From: Candidatus Zixiibacteriota bacterium
GTDB taxonomy: Bacteria; Zixibacteria; MSB-5A5; GN15; JAAZOE01
Direction: 5' to 3'
Assembly: GCA_036480375.1 (NCBI GenBank)
Contig: JAZGGI010000034.1
Span: 1-64,000 of the forward strand
DNA length: 64,000 nt
Positions 1-64,000 of the stretch are shown in pieces; the first letter of the stretch is position 1; every line of letters begins with the position of its first letter. The position numbers were made by a program, and so were the translations under genes. The notes below the pieces were generated by a model, which searched no databases, was not told the DNA's origin, and saw nothing but the letters and a program-made list of their open reading frames with translations.

Positions 1-12
1 AAATGTTCACAT

Positions 13-60
13 GTGGGAACCTGCCCGAAAGAGCGCTGCGCTTATTTTTGGATGGGCTGC
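13..60 (+). repeat. left copy of an inverted hairpin-type repeat flanking the helicase module
   Basis: This 48-bp stretch matches the reverse complement of 2496-2544. By eye 37 of 49 aligned columns agree with one gap, including the shared blocks GTGGGA, GCCCGAAA and CGCTTA. The copies face each other about 2.44 kb apart and enclose the helicase and zinc-ribbon genes. They could be the ends of a mobile element or two members of a dispersed intergenic palindrome family. I cannot tell which from one window. Confidence 0.55.
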
Positions 61-97
61 AGATCGTGCCGATAGATGATTTGTAGAAGTTATCCTT

Positions 98-117
98 CCC
101 AAGTCTGAAGACTTGGG
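98..117. repeat. perfect 9-bp palindromic hairpin
   Basis: CCCAAGTCT and AGACTTGGG form a perfect 9-bp inverted repeat separated by GA. No T-run follows, so it is not a good intrinsic terminator. It resembles dispersed intergenic palindromes and lies between the left flanking repeat and the promoter region of the helicase gene. Confidence 0.6.
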
Positions 118-163
118 GCACCCGGGAGAAGTAATCACATTTCTCAATTTTTGAAATAATAAC

Positions 164-200
164 TTGACACATTTATTGTCATTTACTATCATTTGCTATC
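164..200 (+). promoter_or_regulatory. TTGACA box and three tandem 10-bp repeats upstream of the helicase gene
   Basis: A perfect TTGACA lies at 164-169. It is followed by three contiguous imperfect 10-mers: ATTTATTGTC (171-180), ATTTACTATC (181-190) and ATTTGCTATC (191-200). The 10-bp period puts each copy on the same face of the helix, as in iteron or operator arrays. The array ends 3 bp before the AAAGGAG ribosome site at 203-209. The gene it precedes begins with an excisionase/MerR-type DNA-binding domain, so autoregulation is a natural inference. No -10 box is unambiguous: TACTAT and TGCTAT inside the repeats sit at poor spacing. Confidence 0.5.
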
Positions 201-217
201 ACAAAGGAGATTTATCA

Positions 218-2260
218 ATGGATAATATTGAAAAAGAATGGCTTTCTATAGAGGAAGCAGGAGCGTACTTAAATCTGGGGAAAACCGTCATTTACGAATT
301 AGCGCGCGAGGGACGAATTCCCGCTAGCAAAATAGGAAAAAAATGGACATTCGAAAAAAAACAGCTAGACGAGTGGCTTAGATCGAATCAGCCAGTTGAA
401 TCATTTTTCGTTTCTTTAGATGCAAACATTGACTCTAATTTAAATTTACGCGAACCGCAAATTGAGGGCTACATTTCCACATATGAGTTTTTTCAAGAGG
501 GCCAATCCAAAGCAATTATTCAAATTCCTGTGGGTTGTGGTAAATCTGGTTTAGCTTCAATATTACCAATTGGATTAGCCAGAGGTAGAGTTCTGGTCAT
601 TGCACCAAATCTTACAATAAAAAACACCCTATACGAGTCAATGGACATTACCAATAGGCGAAAATGTTTTTGGCGCAAGGTTAAAGTCTTGTCTAATTCT
701 CAAATGTCCTCTGGACCCTTAGTCTGTACCTTAGAGTCCGGCAATATATCGGTGGCTGAAAAAGCACATATCATAATAACCAATATCCAACAGCTAGCAA
801 CTAACGGCGATAAATGGTTAGCTCAATTCCCTGATCGCTTCTTCGACATGATAATTATTGATGAGGCGCATCATAGTGCGGCTTCCAGTTGGAAAAAAGT
901 TCTTGACAAATTCCCCGACTCTAAGGTAGTACATTTAACTGCGACGCCATTTCGTAGCGACCGTCAGGAAATAGATGGCAAATTAGTGTATCGTTACTCA
1001 TTCAGAAGCGCAACACTAAAGGGATACATAAAACGACTAAAGGCAAGTTATATAGCACCCAAAGAAATTGAAATATCTTTTTCAGATGACGAAAATAGAA
1101 TATATACACTTGAGGAAGTACTTGAGTTAAAAGAGGAGGAATGGTTTAGTCGAAATGTCGCACTTGCGAAACCATGCAACCAACACATTGTTGACAATAG
1201 TCTTGCCAAGTTGGAAGACCTGCGGATAACAGGTACTAGACATCAACTTATTGCTGTAGCATGTTCTATAAACCATGCCAAGGAAATCCGTTCTTTGTAT
1301 ATCGAACGTGGCTACAATGCCGAAGTTATTCATAGCAAACTTACTACTGACGAAAAAGATGATATTATGAGAAACCTCTATAATGGCACTCTTGACTGCA
1401 TTATTCAGGTACAAATGCTTGGCGAGGGTTTTGATCATCCTAAACTAAGTGTTGCAGCTATTTTTCGCCCATTTCGCACCTTGGCACCTTATATCCAATT
1501 CGTAGGTCGAATTATGCGTGTAGTTGTACAAAACCGCCCATCGCATCCTGACAACAATGGTCACATTGTTACACACCTTGGCATGAACTTGGATCAACGC
1601 CTTAAAGAATTCAAGCAGTTTGAAAATGATGATCAAGCTTTCTGGGAGAAAGTTATCAGCGGTGCAGAACCTGAGGTACCCAAAAGTGTGCGGGAAGGTT
1701 CGGCAAGACTGTCTGCAGATGAAAGCGATGTTGTAATTAGTGGCGAGATCGTCGATGCACTATGGGAAGAGGATTTTGCCGATATGGATGAAAAGTATAT
1801 CATAGAAGATTTACGTGAAAAGCTTAAGTCTTTAGGATTGGATCCTTCAATAGCGGAAGAAATTATAAAGCAGGCCAAAGGCAAGACAATTTCCCAGCGG
1901 AATGCTTCTGAAGCGTTTCCAATATTACCCCAAAAGGAATGGGAAACACTGAAACATCAAGTTTATGAACAGGGTAAACGCCTTGCCAAGATTCTCTTGA
2001 ATAATATAATGCTTGAAATGACAGGCGTTGAGATTCCCTACAAATACACTACCTTAAAGATAATGGGGCCAAATAACTTCGTTTCTGCGGTCATGATGGT
2101 GAATAATGAGATAAACAAACGTTTGGGCAAAGAGCGGGCGGAGTGTAGTTCTGAGGATTTTAGATCAGTACTTGACCCAAAGGTTCTAGATGAAATACTT
2201 AAGATTCTGGTTAGAAGAGTTCATAAAGCAAGGAGTGATTATGAGCAAAGGGAAACCTAA
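218..2260 (+). CDS. excisionase-type HTH fused to SF2 (DEAD/DEAH) helicase
   Basis: This encodes a 680-residue protein. Residues about 7-57 (EWLSIEEAGAYLNLGKTVIY...) are an excisionase/HTH_17 winged-helix domain of the kind that binds short DNA repeats. A superfamily 2 helicase follows. Its Walker A is PVGCGKS near residue 104, the DEAH box is at 215-218 inside IIIDEAHHSA, motif III is HLTATPFRSD, and the C-terminal RecA lobe carries GEGFDHP and motif VI QFVGRIMR. The last 150 residues are helical and unassigned. I chose the ATG at 218 because AAAGGAG lies 8 bp upstream; an open frame extends further upstream but lacks a ribosome site. The stop overlaps the zinc-ribbon gene by 20 bp. An HTH and helicase in one chain suggests site-directed DNA remodelling, in a mobile element or a defence locus. 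The exact role is unknown. Confidence 0.85.
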   Translation: MDNIEKEWLSIEEAGAYLNLGKTVIYELAREGRIPASKIGKKWTFEKKQLDEWLRSNQPVESFFVSLDANIDSNLNLREPQIEGYISTYEFFQEGQSKAIIQIPVGCGKSGLASILPIGLARGRVLVIAPNLTIKNTLYESMDITNRRKCFWRKVKVLSNSQMSSGPLVCTLESGNISVAEKAHIIITNIQQLATNGDKWLAQFPDRFFDMIIIDEAHHSAASSWKKVLDKFPDSKVVHLTATPFRSDRQEIDGKLVYRYSFRSATLKGYIKRLKASYIAPKEIEISFSDDENRIYTLEEVLELKEEEWFSRNVALAKPCNQHIVDNSLAKLEDLRITGTRHQLIAVACSINHAKEIRSLYIERGYNAEVIHSKLTTDEKDDIMRNLYNGTLDCIIQVQMLGEGFDHPKLSVAAIFRPFRTLAPYIQFVGRIMRVVVQNRPSHPDNNGHIVTHLGMNLDQRLKEFKQFENDDQAFWEKVISGAEPEVPKSVREGSARLSADESDVVISGEIVDALWEEDFADMDEKYIIEDLREKLKSLGLDPSIAEEIIKQAKGKTISQRNASEAFPILPQKEWETLKHQVYEQGKRLAKILLNNIMLEMTGVEIPYKYTTLKIMGPNNFVSAVMMVNNEINKRLGKERAECSSEDFRSVLDPKVLDEILKILVRRVHKARSDYEQRET

Positions 2261-2492
2261 GGGTCCAACCCCTTCACTTATTTCCGGTACTAATGGCACA
2301 CCAAAAAGAGCAAGCGTTAAAAGAAAATCGGCTTGCAAACGCTGTAAGACAACGCTAGAAAAGGGTACTACGTGCATTGATATTCCTCAATCTGGACGTG
2401 GAGTTTCTAGCAAAAAGCGATATTGCAATGACTGTTTTAAAAATATACTTGAGAAAACAAAGAGCGATTTAGAAGAACTTAGTTCATTGTGA
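2241..2492 (+). CDS. small zinc-ribbon protein
   Basis: This 83-residue protein has a basic N-terminal tail (KGKPKGPT, KRASVKRK). A probable zinc ribbon follows, built from C32-x2-C35 and C62-x2-C65, with an extra C45. The last 18 residues are helical and charged. The ATG at 2241 has AGGAG at 2231-2235 and lies inside the end of the helicase gene, so the two are probably translationally coupled. A basic tail plus zinc ribbon suits nucleic-acid binding or bridging to the helicase. I recognise no named family. Confidence 0.75.
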   Translation: MSKGKPKGPTPSLISGTNGTPKRASVKRKSACKRCKTTLEKGTTCIDIPQSGRGVSSKKRYCNDCFKNILEKTKSDLEELSSL

Positions 2493-2495
2493 TAC

Positions 2496-2544
2496 GTGGC
2501 CTGTCCGAAAATTAAGCGAAGCGTATTTTCGGGCCGGGTCCCAC
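2496..2544 (-). repeat. right copy of the inverted hairpin-type repeat
   Basis: This is the partner of 13-60 in reverse orientation. It is also internally palindromic: CCGAAAAT and ATTTTCGG form an 8-bp stem over a 12-nt loop, and GTGG/CCAC close the outside. It starts four bases after the zinc-ribbon stop codon, so it could also fold at the 3' end of the transcript. No T-tract follows. Confidence 0.55.
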
Positions 2545-2563
2545 ATAAAGCATTTACAATTAT

Positions 2564-2837
2564 TCAACCAATCTAACGTGTTTTCGGAATTCATCCTCAT
2601 ATATAAGATGAATCATATTGCAAATACACAATCATCAGTAAGGGCTCGTCGCGACAAGCCCGCCATATATGTCGCAACGAATCTTCGGTTCGCTCGCGAG
2701 CGAACCCTACGGGGAAAAAAACAGGCATGCGCCTGTCGTAATCACCACCGACTTGATATGACCAGAAACGTTAATCTGAGGAAACAAACCCATTTTAGAA
2801 GCGAGTAGTGCCGGATCCCTGCGATCCCGCCAATATT
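2564..2837. repeat. cluster of intergenic palindromes
   Basis: No credible gene lies here. There are three palindromes in a row. GGGCT.GTCGCGAC.AGCCC at 2642-2661 is perfect except for one base pair. A perfect 20-bp palindrome at 2687-2706 begins GGTTCGCTCG. ACAGGC/GCCTGT at 2721-2736 encloses ATGC. A weaker one (ATTCATC/GATGAAT) is near 2590-2614. Such runs resemble REP/BIME-type dispersed repeats. A 76-codon open frame over them is an accident of the repeats. Confidence 0.6.
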
Positions 2838-5012
2838 CTACAACAACTGCTTACTTTTGCGAATAAACCATTCCAGAGAAAGCGAAACAATTATGATAAT
2901 TAAAAGAACCAAATGATCCCAGAGGCGAATATCGTCGGTTTCCGTGACGCGGGTCGGATAAGCATCAACAGCGTCGATAATCGGCTGCAAATCCGAATAC
3001 GGCGCGAATACTCCCCCGGAATTGACCGCCGCCCGCTCCAGATTGGTCCAGTTCACGTCGGCAAAAGCCGTCTCACGATCAATATCATCGACGGCAAAGC
3101 GGCCCTCAAACCGACCCAGCCTGACGTTTTCGGCCATCAATTCGGCCCGGAAGGAATACTCCCCCGGCGCCAGGATACCGGCTTCCGAACGATACGCGCC
3201 AACTTTCGTAATATCTTGAATAATTCTCGCCCGCGTGGTATCACCGGATGCCGAAACGATAATCAATTCACCGGATGCGTTTTCAATCGGCCGGAACCCT
3301 TCGTCATGAGCCGCTCCGGAGAAAATAACCTCTTCCCCGTCCTGGAACACCTCGGATTGCGGTTCAAAATTAATCCGGTCGGTTTCATCGCCGATCGTCA
3401 GCCATCTGATAGAGGAGGAAAACAATTCCTGATAAACCGAGGCGTCGCCTCCCACCCCGAACGGATAAAACGACCAGTGCCAGAACGGCAAAACGGCCGA
3501 AGCAAGAATTTTCCCGGCGCCCATCCGCCGCAGGGCGAAACCGCATCTGCGGTCACGACTGTATTCGCCTTCGGCATAGGCCAAAGCCACGCCCGTAGAA
3601 CGAACGGAATCTACGATTACGACCGAAGCAAAAGGCGGCTGATTTGCCCAGGTGTTTTCAATCTCTTCCCGCGAATCTCCCAGCTTAGCCGCCGGATGAA
3701 GAATCATCTGCGGATCGGGAATCATCAAATATCGACCGTAATTTATCTGAGCCTCAGATACCGCCAGCGGCATCAGAGATTCGATGCGGCTTCGCGAACA
3801 GCTTTTGGCGTACTCCTCGCCCATGAGGACAAACAGTCCACCGCCCCGGTCGGTGAGATAAGAAACGAATTTATCATAATGTTGCGACAATCGCCCCAGA
3901 TTGGGATCAATCAGGATAACGGCATCATAGCTGTTGAGTTTTTCCGTCGTGTTGGGGAATCTATCCCCCAGTCTGTCCCCTCCGGCGGCATCAATAACCG
4001 AGACAACCTCGATATCTTCCCGGCCCCGCAGATAACGATTCAGAAAAGCGTATTCCTGATTCAGGGACGAACTGTACAGAAGGACATTAACTTTGCTTTT
4101 GAGAACTCGTACGGCAAATTTCCGGCGATTATTGAGCCGATTTTGCTCACCGGAATCGCCTGTAATCTCAAGATCAAGGATCATTTTCCCCGGCGCCGCC
4201 GGAGTAAACGTCAGCGACTTTTCGGCGGTCTTGCCGGAACCGGGCGGCGGTGCCGAAGCCTGAACGAGGGTTTGATTACCTTGCAATAGTCGTACCTGAA
4301 GCGATCCGGAAACCTGTCCCTGCTGCGAAATGATGGCTTGAATTTCAGTCTGGCGACCGGCATAGATTACGTTATTGTATTGCACCTCGTTGAGCGCGAT
4401 ATCGTTTTTCTCAATTGAATCGCCGACCGCAACGGTATAAATGGGACGATCAAAACCCCGCGCCAAATCGGCCAGATTTTCTCCATCTGTCCCACGGCCG
4501 TCTGAAAACAAGAAGATATAATCATGCCGGTCGAGTGTGGTTGATTTTCGTAGTTGATTGAGAGCCGTCCCGAAATCGGTTTTCCCGCCGTTAAGATTAA
4601 TTCCGGTCCTGGTGACATCAAGAGATTCAGCAAATGAATAATATTCCAAATCGAGGCTGTCAAATAGAATGACAAGTTCATTGCGAGTCAGAATTTCATC
4701 GACTAATTCCCGTTTTGTCTTATCGGAATTGATATTAACCGGTTGATCCATCGAATTGGAACAGTCAATAATGACGGCAGCCCTCTTATTCTTTTGATAT
4801 CTTTCGGTTATTGTTAGAACCGGTTGTGTCAATACCAGAAACAGAGCGATTAGCGCGGTGACTCGAAGCACAATCAATATTGATTTAGATAAAAGAGAAA
4901 GCGGAGGAGTTGTTTTGCGATAATACAGGTAAGTTATAATTAAAAATATCGCACACAGTAAAATGCTTAACCAAAGATATGTCCCCAGAAAATCTATGCT
5001 ATAATCGGTCAT
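2838..5012 (-). CDS. VWA-domain inner-membrane protein with amidotransferase-like fold
   Basis: This is a 724-residue membrane protein. Two N-terminal transmembrane segments (about 12-30 and 43-62) are followed by a von Willebrand factor A domain with the metal-binding MIDAS motif D83-C-S85-N-S87 and a later FLFSDGRGTDGEN. A beta-sandwich-like section follows (QTEIQAIISQQGQV...). Next comes a region resembling class I glutamine-amidotransferase-like domains of large VWA proteins (YDAVILIDPNLGRLS, YLTDRGGGLFVLMGEEYAK). One C-terminal transmembrane helix ends the chain (LLIIIIVSLSLEWFI). This architecture is common beside MoxR/BatA loci in Bacteroidota-like bacteria, but no MoxR or DUF58 gene is adjacent here. 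The role is unknown; a scaffold or sensor across the inner membrane is plausible. Confidence 0.75.
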   Translation of the reverse strand: MTDYSIDFLGTYLWLSILLCAIFLIITYLYYRKTTPPLSLLSKSILIVLRVTALIALFLVLTQPVLTITERYQKNKRAAVIIDCSNSMDQPVNINSDKTKRELVDEILTRNELVILFDSLDLEYYSFAESLDVTRTGINLNGGKTDFGTALNQLRKSTTLDRHDYIFLFSDGRGTDGENLADLARGFDRPIYTVAVGDSIEKNDIALNEVQYNNVIYAGRQTEIQAIISQQGQVSGSLQVRLLQGNQTLVQASAPPPGSGKTAEKSLTFTPAAPGKMILDLEITGDSGEQNRLNNRRKFAVRVLKSKVNVLLYSSSLNQEYAFLNRYLRGREDIEVVSVIDAAGGDRLGDRFPNTTEKLNSYDAVILIDPNLGRLSQHYDKFVSYLTDRGGGLFVLMGEEYAKSCSRSRIESLMPLAVSEAQINYGRYLMIPDPQMILHPAAKLGDSREEIENTWANQPPFASVVIVDSVRSTGVALAYAEGEYSRDRRCGFALRRMGAGKILASAVLPFWHWSFYPFGVGGDASVYQELFSSSIRWLTIGDETDRINFEPQSEVFQDGEEVIFSGAAHDEGFRPIENASGELIIVSASGDTTRARIIQDITKVGAYRSEAGILAPGEYSFRAELMAENVRLGRFEGRFAVDDIDRETAFADVNWTNLERAAVNSGGVFAPYSDLQPIIDAVDAYPTRVTETDDIRLWDHLVLLIIIIVSLSLEWFIRKSKQLL

Positions 5013-5095
5013 AATTATTTCTTATACGCACCAGCTGCATATCGGTTTAGAATTGATTATTAAGTGAATATAATTCTTGAAGGGAGCGGCGGCAA

Positions 5096-6076
5096 TTAAT
5101 TATCACGGGCAACGGTAAAATCAAGAATTTGTTTGAGGGTTTTGCGGTAAATATTATTTTTCATTTTATCGCATGAATTACCGGCTCGCTGGGAAAACTT
5201 ATGCGCGGCACGGTAGGCATAATCAATACCGCCCCGCTCGGTGACAAACCGGAGAATTTTATTTATTCCGCGCTTGTTAATTCCGTTGTTGAGTGATTTT
5301 GTTATTTCACGGCAGGTCTTTGCTGATGAGTTGGACAGCGCATATATCAAAGGAAGAGTTACCTTGCCTTGAATTAAGTCACTTCCGACCGATTTCCCGG
5401 TTTTCCGGGTATCACCGACATAATCGAGCAAATCATCGGCGATTTGAAACGCGATTCCAATATTTTCGCCAAAACTGTAAAACCGTTTTCTTTCTTTGCC
5501 GTCGGCCCTCTTCAAAATCGGACCGGCTTCACAAGCCGTCGCGAATAAAGAAGCGGTTTTATCTGAAATGATTTTCAAATAATCTTTTTCGCTCAACTCG
5601 TAGTTGGCCACTTCCTCAACCTGTCGAAGTTCTCCATAGCTGACTCGTTCGGTGGCATAACTTATAGATTGTATTAATTCCTGCGATTTTGTTTCGACCA
5701 GTATTCGAAAGGCTCTTGAAAAAAGGAAATCACCCATCAAAACCGAGATTAGATTCGTCCAGCGATGATTAACCGAATCCTGTCCCCGGCGAATGTCAGA
5801 TTCATCGACGACATCGTCATGCAGCAGAGTCGCGGTATGAATTAATTCAATGGCCAGAGCGGCGTCAATCATTTTCGGGGAAGTGTACCCCCCTCCGCGG
5901 GCGGATAAGAATAGAATAACCGGACGAAGCCGTTTCCCCCGGGCGGACATGATATGTTTTATAATACCGGATATCAACCTGGAATTGGCCGAAAGAAATT
6001 TATATAGCCTTTGGTCGAAGGCTTTCAAATCCCGAACAACGGGTTGAACCATCTCCTGTAAATTGGCATTGGTCAT
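5096..6076 (-). CDS. polyprenyl diphosphate synthase
   Basis: This is a 326-residue trans-isoprenyl diphosphate synthase. It condenses isopentenyl diphosphate onto an allylic primer to make the long chain for quinones or other lipids. Both aspartate-rich motifs are intact: D87-D88-V-V-D91 within LLHDDVVDESDIRRG, and D214-D215-L-L-D218 within FQIADDLLDYVGD. The substrate-binding GKRLRP and KTASLF are also present. Length and motifs fit the IspB/HepT group; chain length cannot be read with confidence. The start is an ATG behind GAGGATG. The gene lies between mazG and the VWA gene on the same strand, with an 83-bp gap before the latter. Confidence 0.9.
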   Translation of the reverse strand: MTNANLQEMVQPVVRDLKAFDQRLYKFLSANSRLISGIIKHIMSARGKRLRPVILFLSARGGGYTSPKMIDAALAIELIHTATLLHDDVVDESDIRRGQDSVNHRWTNLISVLMGDFLFSRAFRILVETKSQELIQSISYATERVSYGELRQVEEVANYELSEKDYLKIISDKTASLFATACEAGPILKRADGKERKRFYSFGENIGIAFQIADDLLDYVGDTRKTGKSVGSDLIQGKVTLPLIYALSNSSAKTCREITKSLNNGINKRGINKILRFVTERGGIDYAYRAAHKFSQRAGNSCDKMKNNIYRKTLKQILDFTVARDN

Positions 6077-6178
6077 ATCATCCTCAGTCGGGCATAATAA
6101 TACGCGTCCATAATAAAGTCAAACCGATTCGATAAGTTTTGACATCGGTTTATTTATTCTTATTACGATTAAAAGGCC

Positions 6179-6961
6179 TCAACTTTTGGCCTGGTTCCAA
6201 AGTTTTTCCATTTCCTCTAAATTTGTCTCCGAGAACTTTCTCCCCTGAGACTTAAGAGTTTTCTCAATAAATCCAAATCGTTCGATAAATCTATCGACAG
6301 TGCGCCTCAGAGCGTATTCGGGGTCAATTTTCAATTTGCGTGACAAATTAACCAACGCGAAGATTAAATCGCCCAGCTCATGGGTCATGCGTTCTTTATC
6401 GTTTTCATTAAATTCTTTTTCAAATTCGGCGGATTCTTCTTTAAGCTTATCAAAAATATCTTTGGCATTGTCCCAATCGAAACCGACTCCGGCCGCTTTT
6501 TCGCCGACCCGATAAGCCAGCAGAAGCCCCGGCATTGACCGAGGAATTCCGGAGAGAACCGATTCTTTTTCATTACTGTCAACTTTGATCTTTTCCCATT
6601 GATCGCGAACCTGATCAGGATTTAGGTCGCGTTTTTCGCCAAAAACATGAGGATGTCTGCGAAGTAACTTCACGCAAATATCCGAAGCGACATCGTCGAT
6701 ATTAAATCGCTTTTCCTCATCCGCGATCTGGGTGTGAAAATAGATTTGAATTAACAAATCTCCCAATTCTTCCCGGAGCCTACCCGACGATTCACTTTCG
6801 ATAGCTTCGACGACTTCGTAAGTTTCCTCAATCAAATAGGGCAACAGGCTTTTATGCGTTTGCGCCTTATCCCAGTTGCAGCCGTCTTCGGCTCTCAGGC
6901 GGGACATTATCTTCCGTAACCGCTCCAGAGGCGGTAAATTATCAAAATCGTTATGCGCCAA
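6179..6961 (-). CDS. mazG: MazG nucleoside triphosphate pyrophosphohydrolase
   Basis: This hydrolyses NTPs to NMP and pyrophosphate, a house-cleaning and stringent-response role. Two tandem MazG domains are visible. The first has the metal-binding helices EETYEVVEAIE and EELGDLLIQ. The second begins AGVGFDWDN, with KEESAEFEKEF and HELGDLIFALVNL. I place the start at a TTG at 6961, preceded by AAAGGAGAG, which gives 260 residues, the usual MazG length. Upstream in-frame codons encode an implausible cysteine- and phenylalanine-rich extension. The gene sits at the edge of the mobile island that begins near 7.1 kb. Confidence 0.9.
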   Translation of the reverse strand: MAHNDFDNLPPLERLRKIMSRLRAEDGCNWDKAQTHKSLLPYLIEETYEVVEAIESESSGRLREELGDLLIQIYFHTQIADEEKRFNIDDVASDICVKLLRRHPHVFGEKRDLNPDQVRDQWEKIKVDSNEKESVLSGIPRSMPGLLLAYRVGEKAAGVGFDWDNAKDIFDKLKEESAEFEKEFNENDKERMTHELGDLIFALVNLSRKLKIDPEYALRRTVDRFIERFGFIEKTLKSQGRKFSETNLEEMEKLWNQAKS

Positions 6962-7131
6962 TGTTCTCTCCTTTAATGCCGATAAGCCTATACAATACGT
7001 ATAATCGAACAAAAAGCCAAATCGAATTTTTATTTGCTGACTGTTCCGACAAAGTGATAATGTCCTAAATGAGCAAAATAGAAATGTCCTCATGAGAGGC
7101 TATAATGGGTTCCCAAAATTTAGGGAGGATT

Positions 7132-7197
7132 ATGGCCGGCGAGGATATTGTCAGGATGAGTTTGAGGGAATTGGGGAGGTTGAAGGTGGTTCATATT
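7132..7197 (+). pseudogene. N-terminal remnant of an ISNCY-like transposase
   Basis: After AGGGAGG, an ATG opens a frame reading MAGEDIVRMSLRELGRLKVV. This resembles the start of ISNCY-type transposases (pattern MS.KEL.RLKV..), just before their helix-turn-helix. The similarity stops after about 22 residues, where the frame runs into a tyrosine-recombinase remnant. A possible C-terminal piece of the same element lies at 9757-10012. The call is from memory of the family pattern and needs a search. Confidence 0.4.
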
Positions 7198-7430
7198 AAG
7201 GCAAAGCTTCGAGAAAAACTAATAAAGATTAGAGAGCAAGCTGGTATTGAAAAAAACTGACAACTCTCCATTCTCTTTGTCACACGTTTGCCAGTCAGCT
7301 TGTGCTGAACGGGGTTGATTTGCCAACAGTACAGAAGCTCATGGGCCATTCTGATATCCAGACAATGATGATTTACGCCCATCTTTCTCCAGATCATCTT
7401 TCTAATACGGTGAATAAGTTGGAGTTCTGA
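7198..7430 (+). pseudogene. C-terminal remnant of a tyrosine recombinase (XerC/D-like integrase)
   Basis: Two frames together encode the end of a phage-type integrase. The first reads LREKLIKIREQAGIEK. After a one-base shift in an A-run near 7250-7256 the frame continues HSLCHTFASQLVLNGVDLPT, then QKLMGHSDIQTMMIYAHLSPDHL. The box II motif H-x-L-R-H is recognisable, but its arginine is cysteine (SLCHTFAS). GH and the nucleophile tyrosine (MIYAHLS) remain. The rest of the protein is missing, so this is a fossil. It ends 14 bp before the first tRNA-Met fragment, which is the normal place for an integrase next to an attachment site. Confidence 0.8.
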
Positions 7431-7444
7431 TTTGAAATGACCGT

Positions 7445-7465
7445 CAGGCTCATAACCCGAAGGTC
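7445..7465 (+). repeat. tRNA-Met(CAT) anticodon-arm fragment, copy 1 (possible att core)
   Basis: The 20-mer CAGGCTCATAACCCGAAGGT is the anticodon arm of a methionine tRNA with anticodon CAT. It recurs at 8340 and 9737. Here it lies 14 bp after the recombinase fossil, and neither the tRNA 5' half nor the T-arm is present. It is read as an attachment-site duplication left by integration into a tRNA gene. Confidence 0.6.
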
Positions 7466-7658
7466 AATAGGTCATATTCTTCGTTTATATGTAGGTTTAC
7501 ACGGTTGATTGCCATCAAGAGATATTATTGATTTAGGTTGGATTATCTACTCGCAAGGAGTTTATTGATTCTGAACAAGATTTATTTATTCTTGCATTTT
7601 GATAAACAGATCGGGAATAGTGCGTGTCGTAGATTAGATCTTGGAAAGGATCAACCAT

Positions 7659-8141
7659 ATGGACAAAATAGCTCTCATAGCGTTCATCGCCAAAGCACAC
7701 AGACATACTTATGCGGCCCCAAAAGAAGTACGGAAACGACATTTATGCGAGATTCCGGTATCGCAAGGCCATACAGATCATGAGTATTCAGAGTGTGACT
7801 TGAGATATCATGATTCTTATGCGGGAAGTACTTGGGCTCCCGAAAGAGAGGTTGTCTTCTATAAAGAAGATCCTATCTGGTGTATGGCATATCAAGGACA
7901 AAATAATTCGGAGTATGGTGAACAGTTTTTTCAAGAACAGGCATTCCCTTTTCTAAAAAGAGCTTTAATGAATTTTGAGGATGATATTCCATTTCGGGGG
8001 CCAAGAGAGTTCTCTGAGGGTGATTTCAAGTATACTTTTGAAATGCATGGAGATTACGATTATTTCAAAGGCCAAGAGAGAATTTTCTACAAGGGAGACA
8101 GTGTCTTTTTTCAAGATGTTATGGGCTCGTTAATACGATAG
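7659..8141 (+). CDS. DUF5680 domain protein
   Basis: This 160-residue protein matches the DUF5680 pattern: an N-terminal FIAKAHRHTYAA, central RYHDSYAGS, EVVFYKEDPIWCMAYQG, then PFRGPREFSEGDFKYTFEMH and GQERIFYKGDSVFFQDVMGS. The family is often found alone or attached to XRE-type regulators; its function is not known. I start at the ATG at 7659 because AAAGGA at 7645-7650 precedes it by 8 bp. The gene lies between two tRNA fragments and looks like cargo of an integrated element. Confidence 0.75.
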   Translation: MDKIALIAFIAKAHRHTYAAPKEVRKRHLCEIPVSQGHTDHEYSECDLRYHDSYAGSTWAPEREVVFYKEDPIWCMAYQGQNNSEYGEQFFQEQAFPFLKRALMNFEDDIPFRGPREFSEGDFKYTFEMHGDYDYFKGQERIFYKGDSVFFQDVMGSLIR

Positions 8142-8195
8142 GCGTGCTGTTATGGTCGCCAACTTCCCCTATCGTGTGGGCGCACGTCTATGTTA

Positions 8196-8360
8196 ACATA
8201 CACCTCCTTCTAACATTTTTCAACATAATTAGCCAAAACAAGAGATAATGCGAGAAAACACCAGACAAAAGGTTCAAGCTAAGTTGTTGCTGTTATTACC
8301 TGTTAGTATCTGGTGCTTTCTACTGTTTGGACCTATGTACAGGCTCATAACCCGAAGGTC
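8196..8360 (+). repeat. 165-bp direct repeat, copy A (attachment-site-like)
   Basis: This copy matches 9592-9756 over its full length with scattered differences. Shared landmarks are ACATACACCT at the left, AACATAATTAGCCA, GAGAAAACACCAGACAAAA, TAAGCTAAGTTGTTGCT, TCTGGTGCTTTCTACTGT, and the tRNA-Met anticodon arm at the right end. The two copies flank the thioredoxin-like lipoprotein gene. Short TCTAACAT-type repeats at the left could be recombinase arm sites. Confidence 0.7.
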
Positions 8361-8388
8361 AGGGATTCAAATCCTGCCCCCGCTACCA
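8340..8388 (+). pseudogene. 3' half of a tRNA-Met(CAT) gene
   Basis: The anticodon arm CAGGCTCATAACCCG, a variable-region-like AAGGTC, a T-arm containing GATTCAAATCCTG and the acceptor strand ending CCCCCGCTACCA are all in order. No 5' half (acceptor and D-arm) precedes it; the upstream sequence is the 165-bp repeat instead. The T-stem also pairs poorly, and the anticodon stem holds an A-C mismatch. It therefore looks like the residue of a tRNA gene split by site-specific integration, not a working tRNA. Confidence 0.7.
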
Positions 8389-8394
8389 AACTTA

Positions 8395-8431
8395 AGCCCC
8401 TGAAGTTCAACGGCTTCGGGGGTTTTATTTT
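8395..8431 (+). terminator. rho-independent terminator after the tRNA fragment
   Basis: CCCCTGAAG (8397-8405) pairs with CTTCGGGGG (8414-8422), allowing one G-T pair. TTTTATTTT follows. It is the natural terminator of the original tRNA gene. Confidence 0.75.
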
Positions 8432-8567
8432 GAGTGGGATTTCCTTCCAGATAAGAGGGCAGAACCAATGAAGGGTTTTGCTAAACTCTAACTAAATGAA
8501 ACTCCAAGAACACCATGTCGTATAAGAGAAAGATCTATCAACTCGCGACAGCAATGAGGACGAATGG

Positions 8568-9536
8568 ATGAGCATTAATGGTCATATGAAAGCAAGAGTG
8601 AATCTTGTATTGGTGGTATGTATCTCTATTGCCTGTTCCTGCAGTGGTGACACGCAGTCACCCAAGACCAAACAGCAGGCGGAAGATCGGATAGTTCAAC
8701 TGCTGGCCACTCTTGATCAAAACTGGGATAATGACGAATATCAGTTGGTTCTAACCAATCTGGAAGAGATGCTGGCGCTTGCCAATCGATACTCTATTCG
8801 TCAGGATCGTATTCTGAACTGGACTGACAAAAAGCAGTTTATGCTACAGAAGTTGGGTAGGTATGATGAAGCCCTGACCGTCGCATTTGAATTGGAGGAG
8901 CTTTCACAACAGCTGGAGAGCAGAAGGTCCCCCTGGAATTATTTGAAAATTGCAGACAGTTACCTGGGTATGCAAGATCTGGACAGCACCATAGCTTGGA
9001 TCGAAAAGGCAGTCTATGATCGGGGATTTATCAAGTACAGGATCTTCGAAGATGAGAAGTGGGAGCAACTGCAATCATACGACAACTTCCAAAAAGCGAT
9101 CAGACATATGAAAGATATAATCGGGCTGCAACACCCGGCCAAGGATTTTACAGTTTCCTTACTGGACGGTGAAGAATTCGAGTTGTCCGCCAAAAAAGGA
9201 AAGGTAGTTCTAATTGATTTCTGGGATGTTGCCTGCCCGCCCTGTATTAGGGCCATGCCGGAATTAAGGGAATTACACAATCAATATAGCGAACAGGGCT
9301 TGGTAATCATTGGCATTAGCTTAGATACCGATAAAGAACTCTTGCGTGGATTTCTTGAAGAAAACGACATTCCCTGGAAGATCACCTGCACTTATGATGG
9401 TTGGAAGGATGCAACGGCAATTCTTTATGGTATAAGTTCTACTCCCTCCACATGGTTGATCGACCGCGAGGGCGTACTACAGTATCAAAACGTGAGCGGA
9501 GAGGAACTAAAGAACGCAGTGGAAGAGTTGATTTAG
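8568..9536 (+). CDS. TlpA-like thioredoxin-fold lipoprotein
   Basis: This 322-residue protein has a signal peptide and probable lipidation at C23 (VVCISIAC). A helical TPR-like region spans about 35-185. It ends in a redoxin domain with C223-P-P-C226 inside DFWDVACPPCIRAMPEL, the strand LVIIGISLDTDKE and the cis-proline segment STPSTWLIDREG. TlpA/ResA relatives reduce or isomerise disulfides in the periplasm. GAGG precedes the ATG at 8568; an in-frame ATG at 8586 is an alternative. The gene is flanked by the two copies of the 165-bp repeat and looks like element cargo. Confidence 0.85.
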   Translation: MSINGHMKARVNLVLVVCISIACSCSGDTQSPKTKQQAEDRIVQLLATLDQNWDNDEYQLVLTNLEEMLALANRYSIRQDRILNWTDKKQFMLQKLGRYDEALTVAFELEELSQQLESRRSPWNYLKIADSYLGMQDLDSTIAWIEKAVYDRGFIKYRIFEDEKWEQLQSYDNFQKAIRHMKDIIGLQHPAKDFTVSLLDGEEFELSAKKGKVVLIDFWDVACPPCIRAMPELRELHNQYSEQGLVIIGISLDTDKELLRGFLEENDIPWKITCTYDGWKDATAILYGISSTPSTWLIDREGVLQYQNVSGEELKNAVEELI

Positions 9537-9591
9537 AGATGACACTTCGTGTATGGCTTCAAACAAATTGGATAATTGACACCGAAATCTT

Positions 9592-9756
9592 ACATACACC
9601 TCTTTCTAACATTTTTCTAACATAATTAGCCAAGATAAGAAATAATAAGAGAAAACACCAGACAAAATACTTAAGCTAAGTTGTTGCTATTATTGCCTGT
9701 TAGTGTCTGGTGCTTTCTACTGTCTGGACTTCTGTACAGGCTCATAACCCGAAGGT
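9592..9756 (+). repeat. 165-bp direct repeat, copy B, ending in tRNA fragment copy 3
   Basis: This is the partner of 8196-8360. TCTAACAT occurs twice in tandem near its left end. The right end carries CAGGCTCATAACCCGAAGGT at 9737-9756. After this point the copies diverge: copy A continues into the tRNA T-arm, copy B into transposase-like sequence. That is what one expects for two attachment-site products. Confidence 0.7.
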
Positions 9757-10012
9757 TGTCGTGGAAGAGAGACTTAATGGCTCTTTACATATCAGCCGCG
9801 GTGGGGGTCAGTCTGAAGTACCGGGAAATCTTAGAAATACCGAAAAAAATAACTCCTTCCAGGAGCAATCGGGGGTCCGGAAAATCCCATCTCCCGGCCA
9901 TGAATCATCCCTGGAGGAGGTCGCCAAATTTGAAATCTATTGCACGAATGAAGATGGGTGCTCAATTAACAAAACAGGACATTTCTATTTGGCCTTAACA
10001 GGAAACGAGTAA
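9757..10012 (+). pseudogene. possible C-terminal remnant of an ISNCY-like transposase
   Basis: One frame reads VVVEERLNGSLHIS, and a second frame takes over with VSLKYREI and later NHPWRRSP. The order VEERL.GSLHI, then KYREI, then a HPWRR box resembles the C-terminal end of ISNCY-type transposases. At least one frameshift lies near 9810. Together with the N-terminal piece at 7132 it suggests one insertion sequence broken by later insertion. The similarity is from memory and is only moderate. Confidence 0.4.
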
Positions 10013-10087
10013 ATTATTGACCATTCGAAGAAATTCTTGTATACTCATAATACTAAAAGGAACAAACCGCGTTTTTGAAGCCCCTAT

Positions 10088-12472
10088 ATGCGAAATCTCG
10101 GAGTAATATGTATTCTCGGAGTGCTGCTTTTAAGTACTCCCGGTAGGCCCGAATCGGGACTACAGGTCCAGCCTGGAGGTCTCATTGGTACCGTAGTCGA
10201 TACCCTCACGGGAGAACCGCTTTCCTGGGCCACGGTCAAACTGGTCGGTACCCAGAGACAGCTCAAGGCCGATGCTTCGGGCCGATTCGAATTTGCTAAC
10301 TTGGCACCGGATTCCTACTCGCTTAGGGTCAGTCGCGTTGGCTATGAGTCCAGAATCCTGACGAACCTCACCCTAGCATCCAACCAAATCACCCAGATTA
10401 CAGTTGAATTGACGCCAAAAAAGGTTACGGTCAAATCGATAGTCGTTATTCCCGGTAGCTATTCCATCATGGGCGAAGAACCGGTTGTACATCAGACGCT
10501 TTCGCGGGCGGAGATCGCCACTGTTCCCCAGGTGGGCGACGATTTTTTCCGGGCGGTCAGAAGACTGCCCGGCATGTGCGGCACCGACTATTCCTCCAAG
10601 TTCGAGATCCGGGGAGGCGAATTCGAAGAAGTTCTGGTGACTCTGGATGGCTTGGAGATATCCGAGCCGTTCCACATGAAAGATTTCGATGGGGGTGCGG
10701 TCAGTGTTGTTGACGTGGCCACCGTGGAAGGTGTGGATCTCATGACCGGAGGCTTTCCAGCCAGATATGGCGACAAAATGAGTGGTGTTTTCAATATCCG
10801 TTCAAGGAGTATTCCGGTCGACAAAACCAGAATCTCAGCAGGATTCAGCCTCTCAAACTTCCGGGCTCTGGCTGAAGGCTCGTTCGGCAACGGACGAGGC
10901 ACCTGGCTGATGTCAGCGCGTCGGGGATTTATCGATCTGGTGCTCAATCTAGTGGGGGCAGCCGATGATCTGAAACCTCGCTACTACGATTTCTTTGGAA
11001 AGGTCGCCTACCAGGTGAATCGCAATCATGTTCTGAATTTTGACGTACTGCACGCCCACGATGATCTGAACTTCTTGGAAGATGATATGGATACTCTGAT
11101 TTCCGATTATGGAAACACTCACGCCTGGATAAATCTTCATTCGATGTGGCACCGGCGATTGATGTCCAGGTCAATCGTCTCGGTAAGCAGACTCAACCAC
11201 AACCGACGCGGCCAGGAGATCGATGACAATTTCAACCTTCCGGAGCACATCATCAGCGAAGAGGAGAGCAGTATCTGTATCGGCCTAAAAACGGACTGGC
11301 AGTACGAGGCCTCAGATCAGTTTAACCTGGAGTTTGGATTGCACGGTCGGTCTCTCCGGGCGAGACAGGACTATACCAGCCGGAGCTTCACCTACGAACT
11401 CAGATGGCTGGGTGATCGTTGGGGGCCTTACCTGGCCCAGGTCGATACTACCCTAGTCGGTTTGAAACCGTACGGCCGCAAATTCGCAGCCTATTTCTCC
11501 GGTCGGTTCAATATCGACAAGAGCCTGATCGCCGAGGCCGGCTGCCGCTACGACTATGCGTCGCATACCGGCGACGCCCTTGGTTCTCCCCGGGTTGGCC
11601 TGATCTACCAGGTTAACCCTCAAACTTCTCTTCGAGCGGGATGGGGCAAGTACTACCAGACCGAGGGTATTGAAGAGATATCCATCGTTGATGGTGAGGA
11701 TCGGTTTCATCCTGCCCAAAGAGCCGACCAGTATGGAGTCGGCTTGGAGCACCAGTTCGAGAGCGGCACCCAGCTCAGGGTGGAAGGCTACCTCAAGAAA
11801 TACAGCCGTCTACGCCCCGATTATCGAAATTCGCTGAGCAGCCATGAGCGGTTTCCGGAGCGCAGATACGATCGGCAGGCAGTCATGCGGGAAAGTAGCA
11901 CCGCCCGAGGAATTGAGATTTACCTCAAACGCGATATTGGTAGTAGGCTTTCCTGGTACGTCAGCTATGCCCATGCCAAAGTTGAAGACAGTGTTCGGTC
12001 CATCTACTTTCCGCGAACCGGAGTCGAGGATACTTATGATCAGGTCCTGAAGTCGCCTCGTGACGTGCGCAACACGTTCTATTTGGATCTGATCTACAGG
12101 CCCGGACCGTCATGGCAGCTAAACCTGGCCTTCCAGTATCACACCGGGTGGCCTTACACCAGTCTTCATCTGGAGCGCGTAGAGATCTCACCGGGTACGG
12201 TGATCAACTACATAGTGCCTGATAAGGAATGGAATGCTCGGTTCGAGCCGTTCCATCGACTTGATTTCCGACTCAACCGGTTTTTCGATCTGGCTGGAGG
12301 TCGACTCAATATGTTCCTGGAAGTACTGAATGTCTACGCGCGGGAAAACGTCCGTGGCTACAGCTACTTAGTTAGCGGTGAAGGCGATGACGCAGTATTG
12401 CTTGTTGAACCGGAAGATTTCTGGTTCGGAATCTTGCCCTCGCTAGGGGTTTCGTACGAAGTCGAGTTCTGA
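10088..12472 (+). CDS. TonB-dependent receptor with carboxypeptidase-regulatory-like domain
   Basis: This is a 794-residue outer-membrane receptor that would import a substrate using TonB energy. A signal peptide (ICILGVLLLSTPG) is followed by a CarboxypepD_reg-like domain at about 30-115 (GGLIGTVVDTLTGEPLSWATV). A plug domain comes next (DDFFRAVRRLPGM, FEIRGGEFEEVLVTLDGLEI, GGFPARYGDKMSG), then a long beta-barrel ending in the aromatic-rich GVSYEVEF. The substrate is unknown. The sequence is visibly richer in GC than its neighbours and the gene is bounded by transposase remnants, which suggests recent transfer. I saw no TonB box. Confidence 0.9.
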   Translation: MRNLGVICILGVLLLSTPGRPESGLQVQPGGLIGTVVDTLTGEPLSWATVKLVGTQRQLKADASGRFEFANLAPDSYSLRVSRVGYESRILTNLTLASNQITQITVELTPKKVTVKSIVVIPGSYSIMGEEPVVHQTLSRAEIATVPQVGDDFFRAVRRLPGMCGTDYSSKFEIRGGEFEEVLVTLDGLEISEPFHMKDFDGGAVSVVDVATVEGVDLMTGGFPARYGDKMSGVFNIRSRSIPVDKTRISAGFSLSNFRALAEGSFGNGRGTWLMSARRGFIDLVLNLVGAADDLKPRYYDFFGKVAYQVNRNHVLNFDVLHAHDDLNFLEDDMDTLISDYGNTHAWINLHSMWHRRLMSRSIVSVSRLNHNRRGQEIDDNFNLPEHIISEEESSICIGLKTDWQYEASDQFNLEFGLHGRSLRARQDYTSRSFTYELRWLGDRWGPYLAQVDTTLVGLKPYGRKFAAYFSGRFNIDKSLIAEAGCRYDYASHTGDALGSPRVGLIYQVNPQTSLRAGWGKYYQTEGIEEISIVDGEDRFHPAQRADQYGVGLEHQFESGTQLRVEGYLKKYSRLRPDYRNSLSSHERFPERRYDRQAVMRESSTARGIEIYLKRDIGSRLSWYVSYAHAKVEDSVRSIYFPRTGVEDTYDQVLKSPRDVRNTFYLDLIYRPGPSWQLNLAFQYHTGWPYTSLHLERVEISPGTVINYIVPDKEWNARFEPFHRLDFRLNRFFDLAGGRLNMFLEVLNVYARENVRGYSYLVSGEGDDAVLLVEPEDFWFGILPSLGVSYEVEF

Positions 12473-12483
12473 TCAGGTTATCC

Positions 12484-12729
12484 GGCCAGATGATCAATCG
12501 CTTGAGGTGGATCGAATTTCACAGCCCATCTGTCACGAAACGTCATGCTGATATTTATAAATCGCGATGGCCGATAGAATTGTTCTTCAAATGGATCAAG
12601 CAAAACCTGAAAATCAAATCATTTTTAGGAACACCCCCCAATGCTGTTCTGATCCAAATCTGGATAACCATGTGTTACTATCTGTTATTGACCCGTATCA
12701 CAATTATCGCTATTTTAACCGGACAATAG
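12484..12729 (+). pseudogene. C-terminal remnant of an IS4-family transposase
   Basis: The frame contains ADIYKSRWPIELFFKWIKQN followed by LKIKSFLGTPPNAVLIQIW. This is the conserved C-terminal region of IS4-type DDE transposases around the catalytic glutamate (YKxRWxIELFFKWIKQ). The N-terminal two thirds are absent and the reading frame ends soon after. It is a dead fragment at the right border of the mobile island. Confidence 0.8.
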
Positions 12730-12763
12730 TGAAAAAAGATATTAATTATGATTGGAGGTTATC

Positions 12764-13789
12764 ATGATAAATGGAGCTCAAAAAATCAAAACAACAGTAA
12801 TATATATTTTATGCGCCTTGTTTTTGGCAATCATATTCAATGGTCTTATTCTGGCCGAAGAGAGCAGGAACGCGATAGAATTGCCTCAATCGGTTTCAAC
12901 TTTTTCCATAGTCGCCTGTGATCCCGCCACCGGCGAAATCGGCGTCGCCGTGGCATCTAAATTCTTTGCTGTCGGCAGCGTCGTACCCTGGGCCAAAGCC
13001 AACATCGGAGCGGTCGCCACGCAATCTTACGCTAACACCTCGTTCGGATACAAAGGACTGGAATTGCTGGGATTGGGGTTCACTCCGAATCAGACCATGG
13101 AAATCCTGCTTAAAGATGATGATAATCCGACCCAGCGTCAGGTCGGAATCGTATCCCCCGATGGCAAATCAGCTACCTACACCGGGGAAAATTGTCTTTT
13201 CTGGGCTGGGGGAAGAAATGGCCTTAACTATGCCGTTCAGGGCAACATTCTTACCGGCGAGGATGTCGTTTTGGACATGGAAAAAGCATTTTTGGAAACC
13301 GCAGGAACCCTGGCCTCCCGCATGTATGCCGCATTGGTTGCCGGTAATGAAGCCGGCGGGGATTCCCGGGGCAAACAATCGGCGGCGATGTACATCGCCA
13401 AAGAAGGCGCCGGGTACGGCGGATATATTGACAACGCCATTGACATCAGGGTTGACGATCATCCGGAACCGTTTAAAGAATTGGGGCGCCTCCTGCAAAT
13501 GGCGGAAATGAATTATGACTGGAATGTCGCCTGGACCGCGTTTTCAGAAAAGAGATTTGACGATGCCCTCCCCCCGATGGAAAGAGCCGCAAAATATGAT
13601 CCGGCCTATGCCGAAGTATTTTATGATTTGGCCGTTATTCGACTTGCCGCAGGAGATACCGAAGGGGCCTTGAAGGCTTTGAAGACCGCGCTGGAGCAAA
13701 ATCCCAAATTGAAAAAGCAGATGGTCGTGGACGGCGATCTTGACGCGCTAAGAGACAACCTGGATTTCAAAAACCTGATCGCTCCCTGA
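12764..13789 (+). CDS. DUF1028 Ntn-hydrolase-like secreted protein with TPR tail
   Basis: This 341-residue protein has a signal peptide and ends in a TPR-like module. Residues about 45-250 match DUF1028: TFSIVACDPATGEIGVAVAS, FAVGSVVPWAKANIGAVATQ, SYANTSFGYKGLELL, GNILTGEDVV and RGKQSAAMYIA. DUF1028 proteins belong to the Ntn-hydrolase fold, but their substrate is not established. The C-terminal 90 residues contain DDALPPMERAAKYDPAYAEV and a following repeat typical of TPRs. The ATG at 12764 follows GGAGG at 12754. The stop is 3 bp before the next gene's start, so the two are likely co-transcribed. Confidence 0.85.
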   Translation: MINGAQKIKTTVIYILCALFLAIIFNGLILAEESRNAIELPQSVSTFSIVACDPATGEIGVAVASKFFAVGSVVPWAKANIGAVATQSYANTSFGYKGLELLGLGFTPNQTMEILLKDDDNPTQRQVGIVSPDGKSATYTGENCLFWAGGRNGLNYAVQGNILTGEDVVLDMEKAFLETAGTLASRMYAALVAGNEAGGDSRGKQSAAMYIAKEGAGYGGYIDNAIDIRVDDHPEPFKELGRLLQMAEMNYDWNVAWTAFSEKRFDDALPPMERAAKYDPAYAEVFYDLAVIRLAAGDTEGALKALKTALEQNPKLKKQMVVDGDLDALRDNLDFKNLIAP

Positions 13790-13792
13790 TAT

Positions 13793-15043
13793 ATGGATCG
13801 TCGAAAAATTATTATTATCGGTGCCGGGGCATCGGGTCTATTGGCCGCTGGAACCGCGGCCTCGTCTGGCGCGGATGTTGTCGTGCTGGAAAAAATGCAT
13901 CGCCCGGGGCGTAAGCTTCGCATTACCGGTAAAGGCCGATGCAACCTGACCAATATCGCCGATATACCTGATTTCATTTCACATTTTGGAAAAAACGGGA
14001 AATTTCTGCGTCAGGCTTTCGCCCGTTTTTTTTCTTATGATCTGATAAAACTCCTGACCGAATTAAACGTTGTCGTTCAAACCGAAAGAGGTGGCCGAGT
14101 CTTCCCCGCCGGAAATGACGCCCGACAAGTTGTTGACGCCCTGACCGAATGGGTAAAATCTAAAGGCGCCGTAATAAAAAAGAAATATCCCATAAACGAA
14201 ATTATTATTAAGGGCCATCGTGCCATTGGTGTTTCCGGTAAGACAGATATGCTTGCCGACGCTATAATAGTGGCCACCGGCGGCAAATCTTATCCGGCAA
14301 CAGGCTCTACCGGCGATGGGTATGACTTCGCCGCGTCGGCCGGACATACAATCGTTCCGCTTCGTCCCGCTCTCGTGCCTATCGAAACTAAAGGCAATAC
14401 GGCCGCGCGTTTGCAGGGCCTGAGTTTAAAAAACATATCCGTTTCGGTTTATATTGACGGCCGAAAAAAATATTCAAAATTCGGAGAAATGATTTTTACG
14501 CATTACGGCGTGTCCGGCCCGATAATTCTATCATTGAGTAAATATATTGTTGATGCTCTGCGGGATAAAAAAGAGATTGAAATATCAATCGACCTTAAGC
14601 CGGCTCTTGATGAAAAGAAATTAGACAATCGTCTATTACGTGATATTAAGCAAGGCAGTAAAAAACACTTCCAGAATATGCTTAAGGGGTTACTGCCTCA
14701 AAAACTCATCTCCCCATTTTGTGAATTGACAAATATCGATTCCGATAAGACAATTCAACAAATAACGGTCGAAGAGAGAAAACGATTAAGAACACTTCTG
14801 AAAGATTTTCGCCTCAAGGTTTCCGGTCACAAATCCTACGATGAAGCGATTGTAACAGCTGGTGGAATTGCTCTCAAAGAAATTAATCCGCTAACAATGA
14901 AATCGCGAATAATAAGTAATTTGTATTTTTGCGGTGAGATTCTCGATCTTGACGGAGAAACCGGCGGCTATAATTTGCAGGCCGCCTTCTCCACCGGATA
15001 TTTGGCAGGTATATCAGCTGCATCTTTAGCGACTGAAAAATAA
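13793..15043 (+). CDS. HI0933/YhiN-type FAD-dependent oxidoreductase
   Basis: This 416-residue flavoprotein has an N-terminal dinucleotide-binding motif IIGAGASGLLAA. The family signature GRKLRITGKGRCNLTN follows, then the central IVATGGKSYPATGSTGDGY and the C-terminal GEILDLDGETGGYNLQAAF that closes the FAD site. The length is typical for the family. The reaction is poorly defined, although some relatives act as reductases on cyclic substrates such as bile-acid intermediates. The gene begins 3 bp after the DUF1028 gene and ends at a terminator shared with the convergent M14 gene. Confidence 0.9.
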   Translation: MDRRKIIIIGAGASGLLAAGTAASSGADVVVLEKMHRPGRKLRITGKGRCNLTNIADIPDFISHFGKNGKFLRQAFARFFSYDLIKLLTELNVVVQTERGGRVFPAGNDARQVVDALTEWVKSKGAVIKKKYPINEIIIKGHRAIGVSGKTDMLADAIIVATGGKSYPATGSTGDGYDFAASAGHTIVPLRPALVPIETKGNTAARLQGLSLKNISVSVYIDGRKKYSKFGEMIFTHYGVSGPIILSLSKYIVDALRDKKEIEISIDLKPALDEKKLDNRLLRDIKQGSKKHFQNMLKGLLPQKLISPFCELTNIDSDKTIQQITVEERKRLRTLLKDFRLKVSGHKSYDEAIVTAGGIALKEINPLTMKSRIISNLYFCGEILDLDGETGGYNLQAAFSTGYLAGISAASLATEK

Positions 15044-15044
15044 A

Positions 15045-15070
15045 AAAAGGCGGGTACTAATCCGCCTTTT
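15045..15070. terminator. bidirectional terminator
   Basis: AAAAGGCGG (15045-15053) pairs with CCGCCTTTT (15062-15070) over an 8-nt loop. There is an A-run on the left and a T-run on the right, so it can end both the plus-strand flavoprotein gene and the minus-strand M14 peptidase gene. Confidence 0.85.
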
Positions 15071-15087
15071 CCTGAAATTATTCTATT

Positions 15088-16833
15088 TTACAAATCAATA
15101 TTCAGAGTTTGATTCCTGGCCTTTACGGCGTCAAATGTCACCGTAATTTTCCCGTTGCCCTTGACAATCCATTCAATATTCCGAGTGCCAAACGACGGAA
15201 CATTGGAAAACAGTATCCAGGGACGATGATCGACATAATTGACTCGATCGTAAAGTAAGTCGGAAACGAATCCGCCGGCTACGATTTCAACACCCCGACC
15301 CTCTATCTTGAAAATATCCTTGCGAGCCAGATTGCTTCTCATTGCCTTATTCGACAAAGTCGGAATGGCCTTGGCATTATTGACGGCCACTCGCACACGC
15401 TTCAAGCCATCACCTAAATCCTTAACGTCAATCAATTCAAGCGAAATTTCAGGTGTATTCTGAGCCGTGAAAATAACCATAGCCGCATTTCTATGCGCCT
15501 GTTCCAATAATTGAAAAGGCGGCGTGATACGACTGGCATAAGTTCTCCAACCACCGATTTCAATTTCACCAAATTGCGGATGATCGAATTTCTTCCATTC
15601 CTTAAATAAATTCCCCTGATAAACCCGGTCGCTGAAAAGTAATTTCTCCCGATCCCGATTCGTCTCGTAAGTACTACCCCAGTAATCCGGAGTTTCTTTT
15701 TGCACTTCAATTGGGCGATATGTCATTTGTTCGCCGCCCATATAAAGTTCGCCCACAAAACCAAAGATACCAAATCCCGAATACATAAATTCATCAAAAT
15801 CACCATGGGTTGTATACATATCCACACTACCTATGATATAACGATACCCGGGAACAATTTTCTCGCCTTCTCCTCCCAGATAATCATAAACGGCAACGTC
15901 GCGCGGCGAATACATCCCCGCCAGTTTGGAACCGGGACCGCGTACCCACATCCCGCCGGAGTTATGAAAGGCAAAGTCAAAACAGATATTTGGTCTGGTC
16001 AAAATAAAATTTGTGATAGCTTCATTTGGTTTGGCCGACATGGGAAAATCACCGGCGCCGCCCTGAACATACGGCGGCTGCCATTTGAAGCCATAATTGC
16101 GATTCATATCAAGATATCCGGGCGTGTCCTCATTGATGCGTCCATCGCCATCATTATCGATTCCTTCCCGGCCAAGCCGGCGCCATTCGCCCTTTTCCCC
16201 GGGCTTAATACGCACCATAACTCGGGGATCATCGGGATGTGTTTTCCAATTCCCCTGGGGATCGCGAATCCGCATCCGGAGAATTTCACCGTCACCGTCG
16301 AGATCGTCATAATCATCCTCATCCGCCAGCCCATCGCGATCATCGTCGTAGGGTACGATAGCGCTTCGGCCAATACCATAATTCTTATGTTGAGACATCA
16401 GCCGTTCGCGATTATCCACATTGACAATGGGAACGATATAAAAGACTCTGGAGTCGACCAGTTCCGTGATGACTTCATTAGAACCGTAAGAATCAAGTAG
16501 ATACCAGGCGAGGTATAAGCATACTTCTGTAGCCTGTATTTCATTCCCGTGAATAGCGCCGTCAACATACACGGCCGGTTTTTCCAGATCATTACCGGTT
16601 TTGGAATTGTTAATTGTAAACAGCCATATATCGCGCCCTTCTTCACTTTTGCCTATCGAGCGCAGCTCGGTAAAATCAGGGTAGGCCTTATTTAGCTGCT
16701 TTAGGGCATCATAAATCCCTGCCGCGTCATTATAATGATCAAAAGATAAATCGACCTTTCCGGCTATTCCCGCGGAGGCCAAGAGAGAAACAGCGCCGCA
16801 TATAAGTAATATCCTCAATAATTTCGAAATCAT
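15088..16833 (-). CDS. secreted M14 zinc carboxypeptidase
   Basis: This 581-residue peptidase has an N-terminal signal peptide (ICGAVSLLASAGIAG). The zinc-ligand motif H95-G-N-E98 lies in VDGAIHGNEIQATE. A later His is in DFAFHNSGGMWVRG, and a catalytic-Glu candidate is in GFVGELYMGGE. An acidic insertion (DDDRDGLADEDDYDDLDGDG) looks calcium-binding. The ATG at 16833 has AAAGGAGG upstream and overlaps the stop of the preceding paralogue by 4 bp (ATGA), so the pair is translationally coupled. It should trim peptides from the C-terminal end outside the inner membrane. A longer upstream frame is discarded because it lacks a ribosome site and would precede the signal peptide. Confidence 0.88.
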   Translation of the reverse strand: MISKLLRILLICGAVSLLASAGIAGKVDLSFDHYNDAAGIYDALKQLNKAYPDFTELRSIGKSEEGRDIWLFTINNSKTGNDLEKPAVYVDGAIHGNEIQATEVCLYLAWYLLDSYGSNEVITELVDSRVFYIVPIVNVDNRERLMSQHKNYGIGRSAIVPYDDDRDGLADEDDYDDLDGDGEILRMRIRDPQGNWKTHPDDPRVMVRIKPGEKGEWRRLGREGIDNDGDGRINEDTPGYLDMNRNYGFKWQPPYVQGGAGDFPMSAKPNEAITNFILTRPNICFDFAFHNSGGMWVRGPGSKLAGMYSPRDVAVYDYLGGEGEKIVPGYRYIIGSVDMYTTHGDFDEFMYSGFGIFGFVGELYMGGEQMTYRPIEVQKETPDYWGSTYETNRDREKLLFSDRVYQGNLFKEWKKFDHPQFGEIEIGGWRTYASRITPPFQLLEQAHRNAAMVIFTAQNTPEISLELIDVKDLGDGLKRVRVAVNNAKAIPTLSNKAMRSNLARKDIFKIEGRGVEIVAGGFVSDLLYDRVNYVDHRPWILFSNVPSFGTRNIEWIVKGNGKITVTFDAVKARNQTLNIDL

Positions 16834-18842
16834 TGGGCGCCTCCTTTCAGGGTTATCGACCGGGAATCTTCGCCGAGGCTGGGTCCCGATGCTTTCAATG
16901 CAATACTCTTTCCGCCGGGCGCCTTGATAACCCACCTTACCTTTTCATAACCGCCAGAACCGGCCATTATATCCAATCCGGTGCGAGCTTTCCCCTGCAG
17001 CAATTCAATATCTTTATTATTGATAGTAACCACCACCGGAATCGGGCGGCCGCAGCGTTTGCCTTGATAGGTTGGATAAGGCAAAAAACCGTTATTGACG
17101 ACCCATGCCTCAACTTTCCAAACCTCGGATGACAATTTTTCGATATCCACCTTTTCAATCTTAATCGAAGGTGTCATCGACGCCAATTTTCGTAAGAAAG
17201 GCAGTTGCCTGGCAATAAGCTCATCTACCTTGTCAGCCGGAGGTAGAACGGTCGAATAAGGAATCATTCCCCCTATTTCCACTTTACCCAGCGTCGGATG
17301 GTCATATTCGGTCCAGGCAACAAAAGCGTCTGGATTAAGAGCATAAAGAGCTTCTTCAGTATCGGAACCGCCGTCATCATCATCATCATCCTTTTTCATC
17401 CGGCTAAGCATTTTAGCCATTCGTTTGGTATCCATCCGGCCGCTTTCCAATCCCTTGATGATTCTTTCAGCCGAATATTGATCCGGAGCGCCTGCTTTCT
17501 CAAGAATTTCCGATATCTTCTCTTCGCCCAACTCGATAAATTCCTCATTCGACATCTCTTCGATATCATCGGGAGTTATCGCGCCGCTGTCGGCCTCATC
17601 CTTTTTCTTTTCGGGTTTAAGCAAAGTCCAGAAATCCATACAGAACGTCGGCACCCCATACTGGTAATAAGCCCATTCTTCGACGCTACCATTGGAGAAC
17701 TTTGGCTTATCCAAACTCTTGGCGTCAAGCTCAGCCTCTTTGAGAAAATCTTCATACTTCTTAGTAATCTCTTTCCAATATGGAATATCGTTTTTATTGG
17801 GATTAACCGCCGCTCCCAAACCAAGAAACCGCACGACATCATCCTCGGTCATATCATCATCTCCAAAAGCCGACTTTGCCATCTCGACTATTTCAGCCAT
17901 TTCGTATTTTTGTTCCGGATCGACCCCCACTCGGCGAGCCATCCATCCCGGCAATTTATGCTTCCCTCCGGCAGCTTCAGTCCGATTGGAACTGACCGGA
18001 ACGGCATGAAGTGTGTTGCTTCGACCCAGGACAATTACCATCGCTATTTCAGGATGATCAAAAGCGAATCTCAGTATTGCGCGCGTCTCGGCTTCGGAGG
18101 CTGCGAAAAAACCGTCGGTCTTGGTATAATGTTGGAATTTATGCGGGAAATTATGCCCCGGGTTGACGCCTCCCGGCCCATCCTCATTTATTTTACCGTC
18201 TTTGTCATTATCCAAACCTTCAGGAAATAAACGGTACATGCCGATTTCACCCTTTTCCCCCTTTGCTTTCTTCATGAACAGCGGATTGCTCGAAACCGGA
18301 ATCCATCTGCCCTCCGGATGTTTCTGGCGCATTTTCGTAATAAATCCATCACCATTCAAATCCTCGGGGCCGTCCTCGTTAGTCGCATCATCCTTATCAT
18401 CGTTAAATGGTTTGGCATTCTGGAAATTGGTATAACGAGGATTGTCAAAGAAACTGGCATAACCGTCGGGATTACCCATTGCCACTATATACCAGGCATG
18501 AGCGTTTAGTTCTTCTTTCCAATCCCCAACCAGTAACTCGCTCAATTTGACGGCCGCCTCGGTTGCGATCGGATAATTCGCTTCCATATTCGCGACTACC
18601 AAAATTGCCGGTTTTGTTTTCTTGTCCGCATTTAATTCCAATAATAGAAAATCTCGGCCCCCTGGTGTCACGGCCAGATTGTGCAATTCAGCCACATCCT
18701 TATTATCCCTGGCGATTTTCTGAAGTTCAGCACTGACAGCCTCCGGGGCACGATATGCGTACTCTTCAGCCGCCGACAAAATACTTCCAGGGAGACAAAG
18801 GCAAAACATCGCAATTACGCTCATAAACTTTAATTGCCTCAT
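16830..18842 (-). CDS. M14-peptidase-like protein lacking the zinc ligands
   Basis: This 670-residue secreted protein is paralogous to the downstream M14 peptidase. It shares the overall order, the acidic insertion (DDKDDATNEDGPEDLNGDG) and the C-terminal domain. The catalytic motif, however, is replaced: where the paralogue has H-G-N-E before IQATE, this has E87-A-N-Y90 before PIATE. The later histidine segment reads VLGRSNTLH and the glutamate segment is TFCMDFWT. All metal and catalytic residues therefore seem lost. It may act as a binding partner, inhibitor or regulator of the active enzyme encoded after it. A lysine- and aspartate-rich linker (KKDDDDDDGG) lies near residue 500. Confidence 0.8.
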   Translation of the reverse strand: MRQLKFMSVIAMFCLCLPGSILSAAEEYAYRAPEAVSAELQKIARDNKDVAELHNLAVTPGGRDFLLLELNADKKTKPAILVVANMEANYPIATEAAVKLSELLVGDWKEELNAHAWYIVAMGNPDGYASFFDNPRYTNFQNAKPFNDDKDDATNEDGPEDLNGDGFITKMRQKHPEGRWIPVSSNPLFMKKAKGEKGEIGMYRLFPEGLDNDKDGKINEDGPGGVNPGHNFPHKFQHYTKTDGFFAASEAETRAILRFAFDHPEIAMVIVLGRSNTLHAVPVSSNRTEAAGGKHKLPGWMARRVGVDPEQKYEMAEIVEMAKSAFGDDDMTEDDVVRFLGLGAAVNPNKNDIPYWKEITKKYEDFLKEAELDAKSLDKPKFSNGSVEEWAYYQYGVPTFCMDFWTLLKPEKKKDEADSGAITPDDIEEMSNEEFIELGEEKISEILEKAGAPDQYSAERIIKGLESGRMDTKRMAKMLSRMKKDDDDDDGGSDTEEALYALNPDAFVAWTEYDHPTLGKVEIGGMIPYSTVLPPADKVDELIARQLPFLRKLASMTPSIKIEKVDIEKLSSEVWKVEAWVVNNGFLPYPTYQGKRCGRPIPVVVTINNKDIELLQGKARTGLDIMAGSGGYEKVRWVIKAPGGKSIALKASGPSLGEDSRSITLKGGAQ

Positions 18843-18967
18843 TACACCTCCATTTGAACAAGTGTGCGATTTTGTGAGAATTTATTGTTGTTAAATACGA
18901 ATTATTTTCAGCTTTGGCAAGGGAATGACAGAAATTAGTTTCCAATTCGAGAAGTGACAAAAACTTA

Positions 18968-20605
18968 TCAATCTATAAATTCCCACTCGGTATAGAACTT
19001 TCTGATACGACGATTCCGACCATGGGATATCAGCCAGTTGATAACCGCAAAGCAACCGACCAATACCCCCCAATGCCAATATTCTTCAAATCCCTTTATT
19101 GATATCCAGGCAATGGGCCCGCCAAAAATCAAAAGGCTGGTCAATAACGATTGCATAAACTTACCCATTTCGCTACCGACCGCGCTTTCGCTGGCAAAAG
19201 GCGGCTTGATGCTGAATACCTGTGACATTGAAAGACTCGTGAGTGAAATCAATGTCAATGCAATCGTCATCAGTAAGGCATGCAATAAATTCCCCAACAT
19301 AATTGTGTACAGAATAAGCATAATTATCGCGACCGGGATAATCGTAATCGTCGCCGCGATACGCCCCATGGATAAAATCAGGCGTAAACGATCAAGTGGA
19401 GTGCTAAAAAATATCCACGACGCCCGCCATTCTTTCGAAACCGTAAAAATCGATAAAATCATGCCCGGCGCGATAACTGCCACAAAGCAAAATAAAGCGG
19501 TTGTCATGCCCTGGGTTTCCGGGAGAGGATTAAAAGGATCCTTGACGTTCGTTCCGGCAATGATATAACTCAGGATCATATAAAAAATTATCAAAGGGAG
19601 AAATCCTAAAATCCCCATCCGGAATTGAACGTCATGCTTGAAATTTGCACGGGTCAATTTAAGTAAGGCTTTATCTTCAAAATGAGATACTCGCAATATA
19701 TATTTCCCCAATATTCCAATTTTTTTTCCCGAAGAAGCATCGGTCGATTCCCATCTACTGTCGGATAATGATTCGGCATAGGTTAGTGATAAATAAGAAA
19801 AGGCGAACTTCGCTATAATCAGAGTAAGAATCACTGCCAGAATTCCCAGTCCGAACAAATTCCAATCCCAATTCTGAAAAATTATCTTATACAGGCCCGC
19901 GAACCAAAAAGACGGCAAAAACTTTATCCACGGAATTGTATTGATATCAAAACCGGCTTCAAATTTTTTAACCATTCGTGGGATAATATTCATGCCCAAA
20001 TACACGCTTAAAAGCATGATCATATGAAAATAACCTATCCAACGCTCAAGTTTCTTTTTATGCACTATCTTTATGATCCAGGTATATAAATTCATCATCA
20101 CCAAGGCGGAAAATACGGTACAGGTCCAGAACTGAATCAATATCACCGGCACTTCGGGAAAAATTCCATGCCGGAAAGCCGCGAATATGGTCGGAATCAC
20201 TGATACCGTCAGAGATAACATCGTAACGTATATCAAAAGATGCGTCAGTTTTGCCGTAAAAAACGTTTTGGAGTTTACCGGATGTGGCGCCAGTACGGCA
20301 TGATCGGTCGGTGAAATAATAATATTGCTAAATTCCAGTAACACCTGAAGCGAAATAAATATCATCACTCCCGTTGAAGCCAATACCAGGCTGCTGAAGA
20401 AATCAGGAATGGAAACAACCAATAATCCCAAATATAGTGATATAAAACCATTGACGATTAACAGGTACACCATGCCGGGGATTTTTCTTTTTTTCTTTGA
20501 TTTACGAATGGCATTAAACGGATTGGTCCCGCCCCGCCAATCGAGTTTCAAAGATACTCGCAGCATTGCTTTCAGTTGATGTCTGTCTAAAAATTGTTTC
20601 GACAT
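18968..20605 (-). CDS. ABC-2-type exporter permease (paralogue 2)
   Basis: This is a 545-residue polytopic membrane protein with about 12 hydrophobic stretches. It shares an opening motif with the adjacent upstream gene (SLKLDWRGGTNPF here, GLKLDWRGASNPF there), and the two align along their length, including SLTYAES and the KEWRASWIFFSTPLDR segment. With the ATPase encoded further upstream they form a likely exporter, heterodimeric in its membrane part. The substrate is unknown. The gene is 32 bp from its paralogue and probably the last gene of the unit. Confidence 0.8.
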   Translation of the reverse strand: MSKQFLDRHQLKAMLRVSLKLDWRGGTNPFNAIRKSKKKRKIPGMVYLLIVNGFISLYLGLLVVSIPDFFSSLVLASTGVMIFISLQVLLEFSNIIISPTDHAVLAPHPVNSKTFFTAKLTHLLIYVTMLSLTVSVIPTIFAAFRHGIFPEVPVILIQFWTCTVFSALVMMNLYTWIIKIVHKKKLERWIGYFHMIMLLSVYLGMNIIPRMVKKFEAGFDINTIPWIKFLPSFWFAGLYKIIFQNWDWNLFGLGILAVILTLIIAKFAFSYLSLTYAESLSDSRWESTDASSGKKIGILGKYILRVSHFEDKALLKLTRANFKHDVQFRMGILGFLPLIIFYMILSYIIAGTNVKDPFNPLPETQGMTTALFCFVAVIAPGMILSIFTVSKEWRASWIFFSTPLDRLRLILSMGRIAATITIIPVAIIMLILYTIMLGNLLHALLMTIALTLISLTSLSMSQVFSIKPPFASESAVGSEMGKFMQSLLTSLLIFGGPIAWISIKGFEEYWHWGVLVGCFAVINWLISHGRNRRIRKFYTEWEFID

Positions 20606-20637
20606 TCAATCAGTCTCTTAATTAGTTAGACTACTTC

Positions 20638-22302
20638 TTAGCCCAAAAACTGCCATGCCAATATTTTCTTTCTAACTCTGCGGCTTCTTAAATAAACCAG
20701 AATTTGTCGTAAGACCATTAAACCAATCAATATAAAGAACCAGTTTAAATAATTGGCGTAACCTACTCTGATAAAGATTATTAATGGAACGGTTGAACCG
20801 ATAAGCCAAATCATAAACGGTCCCATAACGGAACCTATCAAACCTCCTGAAGCGGGTTTCGACGAAAAGGGAAGCTCTACGACTATTAGATTGAGAAAGG
20901 CCAAAGCGCATAATCCGTATGCAACCAGATTGATAGTATGCAGAAAAGCATGAAAGGGATTCCCAATCAATATTATGTAAATCGCATATTCCAATATAGC
21001 CAGCGGTAAAATCGAAACCAGCATAACCAAATGAGAAACTGAATTAACGAGTTTCATCCGATCAACCGGAATTGAAAAAAATACCCACGAAGCCTGCCAG
21101 TCTTTGGAACCCACTATTGCCGAACCAATCAAAAAGGGCAATAGTCCCATGGCCAGGGTAAACAGTATATGCAGCATGTTGGCTCTGTTCTTATCCACGG
21201 CAAATAGGTCCGACGTTTCCCCTCCATGCAACACTAACCCCAAAAGCAGATAAATTATTGGAATCCAGACGGCCGACAGGATTCCCAGCCGGAATTTTAT
21301 ATCATGCTTATAATTAGCCCGGGTAAGGGACAGGATCGCCAAATCTTCATGGGTCAATACTTTTCTCAGCCAGCCGACTCGTGATTTTCTTCTTGCTTTT
21401 GGTTCCTCTACAGATTTAGTCCATTCAGCGCGGCCAATCGATTCGGCGTAGGTTATTGATAAATAAGAAAGAGCTATCGGTGTAAGAACCAGGAGCATTC
21501 CATATCCGGGTAGGCTCCAGAGAAAATTGCCTATTGACCATCCATCGATGAGCATAATAACCGGTGCGGCGAACCAGTAAGAAGGAAAATATTTTATATT
21601 TCCCTGCATAAATCCAAGAATATCCAAATGACGGAACTCTTCATTTCCGCTCATGTTCGTCATCATCGTGATCCACGACAGCGATACGAAAAGCACCATT
21701 ACCGTTTGCATATATCCCAGCATCCGTTCGAGACGGCGCCGATCCACAAATTTCAAAACCAGAGTATAAGCAATCATCATTAAAATCGACATGAAGAAGA
21801 CCGAAAGCCAAAAATTTAAAATCAGGACGATCACATGCCACCAGATTCCAAACCTTAAAAAAGCAAATATGGCCGGTATAATCGACGCCGCCAGAGACAG
21901 CATTGTGATGTATGCCACCAAATGGCATAGTTTGCTATAATAAAATGTTTTTGAGTTAACCGGCTTAGGAGCGATGATATTGTAATCATCGGGAGCGACA
22001 ACGATATTACCAAAATCCATAAGTATCTGAAGGCCGATCAGAAACATCATCCCCGAGGCGGAAATAACCAATCCCGAAAAATAATCAGGCGTCCGCAAAA
22101 ATACAATACCCATAAACAAGGACATCAAACCGGTTAAACCTAAAACGACCAGCATACCCGGAACGCTTTTGTTTTGCTTTCCCGTGCCGTAACCGACAAA
22201 AGGATTACTTGCCCCACGCCAATCAAGCTTCAATCCCGTTTTGAACAAAACCCAGAATTGATGCTTATTTAATTTTCGCGATGTCGGACTGTTATTTTGC
22301 AT
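20638..22302 (-). CDS. ABC-2-type exporter permease (paralogue 1)
   Basis: This 554-residue polytopic membrane protein is a paralogue of the gene that follows it. Matching landmarks are GLKLDWRGASNPF near the N-terminus, the SYLSITYAES loop, KHDIKFRLGIL and SKDWQASWVFFSIPVDR. Its start overlaps the end of the ATPase gene by 11 bp, so the three genes form one operon in the order ATPase, permease 1, permease 2. The size is larger than a usual six-helix ABC-2 permease and suggests about 12 helices. Confidence 0.8.
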   Translation of the reverse strand: MQNNSPTSRKLNKHQFWVLFKTGLKLDWRGASNPFVGYGTGKQNKSVPGMLVVLGLTGLMSLFMGIVFLRTPDYFSGLVISASGMMFLIGLQILMDFGNIVVAPDDYNIIAPKPVNSKTFYYSKLCHLVAYITMLSLAASIIPAIFAFLRFGIWWHVIVLILNFWLSVFFMSILMMIAYTLVLKFVDRRRLERMLGYMQTVMVLFVSLSWITMMTNMSGNEEFRHLDILGFMQGNIKYFPSYWFAAPVIMLIDGWSIGNFLWSLPGYGMLLVLTPIALSYLSITYAESIGRAEWTKSVEEPKARRKSRVGWLRKVLTHEDLAILSLTRANYKHDIKFRLGILSAVWIPIIYLLLGLVLHGGETSDLFAVDKNRANMLHILFTLAMGLLPFLIGSAIVGSKDWQASWVFFSIPVDRMKLVNSVSHLVMLVSILPLAILEYAIYIILIGNPFHAFLHTINLVAYGLCALAFLNLIVVELPFSSKPASGGLIGSVMGPFMIWLIGSTVPLIIFIRVGYANYLNWFFILIGLMVLRQILVYLRSRRVRKKILAWQFLG

Positions 22303-23077
22303 GGTTGTCGTTGGAATTGGATATGATGTTCATAATGTCTTTGGCTCGGCTATCAATATCTTTTATCCCCGTTAACACGTTGAAGGCTCGGTCGAGGCTT
22401 TCATGCCCCGTTTGCTTGATTATCTCTTCCGGCGTTCCCGCGGCCAACTCTTTGCCGTCCTTGACAATTAAAATTCTATCAACCAGACGCTCCACAACCT
22501 CAAGTATATGCGAGCAAAATATCAGGGCCTTTCCTTGCCTGGCTTGATGGCGGAGAATTTCTTTGAATATTGAAACAGCGTTGGCATCGAGTCCCGAAAA
22601 AGGTTCATCGAGAATAATCACATCCGGATCATGAAGCATCGCCGAAATAATTAAGATTTTTTGCTTCATCCCCTTCGAATATTCGCGAATTAATTTATGG
22701 GATGACTCCCCCAGATCAAGAGCTTCCAAAAGCCTGTCAGCTTTTTGATGAATTTCTTCTTCCGGGAGGTGATGCAGATTGCCGATAAATTCGAGATATT
22801 CGTAACCTGTCAGATTTTCATATAGGGCGCAGCTTTCCGGAACGTATCCAATTTTAGCCTTGTAAGAATTATCTTCCGCCGAAATCTTTTCGCCGTCGAA
22901 TATAATTTCGCCGGCATCGGGCTTAAGCATGCTCAGAATCATCTTAATCGTCGTCGTTTTCCCGGCTCCGTTGGGACCCAGAAGGGCGAATATCTCACCT
23001 TTTGAAACTTCAAAAGATAATTCATCGACCGCTTTCAATTCCCCGAATGATCTCGATACCCGTTCAACCTTTATCAT
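22292..23077 (-). CDS. ABC transporter ATP-binding protein
   Basis: This is a 261-residue ATPase of the ABC-2 exporter type. It has Walker A GPNGAGKTTT (about 34-43), a signature-like REYSKGMKQK, Walker B VIILDEPFSGLD and a switch-histidine segment (ALIFCSHILEVV). I start at the ATG encoding MIKVERVSRS, 9 bp after GGAGG; a second in-frame ATG overlaps that ribosome site. It is the first gene of the exporter operon and should power the two permeases that follow. Confidence 0.92.
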   Translation of the reverse strand: MIKVERVSRSFGELKAVDELSFEVSKGEIFALLGPNGAGKTTTIKMILSMLKPDAGEIIFDGEKISAEDNSYKAKIGYVPESCALYENLTGYEYLEFIGNLHHLPEEEIHQKADRLLEALDLGESSHKLIREYSKGMKQKILIISAMLHDPDVIILDEPFSGLDANAVSIFKEILRHQARQGKALIFCSHILEVVERLVDRILIVKDGKELAAGTPEEIIKQTGHESLDRAFNVLTGIKDIDSRAKDIMNIISNSNDNHAK

Positions 23078-23196
23078 AGAATTCATCCTCCGCATCAACT
23101 TTCAATTTTATATCAATAAATACTCGCCCGCTCAAAGTACTTTACGCCGAGGCTACTAATTTGTTTCTTTCCGGCGATTTGATTAGTAGATATACT

Positions 23197-23231
23197 AAAA
23201 AAAATGGGGCGATATTCAACAAATATCACCC
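23197..23231 (-). terminator. rho-independent terminator for the TonB receptor gene
   Basis: Read on the minus strand, GGGTGATATT pairs with AATATCGCCC across a 5-nt loop and is followed by CATTTTTTTT. It lies 43 bp after the receptor stop codon and before the ABC operon. Confidence 0.85.
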
Positions 23232-23273
23232 GGTTTAGTATTTTTTATTTTGATTTTCTATTTGAGTTATTAT

Positions 23274-25895
23274 CTAAAACGAAGTTCTCAATCCAAAATA
23301 TATAATCCTTGGCTGACCGTAATTTAAAGGATTTCTTTGTTTCAGATTATAACGATAAACGAATTCTTCACCATAAGTAAGCCCCGTAGATGAGTCAATT
23401 ATCCAGTCTATTTCGGCCCGTTCTATTCCCTCATCGGTTGATAAATACCCGGTATTATTCGGCTCACCGGTTCCGCTATAGACATGAACGATGTTTTCCC
23501 GACTGAAGAGATTTTTCACAAGCACAAACGGCGTCATCTCAATATCCCAGAGTTTGAATGTTTTTTCCAGTTTCATGTCAATATAATATTGACTGGGTTT
23601 ATTCTCAGAGTTCATTTGATCGGTTGGTTGAATCCATATGTTAGTGAATCCCACCGCATCGTACGGTAACATTGGTGTATAAGGAGTCCCGCTATTGTAC
23701 TGAATGGCTACAGTCAATTGAGAATTCTCAAACGGCTGTGAGTTTCCAATTTTTAAACCTTCATTATTATGGGTTTTTAGGCTTATAATTGCATTTAAAT
23801 TATGCCGTGAATCATAATCAAGAAGAATTGTTTGGATTGGTGTAGACGCGGGATTTTTCCAAGCAACATTTTCTGTCAATTTGGCAAAAGATTTTGGCCC
23901 TTCCAATTTACTATATGAATAGCCAATATTTATACGAAAACCCCACGACACCTTTATAGAAGCAGAGAAATCAATTCCTTTTGAAGTAGCATGAATTGAA
24001 TTGTCAGTATTGGATACAAAATCATAGACATTGGGTACAGCTGGCGCTTGATGCAAATATGCAATTTCATTAAAAAACCTATTCCAATATCCCAAACACT
24101 TTACCATAATTTCGGGTCTGATATAATATGTAATCTCCAACCCTCGTTCAGTAATCTTCCACGATTTTAAATTTGGATTTACAAATGGATAATATGAACC
24201 CGCTAATACTCTCCGCCACAAAAAATCCAATCCCAAATATAAATTACCATATTCCGGTCGCTGATACCGAATGGCATAATAGAACCGTGGATGCAATTTC
24301 TCAGATATGGAATATCCTATCATAAATCGAGGCGATATCTTTGTTACGCTTTTTGTTTTATAAAAATCATCTTCGTCCAACAAATGATAGTCGGTGCCAC
24401 TTGGGTCAAAGGGCCTTTCGGGATCTAGCATTGAGTACGAATTATAATCATAATAATCCGTTCGAATCCCTAGGTTGGCATAGAAGTTTTTTATTATGAT
24501 TTTATTTTCAATGTATAGCGCTAGATTTAGAGGTTTCTTCATTTCGTTGACATAACTCAATTCATTAATTTCATTGCCATAAACATCATACCCGTAGCGA
24601 TTAATTCTATGCATAGTTGATATTGATTCCTGATCTTGCGTAGCATTTAAATTATTAAAATACCGGACCGAGTAGCGATTATATTCAAACCCAATCTTAG
24701 CTGTATTCCAGGAATTCATATGCCGTTCAAAGGAACCTTTTAGCCCAGTATGAGTGGTTTTATGGCGCAGAAAGTCTTCCCAGTAAGAGGGGAAAAATCC
24801 CAGCAATGTATCTACCGGAGTACCAGAATAATCGGGATACAATTCACCGACGAATATTGTATCGCCCTCCCTGAAAAGAAGAAAAATGTCGGCATAAGGA
24901 TTGGCCAATTCTACAGATCGCAGCGTATCGTTCAGCATAAAATCTAACGTTCTATAATATGACGCATAATCATCATATATCACACCATCGCCGCAAAACC
25001 GTTCGCTGACAAAACGATATCCCTGCACCGAATATTCCGTCGATTCATTCAGGCAATGCGACAGTTTTATCGAATAACTCTTATTGTCATCTTCGTATCG
25101 GGGAGTATGCTGAGGTTGGAGCAAAAACTCAGGCCGGTATTCCTGCCACTCATCCTGCATTATATCCGCAGTCGCGGTAACGTGAATATCCGATGTCGGG
25201 AAATAATCAATGCGGCCATGATATGACCAGCCATTCTGCCAATTATTGGGCAAACGCTTATCTCCGCTCGGCGAGAATTTTTCGGTCATCACCGAAGGAC
25301 TGCGGTCAGCCATAAACCGCCGTTCGATAAGTCCCCAGAACCTGACATTTTTTGATTTTGTAAGAGGTCCGTTCAAACTAACCGTGTACCAGTTGCGGTC
25401 ATATCCTCCTCCGCCCAAATTATCTGACATTGATTCGACCATGCCGCCTATAGTCTCCCCGCCCATAGGAGATTCGATGCTGACAAATCCGGCGTTGACG
25501 TTGCCGTATTCAGCCGATATTCCTCCCGTCATCAGACTCATTGAACCGATCACATGCGGACTTATTGTCGCGGTAAGGTCCCCCAAAAGCTCATTGCGAA
25601 CCGGTACGCCATTCAAATAATACCCGAAATGAGTATGCCGCGCCCCTCGAATATGAAGTTCATCCCGATTCAATCCTGTGGAAGGAACGCCAACAACTCC
25701 GTTCTGCAAAAGGAGAATATCCTCCAGTGTACGTACCGGAAGAGATGAAATATCTTTTGTTAACTGATTAATCGCCAGTGAGTCTTCTTCACTTTCGTCA
25801 GCAATAGTATCAATGGATAGCGCAAAAATAATTCCCCATAAGATTAACAATGAAAATGTTATTCTGCCAGAGCCCCCGCTCGAATTCACTCGCAA
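23274..25895 (-). CDS. TonB-dependent receptor
   Basis: This is an 873-residue outer-membrane receptor. A hydrophobic signal (FSLLILWGIIFALSI) is followed directly by a TonB plug: RTLEDILLLQNGVVGVPST, then ELHIRGARHTHFGYYLNGVP and GGISAEYGNVNAG. A long tyrosine- and asparagine-rich barrel ends in the C-terminal IIYFGLRTSF. Unlike the receptor at 10.1 kb it shows no obvious carboxypeptidase-regulatory domain. I prefer a TTG start at 25895, which has GGGGAGG 6 bp upstream; the longer frame starts without a ribosome site. The substrate cannot be inferred. It has its own terminator and is separate from the ABC operon. Confidence 0.88.
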   Translation of the reverse strand: MRVNSSGGSGRITFSLLILWGIIFALSIDTIADESEEDSLAINQLTKDISSLPVRTLEDILLLQNGVVGVPSTGLNRDELHIRGARHTHFGYYLNGVPVRNELLGDLTATISPHVIGSMSLMTGGISAEYGNVNAGFVSIESPMGGETIGGMVESMSDNLGGGGYDRNWYTVSLNGPLTKSKNVRFWGLIERRFMADRSPSVMTEKFSPSGDKRLPNNWQNGWSYHGRIDYFPTSDIHVTATADIMQDEWQEYRPEFLLQPQHTPRYEDDNKSYSIKLSHCLNESTEYSVQGYRFVSERFCGDGVIYDDYASYYRTLDFMLNDTLRSVELANPYADIFLLFREGDTIFVGELYPDYSGTPVDTLLGFFPSYWEDFLRHKTTHTGLKGSFERHMNSWNTAKIGFEYNRYSVRYFNNLNATQDQESISTMHRINRYGYDVYGNEINELSYVNEMKKPLNLALYIENKIIIKNFYANLGIRTDYYDYNSYSMLDPERPFDPSGTDYHLLDEDDFYKTKSVTKISPRFMIGYSISEKLHPRFYYAIRYQRPEYGNLYLGLDFLWRRVLAGSYYPFVNPNLKSWKITERGLEITYYIRPEIMVKCLGYWNRFFNEIAYLHQAPAVPNVYDFVSNTDNSIHATSKGIDFSASIKVSWGFRINIGYSYSKLEGPKSFAKLTENVAWKNPASTPIQTILLDYDSRHNLNAIISLKTHNNEGLKIGNSQPFENSQLTVAIQYNSGTPYTPMLPYDAVGFTNIWIQPTDQMNSENKPSQYYIDMKLEKTFKLWDIEMTPFVLVKNLFSRENIVHVYSGTGEPNNTGYLSTDEGIERAEIDWIIDSSTGLTYGEEFVYRYNLKQRNPLNYGQPRIIYFGLRTSF

Positions 25896-26169
25896 ATTAA
25901 ACCTCCCCGAAATAACTCCCGTCTTCAAATAGTTACAACATAAATAAAATTTATCTAAAAGCAACCTCTGCCCAAAAGAAATTTAATTATTCTGCCAAAA
26001 ACCACCCTCCAATCTTTGTTGACCTGCATCATACGACTTGCTATATTGGTCGCTTAATGGGAGAAAGCTTTTTTATGTGGGACAACAAAAGTAAAACCCG
26101 TATCACCCGAGCGGATTGTTTTCTTACGCTTCTTTATATACTGAGAGAACTTAAAAACAGGAGTGCGCA

Positions 26170-26694
26170 ATGATATCTAAACGCGCCGGGGAAATTATGA
26201 TTCCCCTTGAAAATTACCCCCATATTCCCTACTGGTTCACACTCAGGCAGGCGGTTGCGGAACTGGAGAAATCCGAATTGACTCACAAAGACCGCACATC
26301 TCTTCCGCGGGCCCTGCTGGTATTTGACGAAAAATATCAATTACTCGGAATTGTCCGTCGGAGAGATATCTTTCGCGGTCTGGAACCGAAATTTTTGAGA
26401 ACTATGGCCGCCCCTAAACGGGGCCAATTATTTGACGTCGCAATCGATCCCGACCTGGTCGATTTATCTACCGGCAAAGTGGCCAAAGCCATGCAGGAAC
26501 AAGCTGAGCAGCAGGTCAGCGAAGTGATGCAGCCGATAGTGGCGACCGTTCATTTCGAGGATCACCTGGCCAAAGTAATTTACAAAATGGTCAGTCACGA
26601 AATGACGATGTTACCGGTTCTCAAAGATTCCAATGTGGTTGGTGTTGTCCGCAGCGTTGATGTATTTCACGAAATTGCGAATATTTTGTTGTAG
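26170..26694 (+). CDS. tandem CBS-domain protein
   Basis: This 174-residue protein is built of two CBS motifs: residues about 5-80, with ALLVFDEKYQLLGIVRRRDI, and about 110-170, with VMQPIVATVHFEDH and MLPVLKDSNVVGVVRSVDVF. CBS pairs bind adenosine nucleotides and act as energy or ion-strength sensors, often on transporters. An AGGAG lies 8 bp before the ATG. The next gene, a DASS-type transporter, starts 41 bp downstream on the same strand, so this protein may gate that transporter. Confidence 0.85.
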   Translation: MISKRAGEIMIPLENYPHIPYWFTLRQAVAELEKSELTHKDRTSLPRALLVFDEKYQLLGIVRRRDIFRGLEPKFLRTMAAPKRGQLFDVAIDPDLVDLSTGKVAKAMQEQAEQQVSEVMQPIVATVHFEDHLAKVIYKMVSHEMTMLPVLKDSNVVGVVRSVDVFHEIANILL

Positions 26695-26735
26695 AGGCAC
26701 CGAACGTTCAATAACGTAATCTCGCAGGAGCTGCC

Positions 26736-28265
26736 ATGAATGACGAGTTGAAACCAAAAGGAAGAGCGCCCCTGGGCGCAGGCCTGCCCGAAGCGCCGCC
26801 AGACATTCACGTCGTCGGTGTTGCTCGCCGAATAGATTACCGGCGCCTTGCTTTTATCGCTCTGGGAATAATTCTCTTTACCGCAATATATATGTCACCC
26901 GACTGGCCCAATGCCGTCAGTCCCCAGGGAGAACAATTCGTTTTGTCTCGTGAAGGCAAAGCCGCTTTGGGTTTGTTTTTGCTCGCCGCCACCTGGTGGG
27001 TTTTCGAAGTCATACCTATCGGTATTACCAGTATCGTGATCGGGGTTGTTCAGGCAATCTTTTTGATAAGATCCGCCAAAGTCGCCTTTAAAGATTTTAT
27101 GGACCCGTCGGTTTGGTTTATCATCGGTTCGGTGGTTATAGGGATGGCCTTTACGCGATCCGGCCTGACCAAGAGGATGGCCTACAAAATGCTATTGGTA
27201 GTTGGTGAAAAAACGAGCATGATATACCTGGGCACTTTTGTTATGACGGCCGCTCTGACTTTAATCATGGCCCATACTGCCGTCGCCGCCGCCATCTATC
27301 CGCTGTTGATGGCTATTTACGCTCTATACGACGATAGTAACCGACCTACCAAATTCGGCAAAGGCCTATTCATGGGCATGGCTTTTGTCGCTGGCGCGGG
27401 AAGTATCATCACCCTGTTGGGCGCCGCCCGTGGAGCGGTGGCCATCGGATTTTTTCGCGATATTACCGGCTACGAAATTACCTTTTTCCAGTTAACATAT
27501 TATATGCTTCCCATCGGCGCTCTCATGGTCTTTCTGCTATGGGGATTTTTTATGATATTCCTGAAACCGGAACAAAAAACTATCCCCGGCCTTCGGGAAC
27601 GAGCCGTGAATCTAAATAAGCACTTGGGCAAAATTACCCGTACCGAGAAACTAACACTGGTGATCGTGGGACTGACAATTCTTACTATCAGCGTTCGGAA
27701 ATTTATACCCGGACTTGAAAATGTTGACAAAAGCGCCATTATCCTGACATCCACGGCCCTCTTTTTCCTCTTCAAAATATTAACTATTGATGATCTTGAA
27801 GAAATCCCCTGGAATATCGTGCTGCTGTTTGGCGGAGCTATGAGTATCGGTTTTTGTCTGTGGCAAACCGGAGCCGCCGAATGGCTCGCTATTCAATGGC
27901 TCGTTATCCTTCAGGACTTGGGATGGTTCGCTTTTGTCATAGGCATAGCGTTCTTTGTATTGATAATGACAAATCTAATCATGAACGTCGCCGCCATCGC
28001 TATTACCATGCCGGTCGCCCTGACCGTGGCGCCTTATCTCGGCGTCGCCCCGGAAGTCGTCCTATTCGCTTCCCTGGTAGCGGCCGGAATGCCTTTCTTA
28101 CTTCTCGTTGGAGCCGCACCTAACGCAATCGCCTATGAAAGCAAGCAATTTACCAGCGGAGAATTTTTCAACTATGGTATCCCGGCCAGCATCTTACTAA
28201 TGATTGTCATAGCTCTTTTTGTGAGATTCGTGTGGCCGGCAATGGGAATGCCGGTAACGTTATAG
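26736..28265 (+). CDS. DASS/SLC13-family anion:sodium symporter
   Basis: This is a 509-residue transporter with about 12 hydrophobic segments. The family pattern is clear: LFLLAATWWVFEVIPIGITS, a re-entrant-type region around AHTAVAAAIYPL, and a second half with VLLFGGAMSIGF, LIMTNLIMNVAAIAITMPVA and GAAPNAIAYES. DASS carriers take up di- or tricarboxylates or sulfate with sodium; the substrate is not evident here. AGGAG precedes the ATG. A strong terminator follows at 28292. The adjacent CBS protein probably belongs to the same unit. Confidence 0.88.
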   Translation: MNDELKPKGRAPLGAGLPEAPPDIHVVGVARRIDYRRLAFIALGIILFTAIYMSPDWPNAVSPQGEQFVLSREGKAALGLFLLAATWWVFEVIPIGITSIVIGVVQAIFLIRSAKVAFKDFMDPSVWFIIGSVVIGMAFTRSGLTKRMAYKMLLVVGEKTSMIYLGTFVMTAALTLIMAHTAVAAAIYPLLMAIYALYDDSNRPTKFGKGLFMGMAFVAGAGSIITLLGAARGAVAIGFFRDITGYEITFFQLTYYMLPIGALMVFLLWGFFMIFLKPEQKTIPGLRERAVNLNKHLGKITRTEKLTLVIVGLTILTISVRKFIPGLENVDKSAIILTSTALFFLFKILTIDDLEEIPWNIVLLFGGAMSIGFCLWQTGAAEWLAIQWLVILQDLGWFAFVIGIAFFVLIMTNLIMNVAAIAITMPVALTVAPYLGVAPEVVLFASLVAAGMPFLLLVGAAPNAIAYESKQFTSGEFFNYGIPASILLMIVIALFVRFVWPAMGMPVTL

Positions 28266-28291
28266 GCGCATTAGTTAAAGCAATACTTAAG

Positions 28292-28314
28292 GGTCGGCCA
28301 TACCGACCTTTTTT
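28292..28314 (+). terminator. rho-independent terminator
   Basis: GGTCGG and CCGACC form a 6-bp stem over CCATA and are followed by six T. It closes the CBS-transporter unit. Confidence 0.85.
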
Positions 28315-28374
28315 AATGCTTGATATAGAGCTCATATCTATTTTAATTATTGATAGTGATAGCGGGGATATCAA

Positions 28375-29682
28375 ATGGATTTTATAAAATCATACTTCAA
28401 ATTCGATGAGCTCGAAACCAATTACAAAAATGAAATCATCGGCGGGGCAACGACATTTATTACAATGGCCTATATTATTATCGTTAATCCCAAAATTCTC
28501 GAGGCAGCCGGTATCCCTTTTGGCCCCTCAATGGTGGCTACGATCCTCAGCGCATGTCTGGGAACTCTGGCGATGGGCGTCTATGCACGGCGGCCGTTTG
28601 CGATCGCTCCCTATATGGGTGAAAACGCCTTTATCGCCATTACCGTCGTAAACATTCTCGGTTATAGTTGGCAGACCGCCCTCGGGGCCGTATTTATTGG
28701 CGGCGTTATCTTCACTTTGTTAAGTATCCTTGGAATTAGAGGCTGGTTAGCTCGCTCTATTCCCAATTCATTAAAAATCTCTTTTGCGGTGGGAATTGGG
28801 CTTTTCCTCACTTTCATAGGCCTTAACCAAACCGGTATCGTGACTTTGGGCGTTCAGGGCGCACCGGTTCATGTTGGTGATTTATCCACGATATCGATTC
28901 TTCTGGCCATTATCGCGTTTCTATTAATCGGCTTTTTATCCCTGCACAGAATACCCGGTGCGATGCTGATAGGCATTATTCTTGTGTCGGTCGCCGCTTT
29001 TAGCCTGGATATTGCCGAACTCCCGGATACCTGGATAAGCATGCCCCCCAGCCTTGAACCGATATTCCTGAAACTTGACATTACCGGGGCTTTACAATGG
29101 GGATTCTTTTCAGTAATCCTGACTATAGTCGTGATGGATTTCGTTGACACTACCGGAACATTGTTGGGCTTGGCGTATAAATCGAATCTTCTCGATGAGA
29201 AAGGAAATCTGCCGGAAATTGAAAAACCGATGATATGCGATTCACTGGCTACCGTTACCGGTTCATTACTGGGAACTACCACGACCGGCACGTTTCTTGA
29301 GTCGGCCAGCGGAATCGAAGCCGGAGGCCGTTCGGGATTCGCATCGGTAATCACGGCCATGCTGTTTTTATCGGCATTGTTTTTCGCTCCCCTATTCACC
29401 GCAATTCCACCCTGCGCCTATGGAGCGGCTTTAATATTTGTCGGACTCTTAATGCTCACTCCGGTTACGAGACTTCCGGTAAATGATCTTAGCGAACTCA
29501 TCCCGGCTTTTTGTGTAATTGCGCTCATGAGCTTCACTTTTAACCTTGGAATCGGTATTACGGCTGGATTTGTGGCCTATCCGCTCGTGAAGATTCTCGC
29601 CGGGAAATTCCGCGATATCAAACCGGGCATGTGGATTCTCGGCGCGATTTCACTCTTATTTTATATAATGTATCCCTATTGA
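28375..29682 (+). CDS. AzgA/PbuG-type purine permease
   Basis: This 435-residue NCS2-family membrane transporter probably takes up hypoxanthine, guanine or adenine with protons. The N-terminus LETNYKNEIIGGATTFITMA, the motif RPFAIAPYMGENAF and the second-half MDFVDTTGTLLGLA and TGTFLESASGIEAGGRSG are diagnostic of the AzgA subgroup. Length and helix count are normal. It has no close partner gene. The 109-bp leader is too short for a purine riboswitch after the upstream terminator, and I see none. Confidence 0.9.
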   Translation: MDFIKSYFKFDELETNYKNEIIGGATTFITMAYIIIVNPKILEAAGIPFGPSMVATILSACLGTLAMGVYARRPFAIAPYMGENAFIAITVVNILGYSWQTALGAVFIGGVIFTLLSILGIRGWLARSIPNSLKISFAVGIGLFLTFIGLNQTGIVTLGVQGAPVHVGDLSTISILLAIIAFLLIGFLSLHRIPGAMLIGIILVSVAAFSLDIAELPDTWISMPPSLEPIFLKLDITGALQWGFFSVILTIVVMDFVDTTGTLLGLAYKSNLLDEKGNLPEIEKPMICDSLATVTGSLLGTTTTGTFLESASGIEAGGRSGFASVITAMLFLSALFFAPLFTAIPPCAYGAALIFVGLLMLTPVTRLPVNDLSELIPAFCVIALMSFTFNLGIGITAGFVAYPLVKILAGKFRDIKPGMWILGAISLLFYIMYPY

Positions 29683-29743
29683 GAGAAATATCGTAAGCTC
29701 TTATTCCCCTCGTAGATATGCCCGATTGAAGAATATTTTTATC

Positions 29744-29771
29744 TTGCTAAAGAGAACTAAAATAGTATATT
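29744..29771 (+). promoter_or_regulatory. candidate sigma-70-type promoter
   Basis: TTGCTA (29744-29749) and TATATT (29766-29771) are separated by 16 bp, about 80 bp upstream of the UGA-containing thioredoxin-like gene. The match is by eye. Confidence 0.4.
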
Positions 29772-29851
29772 ATCCGCATAAAAAGAGATCAGGCCGGCCC
29801 AAATTAAGGGCCGTAATAGAAATTGAGCAAATACTTTTCGGAGATTAAATC

Positions 29852-31225
29852 ATGGCAAGAACATTCATTATCGCGATGTTCTCATTTTTTCTTGTCTGTG
29901 GAGGCGTGATTGCCGATGACTCCCGGTATGCCTCAGAAGTTTCTTACAACGAAACCAGGGATAAATCAACAGAAGTGCTTATTGCCAAAGATTCGCCGTC
30001 AAAAAAATCACTCAGCGCAGATTATGAAGGTACTCTTCGAGTTTATATAGTTGAACCGATTTCGCGCTGGAGAGACTACAATTACACATCATATAATTAT
30101 GGATTTCTCGGTTTTGCCATTTTTGATACGATATCAATGCCGTATCAAAGCAGTCTTACGGATACCATTGTGTGGAACGGAGCCTTACGCGGATATGGCG
30201 ATATATTTTATGCCAATATTAAGGTCGTGGCCGCTGTATTTAATGATAGCGGCGTTTTCAAAAATTCTGATCCTCAAACTGGCTATGGCCCGTTTAACGC
30301 CTTTTACGCCGATGCCGTTACGGGCGCCTATCCCGGTCAAACAGGAACAGATGGACCAAGTGGCAGCTATTCACACTCCGTCCTTGTCGAAGAGGGTACG
30401 GCCACCACGTGACCGACCTGCCCCTACGCTCGTGCAGCGTTACAGAATATAGAATCCGCTGGATATTATATCTATCACGTAGCTTTCGTCGTGAACAAGA
30501 ACAGTGCCGCCAGCAATTACATGAATGGTCTGTATAATCTTTATTGGACACCGACTATTTTCTTTGACGGGGGGCATGATTTTGTTGTCGGGACAAGCCA
30601 GTCAGCAATGCAATCTGATATTAACACAGCCGGTCAGCGAGAAGTTAATGACATCGATCTTTCGGTCAGTCTTGAGTGGCTTGGGGAATCGAATCTTGAA
30701 ATAATTGTCTCCGTTACCAACAACCAGTTCATTAACCAGACACCGGAAAGACCGATGGATATAACCGGACCGGACATCGGAATTACTTACGGAACTTATG
30801 ATATAGCAGCCCAGACATCCGATCCTGACGGGCAGGATCTTTGGTATAAGTTTGACTGGGGCGACGGCAACGTTTCCGATTGGACGGGGCCGGTAGCATC
30901 GGGTCAACAGGCGAACGGGGCTCACGCCTGGAATATGGCCGGGAGTTATAATTATCGTATCAAAGCTAAAGATGAAATGGATGCCGAGAGTTATTGGTCG
31001 CCGAATCAACAAATAACCGTTTACAATCGTGGTGACGCCAACAGTGATGACGGCGTGAGCGTTGGAGACGTTGTTTATATAATCAATCATGTCTTCAAAG
31101 GCGGTCCTCCCAGCGATCCCGAGGGAAGGGCCGACACGAATTGCGATAATAGTGTTAATGTGGGAGACGCGGTCTTTTTGATAAATCATATATTCAGACA
31201 AGGCGACCCGCCTCATTGTTTATAA
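29852..31225 (+). CDS. secreted thioredoxin-fold dockerin protein with in-frame UGA (candidate selenoprotein)
   Basis: Reading through the UGA at 30410-30412 gives one 457-residue protein. It has a signal peptide (FSFFLVCGGVIA), an N-terminal beta region, and a thioredoxin-like part where EEGTATT is followed by U187-P-T-C190-PYARAAL. The cis-proline segment TPTIFFDGG follows about 50 residues later, then an Ig/PKD-like stretch (WYKFDWGDGN) and two dockerin-like repeats (GDANSDDGVSVGDVVYIINH; NCDNSVNVGDAVFLINH). The UGA falls exactly on the first cysteine of the expected CxxC, and the frame stays open for 271 codons after it. A small hairpin follows at a distance suited to a bacterial SECIS. 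The alternative is a nonsense mutation from TGC to TGA. The start has GGAGA 6-7 bp upstream. The product would be a periplasmic or surface oxidoreductase. Confidence 0.75.
30413..30445 (+). promoter_or_regulatory. candidate bacterial SECIS hairpin
   Basis: After the UGA, ACGCT (30426-30430) pairs with AGCGT (30436-30440) around the loop CGTGC. CTG (30418-30420) and CAG (30443-30445) can extend the stem across an internal loop. The apical loop starts 18 nt after UGA and has G as its second base, as the usual bacterial SECIS description asks. The stem is short, and a competing CTGC/GCAG pairing exists. Confidence 0.45.
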
Positions 31226-31244
31226 AAAAAATCTGTTTTTCTAT

Positions 31245-31281
31245 TCAGGGATTGGTGTCGAGCCAATCCCTGATTCTTTTT
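31245..31281 (+). terminator. rho-independent terminator
   Basis: TCAGGGATTGG (31245-31255) pairs with CCAATCCCTGA (31263-31273) over 7 nt and is followed by TTCTTTTT. It shows that transcription runs through the whole UGA-containing gene. Confidence 0.9.
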
Positions 31282-31358
31282 GGAACAGGTATTGCCAAAA
31301 CCGCAGGCATTGGATACGTTAACGAAGCAAAAATGAATTATTGACGCGGGATGTTTTA

Positions 31359-31781
31359 ATGAAGTCGTTTTTGATAGTTATCATGGTAACTGGCCTAATT
31401 CAAATGGGAATCCCGATATATGCCGAAGATACAGTGGAAACGCTTTATATGGATTATGTCGATTTTGACGGTGATGGAATAAACGATAATATCCGAGACA
31501 ATGACGGAAACGGCATCCCGGATGATTTTGAAAGGAAGAGCTCTGAAAACAAAATTGCCCCGAGCATTCTTGGCCAATCATTAAATCAATCCCTAAATAA
31601 TAATGCCTCCATTGATTTGTACTTAAATAATCGTGAAGCTTTTGGCGCCCGCGAATTTCATGTCCTGTGCCATTCCAGTCATCGAGTAGGATTCACATCC
31701 GGTCAGGGATTCGGAGTCGGTAACGGTATTGGACTGGGTAACATTGCCAGCGGCTGCGCGGGAGGCGTATGCGGTATTTAG
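31359..31781 (+). CDS. small secreted calcium-repeat protein, glycine-rich C-terminus
   Basis: This 140-residue exported protein has a signal peptide ending near IPIYA. An acidic calcium-binding-type segment lies at about 34-57 (DFDGDGINDNIRDNDGNGIP), like thrombospondin type-3 or EF-hand-like loops. A polar asparagine-rich linker follows, then a glycine-rich tail with two cysteines (GLGNIASGCAGGVCGI). The ATG at 31359 is chosen because it directly precedes the signal sequence and has GGGATG upstream. Its last 13 bases overlap the start of the barrel gene, and its GCGGGAGGCGT codons supply that gene's ribosome site. The function is unknown; it may ride on or through the barrel. Confidence 0.7.
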   Translation: MKSFLIVIMVTGLIQMGIPIYAEDTVETLYMDYVDFDGDGINDNIRDNDGNGIPDDFERKSSENKIAPSILGQSLNQSLNNNASIDLYLNNREAFGAREFHVLCHSSHRVGFTSGQGFGVGNGIGLGNIASGCAGGVCGI

Positions 31782-32962
31782 CATCAATTCTCCCCGCTCT
31801 GCTTTCGATTTTTGTTTTTTTTCCTCTGGCTGTTCAGGCGCGAATTTCGTTCGATTTTTCCGCCAGTACCAAATCAAGCAGTAATCTGCTTCAGGACAGC
31901 AGTACGACCTACGATGCTTTTTCAATAACTTCCGCGACAGTTGAATATATTCCTCTTCCCTCACTGAAAGTATCTATTTCGGGAAGGCAAACTTATTACC
32001 GGGAAACAATTGGTCTGAGTAATATTTTTGGCAGAATTAACGTCACATACATTCCCCTATCTGAAAAATCACGATTTTCCCTTTACCTTAACGCCAACAT
32101 AAACGGACGAAAATATCATAATGATTTTAGTGGAGTCGATAATAATTTTGGCGGGGCAGTATTAATCGCAGGCTATCAGCTCAATCCCCGCCTCTATATT
32201 CGAGGCGGAATATCTTATCGCTCCACCGTTTATATCAATACCGACAGCGATTACAAGCGTGATCTTGATTTTATTCTGGGATTGAACGCTATTCTTCCGG
32301 GACAAACCAGTTTTGATTTTGAGGCGGGGTTCGGACGGACCAATTATTCTTTTAAAGACGCCAATTTAACAGGAGACGGATGGCCGTTATCCCGACCCGA
32401 TTTGCCCGAGCCTATTCCCTATGATGATATGTGGATAAAAGACATACCGGATACCAAAGACAACCTGTGGTTGTTGTATTTTTCGCCTCGCCTATCCCGT
32501 TCGCTCGGCAAGAAAAACGGCGTAAGTATAACTTACACTGCTCAGAATTTCCAAAATTACCGGGGCGGATTCCTGTGGGATATTTCAACCGGATACTTAT
32601 CTCCCTGGGCTACCGTCTGGGAAGGTCAAAGCGTGTTGGTTAATATTAAATCGTTTGCGATACGCAGACTAATTATAAACACCGGTTACGGCTATTGGAA
32701 TAAACAATTCCTGACTACTTCCAATCGTTACAACGAACAGGGTGATGATCGAACCTATTGGGAAGTACGAACCGAAGACAAACATCGAGAGGATATCGTC
32801 AATCGTTTCTTTTTTAGCGTTCAGTTACCGGTCAAATTAAACCATGAATATTTAATCGAACCGGTATTCAATATTGAACATTCCAATAATAACTCGAATA
32901 AACTCCTTTACGATTTCAATGATTATTCAATAACGACCGGCGTGTCATTAAGATTTAAGTAG
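31769..32962 (+). CDS. outer-membrane beta-barrel protein
   Basis: This 397-residue protein has a signal peptide (ILPALLSIFVFFPLAVQA). Alternating hydrophobic and polar strands run through the rest, for example FDFSASTKSSSNL, KVSISGRQTYYRE, RFSLYLNANING and LYIRGGISYRS. It ends in phenylalanine-X (TTGVSLRFK), as barrel proteins do. I cannot name a family. Overlap with the preceding calcium-repeat gene suggests the two products work together at the cell surface. It converges on gatD with a 25-bp gap and no evident terminator. Confidence 0.75.
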   Translation: MRYLASILPALLSIFVFFPLAVQARISFDFSASTKSSSNLLQDSSTTYDAFSITSATVEYIPLPSLKVSISGRQTYYRETIGLSNIFGRINVTYIPLSEKSRFSLYLNANINGRKYHNDFSGVDNNFGGAVLIAGYQLNPRLYIRGGISYRSTVYINTDSDYKRDLDFILGLNAILPGQTSFDFEAGFGRTNYSFKDANLTGDGWPLSRPDLPEPIPYDDMWIKDIPDTKDNLWLLYFSPRLSRSLGKKNGVSITYTAQNFQNYRGGFLWDISTGYLSPWATVWEGQSVLVNIKSFAIRRLIINTGYGYWNKQFLTTSNRYNEQGDDRTYWEVRTEDKHREDIVNRFFFSVQLPVKLNHEYLIEPVFNIEHSNNNSNKLLYDFNDYSITTGVSLRFK

Positions 32963-32987
32963 TTTTTCTCAGGCCGAATAAATTTCA

Positions 32988-34370
32988 CTAACGAATATTC
33001 GACTTCAAAAAATCTCGTATTTCCGGGGTACCACCCTGGTATATTAAATAACCGTCATAAGGTTCCCGCTCGGTGATATCTCCGCAAATAGGCGATAACA
33101 TGATTTTTTTAACTTCTTCCAGATCATCGGTTTGCCCCATGGCCCAGCCAAGTTTGATATACGCTACTTCAGGAAGCATATTTTCGGTAGGAATTATTCC
33201 CTTACTCATCAGGTCGCGTCCGGTGTCATAAACGAACATATGGACATAACCCCACAGCGTCTGCACTGTCATATAAATCGCGACGCCGGCTTTGGTAGCC
33301 CGCTCAATTGCCGGATAAACCGGCTTATTGACATGCCCTAATCCGGTCCCGGCAATAACGATCCCCTTATAACCGTTATCCACCAGGGAATCAATTATAT
33401 CGGGATGCATGTTGGGATAATAATAAACCATCGTTACGCGCTCTTCAAAAACCGGCATGACGTTAACATTTCTGTCTTTTCTTCTGCGATTATAATCATT
33501 GCGAATAGGTGTTATTTTATCGCGATCGACTGTTGCGATAGGAATATCGCCAATCGTTCTGAATGTAGAACGATAAGATGAATGCATTTTCCGAACGCGC
33601 GTTCCTCGATGCAATAGTCCGTATTGATCCGAAGTTGGTCCGAACATACTAACGACCACCTCGGCAATATCCGATTCTCCGGCGGTTTTGGCGGCGTGCA
33701 TTAAATTCAAAGCGGCATCCGAAGACGGCCGGTCGGATGAGCGTTGAGAACCCACCAAAACAATCGGGACCGGTGAATTTTGTACCATATATGACAGGGC
33801 CGCCGCAGTATGATGCATGGTATCGGTGCCGTGACCGACAACAATTCCGTCAATGCCGTTTTCAATCTCTTTACCGATGGCTTTGGCCAGAGCGATATAC
33901 TGCCTGGATCCCATATTTTCGCTGAATACGGCAAATAACTTCTCGGTGCTCAAATTACAAATATCAGCCAGCTCCGGAACGGCTCCGTACAATTCGCCCG
34001 GAGAAAAGGCCGGAATCACCGCCCCGGTCCGATAATCAAGCCTCGACGCAATCGTCCCGCCGGTTCCGAAAAGCTTTACTTTTGGCTTGCCTTCGCTATA
34101 CGGAAATTCCTTTTCCGGAATTTTATAATGAGCTTCCTTGTATCCCGTCTCCCGCATGGTTTTTATTGTATCTACCGAAATCCCGACATTATATCCGGTC
34201 GCCAGTTTCAAAACGATATGCCGATCATCATCATTTTCCGCCCGGGGCAATATTATTCCCGAAAAATTTCCCCGAGTAGTCTCAATCGTAGCCTCTCCCC
34301 AAACTCGCATATTGAATTTTTTCAATGCCTCCAGAGCCGCGCCTTTGTATCCTTTGAATATATCACTCAT
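32988..34370 (-). CDS. gatD: Glu-tRNA(Gln) amidotransferase subunit D
   Basis: This 460-residue asparaginase-like subunit releases ammonia from glutamine or asparagine for GatE. A GatD N-terminal domain (about 1-90, VWGEATIETTRGNFSGIILP) precedes the amidohydrolase. The nucleophile is T106 in FGTGGTIAS, and T182-D183 are in GHGTDTM. K261 in RKMHSS corresponds to the catalytic lysine, and GSQRSSDRPSSDAALN is present. The N-terminal domain separates GatD from ordinary L-asparaginases. The ATG at 34370 follows AAGGAG and overlaps the gatE stop (ATGA). GatDE is known mainly from Archaea, so its presence among bacterial genes suggests transfer. Confidence 0.9.
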   Translation of the reverse strand: MSDIFKGYKGAALEALKKFNMRVWGEATIETTRGNFSGIILPRAENDDDRHIVLKLATGYNVGISVDTIKTMRETGYKEAHYKIPEKEFPYSEGKPKVKLFGTGGTIASRLDYRTGAVIPAFSPGELYGAVPELADICNLSTEKLFAVFSENMGSRQYIALAKAIGKEIENGIDGIVVGHGTDTMHHTAAALSYMVQNSPVPIVLVGSQRSSDRPSSDAALNLMHAAKTAGESDIAEVVVSMFGPTSDQYGLLHRGTRVRKMHSSYRSTFRTIGDIPIATVDRDKITPIRNDYNRRRKDRNVNVMPVFEERVTMVYYYPNMHPDIIDSLVDNGYKGIVIAGTGLGHVNKPVYPAIERATKAGVAIYMTVQTLWGYVHMFVYDTGRDLMSKGIIPTENMLPEVAYIKLGWAMGQTDDLEEVKKIMLSPICGDITEREPYDGYLIYQGGTPEIRDFLKSNIR

Positions 34371-36358
34371 TTCGCGCACTCCTTTTCTACCGCAATCGCG
34401 ATTTCTTTGAGGGCTACATTTCCTATAGCCATCTTTCTTAAATGCCCCATTACCCAGTCATGCTTCGCCCGCGTTGAATTATTGCGTTTTATAGAGTCGA
34501 ATTTTTTAATCAGATTCGGAATCAGGCTGACAATAGAATCCCGTTCGCACATTTTATAACCAATAACGTTTAAGATAGAATCGAAAACCATCTTGGGATG
34601 AGCATATAATCCCGGGAGCATCACTTCGGCGATTTCAACATTTAATCCCTGAGAATTAATAAACTTAAACATGCCGTAAATGGCGTAATCATTAAAATCC
34701 GCCGATGGTGTGATTTTACGTTCAACGCCCCGAAATGTATGACCGAACAGGGTTCCGACATATCTGGGTGGAAGATTAAAATCTTTAATAATCTTTTCAA
34801 TCAGCCATACGAGATTTCTTCGCAATAAATAACCGTATGTATCTGCCGGTACATCCCATTCCCGCAACTGCCTTACCCTATCTCGAACCGAAACCGGTAA
34901 ATCCTTTTTAATTCTCTCAATATGCTCATCTTCTATAGGTATCGGAGCAGAATCGGTATCGGGGTACATCCTGTCCGGACCGGGCAAAACTCGTTCGAAA
35001 ATAGTCGTACCGTCAGCTAATGCCTTTCTCGTTTCATTGGGCACTCCATTAAAAGCCAAACGGCATCTCTCCTCGATAGTCTCGATTGCCATTTTGATAT
35101 CATCCGAGTCACCCCAAAGGATTAACTGGGCGTCCTTATCATCAGCCCCAAGATGACTTGCCAATTTATCCCACACCGCTTTATTTACCGTTTCATTTCC
35201 GGATAATTCCGGAATCTCTTCCGAATGAATCATATTTGGCTTTTCGATGCAGGCGATTACTTTCAAACGATCGCTCAATTCATTCGCGAACTTTTTCCCC
35301 GGTTGAGTGAAAAACGACAATAAGCCTTTAAATCCAGGGAGGTTGATTCCGATTATCTGTAAATTCTTTTTTCTGATGTCATTCAAAACACCTTTTAACG
35401 GTACGATATTGTTTTGGATTAAATCAACGAACGACATTTTCCAGTCATCCGACGCGATTTTTAAGGATGCAAGCTTATCTTTAATTATCAAAAGCGCTTT
35501 TTGTCGAAAAGCTTCGTTATGAGTTAGCTCAGGTATCCATTTAATATGAGCCACGCCTTTAATCTCCACCCTTGTACCGCCGCGCACGCTGACGTTTACG
35601 TCTTCTCGAGCGGCTCCGATACCGGTGCGCACATTGTTGGTGCTTCGGGCTAAATACCGCAAATAATGAGCGGCCTGCGCTACTTCATCGGGTGTTTTCA
35701 TATCCGGCGCCGTAACGGTTTCGATAAGCGGTATCCCCAATCGATCGGTCGTGAATGTCCGCCAATGTCCTTCGTCCAATACCTCGCGGCACGAATCCTC
35801 TTCCAGACTCAGCTGAATAATACGAATATTCTTTTCACCAAGAGGAATCTCGCCTTCGATACCGATAATTGCCGTTCGTTGAAATCCGGTAGGAATTGAT
35901 CCGTCCAGGTATTGTTTACGCGTAATATGTAACTCCCCAACAATATTGGTACCAAGAAGTAAAGCGATGCCAATAGCTTTATCCAGGGCTTCCCTGTCAA
36001 TAGCGAACGGCGGGGTATCGTCGATATCATACGTACAAGCCGATTCATCCTTGATACGATAGATAATATTCTTGCGAGTTTTGAATTCCATCAACGCCGT
36101 GCCGTCGTATTCGCCCAATTCACTCAGGGTCGGACGCATATGTCGGATCAGTTCGGCGTCGTAATCATCACCATTTTGATATAATCCCGCCGGACACCGG
36201 CAAAATAATTTTTTCACCGTCATCAATTGCTGATGTATCTCAAGACCGCTATTAAATCCCAGTTCCTGATAAGTTTCTACCGTCGCCTTCGCTCTCGACA
36301 CATATCCAACCGACAGCATGGGTTTTTTATAGTGATCATTGGTGTTATTATTATTCAT
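34367..36358 (-). CDS. gatE: Glu-tRNA(Gln) amidotransferase subunit E
   Basis: This 663-residue subunit phosphorylates and then amidates Glu-tRNA(Gln). The GatB/GatE catalytic core is visible (LGFNSGLEIHQQL near 35-46, then KDESACTYDIDDTPPF). An insertion rich in charged residues at about 290-440, including GLLSFFTQPGKKFANEL and ending near FERVLPGPDRMYPDTDS, fits the AspRS-like insertion that distinguishes GatE from GatB. The C-terminal YqeY-like tail includes FGHTFRGVERK. It is directly upstream of gatD with a 4-bp overlap. I saw no gatA, gatB, gatC or glnS in the window. Confidence 0.9.
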   Translation of the reverse strand: MNNNNTNDHYKKPMLSVGYVSRAKATVETYQELGFNSGLEIHQQLMTVKKLFCRCPAGLYQNGDDYDAELIRHMRPTLSELGEYDGTALMEFKTRKNIIYRIKDESACTYDIDDTPPFAIDREALDKAIGIALLLGTNIVGELHITRKQYLDGSIPTGFQRTAIIGIEGEIPLGEKNIRIIQLSLEEDSCREVLDEGHWRTFTTDRLGIPLIETVTAPDMKTPDEVAQAAHYLRYLARSTNNVRTGIGAAREDVNVSVRGGTRVEIKGVAHIKWIPELTHNEAFRQKALLIIKDKLASLKIASDDWKMSFVDLIQNNIVPLKGVLNDIRKKNLQIIGINLPGFKGLLSFFTQPGKKFANELSDRLKVIACIEKPNMIHSEEIPELSGNETVNKAVWDKLASHLGADDKDAQLILWGDSDDIKMAIETIEERCRLAFNGVPNETRKALADGTTIFERVLPGPDRMYPDTDSAPIPIEDEHIERIKKDLPVSVRDRVRQLREWDVPADTYGYLLRRNLVWLIEKIIKDFNLPPRYVGTLFGHTFRGVERKITPSADFNDYAIYGMFKFINSQGLNVEIAEVMLPGLYAHPKMVFDSILNVIGYKMCERDSIVSLIPNLIKKFDSIKRNNSTRAKHDWVMGHLRKMAIGNVALKEIAIAVEKECAK

Positions 36359-36574
36359 TCTGTTTTCCTGCCGCTAATAGCCCTTTTTATAATCTACAAT
36401 TATCCGGCCCGCAAATTAAATTAATCTCTCACCAATATCAAGTCCTTTCGACATCTCGATTGAATGGTTATCTAAGAGCCAAATATTGATTTATATATCC
36501 ATACCGGGAATCATCCATATCTGAATGAAGTATGAAATTATTTAAATATTTTAAAAAATGATTGTGTTTTTTTG

Positions 36575-36603
36575 TTGACATGTTTTTACAAAATCAATAC
36601 GGT
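36575..36603 (+). promoter_or_regulatory. candidate promoter of the lysine-rich gene
   Basis: A perfect TTGACA at 36575-36580 is followed after 17 bp by TACGGT at 36598-36603, a weak -10 box. The start codon is 34 bp further on, behind AAGGAGG. Confidence 0.5.
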
Positions 36604-36636
36604 TAGGTCGAGTTAATCATAATAAGGAGGATTTTA

Positions 36637-36846
36637 ATGCCGAAAGCGAAAAAGAAAGTCGCAAAGAAAAAACCAGCAGCCAGGAAAAAAGTTGCTAAGA
36701 AAAAAGTAGTCAAGAAGAAAGTCGTCAGGAAAAAAGTGGCGAAGAAAAAAGTCCGGTGCGCTGCTAAGACAAAAGATGGCAAGCGCTGTAAACGCATGGT
36801 TGCTCCTCCCGCCAAGTATTGCCATCTGCACAAGAAGAAAAGATAG
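36637..36846 (+). CDS. histone-H1-like lysine-rich protein with C/H zinc motif
   Basis: The 69 residues fall in two parts. Residues 1-40 are almost only lysine, alanine, valine and arginine in KKxVxKK steps (KKVAKKKPAARKKVAKK), like the tails of histone H1 or bacterial Hc1/AlgP-type proteins. Residues 41-66 read CAAKTKDGKRCKRMV, then YCHLH, giving C-x8-C-x10-C-x2-H, a DUF5763-like zinc motif seen in small bacterial and phage proteins. The gene has a strong AAGGAGG ribosome site, its own promoter and its own terminator, so it is probably well expressed. It likely binds or compacts DNA. The joining of the two parts is unusual. Confidence 0.85.
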   Translation: MPKAKKKVAKKKPAARKKVAKKKVVKKKVVRKKVAKKKVRCAAKTKDGKRCKRMVAPPAKYCHLHKKKR

Positions 36847-36863
36847 ACTTCTTCGGATTTTCA

Positions 36864-36896
36864 TAAAAAGCCGGCTTTCGAGTCGGCTTTTTTATT
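36864..36896 (+). terminator. rho-independent terminator
   Basis: AAAAAGCCG and CGGCTTTTTT form a stem around GCTTTCGAGT, closing the small lysine-rich gene. Confidence 0.85.
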
Positions 36897-37036
36897 GATC
36901 CCTTTCTATCAATAATCAATAAATTCTGGTTTTTTTTGAGGATTCCCGGCCCATAATAAATTATCCCTTCCTGCCGACAACATTAATATAAGATAACAGG
37001 GGATAAATACGTTTTTCAAAACAGGGGTCGATTGCA

Positions 37037-38323
37037 TTGTCTAAATATACCAAATTCGCTTCGCTGCTGATATACGGCGGCACTTTATGTTTATCGGTTT
37101 TATCATTCTTTACGACTTTCTACGGTCTAAAAATCATATTAGAACCCCCGCTGGCCCTGGTTGGTTCGCTGGGACTTCAAATTGCCATGTTGGGTATAGC
37201 CTGGAATTTAATGAAAATAAGGGAAAACCGTATTTCATACGTCGCCGTGTTTACAATTACAGCCGTCTTCTCAATTTTTTTCTCATTTGCCAATTTCGAT
37301 TCATCTCTTAAGGTGGATCTTCGCGAGACCGAAGCGCGCAAAAATTATTCGGAAGCTGTCCGACCGTTATTGAATGAATATATCCAGAAGGGCAGGCAGG
37401 CTTCCCTGAAAGGCGACTATCAGGTCGAGCGGCTCAATACTCTCATGCAGATGGAAGAAGAAAAAGGCTGGGCTACCGTCGTCGACGAAGGCACTCAGGA
37501 TGAATTTATTCAATCGGTTATTGACGGCGCCCGCCTCATGATCGATTCCTGGCGCGCCTCGCAAGGGACCGATTACAGACAGGGCAGCGGCCGCGGTATT
37601 ATTACCGAATACCTCATTAACCGGCATCAGGAGGCCACCAATTACAGGCAGACTATTCAATCATATATTGAAAAGATTGATGCAACATCTCAGGCATTTT
37701 CAAGCGATCTACCCGTTCGTGAACAATTTTACCTGGCCAATACCGTCTGGATAGAATTCCCCGCTAATGTCGTTAATAATCTTACTCAATTGAATTATTC
37801 GCCACCTGCTCCTCCCGATCAGATAAATTTCACGGAACGGCCAACCACTCGTCAACAGGCTTTTATGCTGGTTATCAATGATCTTCTTATAATGGATAAT
37901 CTGGCATTATTTGCCCTTCTACTGGCTATCGCCATAGATGCCGTCGTAATCCTTATTGCCCTCGCGGGCAGTTACGCTTTTGATGATGATGAGCAGGTAT
38001 TTAATAAAGCTCGCCGCGACGCCACTGAAAGAATTAAATCCATCCTGTCGGGAAATGAAAAAGATTTCGCCGGAGTCCTGCGAAAAAACATTGAGCAATT
38101 TGAACAGGCCAGTGAATACGGAATTCAGCTTCATAAAATGCTTGAAAACTACGAAAACAAAAAGAAAAAATTCAGTATGACTATTACTCACCCTAAAGAA
38201 AAAGACAAAGAAATAAAGAAGCGATTTCGTTTAAGTAACATTGTTAAGCATCAAAATGTTGAAATAACCGAAGCGCCTGAAAAGGACAACGATAAACCTC
38301 AACGAAAAAAAATCGTGATTTGA
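37037..38323 (+). CDS. membrane protein of unknown function with large soluble middle domain
   Basis: This 428-residue protein starts with three hydrophobic segments (about 8-28, 36-54 and 66-85). A charged, mostly helical domain of about 190 residues follows (VDLRETEARKNYSEAV, NTLMQMEEEKGWATV). A fourth strong membrane helix, LALFALLLAIAIDAVVILIAL, lies near 290-310. A lysine-rich cytoplasmic tail ends the chain. I recognise no family. The 3+1 layout with the domain between helices 3 and 4 suggests an extracytoplasmic helical domain. The start is TTG at 37037 with AGGGG upstream. A terminator follows the gene, so it is a single-gene unit. Confidence 0.7.
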   Translation: MSKYTKFASLLIYGGTLCLSVLSFFTTFYGLKIILEPPLALVGSLGLQIAMLGIAWNLMKIRENRISYVAVFTITAVFSIFFSFANFDSSLKVDLRETEARKNYSEAVRPLLNEYIQKGRQASLKGDYQVERLNTLMQMEEEKGWATVVDEGTQDEFIQSVIDGARLMIDSWRASQGTDYRQGSGRGIITEYLINRHQEATNYRQTIQSYIEKIDATSQAFSSDLPVREQFYLANTVWIEFPANVVNNLTQLNYSPPAPPDQINFTERPTTRQQAFMLVINDLLIMDNLALFALLLAIAIDAVVILIALAGSYAFDDDEQVFNKARRDATERIKSILSGNEKDFAGVLRKNIEQFEQASEYGIQLHKMLENYENKKKKFSMTITHPKEKDKEIKKRFRLSNIVKHQNVEITEAPEKDNDKPQRKKIVI

Positions 38324-38340
38324 TATTTAAGATTTAGTTA

Positions 38341-38369
38341 AGATCGCCTCTCAGGCGGTCTTTTTTTTA
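38341..38369 (+). terminator. rho-independent terminator
   Basis: AGATCGCCT and AGGCGGTCT form a 9-bp stem (one G-T pair) over CTC, followed by eight T. Confidence 0.85.
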
Positions 38370-38446
38370 TCCATGAATTGACATTTTCGTATCTTACTCG
38401 TAATTTGCATAATTAGATATTTATCAATACAGTATGGAGGGTATTT

Positions 38447-39904
38447 ATGCGACCCATATTAAAATTCCTCGATGATACTCTGATAGAGCAGATAATATCC
38501 GAAGCTCGTGATGTTCTGTGCAAAATCGGAGTCACTATTCACAACCCCGAAATCGTGTCAATGCTTTCGGATTATGGCGCTCACATATATGATTCGGGAC
38601 ACAAAGTAATATTCAAAAATGAATTAATCGATAAATCCCTTGCCACAGCCCCCTCTTCTATTAAGTTGTATGACGTCATGGGTGAAGAGGCCGCCGATTT
38701 ATCCGGCTATAACATAAATTACACTCCCGGTTCCGCGGCGCTTTTTATTCAGGATCACGGCTCTAATGAATTCAGGAATCCTGACACGGCCGATTATGTC
38801 AAGTACGCCAGATTAATGAGTCAATTAAATCATATTTCCCTGCAAAGCACCGCCATTATACCAGCCGACGTCAATGAAAAAATATCTGACAGTTATCGTC
38901 TCTTCCTGAGTTTTTTATATTGCGAGAAACCGGTCGTGACGGGAACGTTCACAATTGAAGCATTTGAGATCATGAAAAACCTTCAACTGGCGATTCGCGG
39001 CGATGAAATAAATCTCAAAAAAAAACCGCTTACGATGTTTTCCTGCTGCCCGACATCTCCCCTCAAATGGAGCGACGTTACTTCCCAAAACGTGATTGAT
39101 TGCGCCAAATATTCAATTCCGGTGGAATTTATTGCCATGCCTCTATCCGGATTAATATCTCCGGTTACGCTGACCGGCACGCTGGTTCAACATACGGCCG
39201 AAACCTTAAGCGGCGTAGTCATAAGCCAGCTCGCCTGCCCGGGCGCTCCGATCGTGTACGGCGGCTCCCCGGCCATATTTGACATCCGGTACGAAACAAC
39301 TCCGATGGGAGCGGTCGAAACCCAAATGATTGATTGCGCCTATAGTGAAATCGGCAAATATTTCGGACTTCCGACTCAGGCCTATATCGGACTCAGTGAT
39401 GCCAAACAACTCGATGCCCAGGCTGGCCTGGAATCATCTATGGGTGCTACTCTGGCCGCTCTGTCGGGTATAAACAGCATATCCGGACCCGGCATGTTGG
39501 ATTTTGAAAGCTGTTTCAGCCTTGAAAAATTAGTCGTCGATAATGAAATTTGCGGCATGACCCATCGAATGATTCAGGGTATTGAACCAAAGGAAGATTT
39601 CCCCAGCCTGCCGCACTTCGAGGAACTTCTCAAAGACGGCCATCTCCTCATTGCCGACCATACCCGGAAATACTTGAAAGAGGAAATTCATTTTCCCGGT
39701 CGCGTTATCGAACGGGCCAATCGCGCCCGCTGGGCTGAAGAAGGTCGATTAACTTTAGGCGATCGAGCCAATACCGAAATTAAAAAACTGATTGATAATT
39801 ACATTCCTTCCCGCCTTTCCGCTGAAATTAAATCCGAGATGGAGAATTTAATGTTATCCGAGGCGAGAAAAAACGGCATGGATAAATTACCGGAGCGGGG
39901 TTAA
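38447..39904 (+). CDS. MttB-superfamily corrinoid methyltransferase (non-pyrrolysine)
   Basis: This 485-residue protein follows the MttB/MtgB pattern: an N-terminal VLCKIGVTIHNPEIV, then YTPGSAALFIQDHG, TMFSCCPTSPLKW, the central GAPIVYGGSPAIFDIRY and SGPGMLDFESCFSLEKLV. MttB-type enzymes move a methyl group from a quaternary or tertiary amine, such as trimethylamine or glycine betaine, to a corrinoid protein. True MttB uses pyrrolysine at an in-frame UAG. This frame has no amber codon, so it belongs with the non-pyrrolysine branch (MtgB-like). GGAGGG lies 8 bp before the ATG. It is the first gene of a four-gene corrinoid operon, and its stop overlaps the next start (TAATG). Confidence 0.88.
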   Translation: MRPILKFLDDTLIEQIISEARDVLCKIGVTIHNPEIVSMLSDYGAHIYDSGHKVIFKNELIDKSLATAPSSIKLYDVMGEEAADLSGYNINYTPGSAALFIQDHGSNEFRNPDTADYVKYARLMSQLNHISLQSTAIIPADVNEKISDSYRLFLSFLYCEKPVVTGTFTIEAFEIMKNLQLAIRGDEINLKKKPLTMFSCCPTSPLKWSDVTSQNVIDCAKYSIPVEFIAMPLSGLISPVTLTGTLVQHTAETLSGVVISQLACPGAPIVYGGSPAIFDIRYETTPMGAVETQMIDCAYSEIGKYFGLPTQAYIGLSDAKQLDAQAGLESSMGATLAALSGINSISGPGMLDFESCFSLEKLVVDNEICGMTHRMIQGIEPKEDFPSLPHFEELLKDGHLLIADHTRKYLKEEIHFPGRVIERANRARWAEEGRLTLGDRANTEIKKLIDNYIPSRLSAEIKSEMENLMLSEARKNGMDKLPERG

Positions 39905-40611
39905 TGCGGGAAATAATCAATATCCCGGTGGATAAAATTACTCCTGAGATATCTTTAATCCTGCAAGGACAAGGTATCCCGGATGAAAGCGAAGTCAAAT
40001 CTGAAATTACTGATCTGGCCAAAATCGCAAGGGATATTTTTATTCGTTGGACCAGATCAAAACTGTTGATTTCTGATATTACCCATGAAGATTTCGAAAA
40101 GATTTACTATAGTACCGATTTCAATGAATCACCCGCTCCTATCGAGGATATTTATCCCCGCGCCGATGAATTATCCATCTTCGCCCTGACTATCGGTCAG
40201 GATATATGCGATGAAATATCCGGTCTCTTCGCCAAAAATGATTTCGCCCTCGGTTCAATGCTCGATACCGCGGCATCGGCTGGAACCGACCTGGCCTCAG
40301 ATTTTGCCGCATCCTGGTATCAGAATAATGTAATCGGAAACACAAATGCAAAACAAAGGCGAACTTTATGCTATAGTCCCGGATATTGCGGTTGGCATGT
40401 TAGTGCCCAGCGAGCGCTATTTGCTTTTCTTAAACCTGAAGAGATCGGTATCACTTTACGTGAAAGCTGTCTGATGGAACCTCTGAAATCAATTTCGGGT
40501 GTTTTGATATACGGCTCCGATAAGATTCATTTATTCGAAAACCAATATTCTTTTTGTGCGCAATGCCCAAGTCAGCCCTGCCTGGAAAGAATGAGCAATA
40601 TTGAAAATTAA
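39904..40611 (+). CDS. MetH activation-domain-like protein with C-terminal cysteine motif
   Basis: This 235-residue protein resembles the AdoMet-binding reactivation domain of cobalamin-dependent methionine synthase, here as a separate chain. The key stretch is LCYSPGYCGWHVSAQRALF, comparable to the SPGYP loop of MetH, and the SISGVLIYGSDKIHL strand follows. The C-terminus carries C218-x2-C221-x4-C226, possibly an iron-sulfur or zinc site. The role would be reductive methylation of inactive cob(II)alamin on the partner corrinoid protein. Most MttB-type systems use the iron-sulfur activator RamA instead, which is absent here. The gene starts in the stop of the methyltransferase gene. Confidence 0.8.
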   Translation: MREIINIPVDKITPEISLILQGQGIPDESEVKSEITDLAKIARDIFIRWTRSKLLISDITHEDFEKIYYSTDFNESPAPIEDIYPRADELSIFALTIGQDICDEISGLFAKNDFALGSMLDTAASAGTDLASDFAASWYQNNVIGNTNAKQRRTLCYSPGYCGWHVSAQRALFAFLKPEEIGITLRESCLMEPLKSISGVLIYGSDKIHLFENQYSFCAQCPSQPCLERMSNIEN

Positions 40612-40632
40612 AAACAGGATTTGGAGATAGAA

Positions 40633-41265
40633 ATGGACTTGCTCGAAAACATTTCGCTATCGCTTCAACGAGGGGAGTTTGACGAAACGGCCGAACTGAC
40701 CACGCAGGCGGTCGAACAAAAACTTCCGCCCAAACAGATTCTCGACGACGGATTGATCGCCGGAATGAAACTCGTCGGAGAAAAATTCAAATGCCACGAC
40801 ATATTCCTGCCTGATGTTCTACTTGCGGCTAAAGCGATGAACGCCGGTCTGGATATCCTTAAACCGCTATTAATCGATGAAGATATGCCGTCGCGGGGTA
40901 AAGTCGTCCTCGGAACGGTTCAGGGAGATTTGCATGACTTAGGAAAAAACCTGGTCGGCATTATGCTTAAGGGTGCCGGTTTTGATGTCATCGATCTCGG
41001 CAATGATGTCTCACCTCAAAAATTTGTCGAGACCGCACTCGAAAAAAACGCTCCGGTTATTGGCCTCTCAGCCCTCCTCACGACAACCATGCCGGTTATG
41101 AAATCTGTGGTCGATTTAATTAAGGAAAAAGGTTTAGATGGAAAAATCAAAGTAGCCATCGGCGGAGCCCCGGTGACTCAGCAGTTTGCCGATGAAATCG
41201 GCGCCGACGCATACGGCTTTGACGGCATCAACGCCGTCGAATGCGTCGACAGATTAATTTCATAA
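40633..41265 (+). CDS. corrinoid (cobalamin-binding) methyl-carrier protein
   Basis: This 210-residue MtbC/MtmC-type protein has an N-terminal helical cap domain (about 1-85, DGLIAGMKLVGEKF) followed by the B12-binding Rossmann domain. The cobalt ligand motif is D99-L-H101-D-L-G, the second motif is GLSALLTTTMP, and the nucleotide-loop glycines are in VAIGGAPVT. It carries the methyl group between the MttB-type enzyme and the homocysteine methyltransferase. The ATG at 40633 follows GGAG; codons before it are discarded. It has all the family's key residues and the usual length. Confidence 0.92.
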   Translation: MDLLENISLSLQRGEFDETAELTTQAVEQKLPPKQILDDGLIAGMKLVGEKFKCHDIFLPDVLLAAKAMNAGLDILKPLLIDEDMPSRGKVVLGTVQGDLHDLGKNLVGIMLKGAGFDVIDLGNDVSPQKFVETALEKNAPVIGLSALLTTTMPVMKSVVDLIKEKGLDGKIKVAIGGAPVTQQFADEIGADAYGFDGINAVECVDRLIS

Positions 41266-41290
41266 TATGTCAGGACTCGGAGGAAAATAG

Positions 41291-42178
41291 TTGGAGCCTA
41301 TTCTTGAAAGATTGAAATGCGGAGAAATAATTGTCGCCGATGGAGCCATGGGAACTATACTTCAACGCCACGGAATCGATATCAATCAATGCGTTGAATC
41401 GGTAAATCTGGAAAATCCGCGATTGCTTGAACATATCGCTTCGGAATATCTGAAAGCCGGCTCAGAAATTATCCAAACCAATACTTTTGGAGCCTCTCCC
41501 GCAAAACTCGAAAACTACAATCTTCAGGATAAAACCGAATCAATTATTGAATCCGCGATAAAATCCGTGCGCAATGTGGTTGGAAATAGTGCCCACGTCT
41601 CAGGTTCGTGCGGCCCGACCGGAAAATTATTAAAGCCTTATGGTGATACCGAACCTGAAATTCTATATCAAAGTTTTCAGCGTCAAATGCGATCATTTAT
41701 AAATTCCGGCGTCGATATTATTTGCGTCGAAACCATGATTGATATTTCCGAAGCGATTCTTGCGGTCAAAGCCGCTCGCGAGATTTCCTCCTCTGTTCCG
41801 ATCATGGCCACCATGACTTTTGAAAAAACGCCTCGGGGTTTCTATACCATTATGGGTGTCGATATAAATCGAGCCTGCACGCAATTGAAAGAAGCGGGCG
41901 CCGATATCGTCGGATCGAATTGCGGAAACGGCCTCGATTTGATGATAGATATTGCGAAGGAATTCAAATCTCAATCCGATATGCCGATATTAATTCAATC
42001 CAATGCTGGTTTGCCGGTTATACAAAACGGCCAACCCGTCTATAATGAGCCCCCGGAATATTTCGAACACAAAATCCCCCATCTCATCAAATTGGGAATT
42101 TCTATAATTGGCGGTTGCTGTGGAACCACGCCGGAACATATCGCGGTAATTCGAAAATTAGTCGATCAGCACAAATAA
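41291..42178 (+). CDS. homocysteine S-methyltransferase domain protein (MetH N-terminal module)
   Basis: This 295-residue TIM-barrel enzyme is equivalent to the first module of MetH. IVADGAMGTILQRHG opens the barrel, and IIQTNTFGAS and GSCGPTGKLLKPYG follow. The zinc ligands are C211 (VGSNCGNG) and C276-C277 (GGCCGTTPEH). Here it should transfer the methyl group from the adjacent corrinoid protein to homocysteine to give methionine. The start is TTG at 41291 behind GGAGG. No folate-binding MetH module is present in the operon, so the methyl donor is likely the MttB-type substrate instead of methyl-tetrahydrofolate. Confidence 0.88.
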   Translation: MEPILERLKCGEIIVADGAMGTILQRHGIDINQCVESVNLENPRLLEHIASEYLKAGSEIIQTNTFGASPAKLENYNLQDKTESIIESAIKSVRNVVGNSAHVSGSCGPTGKLLKPYGDTEPEILYQSFQRQMRSFINSGVDIICVETMIDISEAILAVKAAREISSSVPIMATMTFEKTPRGFYTIMGVDINRACTQLKEAGADIVGSNCGNGLDLMIDIAKEFKSQSDMPILIQSNAGLPVIQNGQPVYNEPPEYFEHKIPHLIKLGISIIGGCCGTTPEHIAVIRKLVDQHK

Positions 42179-42217
42179 TAAACCCGCCCAATTTGAATTC
42201 ACCAGGCCGGTTTTATT
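42177..42217. terminator. bidirectional terminator
   Basis: AATAAACCCGCC and GGCCGGTTTTATT form a long imperfect stem across 16 nt between two convergent genes, with A- and T-rich flanks on both sides. Confidence 0.6.
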
Positions 42218-42246
42218 AAACAATATAAAATGTTTTATAGAGTATT

Positions 42247-43200
42247 CTAATCTTCAAGAATTCTGATACTGCCTCCGGAAGTTCGTAAATACAATTCGGG
42301 TCCGCCATCGCCTATCTCACCCCTCAGGGATGATTTTTTCTTGCGTCGGCTGGAAGAAATATCAAAATCCGATTTGACCCTGCCCGAACTTGTACGGGCA
42401 TCCAAATACACATTGATATCGGGAGATAAATAAACCGTTATTCCTCCGCCTGATGTCGTCAGACGACAATCACCCCGAGGCTGCTCGCTAATCCGGGCGT
42501 ATATCGAACCGCCCGATGTCGAAGCGTCGATTTCTCCCATTACTTCTTCTACTTCGATGCCTCCCCCGGAAGTATGAGCCGACACTTCGCCCTCAACATG
42601 ACCAATCTCTATTGAACCTCCCGAAGTAGAAACATCCGCGCGGCCTTTACAACTTTCAAGTGTAATACTCCCCCCCGATGTCTTGCCTTTTACAGGACCG
42701 GAAATATTGTCAAATCGAAGTGATCCGCCCGAGGTCCGCACATCAACCTCGCCCTCCAAATCGCCGATATGAATGCTTCCCCCCGATGTTTTGGCATATA
42801 CGTTATACTTTTCCGGAACCGTTATTATAAATTTCGCCTGTAACGATCGGCGCGTTCTTGTGCCAAATATATTCCATCCGCGCGAATCGTTGCCAAAATA
42901 CTCGGCGTAAATCTCAACCGCGTTACCGTCCTGATTGAATTCAACCTCGAAATCATCGAACATATCCTGCGCGCGATCCTCATCCCGGGTTTTTGAATCG
43001 AGGATAATTTCTACGCCAATGTTGCTTTGATTGGACGCCTTAACCTCAATAGATCCAATTTCCGTGTCAATCGTCAATTCGCCACCGGGGGAAACGTTAA
43101 AATCTCGCGTAATTTCTTGCTTGATACCGGCCAGCGTCATCGCCGAGAACGCAATCACGATTATTAGAGACGCAATAAAAACTTTTCTAAAATCTGACAT
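42247..43200 (-). CDS. DUF4097 beta-helix-like exported protein
   Basis: This 317-residue protein has a signal peptide (SLIIVIAFSAMTLAG). A right-handed beta-structure is built from repeats with the core TSGGSI, about every 18-25 residues: KTSGGSIHIGDLEGEVDVR, then RTSGGSLRFDNI, KTSGGSITLESC, STSGGSIEIGH and so on. This is the DUF4097 (putative adhesin) pattern. Such proteins are exported or periplasmic, and their function is not defined. It is a single-gene unit with AGGAGGG just before the ATG and convergent to the corrinoid operon. Confidence 0.8.
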   Translation of the reverse strand: MSDFRKVFIASLIIVIAFSAMTLAGIKQEITRDFNVSPGGELTIDTEIGSIEVKASNQSNIGVEIILDSKTRDEDRAQDMFDDFEVEFNQDGNAVEIYAEYFGNDSRGWNIFGTRTRRSLQAKFIITVPEKYNVYAKTSGGSIHIGDLEGEVDVRTSGGSLRFDNISGPVKGKTSGGSITLESCKGRADVSTSGGSIEIGHVEGEVSAHTSGGGIEVEEVMGEIDASTSGGSIYARISEQPRGDCRLTTSGGGITVYLSPDINVYLDARTSSGRVKSDFDISSSRRKKKSSLRGEIGDGGPELYLRTSGGSIRILED

Positions 43201-43401
43201 ATCGAGAACCCTCCTTTAATACGCTTCTTCAATAATATTAGACAATGCCAGTCAAATAAGCGTTGCCTGTTCTTTGCCGATAGCTTCTTTGTTTATCAAT
43301 ACGCAATTTATGACTCAGGTGTTTCGCCATAATCCCAAATAATGGATAATTCCATCCAACTCCTTTTCCGACAATTTTTTAGACCAAAAGCAACAAAACT
43401 A

Positions 43402-43429
43402 TTGTCAAATGTTTGAATTTGGGTATATT
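43402..43429 (+). promoter_or_regulatory. candidate sigma-70-type promoter for the C10 peptidase
   Basis: TTGTCA (43402-43407) and TATATT (43424-43429) are spaced by 16 bp. The implied start leaves a leader of about 170 nt before the peptidase gene. Confidence 0.5.
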
Positions 43430-43471
43430 TAGGCTAAAGAGGGCCAACAATTTCTGCAATGGAACTGCAAC

Positions 43472-43555
43472 ATGAACCGCCGTTCAAAGTTACTAACTTT
43501 TTTATCGAAGATACAACAGCGTGTCTTGGACGAAGAGTTTGCCGATAACCTATAA
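43472..43555 (+). CDS. possible 27-residue leader peptide
   Basis: The frame reads MNRRSKLLTFLSKIQQRV and ends ADNL, then TAA. The same frame continues after the stop with a hydrophobic stretch (GIGSGIIAGILLVMGALML) leading into the peptidase signal sequence. This could be a short translated leader or the rest of a membrane-protein gene broken by a stop. The ribosome site is weak (GGAACTG). Confidence 0.25.
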   Translation: MNRRSKLLTFLSKIQQRVLDEEFADNL

Positions 43556-43606
43556 GGTATTGGCAGCGGGATAATTGCAGGCATCTTACTTGTGATGGGA
43601 GCACTG

Positions 43607-46600
43607 ATGTTAAAAGAATTTTTACAGCACACGCGTAGATTTTTGATAGCCAGTCTTGTTGTTTTGGCTATTCTGATTTCATTTTCAAATTCCGCTTATG
43701 CCACAATAGCGACTGAGAATGAAATGGATCAGGTTTGTAAAAATTGGCTCAGCCAGGTCGTTAAAGAACTGGGGAGCTGGGGCGGTAGTTTATATCCGGA
43801 AATTGAATATTCGCAGGATATTATAGAAAACGATACTCTATTGGGAAGGTATTACTCTATCTCTCCCAGCGGCTTTATAGTAATTCCGGCTCTTCGTGAA
43901 TTGGCGCCGGTTAAGGCTTATTCCGAGGAAACTTCATTGAATATCGACGATGAAGGGGGTATGGCTTTGATGTTCAGGCAGGTCTTAAAAAGCCGCATGG
44001 ATATTTATACCGAAGTTTACGGAAGTCTTGAAGCCGAACAAACCGGAACAGAGCTTCTGTTCGATAGAAAAAACGAACAGGCCTGGGACGAATTTACTGT
44101 TTCCGAAAAAGAATTCAACCAGACCATGAACAAAGGTCTTCTGGGCGCAACCGCAACTGTCGGCCCCCTTCTAACGACCTCCTGGCATCAGAGGTCCCCT
44201 TATAATCTGGATTGTCCTACCGGATACCTGGGGCGAACATGCCTGGTCGGTTGCGTATCAACTGCCGCGTCTCAAATTATCTATTACCATAAATGGCCGC
44301 CTGAAGGCACTGGCGATCATTCTTATTACTGGGTGGGCGATTATGAGGATTGCGGAGGAACAACTCCCGGCCAGACGCTTTATGCAGATTTTTCCGATCC
44401 CTATACCTACGACCATTCCAACGCCAGCGTTGCCGAAATTTGCTATGAAATGGGTGTCGCTTATAACATGAAATATGGCACCTGCAAATCAGGAGCTTTT
44501 ACGTTAAATGGTGATTATATATTCCCTCAGTATTTTCAATACGATCAATCAGCACGCCGTGTAAATAGAGAAGATTATTCTGCCGACGAATGGTTCGATC
44601 TTATTAAAGAAAATATTGATAAAAACCGTCCTACACTTTACAGAATTTATAGTCACGCCATTGTCTGTGACGGCTGGCGCGAAATCGGTACTACCAAACA
44701 GTACCACATGAATTATGGCTGGGGTGGCAGCCAAAATGCATGGTTCACATTGGATAATCTTCATTGCGATTGGAGTGAAGAATGCGGTCCTGACAAAGAA
44801 GGTATGGTTGTCGATATCATCCCCCTCAACGGCGCTCCTTATTTGGAAAGCCACGAACTATCCGATGCCAGTTCCGGCGACGGCGACGGGATTCCCGAAG
44901 CCGGCGAAACTATTGAGATGTATTTCACCATTGCCAACTACGGCGGGGTCCCAATTGAAAATATCTATGCCACTCTTACTATCGATGACGGTACGTTAAA
45001 TATCACCGACGACGCATCATTCATTTCATCGATACCCGCTTTTGACTCAGTAACCAGTTATGGTGACCCTTTTATATTTGAAATTCCTGCCAATTACGTC
45101 TCCCGTATTGATTCCTTTTTTATTGAGGTAACCTGGAACGATGGGCAGGATTCCGATAAATTAACCGGCACGTTTATTATAGGAAACATATCCGTACTTC
45201 TCGTGGATGACGATAATTATAAAACCTATGAAGACTACTACAAGGAGTGTCTTGATAAAATCCGCATGCCCTGCAGTGTTTGGACATATGCCAACCTGAA
45301 TCCTCCCCCGGTTGAGGAGCTTAATAAATATGATTTAGTAATATGGTTTACGGGAGATGATCGCGCTACTACATTGAATTCGACAAATATCGGCAATATA
45401 AAAAGCTATCTTGACGGCGGAGGAAACCTATTTCTTACCGGCCAGGGTATCGCCTCTCAACTCGCTACAGACGATCCCGTTCTTTTGAATAACTATCTAA
45501 AAACCGAATATCAATCCGGCGCGTATTCGCCGATTATAATTTCTGAAACCGCCAGCCAGCTATTGAATCCTGATGATACGCTTGTTATTTATAATATTGG
45601 AAATACATCCGGAGCCAATAATCAAACTAATACTGAACGAATTACTCCTGTCAATGGAGGTATTGCCCAGGCACATTATGTAACCGGCGATCATTATTCC
45701 ATTATATCGTACTCCGGGGCCGATTTCAATACGCTGTTTTTCGGTTTTGGTTTTGAAGGAATTAGCCTTGATACCATTCGTTTTGTCTCGCAGGATAGCA
45801 TGGTGGTCTATATTTTGGATTTCTTCGGCACTTCCGGTCCTCCCTCGCCTCCAAGCGCGACCGGCATCAGTGTCGCCCCCGGAGACCCGGATCACATGAC
45901 CGATCACGTTCCCGAATTTTCATGGTCTTATTTTGACGGTGATTCGGCTCCTCAATCGCATTATCAAATTCAGGTTACCAGCGATTTGAACTGGTATTTT
46001 GTTGATATGTGGGATACCGGTCCCGTCGCGGGAAGTGAGACCTCAGTTACTTATTTCGGAAGTGAGTTATTTGATGGAATTACATATTATGTCCGCGTCA
46101 GAGTCTCCAACGGCTTATACTGGTCGGATTGGATTTCAACAAATTTCGCCATGAACGGCTTGCCCGGTCCTCCTGTAGGTTTATCTCCTGATAATGAAGG
46201 AATGGTTACGTCAAGCAGCCCGGAACTTTCTCATGACGCCGCCCCCGATCCGGACGGGCTGCCCGTGGATTACAGTTATGAATTATATTCCGATATAACG
46301 ATGACCAACCTACTCGCTTCGGCTGACGATCAACCTCAGTCTTCCAGTCCGGTCACATGGCAGGTTCCCGTTTCCCTCGGAGAAGACCAGACATTTTACT
46401 GGAGAGTCCGCGCTGATGATGCCCTTGAAGATGGCCAGTGGTCGGAATTAGCGTCATTCTGCGTCAATGCCGATAATCAATCCCCGGCGCCATTTGAACT
46501 GACAAGCCCCGACAGCGCCGTTATCATGGAAAACCTCCTGCCGACTTTCACCTGGACAGCTTCCTCTGATGCTGATATCAACGACGAATTCACCTATATG

Positions 46601-46981
46601 CTCAGGTATTCCAAATGGAGTGATTTTGCTTCGCCTAAATCATTTTATGACCTGACCGCAGAAGAGTACACTATAACTACACCATTGGAATATGGAATAG
46701 ATTATTACTGGAAAGTTGTTGCCACCGACCTGCTGGGAGCCGAAACAATCTGCTCTAATATTCGAATTTATATAACGATGCTGGAGGGCGACGCCAACGC
46801 CGACCGAACAATAAACGTCGGCGACGCTGTTTTTCTAATCAACCATGTATTTAAAAGCGGTCCCGCACCTGTTCCTCTAATCATGGGCGATGCAAATTGT
46901 GACGCTGAGGTTAATGTCGGCGATGCCGTCTATCTCATCAATAACGCCTTCAAAGGCGGCCCCGCCCCCGGATGCGACTAA
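43607..46981 (+). CDS. secreted C10 (streptopain-like) cysteine peptidase with dockerin repeats
   Basis: This is a 1124-residue exported protease. A signal peptide ends at about NSAYA (residue 32). A propeptide runs to about 180. The C10 catalytic domain has nucleophile C216 in VGCVSTAASQIIYYHKWP and H350 in YSHAIVCDGW, followed by the typical HMNYGWGG. The next section contains CARDB-like beta sandwiches, an amidotransferase-like VLLVDDDNYKTYEDYYKECL region and fibronectin-like repeats. Two dockerin-like repeats close the chain (INVGDAVFLINHVFKSGPAP and VNVGDAVYLINNAFKGGPAP). The ATG at 43607 follows GGGAG. Relatives such as SpeB and interpain degrade host or environmental protein. Confidence 0.88.
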   Translation: MLKEFLQHTRRFLIASLVVLAILISFSNSAYATIATENEMDQVCKNWLSQVVKELGSWGGSLYPEIEYSQDIIENDTLLGRYYSISPSGFIVIPALRELAPVKAYSEETSLNIDDEGGMALMFRQVLKSRMDIYTEVYGSLEAEQTGTELLFDRKNEQAWDEFTVSEKEFNQTMNKGLLGATATVGPLLTTSWHQRSPYNLDCPTGYLGRTCLVGCVSTAASQIIYYHKWPPEGTGDHSYYWVGDYEDCGGTTPGQTLYADFSDPYTYDHSNASVAEICYEMGVAYNMKYGTCKSGAFTLNGDYIFPQYFQYDQSARRVNREDYSADEWFDLIKENIDKNRPTLYRIYSHAIVCDGWREIGTTKQYHMNYGWGGSQNAWFTLDNLHCDWSEECGPDKEGMVVDIIPLNGAPYLESHELSDASSGDGDGIPEAGETIEMYFTIANYGGVPIENIYATLTIDDGTLNITDDASFISSIPAFDSVTSYGDPFIFEIPANYVSRIDSFFIEVTWNDGQDSDKLTGTFIIGNISVLLVDDDNYKTYEDYYKECLDKIRMPCSVWTYANLNPPPVEELNKYDLVIWFTGDDRATTLNSTNIGNIKSYLDGGGNLFLTGQGIASQLATDDPVLLNNYLKTEYQSGAYSPIIISETASQLLNPDDTLVIYNIGNTSGANNQTNTERITPVNGGIAQAHYVTGDHYSIISYSGADFNTLFFGFGFEGISLDTIRFVSQDSMVVYILDFFGTSGPPSPPSATGISVAPGDPDHMTDHVPEFSWSYFDGDSAPQSHYQIQVTSDLNWYFVDMWDTGPVAGSETSVTYFGSELFDGITYYVRVRVSNGLYWSDWISTNFAMNGLPGPPVGLSPDNEGMVTSSSPELSHDAAPDPDGLPVDYSYELYSDITMTNLLASADDQPQSSSPVTWQVPVSLGEDQTFYWRVRADDALEDGQWSELASFCVNADNQSPAPFELTSPDSAVIMENLLPTFTWTASSDADINDEFTYMLRYSKWSDFASPKSFYDLTAEEYTITTPLEYGIDYYWKVVATDLLGAETICSNIRIYITMLEGDANADRTINVGDAVFLINHVFKSGPAPVPLIMGDANCDAEVNVGDAVYLINNAFKGGPAPGCD

Positions 46982-47012
46982 GAATGCTTTTACATCAATC
47001 GAAATAAATCAT

Positions 47013-47045
47013 AAAAAAAGGCCGGTCAACCCCGGCCTTTTTTTT
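47013..47045 (+). terminator. rho-independent terminator
   Basis: AAAAAAAGGCCGG and CCGGCCTTTTTTTT form a strong stem over about 6 nt after the peptidase gene. Confidence 0.9.
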
Positions 47046-47109
47046 ACACAATTAAATTGCTTGCCTCACTTGAATCAAAGGGATATTAATATTTCAAAGG
47101 AGAAAAATT

Positions 47110-47619
47110 ATGGACGCAATCGAAGCGATTCTCAGGCGGCGGAGTATCCGCCAATATACTGGGGAAAAAATATCGGAGGAAATAATTGAAACCCTGCTGC
47201 GAGCCGCGATGAGTGCCCCTTCGGCCAATAATATCCAGCCTTGGCATTTTATAATAATCGACGACCGAAAAACTCTCGACGCCATCCCCAAATTCCATCC
47301 TTATTCAAAAATGCTGACGCAAGCCCCTCTCGCGATTTTAGTATGCGGCGACACAAAAGCGGTCATGAAACCCGAATATATCTATCTCGACTGTTCGGCG
47401 GCCACGCAAAATATTCTAATCGCCGCTCACACTTTGGGTCTGGGAGCAGTCTGGCTGGGGATTTATCCGAGAGAAGAACGTATTGAGGGAATAAAGAACT
47501 TAATGATGCTGCCGGAACATATCGAGCCGATTGCTCTTATTTCATTGGGTCACCCGGCCGAATCCAAAGAACCATCAAACCGATTTACAAAATCAAAAGT
47601 GAAATACAATCACTGGTAA
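47110..47619 (+). CDS. nitroreductase-family flavoprotein
   Basis: This 169-residue FMN-dependent oxidoreductase is of the short NfsB/NfnB-like kind. RRRSIRQYTGEKI binds the FMN phosphate. SAPSANNIQPWHFIII, DCSAATQNILIAAHTLGLGAVWLG and ISLGHPAE complete the family pattern. The physiological substrate is unknown; related enzymes reduce nitroaromatics, quinones or flavins with NAD(P)H. AAAGGAG lies 8-9 bp before the ATG. It is a single-gene unit. Confidence 0.9.
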   Translation: MDAIEAILRRRSIRQYTGEKISEEIIETLLRAAMSAPSANNIQPWHFIIIDDRKTLDAIPKFHPYSKMLTQAPLAILVCGDTKAVMKPEYIYLDCSAATQNILIAAHTLGLGAVWLGIYPREERIEGIKNLMMLPEHIEPIALISLGHPAESKEPSNRFTKSKVKYNHW

Positions 47620-47838
47620 TCTTTGTGGATGCAAAACATATTTATAATAATCCCCCCCATAATACAACAAAGATAATAAAGATGTCCCAGGCAATTTTCC
47701 CCTTACACTCGAATTAATTCATTTTTGTTGCGTATAATATGAACTATTGCTTATTGTCAGAAAGGGATGCCGGTTATTTGCCAATTAACAGACCGAAACA
47801 AAATCAAGACTGGTAGATAGAAATAAAGAAATTTTTCT

Positions 47839-49488
47839 ATGATTAGACTTATTGGCACCGATGAAAGTCGTTATTATTCCTGGGAGCTTACTCCCGGCGA
47901 ATATGTTATCGGTCGTAAAGCCTCCTGCGATTTCACTATCCCGGATAATACCATTTCCCGTCAACATGCTCAAATAACTATTGAAGATGACGGTCGCTTA
48001 ATATCAATCGAAGATTTAAACAGCCACAACGGCACATTTGTCAACGGTGAGCGCCTTAGTGAAAAAACGAATATCAAAATAGGCGATCGCATTCAATTTG
48101 GATGCACCGATTTTAAAATACAATCCGGTGATGACAACGATTTTGGCAAATCCGGATCCGAACCTCGCTTCTCGGGCACAGCCGATGCCGAGAATTCAGT
48201 GCTAATACCCATGTCCGAAGCGTTAAAACCTCTCCCCTCACAAATTACTGATTTACCTGAACTTTTGCCGACACTCTTTGACATGGCCAAAATGCTTGTT
48301 CTCCCGGAGCCTCGCGAAGTCATGCTTGAAAAATCATTGGAGCTAATAGGCAAAATTATCCCCAACGAGCGTTTGGCCGTGCTCCTGACTAAAAAAGATC
48401 ATACTCAGGTATATACAGCCGCCTGTTGTTTATCGAGCGGCAAAGAACCCGGATTTTTCTCACTGTCACAGACTATCCTTAGTGAAATTTTAACCAACAA
48501 AAACGCCATTGTAATTGACGACGCTGGTGCCGATCCGCGGTTTTCAAGCAAAGAATCAATAATTAAATCCGATTTGAAATCGGCTATGGCAGTGCCCCTT
48601 TTTGATGAAGACGCCGTATTTGGAATCCTCTACGCCGATACGACTAATCCAATCAAACGATATAACGACGATTACCTGCGCCTTTTCGCAACTGTCGGAA
48701 ATATTATCGCTTCCAAACTTTCCAATTACAATCTTCTCCATGAACGGCAGGAAAAACAAATATTTGAAGCGGAACTCTCGCGGGCATCATTGATTCAGGA
48801 GACATTAGTAACAAAGGAAATTCCCGAATTCCCGGGATACTCAATTCAGGCCGTGCAGGAACAATGCCGGGCCGTCGGAGGCGATTTATACGATTTTACT
48901 ATATTACCCGACGGCCGTCTCCTGTTTCTCCTGGCCGATGTCAGCGGCAAAGGAATGGGCGCTGCCCTGTTAATGTCTAATATCCTGGCCTCTTTCAGGA
49001 TTCTCTATGACGATACCGGATTCGATCTGACACGAGCGGTAAATCAAGTATCGCTTCAAATGTTCAATCATAGCATGGCCGATAATTTCGCCACTCTGTT
49101 TATCGGCTTGATAAATTCCCACACGCACGAATTGTGCTACTTAAACGCCGGACATAATCCGCCGCTGTTGGTAAAAGAAAATGGAAATCTTGAATTTCTT
49201 GAAGCTTCAGGAACTATGATTGGCGCCTTTGATTTTAGCTCCTGGACTGAAGACAAAGTTAATTTGAACCTAAATGATACTTTGATTGTTTTCACCGATG
49301 GTATTACCGAAGCCGGCTTTGACGATGAGGAATATTCTGATGAAAGGCTTGAAAAATTAGTTATCGAAAACAGAAATTCCCAACCCGACCAGTTATCGCG
49401 TATAATTATGAAGGACATAAATAATTTTATGGGGGATGCTCCCCGGTCGGATGATATAACTATGATTATTATCAAAAGGGGCGAATAA
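47839..49488 (+). CDS. FHA-GAF-PP2C (SpoIIE/RsbU-type) phosphatase
   Basis: This 549-residue signalling protein starts with a forkhead-associated domain at about 5-98 (YVIGRKASCDFTIPDNTISR, then SHNGTFVNGERL), which reads phosphothreonine. A GAF domain spans about 150-300. The chain ends in a PP2C-type serine phosphatase at about 330-549, with metal-site motifs VGGDLYDF, LLADVSGKGMGAALLMS, CYLNAGHNPPLL, IVFTDGITEA and the final SDDITMIIIK. It would dephosphorylate an anti-anti-sigma factor or similar partner. Its stop overlaps the next gene, a Ser/Thr kinase remnant, so the two once formed a kinase-phosphatase pair. Confidence 0.9.
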   Translation: MIRLIGTDESRYYSWELTPGEYVIGRKASCDFTIPDNTISRQHAQITIEDDGRLISIEDLNSHNGTFVNGERLSEKTNIKIGDRIQFGCTDFKIQSGDDNDFGKSGSEPRFSGTADAENSVLIPMSEALKPLPSQITDLPELLPTLFDMAKMLVLPEPREVMLEKSLELIGKIIPNERLAVLLTKKDHTQVYTAACCLSSGKEPGFFSLSQTILSEILTNKNAIVIDDAGADPRFSSKESIIKSDLKSAMAVPLFDEDAVFGILYADTTNPIKRYNDDYLRLFATVGNIIASKLSNYNLLHERQEKQIFEAELSRASLIQETLVTKEIPEFPGYSIQAVQEQCRAVGGDLYDFTILPDGRLLFLLADVSGKGMGAALLMSNILASFRILYDDTGFDLTRAVNQVSLQMFNHSMADNFATLFIGLINSHTHELCYLNAGHNPPLLVKENGNLEFLEASGTMIGAFDFSSWTEDKVNLNLNDTLIVFTDGITEAGFDDEEYSDERLEKLVIENRNSQPDQLSRIIMKDINNFMGDAPRSDDITMIIIKRGE

Positions 49489-49872
49489 TGCTTGAAACCG
49501 GTCAACAAATAGCGCATTTCAAAATTGTGAAGAAAATCGGCGCCGGCGGTATGGGTGAAGTCTATCTGGCCGAAGATACGAAATTAAAACGCCGCGTCGC
49601 CCTGAAAATCCTGTTGGCTGAATTTTTCGGGGATGATGAACGAAAAAGCCGTTTCCATCTTTTCCGAATACTTTGAAAATCCGGGAATGACATCATCGGG
49701 TAGAACCTATCTTAAAGTACTCTACCATCTCGCTATTGCCTATGAAGGTCTAAACGAAACTGAAAAAGCGAATGAAGTTTACCGCGAAATATTAAAATTC
49801 TGGGATAATACCGATATCCAAATCAAATATATTGAATATGCTCGAGAGTATCTGAGTCGGGAAGTTAGTTAA
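49488..49872 (+). pseudogene. Ser/Thr protein kinase with TPR tail, internally deleted
   Basis: Two frames encode the two ends of a PknB-like kinase. The first gives the glycine loop and ATP lysine (IVKKIGAGGMGEVYLAEDTK, RRVALKIL), then FGDDERKSRF. The second, overlapping at 49633-49676, gives a TPR-like C-terminus (YLKVLYHLAIAYEGLNETEK, ANEVYREILKFWDNTDI). The catalytic loop HRDxKxxN, DFG and everything between are missing. The likely junction lies at about 49630-49655, where both frames read plausibly. The remaining piece cannot phosphorylate. Either a large deletion occurred in the genome or the assembly collapsed here. Confidence 0.75.
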
Positions 49873-50063
49873 AAATTCAATATCTATTCGGTAAATTGAA
49901 ATTTTCAATGGGGCGAGTCAATATTTCCCCTTTTTGACTTGCCAAATAAAGATTCCTCAGCCATATTGTCCGTTAATCTGGGCAGGGTACGGTTGAAATT
50001 GACCGTCTATATAGCCCTATAAATATTGAATTAACATAATTCTACCTGGAATGGAGTGGGTCA

Positions 50064-50762
50064 ATGGCTTCCCTAACGGCAGTCTTTTTTTCCTCGATTG
50101 GAAAAAAATTCATCAACGCCGTTTCCGGTTTTTTCCTCGTAATATTTCTATGTATCCATCTTTTGGGCAACATTACACTTTTAACCGGAAACGCTGACGC
50201 GTTCAATGCCTACGCCCATTTTCTTATGGGCTTGGGTATATTAATCTATATCTCTGAGTTTGGGCTGGTGCTATTTTTCGCCCTGCATATCATCACCGCC
50301 ACTTCGGTCTGGTGGGATCAGCAGGTGGCTCGACCGGTCGCTTACAAGAACTCTAAATCTGCCGGAGACACCAGCAAAAAAACATTATCGTCCAGTACCA
50401 TGATATATACCGGGGCGATAATTCTGGTTTTTTCGATACTTCACCTGATAACCCTGAAATATGGTCCCGGTGTTGCCGAAGGTTATACAACCGATATCGA
50501 CGGCGTGGTCATGCGCGATCTCTATCGCTTAACAGTAGATGTCTTCGCGCAGCCCTGGTACACCGCCTCGTACGTTCTGGCAATGATCCTGATGGGGTTT
50601 CATCTCAGGCACGGCGTCTGGAGCATGTTCCAATCGCTGGGTTTGAATCGCCCCAAATTTACATCATTCATGTTTAAGTTCGCGATCCTGGTCGCTTTCA
50701 TTCTTGCCTTCGGATTTATCGTGATTCCGGTCGTACTTTATCTGAAAGGGGGTGCCTTATGA
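50064..50762 (+). CDS. sdhC: succinate dehydrogenase/fumarate reductase cytochrome b558 subunit
   Basis: This 232-residue membrane anchor with five helices should bind two hemes b and the quinone. Candidate heme histidines are in [27 protein letters not shown] and [10 protein letters not shown]. The layout matches the B-type cytochrome b558 of Bacteroidota, Bacillus and Wolinella. It is the first gene of sdhCAB. Its TGA stop overlaps the sdhA start (ATGA). The complex oxidises succinate to fumarate or the reverse at the cytoplasmic membrane. Confidence 0.9.
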
Positions 50763-52672
50763 AATTAGATGCCAAAATTCCCGGCGGTCCCCTGGAAGCC
50801 AAATGGTCGTCATACCGCGGCCGGATAAAACTGGTTAATCCCGCCAATAAGCGTAAACATACCTTAATCGTCGTCGGAACCGGCCTCGCCGGTGGAGCCG
50901 CGGCGGCTTCCCTCGGAGAGTTGGGATACCAGGTTCTAAATTTCTGCATTCAGGACTCTCCCCGACGGGCTCACAGTATCGCCGCTCAAGGCGGAATCAA
51001 CGCCGCCAAAAATTATCAAAACGATGGCGACAGCGTTTGGAGATTATTTTACGATACGATAAAAGGCGGCGATTTCCGAGGCCGTGAAGCCAATACATAT
51101 CGGCTTGCCGAACTGTCCCTTAATATCATCGACCAATGCGTCGCTCAGGGCGTTCCTTTCGCCCGCGATTACGGCGGCCTCCTGGCCAACCGTTCTTTCG
51201 GCGGCGCGCAGGTCTCCCGTACCTTTTATGCCCGAGGCCAAACCGGACAGCAATTACTTCTCGGAGCTTACGGCTCTTTGATGCGGCAAGTTGACGCCGG
51301 AAATGTCAAAATGTTCCCGCGCCGCGAAATGCTTGATCTCGTCCTCGCTGATGGTAAAGCGCGCGGTATTACCTGTCGCAACCTTATTACCGGTGACATT
51401 GAATCTTACGCCGGAGACGCTGTCTTACTCTGTACCGGCGGCTATTCCCCGGTCTATTATCTTTCCACCAACGCCGTCAATTCCAACGGCTCAGCCATCT
51501 GGCGCTGTCACAAAAAGGGCGCCCTGTTTTCAAATCCTTGTTATACCCAGATCCATCCTACCTGTATTCCTCAGGAAGGTGACCATCAATCCAAACTAAC
51601 CCTGATGAGTGAATCGTTGCGTAACGACGGACGGGTTTGGGTGCCGATGAAAGAAAGCGACGATCGTCGTCCCAATGATATCCCGGAAAATGAACGCGAT
51701 TATTACCTGGAGAGAAAATACCCCAGCTTTGGTAATCTCGTTCCCCGTGATATCGCCTCCCGCAACGCCAAAGACGTTTGCGATGAAAACCGTGGAGTCG
51801 GCTCGACGAAAAAAGCGGTTTTCCTCGATTTCCGTGATGCCATCAAAAGACTGGGCAAAAACGTCATCGCCGAACGATACGGCAACCTCTTTGACATGTA
51901 TCAGAACTTAACCGGCGATAATCCTTACGAGGCGCCCATGATGATTTATCCCGCTCCCCATTACACTATGGGCGGCCTTTGGGTCGATTATAATTTGATG
52001 AGCACTATTCCCGGCCTGCATGTTCTTGGCGAAGCCAACTTCTCCGATCATGGCGCCAACCGCCTGGGGGCATCGGCGCTGATGCAGGGCTTGGCCGACG
52101 GTTACTTCGTCATTCCATACACCATCGGCAATTACATCGCCGGAACCGATCTCCCGAAGGTTACTATCGATCATCAGGCCTTCAAGGATTCGGTTGGTGA
52201 AGTCAATAAGGAAGTTGATAAACTTCTCGCGATCAAAGGCAACAAAACTATTCGCGAACTGCACCGTGATTTGGGTGATGTCATGATCGATAAGGTCGGC
52301 ATGTCGCGCGACGAAAAGGGCCTCAAACACGCTCTGGAGGTGATTCCCAAAATTGGCGAGGAATTCTGGAATAACGTCAACGTTCCCGGCAGCAGCGATG
52401 ATCTCAATAAGAGTCTCGAAATGGCCGGACGCACGGCCGACTTCCTCGAACTTGGAGAACTCATGGCTCGCGATGCTCTCATGCGTAAGGAATCATGCGG
52501 CGGGCATTTCCGAGTTGAGTACAAGACCGAAGAAGGCGAAGCCCTCCGCGATGATAAGAAGTTCACATTTGTATCTGCCTGGGAATACAAAGGTCCCGGT
52601 CAGCCGCATGAAATGCATAAAGAAGAGCTGGAATTCGAGCGTGTTACGCCATCCCAGCGGAGCTATAAGTGA
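50759..52672 (+). CDS. sdhA: succinate dehydrogenase/fumarate reductase flavoprotein subunit
   Basis: This 637-residue flavoprotein contains the FAD-binding [19 protein letters not shown]. The covalent-flavin site is H72 in [15 protein letters not shown]. The substrate-site loops are present ([37 protein letters not shown]). It carries the dicarboxylate active site of complex II. The length fits the b558-linked group. It sits between sdhC (4-bp overlap) and sdhB (9-bp gap). Confidence 0.93.
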
Positions 52673-52681
52673 GGTGTTATC

Positions 52682-53443
52682 ATGACTGAAAAAAAGAAAA
52701 TAACGGTGCATCTCAAAGTCTGGCGGCAAAAACGAAATGAACCTAAAGGCCGTTTCTCCAAATACACGGTCAAGGATGTTTCGCCCGACAGCTCTTTTCT
52801 GGAGATGCTTGATATACTCAATGAGGATTTGACCAAAAACGGCGAAGAACCGGTCGAATTTGACAGCGATTGCCGCGAAGGTATCTGCGGAACCTGCGGG
52901 CAGGTTATTAATGGTGTCGCCCACGGACCGCAAACGGCAATTGCCACCTGTCAGCTTCATATGCGCAAATTCAAAGACGGCGAAACCATAACGGTCGAAC
53001 CGTTCCGGGCTAAATCGTTTACTCAGATAAAAGACCTCGTTGTCGACCGGAGCGCCTTTGATCGCATCATCTCCAAAGGCGGCTATGTTTCGGCCAATGC
53101 CGGTTCGCCCCAGGATGCCAATGCCCTGCCAATCCCTAAAGACAAGGCAGAATTGGCGATGGATGCCGCCGCCTGCATCGGTTGCGGAGCCTGCGTCGCT
53201 TCCTGTCCCAATGCCTCGGCGTCGCTGTTTACCAGCGCCAAGATATCTCAGTTTGCCCTTTTGCCTCAGGGCCAGCCGGAAACGGTCATGCGCGTGCGGC
53301 AAATGGTGGCGCAAATGGACGGCGAAGGATTTGGCAATTGCAGTAATCATGGTGAATGCGAAGCGGTCTGCCCGAAAGAAATTTCAATCGGCAACATCGC
53401 TCGTATGCGTCGTGAATTCTTCAAAGCCGCCCTGGCCAGATAG
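52682..53443 (+). CDS. sdhB: succinate dehydrogenase/fumarate reductase iron-sulfur subunit
   Basis: This 253-residue subunit carries the electron chain. The [2Fe-2S] site is [11 protein letters not shown] with a later ATC, the [4Fe-4S] site is [16 protein letters not shown], and the [3Fe-4S] site is [13 protein letters not shown]. It links SdhA to the membrane anchor SdhC. AGGTG lies upstream of the ATG. It is the last gene of the operon. Confidence 0.93.
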
Positions 53444-53834
53444 TAAATCTATTATTAGTGTAGTGGCAGGCTCAACCGGGCTTGTCACTGCATTACAAAT
53501 ACCTAAATAGAGTTTAGGCGATTCCGCGAAAGTCTCAACATCTTTCACGCAATAATCAATTACAAATCGAAAATCCAGAGAGTTATCCACATATTTTGTC
53601 CCGATAATTCCTTGTAATCTTATATCTCCTTATTGATTACAACGAATTGGGTTCGTTTTGTCCTTTTTAAATATTGTGTTATAGTTCCAGATTTATTTCC
53701 CAAAGCCAAAACCCTGTTTATAGCTATTATTAAACAGATGCAACATGATTGCCGGAACATCTTCATAATTAATAGGAAATATTCGGAAATAGAGGACTAT
53801 TAATAGGATTATTGTTAGCCCTCCAAGCGGGAAC
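53444..53834. other. 390-bp AT-rich intergenic region
   Basis: There is no gene. A 10-bp hairpin with two G-T pairs (AGTGGCAGGC at 53462-53471 with GCTTGTCACT at 53480-53489) follows sdhB but has no T-run. A small hairpin, CCTAAA/TTTAGG, lies at 53502-53518. One DnaA-box-like TTATCCACA is at 53583. The right part runs into the IS3 remnant. Confidence 0.5.
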
Positions 53835-54157
53835 TCACCGTTCTCCCGTCTTGCAGAGGGGGAACAATGGGCCACCGGTCAACTGATCATTCTCCTGACG
53901 TAAACCGCCAACCTCATTGCTGTTTGCTTCACGGACGGTATCATCCTGAAGACGTCGCTTACCTGCTTCCAAAAAGTCCTTGCTCCAACGATAATAAAGA
54001 TTCGGGACTATTCCTTCATGGCAACATAGTCCGGATATGCTGACTTTTCCCTTAAGTCCTTCCAACACAATGCGAATCTTCTCCTCGGTGGAATACTTAC
54101 GCCTCGTCTTCCGCCTAATCTCACGAACAACTGATTCTGATGATACTTTCGGACTCA
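53835..54157 (-). pseudogene. IS3 orfA, truncated
   Basis: The frame gives RKYSTEEKIRIVLEGLKGKV, SISGLCCHEGIVPNLYYRW and SKDFLEAGKRRLQDDTVREA, then GGLRQENDQL. This is the helix-turn-helix and leucine-zipper part of IS3-family OrfA. The sequence after QENDQL is unrelated (GGPLFPLCKTGER), so the element was cut near 53880. The start at 54157 has AAGGAG upstream; the additional N-terminal codons in the longer frame are not typical of OrfA. Confidence 0.8.
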
Positions 54158-54316
54158 TAAATAACTCCTTCTTTTGATAGTTAATTATACCAAAAGCATC
54201 TCTTAATTCTAACAATAAATCAGTACGATTGGTTTTGACGGGAAACAGTACATTATGGTGGCGCGTCAAGTGTGCGTTGGTGAACAGCTGATGTTCCAAA
54301 AGCGGACGGTTCTAAA
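53835..54316 (-). mobile_element. remnant of an IS3-family insertion sequence
   Basis: The region contains a truncated orfA on the minus strand and, near its right end, CCAAAAGCGGACGGTTC, which could be an IS3-type terminal repeat. The orfB transposase with the DDE core is missing. The left boundary is not clear. Confidence 0.55.
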
Positions 54317-54436
54317 ATGGGTAACTTACTTAGCGGTATGTGTGACAATGTGTTATGGGATTGGCATATGATTTGCTTACACTTACGTGATGGATGAATT
54401 GCCTGAGCGAAAACGTATTGATTGAGGCTGATTCTG

Positions 54437-54562
54437 ATGGGCATGGACAGGGAAATCATACCGCCAATATCTCCCGATGGGGAAAAGTTGTTTTACAATT
54501 CAGACGGAGAGTTGTATTGGATCTCTGTAGCAATTATTGAAGCGCTAAGGTCCAAAAACTAA
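54437..54562 (+). pseudogene. C-terminal fragment of a PD40 beta-propeller protein
   Basis: A 41-codon frame reads IIPPISPDGEKLFYNSDG, then ELYWISVAIIEALRSK. This is the final blade and tail typical of WD40-like PD40 (TolB-like) proteins, where PxISPDGKxLFF is followed by DIYWVxxxIIExLK. The rest of the gene is gone, probably removed by the IS3-related rearrangement just to the left. Confidence 0.6.
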
Positions 54563-54622
54563 AAATGAAGTGACTGAATCATGTCAAACACGACCAGACT
54601 TTCAATAAGTTGAGGATTACCA

Positions 54623-56998
54623 ATGTTAAAAAATTATTTGAAAATCACCTTTAGGAAATTAATTCAGCAAAAAATGTATTCCATTATAACCATTTCGGGT
54701 TTGGCAGTTGGAATAGGTGTCTTTTTAATATTTTTTGCTTTTTACTCATGGAAAATGACCCCCGATTCCTTTCACAAAGATATTGATAAGATATACAATA
54801 TCGTCCAGGTACTAAATTCAGGGAGTGGAGAACGGCATACAGCATATATTCCTTTTCCCTTAGCATCATCGCTAAAGGATGATATTGCGGAAATTGAGGA
54901 TTTCACTCGGTTCTACGATCCGAGGAAACTAGTGGTCAACTATGAGAACAAGAGATTTTATGAGGATCAGGTTCTCTTTGTTGATCCCAATTTTCTATCA
55001 TTTTTTACTTTCAATATTGTTGAGGGTAACACGGAGACTTTGTTTTCTAATCCCCAGTCTGTTGTGATAAGTGAGACTATTGCGGAAAAATATTTTGGTG
55101 ATGAACCTGCTGTTGGAGAAGTATTAACTCTCAATAATGAAAAGGATCTTATTGTTACAGGAATATTCGAAGACCTGGAAAAGCAACAGTCAGCATCATC
55201 TTTGTATGGGAATATCATAGTTCCCATTAGTGTTGCACAAACCCTGTATGATTCACTTGATGATTGGGATATTAGTGCTTTAACCGGATTCATTCGACTG
55301 CAAAGTAACGCTGATCTGAAACAAGTTGAGAATAAGCTGGGATTATTACGTGCAAAATATTATGACAATTCCACCAACTCCCCACGGCTTATATATCTTT
55401 TCCCAACCAAAGGATTGGTAAACACGGCACCGCATATTGAAAGGTTTGCCAATTACTCTCCGACAACCGGAGCCACGATTATGCTGACTCTTGGATTCAT
55501 ACTCCTGTTGATTGGAATTTTCAATTATGTGAATCTATCTACAGCCCGTTATACTGAGCGCGTGAAAGAACTGGGAGTTCGTAAAGTTGTGGGAGCGGCT
55601 AGATCTCATCTGGTTAAACAATTCTTAGTGGAATCCGTGCTTACAGCTCTTATTGCATACCCTCTGATCATTATTATATACGATTTAGTTTATTCATTCT
55701 TAAGTTCATTAACTCCCCTCATGCCTCTGCTGTCATTTTGGGATAATGAGAGGTTAGTATTTGCATCCTTAGTAATAACACTTGGTTCGGGTTTAGTGGC
55801 AGGAATTTACCCGGCAATTTATCTTTCATCTTTTCGTCCGGTTCATATTTTCAAGGGTGGAATTAGTATGGGTAAAGGAAAGAGTAGAGTTAGAAAAGTA
55901 CTTGTTACTCTTCAGTTCTCTATTTCGGTAATACTGGTTGTACTTGCATTAACCATGCAGAAGCAATCAGAGTTCATCGCCAGTGTTGATTTGGGCTATA
56001 GCAGACAGGGCATGATCGCAGTTACTCTGGAAGATAAAACAAATGATTCTTACCCAATAATAAAAGAAAGACTTAGGAATGTTCCGGGTGTTCTAAATGT
56101 TAGCGCAGCAAGGTCTACACCTGGAAATTGGCAAAGAAAAGAAAATGTGATTCCCGAAGGTATTGACCCTGATAATGCATTAAATGTTTATTTCTATGGG
56201 GTTCATTATGATTTTTTTGAAACCATGGAAATGCAAATTACAGCGGGAAGATCATTTCAAAACGATTATCAGGAAGATATTAGTGTAATCATTAATCAAT
56301 TGTTCGCAGATCGTCTTGATTGGGAATCCCCGATTGGAAAAACTATAAAAATTGGTGAAGAAACATACAACATTGTAGGTGTTGTAAATGATTGTTTGTT
56401 CGACAACACATTTTGGCCTATGAAACCCACTGTTTTCTTCTTTGAAAAGGACAATCTGAACAATATGCTGATAAAAGCCGAAGATGAAAATAGGGCCGCA
56501 GCAATTATTGATTATGTTAGAACCCTCTGGGCCGAGCTTTCACCAAATGTCCCGTACAACCATGTTTATTTGGATGAGTATTTCATTCGTGTGAATGGTG
56601 ATGCTTTTCTTTTACCAAAAATCCTGGGTATGCTTGGTCTGCTAGCTGTTTTATATTCGAGCTTAGGTCTGTTAGCTCTTTCTTCTTATGCTGTAAGACT
56701 TAGAAGGAAAGAAATTGGCATCCGCAAAGTTTTAGGTGCTTCCTCCCCTGTCATAATTACAATGCTTTCAAAGGACTTTTTGAAACTTGTTATGTTGGCA
56801 AATATTATTGCGTTGCCGATCGCCTATATAGCATCACGCAGATTTCTTGATTTTGCATTCTCAATTTATATCCCGGCTGAAGCCAGCATATTGGTATTTG
56901 CAACATTAATAACATTATTCATTGCGTTAATAACAACAGCTTCACAAACACTAAAAGCATCTCAGACTAATCCTGTAGAATCCTTGCGAACTGAATAG
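54623..56998 (+). CDS. FtsX/MacB-type ABC transporter permease
   Basis: This 791-residue protein has two MacB-like halves. An N-terminal helix (TISGLAVGIGVFLIFFAFYS) is followed by a large periplasmic MacB_PCD domain with DIAEIEDFTRFYD and VISETIAEKYFG. Then come three helices of an FtsX domain (NYVNLSTARYTERVKELGVR, KVVGAARSHLVKQFLVES). A second periplasmic domain and a second FtsX domain end the chain (RRKEIGIRKVLGASSPVI, SLRTE). Such permeases work with a MacB-type ATPase in efflux, lipoprotein release or signalling, and are common in tandem in Bacteroidota-like genomes. No ATPase gene is next to it, so the partner is elsewhere. The leader carries no clear promoter. Confidence 0.88.
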   Translation: MLKNYLKITFRKLIQQKMYSIITISGLAVGIGVFLIFFAFYSWKMTPDSFHKDIDKIYNIVQVLNSGSGERHTAYIPFPLASSLKDDIAEIEDFTRFYDPRKLVVNYENKRFYEDQVLFVDPNFLSFFTFNIVEGNTETLFSNPQSVVISETIAEKYFGDEPAVGEVLTLNNEKDLIVTGIFEDLEKQQSASSLYGNIIVPISVAQTLYDSLDDWDISALTGFIRLQSNADLKQVENKLGLLRAKYYDNSTNSPRLIYLFPTKGLVNTAPHIERFANYSPTTGATIMLTLGFILLLIGIFNYVNLSTARYTERVKELGVRKVVGAARSHLVKQFLVESVLTALIAYPLIIIIYDLVYSFLSSLTPLMPLLSFWDNERLVFASLVITLGSGLVAGIYPAIYLSSFRPVHIFKGGISMGKGKSRVRKVLVTLQFSISVILVVLALTMQKQSEFIASVDLGYSRQGMIAVTLEDKTNDSYPIIKERLRNVPGVLNVSAARSTPGNWQRKENVIPEGIDPDNALNVYFYGVHYDFFETMEMQITAGRSFQNDYQEDISVIINQLFADRLDWESPIGKTIKIGEETYNIVGVVNDCLFDNTFWPMKPTVFFFEKDNLNNMLIKAEDENRAAAIIDYVRTLWAELSPNVPYNHVYLDEYFIRVNGDAFLLPKILGMLGLLAVLYSSLGLLALSSYAVRLRRKEIGIRKVLGASSPVIITMLSKDFLKLVMLANIIALPIAYIASRRFLDFAFSIYIPAEASILVFATLITLFIALITTASQTLKASQTNPVESLRTE

Positions 56999-57247
56999 TG
57001 AGCAGATATGATGTACTGCAATACGGGATTTGTATTCGGCCGGGGCCGGATGCCTTCATGAGGCTATTCCCGCCCCCTGAGCAAAACTTAATCCATCATA
57101 ATCATTTGATGAGGAAAATTCCTGCGGAACCCAGGACAAGTATGGCTGAATGTCCCATTCCAAATCCTCTGGCTGTCCACCAGGATCAAGTCGTATATTA
57201 AATCATAGAATTATCAATTCCCGACACGCTCTAATATTTAAATACCT

Positions 57248-59404
57248 TTATCGCATATGAGCGGGCTGTGCCGCATCAGTTTTATTTAAGATGTTCAGAA
57301 CGCGTTTGGTTCTATTAACTCTATCAAAATCGCTTAGACCTAAGCTTGATTGACTGCCTGGTGATTTTTCTCTCAACCAATTGATTATATAGGTAAATGC
57401 CTCCTGCATATTCGTCTGTTCAAATGCCAGAGGAGTAAATAGAAAAGCCGACGACCTGAAGTATCCTTTATCCTGTCTTACAGCCGTTGCCATTCCATGA
57501 AACGGCGAGGTATCCCCATCCTTTGAAACGTTGGTATATATCGCTTCCGCTGATGAGCTAATCTCAGCCCCTCCAACTTCCGGTAATCCGTACATTAAAT
57601 GCTCTGGGCTAAATATCCATCTTCCATATCGTGCATCTAATAAATCGAAATCTATTGTAACATCAGGTAATGAGGGTATTTGAGATTGCCCTCCAATACA
57701 TTCTTCGAGAAATATTGGATTCATTATATTCTCCGGTGTGACGACACCCCAGAGCCATCCTTCAGATTTTACACTACTAACCCCAAAGTAATATTCAAAC
57801 CATGGCGACATTTGAGATACTTGGCCCTCTTCCCCCTCCGGTAAATTACCCATATTTCTTGACATAAGTAGAACCGGTATTCCCGCTTCCAACGCCAGCA
57901 TCGTTGGTTCAAGAAATTCTATTTTATCATAATCCTGTACCCCATACCCGTCATCACAGTATAGAATCAATGACTTATAAGATAACACCTTGGTCATAGA
58001 AGGTATTCTTGGAGTGACAATATCACGAATAGCAGGACTTTTAAAATGAGTATTAAAATAATAATCAGATGCGGTATCGAATTCATTAATTCCTGCTCCA
58101 TGAATCAGACTGTTTAATCCAGCCTTAACTGTATCCAAACTCTTTGGGTGGTACCTCCCGTCGGTTATCATATACCCCGTTTCATCCAATACCGCGATTT
58201 CATTTTCATATTTGGGTTCAAAGACATAAATCGCGACTGCCATAGGAATCGTGTCAATCATGTGTTGATCGTCTCTTGCCCTGATCCAGAATATAAATCG
58301 GTATCCAAATGTAGTATCTGATTCAATCTCTGAAAATACATCATAGATAATCTCACTTGTATCTCTCACCCAAACATCAGTAGTATCAAATGCGAAGTTA
58401 TCCCCCTTTGAGCGTTTAATCGGCTGATTTATACCATTTACGGGATCCTGTAATTCCGATAAATTTACTGTCGGGAATATATAATTGCCTTCCGTTACAG
58501 TATATATTGGAGGAGGAACATTAGTTTCATAAGGTCCATATAAACGCCATTCGAATTCCATATTGGGATTATTTGCTCCCCAATCAAGCGAATCGGAACC
58601 GAACCACATAAAATAGATACCAGGCAATTGTGATTCCGGTCCTGGAGAATTGATATATTTAATCCAACCATACAAAAATGTCTGCGGCGCGTGATTCTCA
58701 TCAAGAATATAGACGAAAATCATTTCGGACCAGCCTTGGTTGCCGGAGCTATCAACGGCAACCGCCTGGATATTATGCCGACTGCCCGGCGTAACACCAC
58801 CGGCATCCCAAAAGCTCTCCCATGGAGCGATTGAATCATTTGAGTTTATTACTCCATCAAGATAGAAGATTACTTCAGCCACCTCAAAATTATCCCAGGC
58901 GTCTGCCTTTATTGTCACTGAATCGGTAACCGAACCTTCATCATAAGGATAGGTAATAACCGCCGTTGGATTGACATTATCAATTTCGGCACAGGTAGTA
59001 AAACTCCAGGTGGGAGAACTGACCTCATGATCGTGATTGTCTTTGGCAACCACACCCCAGAAATAAGTGGTTAAATATTCCAGAGAATCCGGAGTATAAT
59101 TCGTCGATGTAATATTGCTATCTATATGCGGCGGAATGCTATCCAAGCCTAAATATATATCACAGACCAGACTATCCCCGTCCGGATCAGTGCACGTCCA
59201 TTTCAATTGCGGAATAAGCGATTGATCAATCGCGCCGTCAGCCGGAGATCCTCCGGATGAATCTATTTCAGGTATTACCGGAGGCCGATTTACAGGCGGA
59301 ACACTTTCCGGATCAGCAGATTTACTGCACTGCAATAGATTGATTAATGCGAGTGCGGAAATTAACACAACATACTTTAAACTTGAATGAAAATACTTAG
59401 ACAT
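57248..59404 (-). CDS. putative lipoprotein with fibronectin/Ig-like domains
   Basis: This 718-residue exported protein has a signal peptide ending at INLLQC26. The lipobox has an unusual Q before the cysteine, so lipidation is likely but not certain. Residues about 40-135 form a fibronectin III-like domain (PQLKWTCTDPDGDSLVCDIY, YFWGVVAKDNHDHEVSSPTW). About 145-230 is a bacterial Ig-like domain (ADAWDNFEVAEVIFYLDG). The C-terminal 450 residues contain an amidotransferase-like section (SYKSLILYCDDGYGVQDYDK) seen in cell-surface proteins of this kind. I cannot assign a function. Confidence 0.7.
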   Translation of the reverse strand: MSKYFHSSLKYVVLISALALINLLQCSKSADPESVPPVNRPPVIPEIDSSGGSPADGAIDQSLIPQLKWTCTDPDGDSLVCDIYLGLDSIPPHIDSNITSTNYTPDSLEYLTTYFWGVVAKDNHDHEVSSPTWSFTTCAEIDNVNPTAVITYPYDEGSVTDSVTIKADAWDNFEVAEVIFYLDGVINSNDSIAPWESFWDAGGVTPGSRHNIQAVAVDSSGNQGWSEMIFVYILDENHAPQTFLYGWIKYINSPGPESQLPGIYFMWFGSDSLDWGANNPNMEFEWRLYGPYETNVPPPIYTVTEGNYIFPTVNLSELQDPVNGINQPIKRSKGDNFAFDTTDVWVRDTSEIIYDVFSEIESDTTFGYRFIFWIRARDDQHMIDTIPMAVAIYVFEPKYENEIAVLDETGYMITDGRYHPKSLDTVKAGLNSLIHGAGINEFDTASDYYFNTHFKSPAIRDIVTPRIPSMTKVLSYKSLILYCDDGYGVQDYDKIEFLEPTMLALEAGIPVLLMSRNMGNLPEGEEGQVSQMSPWFEYYFGVSSVKSEGWLWGVVTPENIMNPIFLEECIGGQSQIPSLPDVTIDFDLLDARYGRWIFSPEHLMYGLPEVGGAEISSSAEAIYTNVSKDGDTSPFHGMATAVRQDKGYFRSSAFLFTPLAFEQTNMQEAFTYIINWLREKSPGSQSSLGLSDFDRVNRTKRVLNILNKTDAAQPAHMR

Positions 59405-59709
59405 AATAGATAATCCCCAATTTATATTTTTCTAATCTTTTATAATATAGAGAATAATCTCTCCATTTTCAAGCATTATTTATCCAACCGGTGACCCGTC
59501 TTACGGCGTCAGCCGGTTGATTAGTTTCCACATGGAGCAGACGCAAATTCCCAACAAATTCCCCGCTATTTCTGATATCGTCTGCCTTTAGTGACATGAA
59601 AGATTTCTATAAAAGTAACAATTGCCGGGTAGCAGCGCGATTTCCGCGCCCGCGCGGATATATTAACTATATTTTTTTGCGGGCGTGGAAACTGTAAAGT
59701 ATCAGGAGA
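59405..59709. other. 305-bp intergenic region with two inverted repeats
   Basis: There is no gene. CAACCGG and CCGGTTG, with TGAC/GTCA inside, form a hairpin at 59485-59519. A second, stronger inverted repeat lies at 59641-59691 directly left of the IS481 element. No T-tract makes either a clear terminator. Confidence 0.5.
59641..59691. repeat. 13-bp inverted repeat with AT-rich 25-nt spacer
   Basis: TTTCCGCGCCCGC (59641-59653) and GCGGGCGTGGAAA (59679-59691) match in 12 of 13 positions. The spacer is AT-rich (GATATATTAACTATAT). It is GC-rich against an AT-rich background and ends 18 bp before the IS481 end. Confidence 0.6.
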
Positions 59710-59743
59710 TGTTTAACAGTTTGTATCATGACATGCGTTACAG
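59710..59743 (+). repeat. IS481 left terminal inverted repeat
   Basis: It begins TGTTTAACA and contains GTATCATGACAT. It is the inverted partner of 60935-60968. Confidence 0.75.
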
Positions 59744-59779
59744 ATTTGGTTATTCTCTTTTCTATAAGGAGGAGAGAAG

Positions 59780-60848
59780 ATGCCTTGGAGAACGACAAGT
59801 GTTATGGATGAGCGGATCAAATTCGTGATTGAAGCATCTAAAGATGAATCTACGATGAGCCAATTGTGCCGTGATTTTGGAATCAGCCGTCCGACTGGTT
59901 ATCGTTGGTTGTCTCGATATCGAGAATTCGGTAGCGTTTTATCTTTGTTTGATCGTTCCCGTCGTCCTCATCATAGTCCGACTCGTACCAGTCAGAAGAT
60001 TGAGGGCCACGTTTTGGTATTGCGTCGGTGGTATGGTTGGGGTGCGAGGAAGTTGCGGGAGTTGTTATTGCGTGAGGGAATCGAAGTTAAGGTTTCCACC
60101 ATCAACCGGATATTGAAACGTAACGGTTTAATTGAGCAGAAGAAGCGCTGTTATTCGGCCACCGGTCGATTTGAGCGATCCAATCCGAACGAGTTATGGC
60201 AGATGGATTTCAAGGGTGAATTCACGATGTCTCAGGGTAAATGTTTTCCCTTAACGCTGGTTGACGATCATAGTCGTTTTGCTCTTGGGGTCTTTGCTCT
60301 GCCCAGCATTCATGGCGACGGGTGTGCAACGCTCGTTGCAGCGTTCATTTGGCTCCTATGGTCTCCCAGAGGCGATACTTATGGACCACGGTTCTCCTTG
60401 GTGGAGTACGACTAATGCCTACGGATTGACGACTTTGTCGGTTTGGCTGATTAAACATGGGATTCGCCTTCTGATGAGCGGTCTTCGGCATCCCCAGACG
60501 CAGGGCAAGGTTGAGCGCTTTCACCGGACGCTCAAGGATGATGTTTTGCACCATGGACGTCCCGAGACACTTACCGGCTGGCAATCTGCTTTTGATCGAT
60601 TCCGTAACCGGTATAATCATATCCGACCGCATGAGAGTCTGGATATGGCCGTGCCGGCTGATCGATATATGGCTAGTTCTCGTCGTTATCAACCACGCCC
60701 TCCCGAGTGGCATTACCCCGAGGGAGCGAACTTGAAAAAATTGAGTTCACATGGTTGCCTGCCTTATGGCGGACGCTATTACTTTGTCTGTGAGGCTTTG
60801 AAATGTGAGTGGGTGCGTAAGAAACTCTGCCCGGTCGGCTCCTTATAA
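59780..60848 (+). pseudogene. IS481-family transposase, frameshifted
   Basis: The first frame (from the ATG at 59780, behind AAGGAGGAGAG) carries two helix-turn-helix regions (TMSQLCRDFGISRPTGYRWL, KVSTINRILKRNGLI). It also carries the first catalytic aspartates, WQMDFKGEF and LVDDHSRFALGVFALP. A second frame, one base out of phase, continues with VQRSLQRSFGSYGLPEAILM, then DHGSPWWS and HPQTQGKVERFHRTL, which contains the DDE glutamate, to the stop at 60848. The switch lies at about 60310-60335. IS481 elements normally have one uninterrupted frame, so this copy is probably dead unless frameshifting occurs. Confidence 0.85.
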
Positions 60849-60934
60849 GCTACCGCCATATGTATATCAGGGAAATTAACCTTGACACAAAGACAACTAA
60901 ACCATTGGTTACACCTGTGTCTAAAATGACACAC

Positions 60935-60968
60935 CTGTAAAGGATGTCATGATACAATGTGTAACACA
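60935..60968 (-). repeat. IS481 right terminal inverted repeat
   Basis: Read on the minus strand it begins TGTGTTACA and contains the same GTATCATGACAT core as the left end. Confidence 0.75.
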
Positions 60969-61248
60969 TGTCATGGTACCGTACATCGCGACGAGCGCTA
61001 CGGGAAAATAGATTTTTACCAATTCCTCACTGGCAACCATTTCTGTGCGGGATGTGAAAAATACCTGGTTGGGGTGATCAGGTGTTTTGATCATTTAAAA
61101 TCCTTCAATGTCAATGGTACATACTTATTATTGATAATAATTCGATGAGTAATTTCCATCCACTAAAACCTTTTGGCACTGCCTCTGGACATCCGTCATG
61201 CACAAAAATATTAATTTAGGTTCAGCCTATCAATCCGGGCTCTCATAA
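60969..61248. other. 280-bp region right of the IS element
   Basis: I see no supported gene. A 63-codon plus-strand frame with two CxxC pairs (CNTCHGT, CAGCEKYL) begins inside the IS end, so it is probably chance or the tail of an interrupted gene. The right part belongs to the 3' side of the S9 peptidase gene. Confidence 0.4.
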
Positions 61249-63144
61249 TTATTGTAAATTCTTCAAATTCTTATCAAGAAAACCTAAGATCGCTTCCCAG
61301 CCTTCTATATTATTGGCTCTTTTGGAAAAGCCGTGCCCCTCATCTTCAAATACTATGTATTCCACCAAAACTCCATTTTTCTTTACTGCTTCAACAATTT
61401 CGTCAGATTCAACCTGAAGAACTCGCGGGTCATTGGCGCCCTGTAAAATAATGAGTGGTTTCTTTATTTTTTCGGCATGAAAGAGCGGCGATATACTGCG
61501 GAGATAATCTTCTTGGGTTTCCGGATTTCCAAGTTCTTTATATAATGCCTCCTTAAAATCTTCCCACCATGCGGGAATACTTTTAAGAGTCCTTACCCAA
61601 TTGGAGACGCCAAAGATATCCACCCCGACATCAAATTCATCTGGCCTGAACGCCATGGCGGCCAGGACCATATACCCGCCATAACTGCCGCCGAGAATTC
61701 CAACCCGGCTGGTATCGACGAATCCGGTTGAGGCAAAATATTCTTTGGCCATGACACAATCATCTAAATCTCCTTTGCCATGATTCAAATCGTCGAGCTT
61801 ATAAAATGTTTTGCCATATCCTCTGCTTCCGCGATTATTTATGGCCAAAACGACATAACCATGATTTACCAAATATTGCGTTGTCGAATTATATCCGACC
61901 CGGGATTGTCCGCCCGGACCACCGTGGACCCAAACCAACGCCGGGGCCATTTCGCCAGGTTTGAGATGGGGCTTATATAATATTCCCGGTATTTCCAAAC
62001 CATCAAATGATTTAAACCTGACCACCTCCGCATCGACGAGGTCCTGGGGGTCAATTTCAGGATTCATAGAATTTGTCAGGCGATTATACTCTCCTGTTTC
62101 AAGATTATATATATAAAGATCACTCGGGGACCGGGAACCACTCATATAAAAAGTCATGTACTTCTCGCTTCTCGAAAATCCCACGGATGTTATATCGGCA
62201 TCCGGTAAATCCGGCGGATTAATAAGTTCCCCTGTTTCTGTATTGAGTATTTCTATTTCTGTTTTGGCATCATTGTTAACTCCGATAACTCTGTATTTGC
62301 CTTTATAAGAAAAATAGGAATACATAATATCCCAATCCGCAGTTTTTACAGCATCGGAAATCCCGCTTGAAATATCATATCTCGCCAAATACTTAAATTC
62401 GCTATTTTCGTCTGTTAGATAATAGAGATATTTCGAATCGACGCTAAATCCTCTCGGAGCAAAATCTATTTCACCCTCATGCGGAGTAATATGTTTCATC
62501 TCACCGGCTATATTATCATAAAGATATATATCCGCATCATGCATCGTCCTGGATTTGGAAAATACAATATATCGCTTATCATTGGAAATATCGCCAAATG
62601 TATAACCCCGGTCATTCTGATAAATCATTTGACTCGTCATTGTTCCCAGTTCCATCTCATAGATATCCATAAACCGGGGGTCGCGCCGATTGCATTCATA
62701 AAAGAATGATTTCAAATCATGGCTCCAACCCGCAAAAGTAGCCCGCGCTTCCGGCTCATCAATCAAATCAATGACGCTGCCATCTTCGTTTCGTACGTAT
62801 AGATGGTAAACTTCATTTCCACCCTGATCGCTGTCAAAGATTATACGATTATCAAAGGGAAAAAATGAAACCGCGTATATCGAGTTTGAATCCGAATGTG
62901 TGAGGGCTTGAGCATCGCCTCCTGTCATGGGGACAGTATAAGCATTATAGACTCCGGATATATTACTGGTAAAGAGTATTTTTGTTTCATCATGCGACAA
63001 TGATGCGCCAAATAGTGAAGTAGTATTGAGAAATTGCTCAATCGTATATTTCTTAACCTCATGATAATTATTCTGACTACATCCTGACGCTAAAAACGCG
63101 CAAATCACAGCCACGCAAACCATAGAATTTTTAAGATATTTCAT
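61249..63144 (-). CDS. S9 prolyl-oligopeptidase-family lipoprotein
   Basis: This 631-residue exported peptidase is lipidated at C22 (CAFLASGC). An N-terminal beta-propeller of TolB/PD40-like blades runs to about 370 (LSHDETKILFTSNISGVY, ISNDKRYIVFSKSRTMHD). The C-terminal alpha/beta-hydrolase has the catalytic triad S487 in GILGGSYGGYM, D572 in LQGANDPRV and H604 in EDEGHGFSK. PALVWVHGGPGGQSR forms the oxyanion region. Family S9C-type enzymes cleave short peptides, often after alanine, acyl groups or proline. It fits a peptide-scavenging role with the C10 and M14 peptidases. It is a single-gene unit. Confidence 0.9.
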   Translation of the reverse strand: MKYLKNSMVCVAVICAFLASGCSQNNYHEVKKYTIEQFLNTTSLFGASLSHDETKILFTSNISGVYNAYTVPMTGGDAQALTHSDSNSIYAVSFFPFDNRIIFDSDQGGNEVYHLYVRNEDGSVIDLIDEPEARATFAGWSHDLKSFFYECNRRDPRFMDIYEMELGTMTSQMIYQNDRGYTFGDISNDKRYIVFSKSRTMHDADIYLYDNIAGEMKHITPHEGEIDFAPRGFSVDSKYLYYLTDENSEFKYLARYDISSGISDAVKTADWDIMYSYFSYKGKYRVIGVNNDAKTEIEILNTETGELINPPDLPDADITSVGFSRSEKYMTFYMSGSRSPSDLYIYNLETGEYNRLTNSMNPEIDPQDLVDAEVVRFKSFDGLEIPGILYKPHLKPGEMAPALVWVHGGPGGQSRVGYNSTTQYLVNHGYVVLAINNRGSRGYGKTFYKLDDLNHGKGDLDDCVMAKEYFASTGFVDTSRVGILGGSYGGYMVLAAMAFRPDEFDVGVDIFGVSNWVRTLKSIPAWWEDFKEALYKELGNPETQEDYLRSISPLFHAEKIKKPLIILQGANDPRVLQVESDEIVEAVKKNGVLVEYIVFEDEGHGFSKRANNIEGWEAILGFLDKNLKNLQ

Positions 63145-63234
63145 AAATACCCCTTTTGAGAAAATAAGGATAACTGAAAAATAAGAAAGAGAGATTGGTG
63201 AAATAAATCAATATATTTTTGGCGTGGCGTGTAT

Positions 63235-63271
63235 AAAAAAAACTCCCCTCATGGCAATCCATGAGGGGAGT
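63235..63271 (-). terminator. rho-independent terminator for the OmpA/DUF11 gene
   Basis: ACTCCCCTCATGG and CCATGAGGGGAGT form a perfect 13-bp stem over CAAT. On the minus strand it is followed by eight T, 22 bp after the stop codon. Confidence 0.92.
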
Positions 63272-63292
63272 AAAGATAGTATATCTAATTAT

Positions 63293-64000
63293 CTATTTGA
63301 AGCGGACTTCGTTGGAAGTCTGAATAACTGGTTGATTATTCGAAGTTTTCATTTCAATAGAAGCCGCGCCGCCGCCGGATGGGGTAGCGCCTTCTATCGC
63401 GCGAATCCGATAACGGAATTCCAACTTCTGTGACGGATCAATTCGGTCTATTGAAATTAGCAGCTTCTGACCTTCGACTGTAACCGAAACATTGTTTCCG
63501 TTCAGAGTTGCGCTGTTGTCTAAATACTCCGCGCCGTCGGGAATGATATCGGTTAGGATCGTATTTTCGGCCGCAATCGCGCCGGTGTTCTCAATTGTTA
63601 AAATGACTTCCCAGGTATCATCGAGACCGGTTTCTAACACCGCTTGAGATGCTTCAAAAACGGTATCAAATGTAATCGGATTTAAGGTCATGGAAGTCGT
63701 CTTTTCCCAGCCGCCGGCGGGGATAGCGCTCGGAGCCATGAAGCCTCCAATTCTGGTTTTGATAATTACTTCCGTGCGCCGGTTGGGCTGCAGCAATTCG
63801 GAAGTATGCACGTTTTCGATAATTGGACGAGTGGCCGCGAAGCTCTCGAAAGAAAGTCGGTCGCGATCAACATTACGATTTACCGCCAGCCAATCCACTA
63901 CCGCTTTAGCGCGGGCCTCACCCAATTCCCAGTTGGACGGGAATTCGGGCGTGTTGATCTTGCGGTAATCGCAGTGACCCTCGACTTTGATATCGGCATC
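63293..64000 (-). CDS. OmpA-like and DUF11 domain protein, 5' part outside the window
   Basis: The visible 236 codons are the C-terminal part of a larger gene that runs past the right edge. They begin in an OmpA-like peptidoglycan-binding domain: DADIKVEGHCDYRKINTPEF, then SNWELGEARAKAVVDWLAVN and QPNRRTEVIIKTR. A DUF11-type beta domain follows (WEVILTIENTGAIAAENTIL, TDIIPDGAEYLDNSATLNG) and ends NEVRFK. OmpA domains anchor outer-membrane or surface proteins to the cell wall. DUF11 repeats are typical of long extracellular stalks, though here the order is reversed from many stalk proteins. The full architecture cannot be seen. Confidence 0.8.
   Translation of the reverse strand, partial: DADIKVEGHCDYRKINTPEFPSNWELGEARAKAVVDWLAVNRNVDRDRLSFESFAATRPIIENVHTSELLQPNRRTEVIIKTRIGGFMAPSAIPAGGWEKTTSMTLNPITFDTVFEASQAVLETGLDDTWEVILTIENTGAIAAENTILTDIIPDGAEYLDNSATLNGNNVSVTVEGQKLLISIDRIDPSQKLEFRYRIRAIEGATPSGGGAASIEMKTSNNQPVIQTSNEVRFK

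Follow-up and report, generated by a model that had tools for sequence, protein, structure and literature searches.

The nearest known family to the protein considered here is the Omp28-related selenoprotein NF045500, which corresponds to GOS_C, described in 2008 as a thioredoxin-like (Trx-like) selenoprotein with a UxxC motif (PMC2398784) and listed in Table 1 of PMC13188914. A published model of bacterial SECIS (bSECIS) elements places the loop 16 to 37 nt after the UGA, with a G among the first two loop bases, a stem of 4 to 16 bp, and an energy of −7.5 kcal/mol or lower; some elements lie outside the model (PMC13188914). Here, we describe a gene within a 64-kb stretch of DNA (64,000 nucleotides, hereafter the window) whose product is related to this family but differs from it in domain order and content. 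The reading that we favor, with a probability of roughly 0.87, is that the product of the gene is a genuine bacterial selenoprotein: an exported redox enzyme that carries a dockerin and probably acts with a neighboring outer-membrane beta-barrel protein.

On the forward strand, a single frame leads from an ATG at 29852 to a TAA at 31223–31225 and is interrupted only by a TGA at 30410–30412. The earlier note on this DNA, made from the letters and their open reading frames, had described one frame broken solely by this codon; we arrive at the same structure, with a length of 457 codons. Chance does not account for this TGA: no other in-frame TGA of the 64 kb has an open frame to either side together with a UxxC motif, and the homologues described below have TGA or Cys at precisely its column. 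It is followed by U-P-T-C, TPTIFFDGG, a PKD-like part, and two dockerin repeats, all of which had been listed before and are recovered by domain searches: the dockerin match to PF00404 reached 30.9 bits (above the gathering score of 22.9), and the PKD_4 match had an E value of 3.4e-5. The protein scored below the cut-offs of the glutaredoxin and thioredoxin Pfam models PF00462 and PF00085. The terminator that had been placed after the gene was likewise found. The features of the locus are collected in the table below.

Features of the selenoprotein gene and its downstream neighbors (positions in the window)
Feature	Positions	Strand	Basis
Gene of the selenoprotein (457 aa when the TGA is translated as Sec)	29852..31225	+	frame, domain searches, model
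GGAG, likely ribosome binding site, 8 nt 5′ of the ATG	29840..29843	+	sequence reading
Predicted signal peptide, about residues 1–21 (MARTFIIAMFSFFLVCGGVIA)	29852..29914	+	inferred from sequence and model
Beta-sandwich strands ahead of the Trx part, residues 58–166	30023..30349	+	AlphaFold, pLDDT mostly >90
Trx-like domain, residues 177–261, with U187, C190, and cis-Pro P234	30380..30634	+	alignment, model, Foldseek
Sec codon TGA, U187 of U-P-T-C (codon 187)	30410..30412	+	TGA or TGC/TGT in all homologues
Cys190, resolving cysteine of UxxC, invariant in the alignment	30419..30421	+	homologue alignments
bSECIS-like hairpin ACGCU-CGUGC-AGCGU, 5 bp, 5-nt loop	30426..30440	+	folding and comparison
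PKD domain, residues 319–389	30806..31018	+	PKD_4; PDB 4xed
Type I dockerin, residues 394–447, two Ca-loop repeats	31031..31192	+	PF00404
Intrinsic terminator, then TTCTTTTT	31245..31273	+	sequence analysis
Small secreted protein, 140 aa from ATG 31359; alternative start TTG 31341 in the ORF list	31359..31781	+	sequence, homologues
Outer-membrane beta-barrel protein, conserved neighbor	31769..32962	+	model, Foldseek, genome comparison

In 60 relatives of the same order, 43 distinct long homologues were found (the first set). The column of codon 187 contained TGA in 29, TGC in 7, and TGT in 7 of them, and no other codon. A second set of 24 further genes, which includes other families of the class, contained 14 TGA and 10 Cys codons. 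In total, the 67 long homologues, all of one phylum, have TGA in 43 cases and TGC or TGT in 24, so that the comparison of homologues proposed in the earlier note returned Sec or Cys only. Protein identity is kept both upstream and downstream of the TGA. A tree of the first 43 homologues needs seven Sec/Cys changes, at least six of which are forced by well-supported branches. Several genomes contain tandem copies, some of which pair one Sec with one Cys copy. Of 133 genomes from the phylum, 51 contain the family as judged by a profile of the catalytic part, and the genes of the second set were read from these. In one Sec form (L103, 1100–2539), the motif is U-GSS-C, which exceeds UxxC by one residue. 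Another, on the minus strand of L094, has a second in-frame TGA at residue 293 of the long frame, inside the beta part; this codon may encode a second Sec or else reflect an error or the decay of the gene. A search of genome contigs with the single protein gave one match, to the PKD/dockerin part, in L020 (QMTJ01000173.1), a contig of a Thermoplasmata archaeon metagenome-assembled genome that encodes a relative of this C-terminal part.

The earlier note had tied its reading to the presence of selA, selB, selC, and selD, and the source genome holds the complete selenocysteine machinery. The genes selB (318.9 bits) and selA (493.7 bits) are neighbors on contig C7, and a tRNA-Sec with anticodon TCA scored 74.3 bits. 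The selD gene (383 bits; L018, G000:C26:126288-127211, minus strand) has an in-frame TGA of its own within SGAGUASK; as judged from its sequence, SelD is itself a selenoprotein. Among the 60 relatives, selB exceeded the cut-off in 53, and a strong selB fragment, if not more, is present in each of those that carry a Sec form.

The hairpin that had been proposed downstream of the UGA (ACGCT/AGCGT with loop CGTGC) is present at 30426–30440. Its loop begins 18 nt after the UGA, G is the second loop base, and position, G, and stem all agree with the bSECIS model. Its energy, −4.0 kcal/mol, misses the published limit of −7.5 kcal/mol (PMC13188914), so the suggested bSECIS check held for position and loop G, which are reproduced with covariation in the relatives, but not for energy. 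The limit is a threshold for searching and no defining property of selenoproteins; many relatives satisfy it. The 46-nt fold of the window sequence had an energy of −6.2 kcal/mol, no improvement over shuffled sequences (z of −0.54). Since the single-sequence fold is thus insignificant, comparative tests were used.

In the first set, 28 of 29 Sec forms have a hairpin whose first two loop bases include a G, mostly 17 to 23 nt after the UGA. The mean hairpin energy was −7.6 kcal/mol for Sec forms versus −1.6 kcal/mol for Cys forms (p = 3.7e-6); relative to synonymous recoding, the z values were −2.4 and −0.5, respectively (p = 5e-4). The second set gave a hairpin in all 14 Sec forms (Sec versus Cys, p = 9e-5). 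Overall, a hairpin fitting the model accompanies 42 of 43 Sec forms, and most Cys forms lack it or have a weak one. Stem pairing in the two main registers reached 90 and 87% of cells, compared to at most 57% in slid controls; 5 of 7 pairs in one register and 4 of 6 in the other had changed on both sides, and the covariation scores were far above those of slid controls. The second gene of L028, a Sec form, had no hairpin under the search rule used. In the L050 Sec form, the best hairpin is 34 nt downstream of the UGA, beyond the usual 17 to 23. Comparison of these sequences shows that selection maintains a SECIS-like element in the family.

The AlphaFold model of the selenoprotein (pLDDT of 88.8, pTM of 0.71) begins with a helix at residues 2–16 and a linker that is disordered at residues 21–54. 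The order of the domains that follow is beta, Trx, beta, with the Trx domain inserted in the sandwich. Foldseek matched the Trx part to solved thioredoxins with TMt values of about 0.6–0.68 and the PKD part to PDB 4xed with a TMt of 0.90. Only these two parts were informative, since searches with the full model were swamped by Ig/FN3-like and PKD matches. The strands at residues 58–166 correspond to A4 positions 3–111. Proteins encoded at L108–L111, in the same phylum, have the reverse order in a single chain, with A4 positions 120–245 preceding 3–111 and dockerin-like repeats at the end. Because the halves are exchanged relative to these Trx-first relatives, we infer that the window type arose by circular permutation of an Omp28-like fold, with the Trx domain placed inside the sandwich.

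Some members of the family match NF045500 weakly, and this, with the Omp28 similarity, is what points to the nearest known family. The window protein itself gave no match to NF045500 at E values up to 5, and its curated cut-off of 200 bits was reached in none of 130 genomes of the phylum. The location of its matches suggests that NF045500 is itself Trx-first. Other families of the same class contain Omp28-like proteins with a partial NF045500 match below the cut-off, with or without an in-frame TGA (L118–L121 and others).

Two genes on the same strand follow the selenoprotein gene. The small secreted protein has a Ca-loop, DFDGDGIND, and ends in SGCAGGVC. In the window's family, it is encoded between the selenoprotein and barrel genes, and its C-terminal GCxGGxC is invariant; as a guess, the selenoprotein might act on this Cys pair. 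The model of the barrel protein has a porin-like fold (pLDDT of 84.3). Its Foldseek matches were to generic porins (OprD, OmpG, and AlgE, with TM values of about 0.4–0.5), and we therefore name no function for it. No Pfam or NCBIfam family scored above its cut-off for the barrel, and a comparison with PHROGs gave no match. At the first-set loci, barrel homologues adjoin both Sec and Cys forms on the same strand, downstream in the window's family and upstream in the other families. The barrel was detected in 47 of the 51 genomes with the redox protein (Fisher p = 6e-20, uncorrected for the kinship of the genomes), and in 41 of these 47 the two lie at most 3 kb apart. A barrel homologue occurs without the redox protein in twelve genomes; four others have the redox domain without a barrel, three of them with the permuted form.

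A TGA inside a gene may have more trivial origins than Sec. It could be a nonsense mutation that truncates a pseudogene and leaves a decaying remnant downstream, as the formal split into a 186-codon ORF and a later ORF starting from GTG 30491 would allow. This is highly improbable: the identical TGA column occurs in 43 homologues, the downstream sequence is conserved together with the cis-Pro, PKD, and dockerin, and the only alternative codon is Cys. The hairpin, moreover, accompanies TGA and is mostly gone when the codon is Cys. A sequencing or assembly error, the true codon being TGC or TGG, is conceivable in a draft genome of 50 contigs. However, dozens of independent genomes have the TGA as well, which an error in this one genome would not explain; the hairpin follows the codon state, and TGG would abolish a catalytic Cys kept by all homologues. 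The chance of such an error is accordingly minimal. Nor is it credible that UGA specifies another amino acid, Trp or Cys, through a general change of code or read-through. UGA does encode Trp in some lineages, but the 35 main ORFs of the window end in TAA (15), TGA (10), and TAG (10), so UGA is not globally recoded; the homologues have Cys alone at this position, never Trp, and both the Sec machinery and SECIS-like hairpins are present. All three of these explanations were rejected. Comparison of the sequences indicates that Sec is almost certainly incorporated at UGA 187. The UGA would be decoded by the cell's own SelA, SelB, SelD, and tRNA-Sec, steered by the bSECIS hairpin just 3′ of it.

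With Sec first in U-P-x-C, a Trx fold, and the usual cis-proline, the protein is most likely a thiol-disulfide oxidoreductase, and its motif and fold make this chemistry very probable. Sec, the N-terminal attacking residue, would attack a disulfide or an oxidized substrate, and Cys190 would then resolve the product. Export is predicted from the N-terminal signal peptide, and the earlier proposal of an exported Sec-containing oxidoreductase is supported. Where the enzyme resides after export is a matter of weighing the dockerin. It may be a purely periplasmic Dsb/Omp28-like thiol-disulfide selenoprotein whose dockerin does not serve surface docking. These genomes abound in dockerin repeats, with at least 27 matches per genome in many of the relatives, and the repeats perhaps have a general sorting or folding role; a full-length DsbD in the source genome provides periplasmic electrons. 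Against this stand several proteins of the source genome with cohesins, known partners of type I dockerins, above the Pfam cut-off (one of them at C7:48486-48812), as well as the conserved outer-membrane barrel that adjoins the gene. We consider a purely periplasmic enzyme unlikely, though a serious candidate, and lean slightly toward surface docking via the dockerin. In the docked arrangement, the dockerin would bind one of the cell's own cohesins and hold the enzyme on the surface or in an extracellular complex, near the barrel. The selenoprotein probably works with the barrel, joined in the window's family by the small Cys-pair protein, and may draw electrons from the DsbD pathway; these partnerships and the electron source are the weakest steps of the scheme. 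Tentatively, a dockerin-tethered UxxC enzyme, an outer-membrane barrel, and a small exported Cys-pair protein might form a single conserved, selenium-dependent redox module beyond the cell membrane, moving electrons or thiols across the outer membrane or onto it.

Overall, the main proposal of the earlier note is upheld. Our analysis adds to it the Omp28-related fold with exchanged halves, the relationship to the known GOS_C/NF045500, and the barrel gene. The conserved outer-membrane barrel neighbor and, in the window's family, the small secreted Cys-pair protein are new. These results add to the prokaryotic selenoproteome an exported family that spans a phylum and is missed by current models; standard annotation is expected to cut the gene at the TGA. 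At least six Sec/Cys exchanges, with a hairpin nearly always present with Sec and mostly lost with Cys, amount to a natural experiment on Sec retention. The exchanged domain order, together with Trx-first relatives in the phylum, points to permutation of an Omp28-like fold, and with the barrel neighbor and dockerin the idea of selenium redox chemistry at the cell surface becomes testable. In the openly licensed literature, we came across no dockerin-bearing selenoprotein and, for selenoproteins with Omp28 or from Zixibacteria, no earlier description.

Omp28-related selenoproteins are already known, and it is the permuted branch bearing PKD and dockerin domains that lies outside the catalogue of 119 families. 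With GOS_C (NF045500), the present protein family shares the Trx-like fold and a UxxC motif with Sec first, and the nearest relatives of NF045500 in the class, in which an in-frame TGA also occurs, match the Trx half of the present family with an E value of 4.8e-14. Unlike NF045500, the present family has part of the beta-sandwich before the Trx domain, as well as a PKD domain and a dockerin. The likeness to the Omp28 family outer membrane lipoprotein NF033782 is a short one at the active site (residues 172–202; 15.9 bits compared to a cut-off of 150); these lipoproteins are without a dockerin, and we know of no Sec among them. Sec-containing thioredoxins and glutaredoxins are known selenoproteins. 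The UPxC active site, cis-Pro, and Trx fold are common to the window protein and the glutaredoxin and thioredoxin families, whereas the window protein is exported and multidomain, with its Trx part inserted in a beta-sandwich. Finally, as in cellulosome proteins with type I dockerins, two Ca-loop repeats occur together with cohesins in the same genome, but the dockerin of the window sits on a redox selenoprotein.
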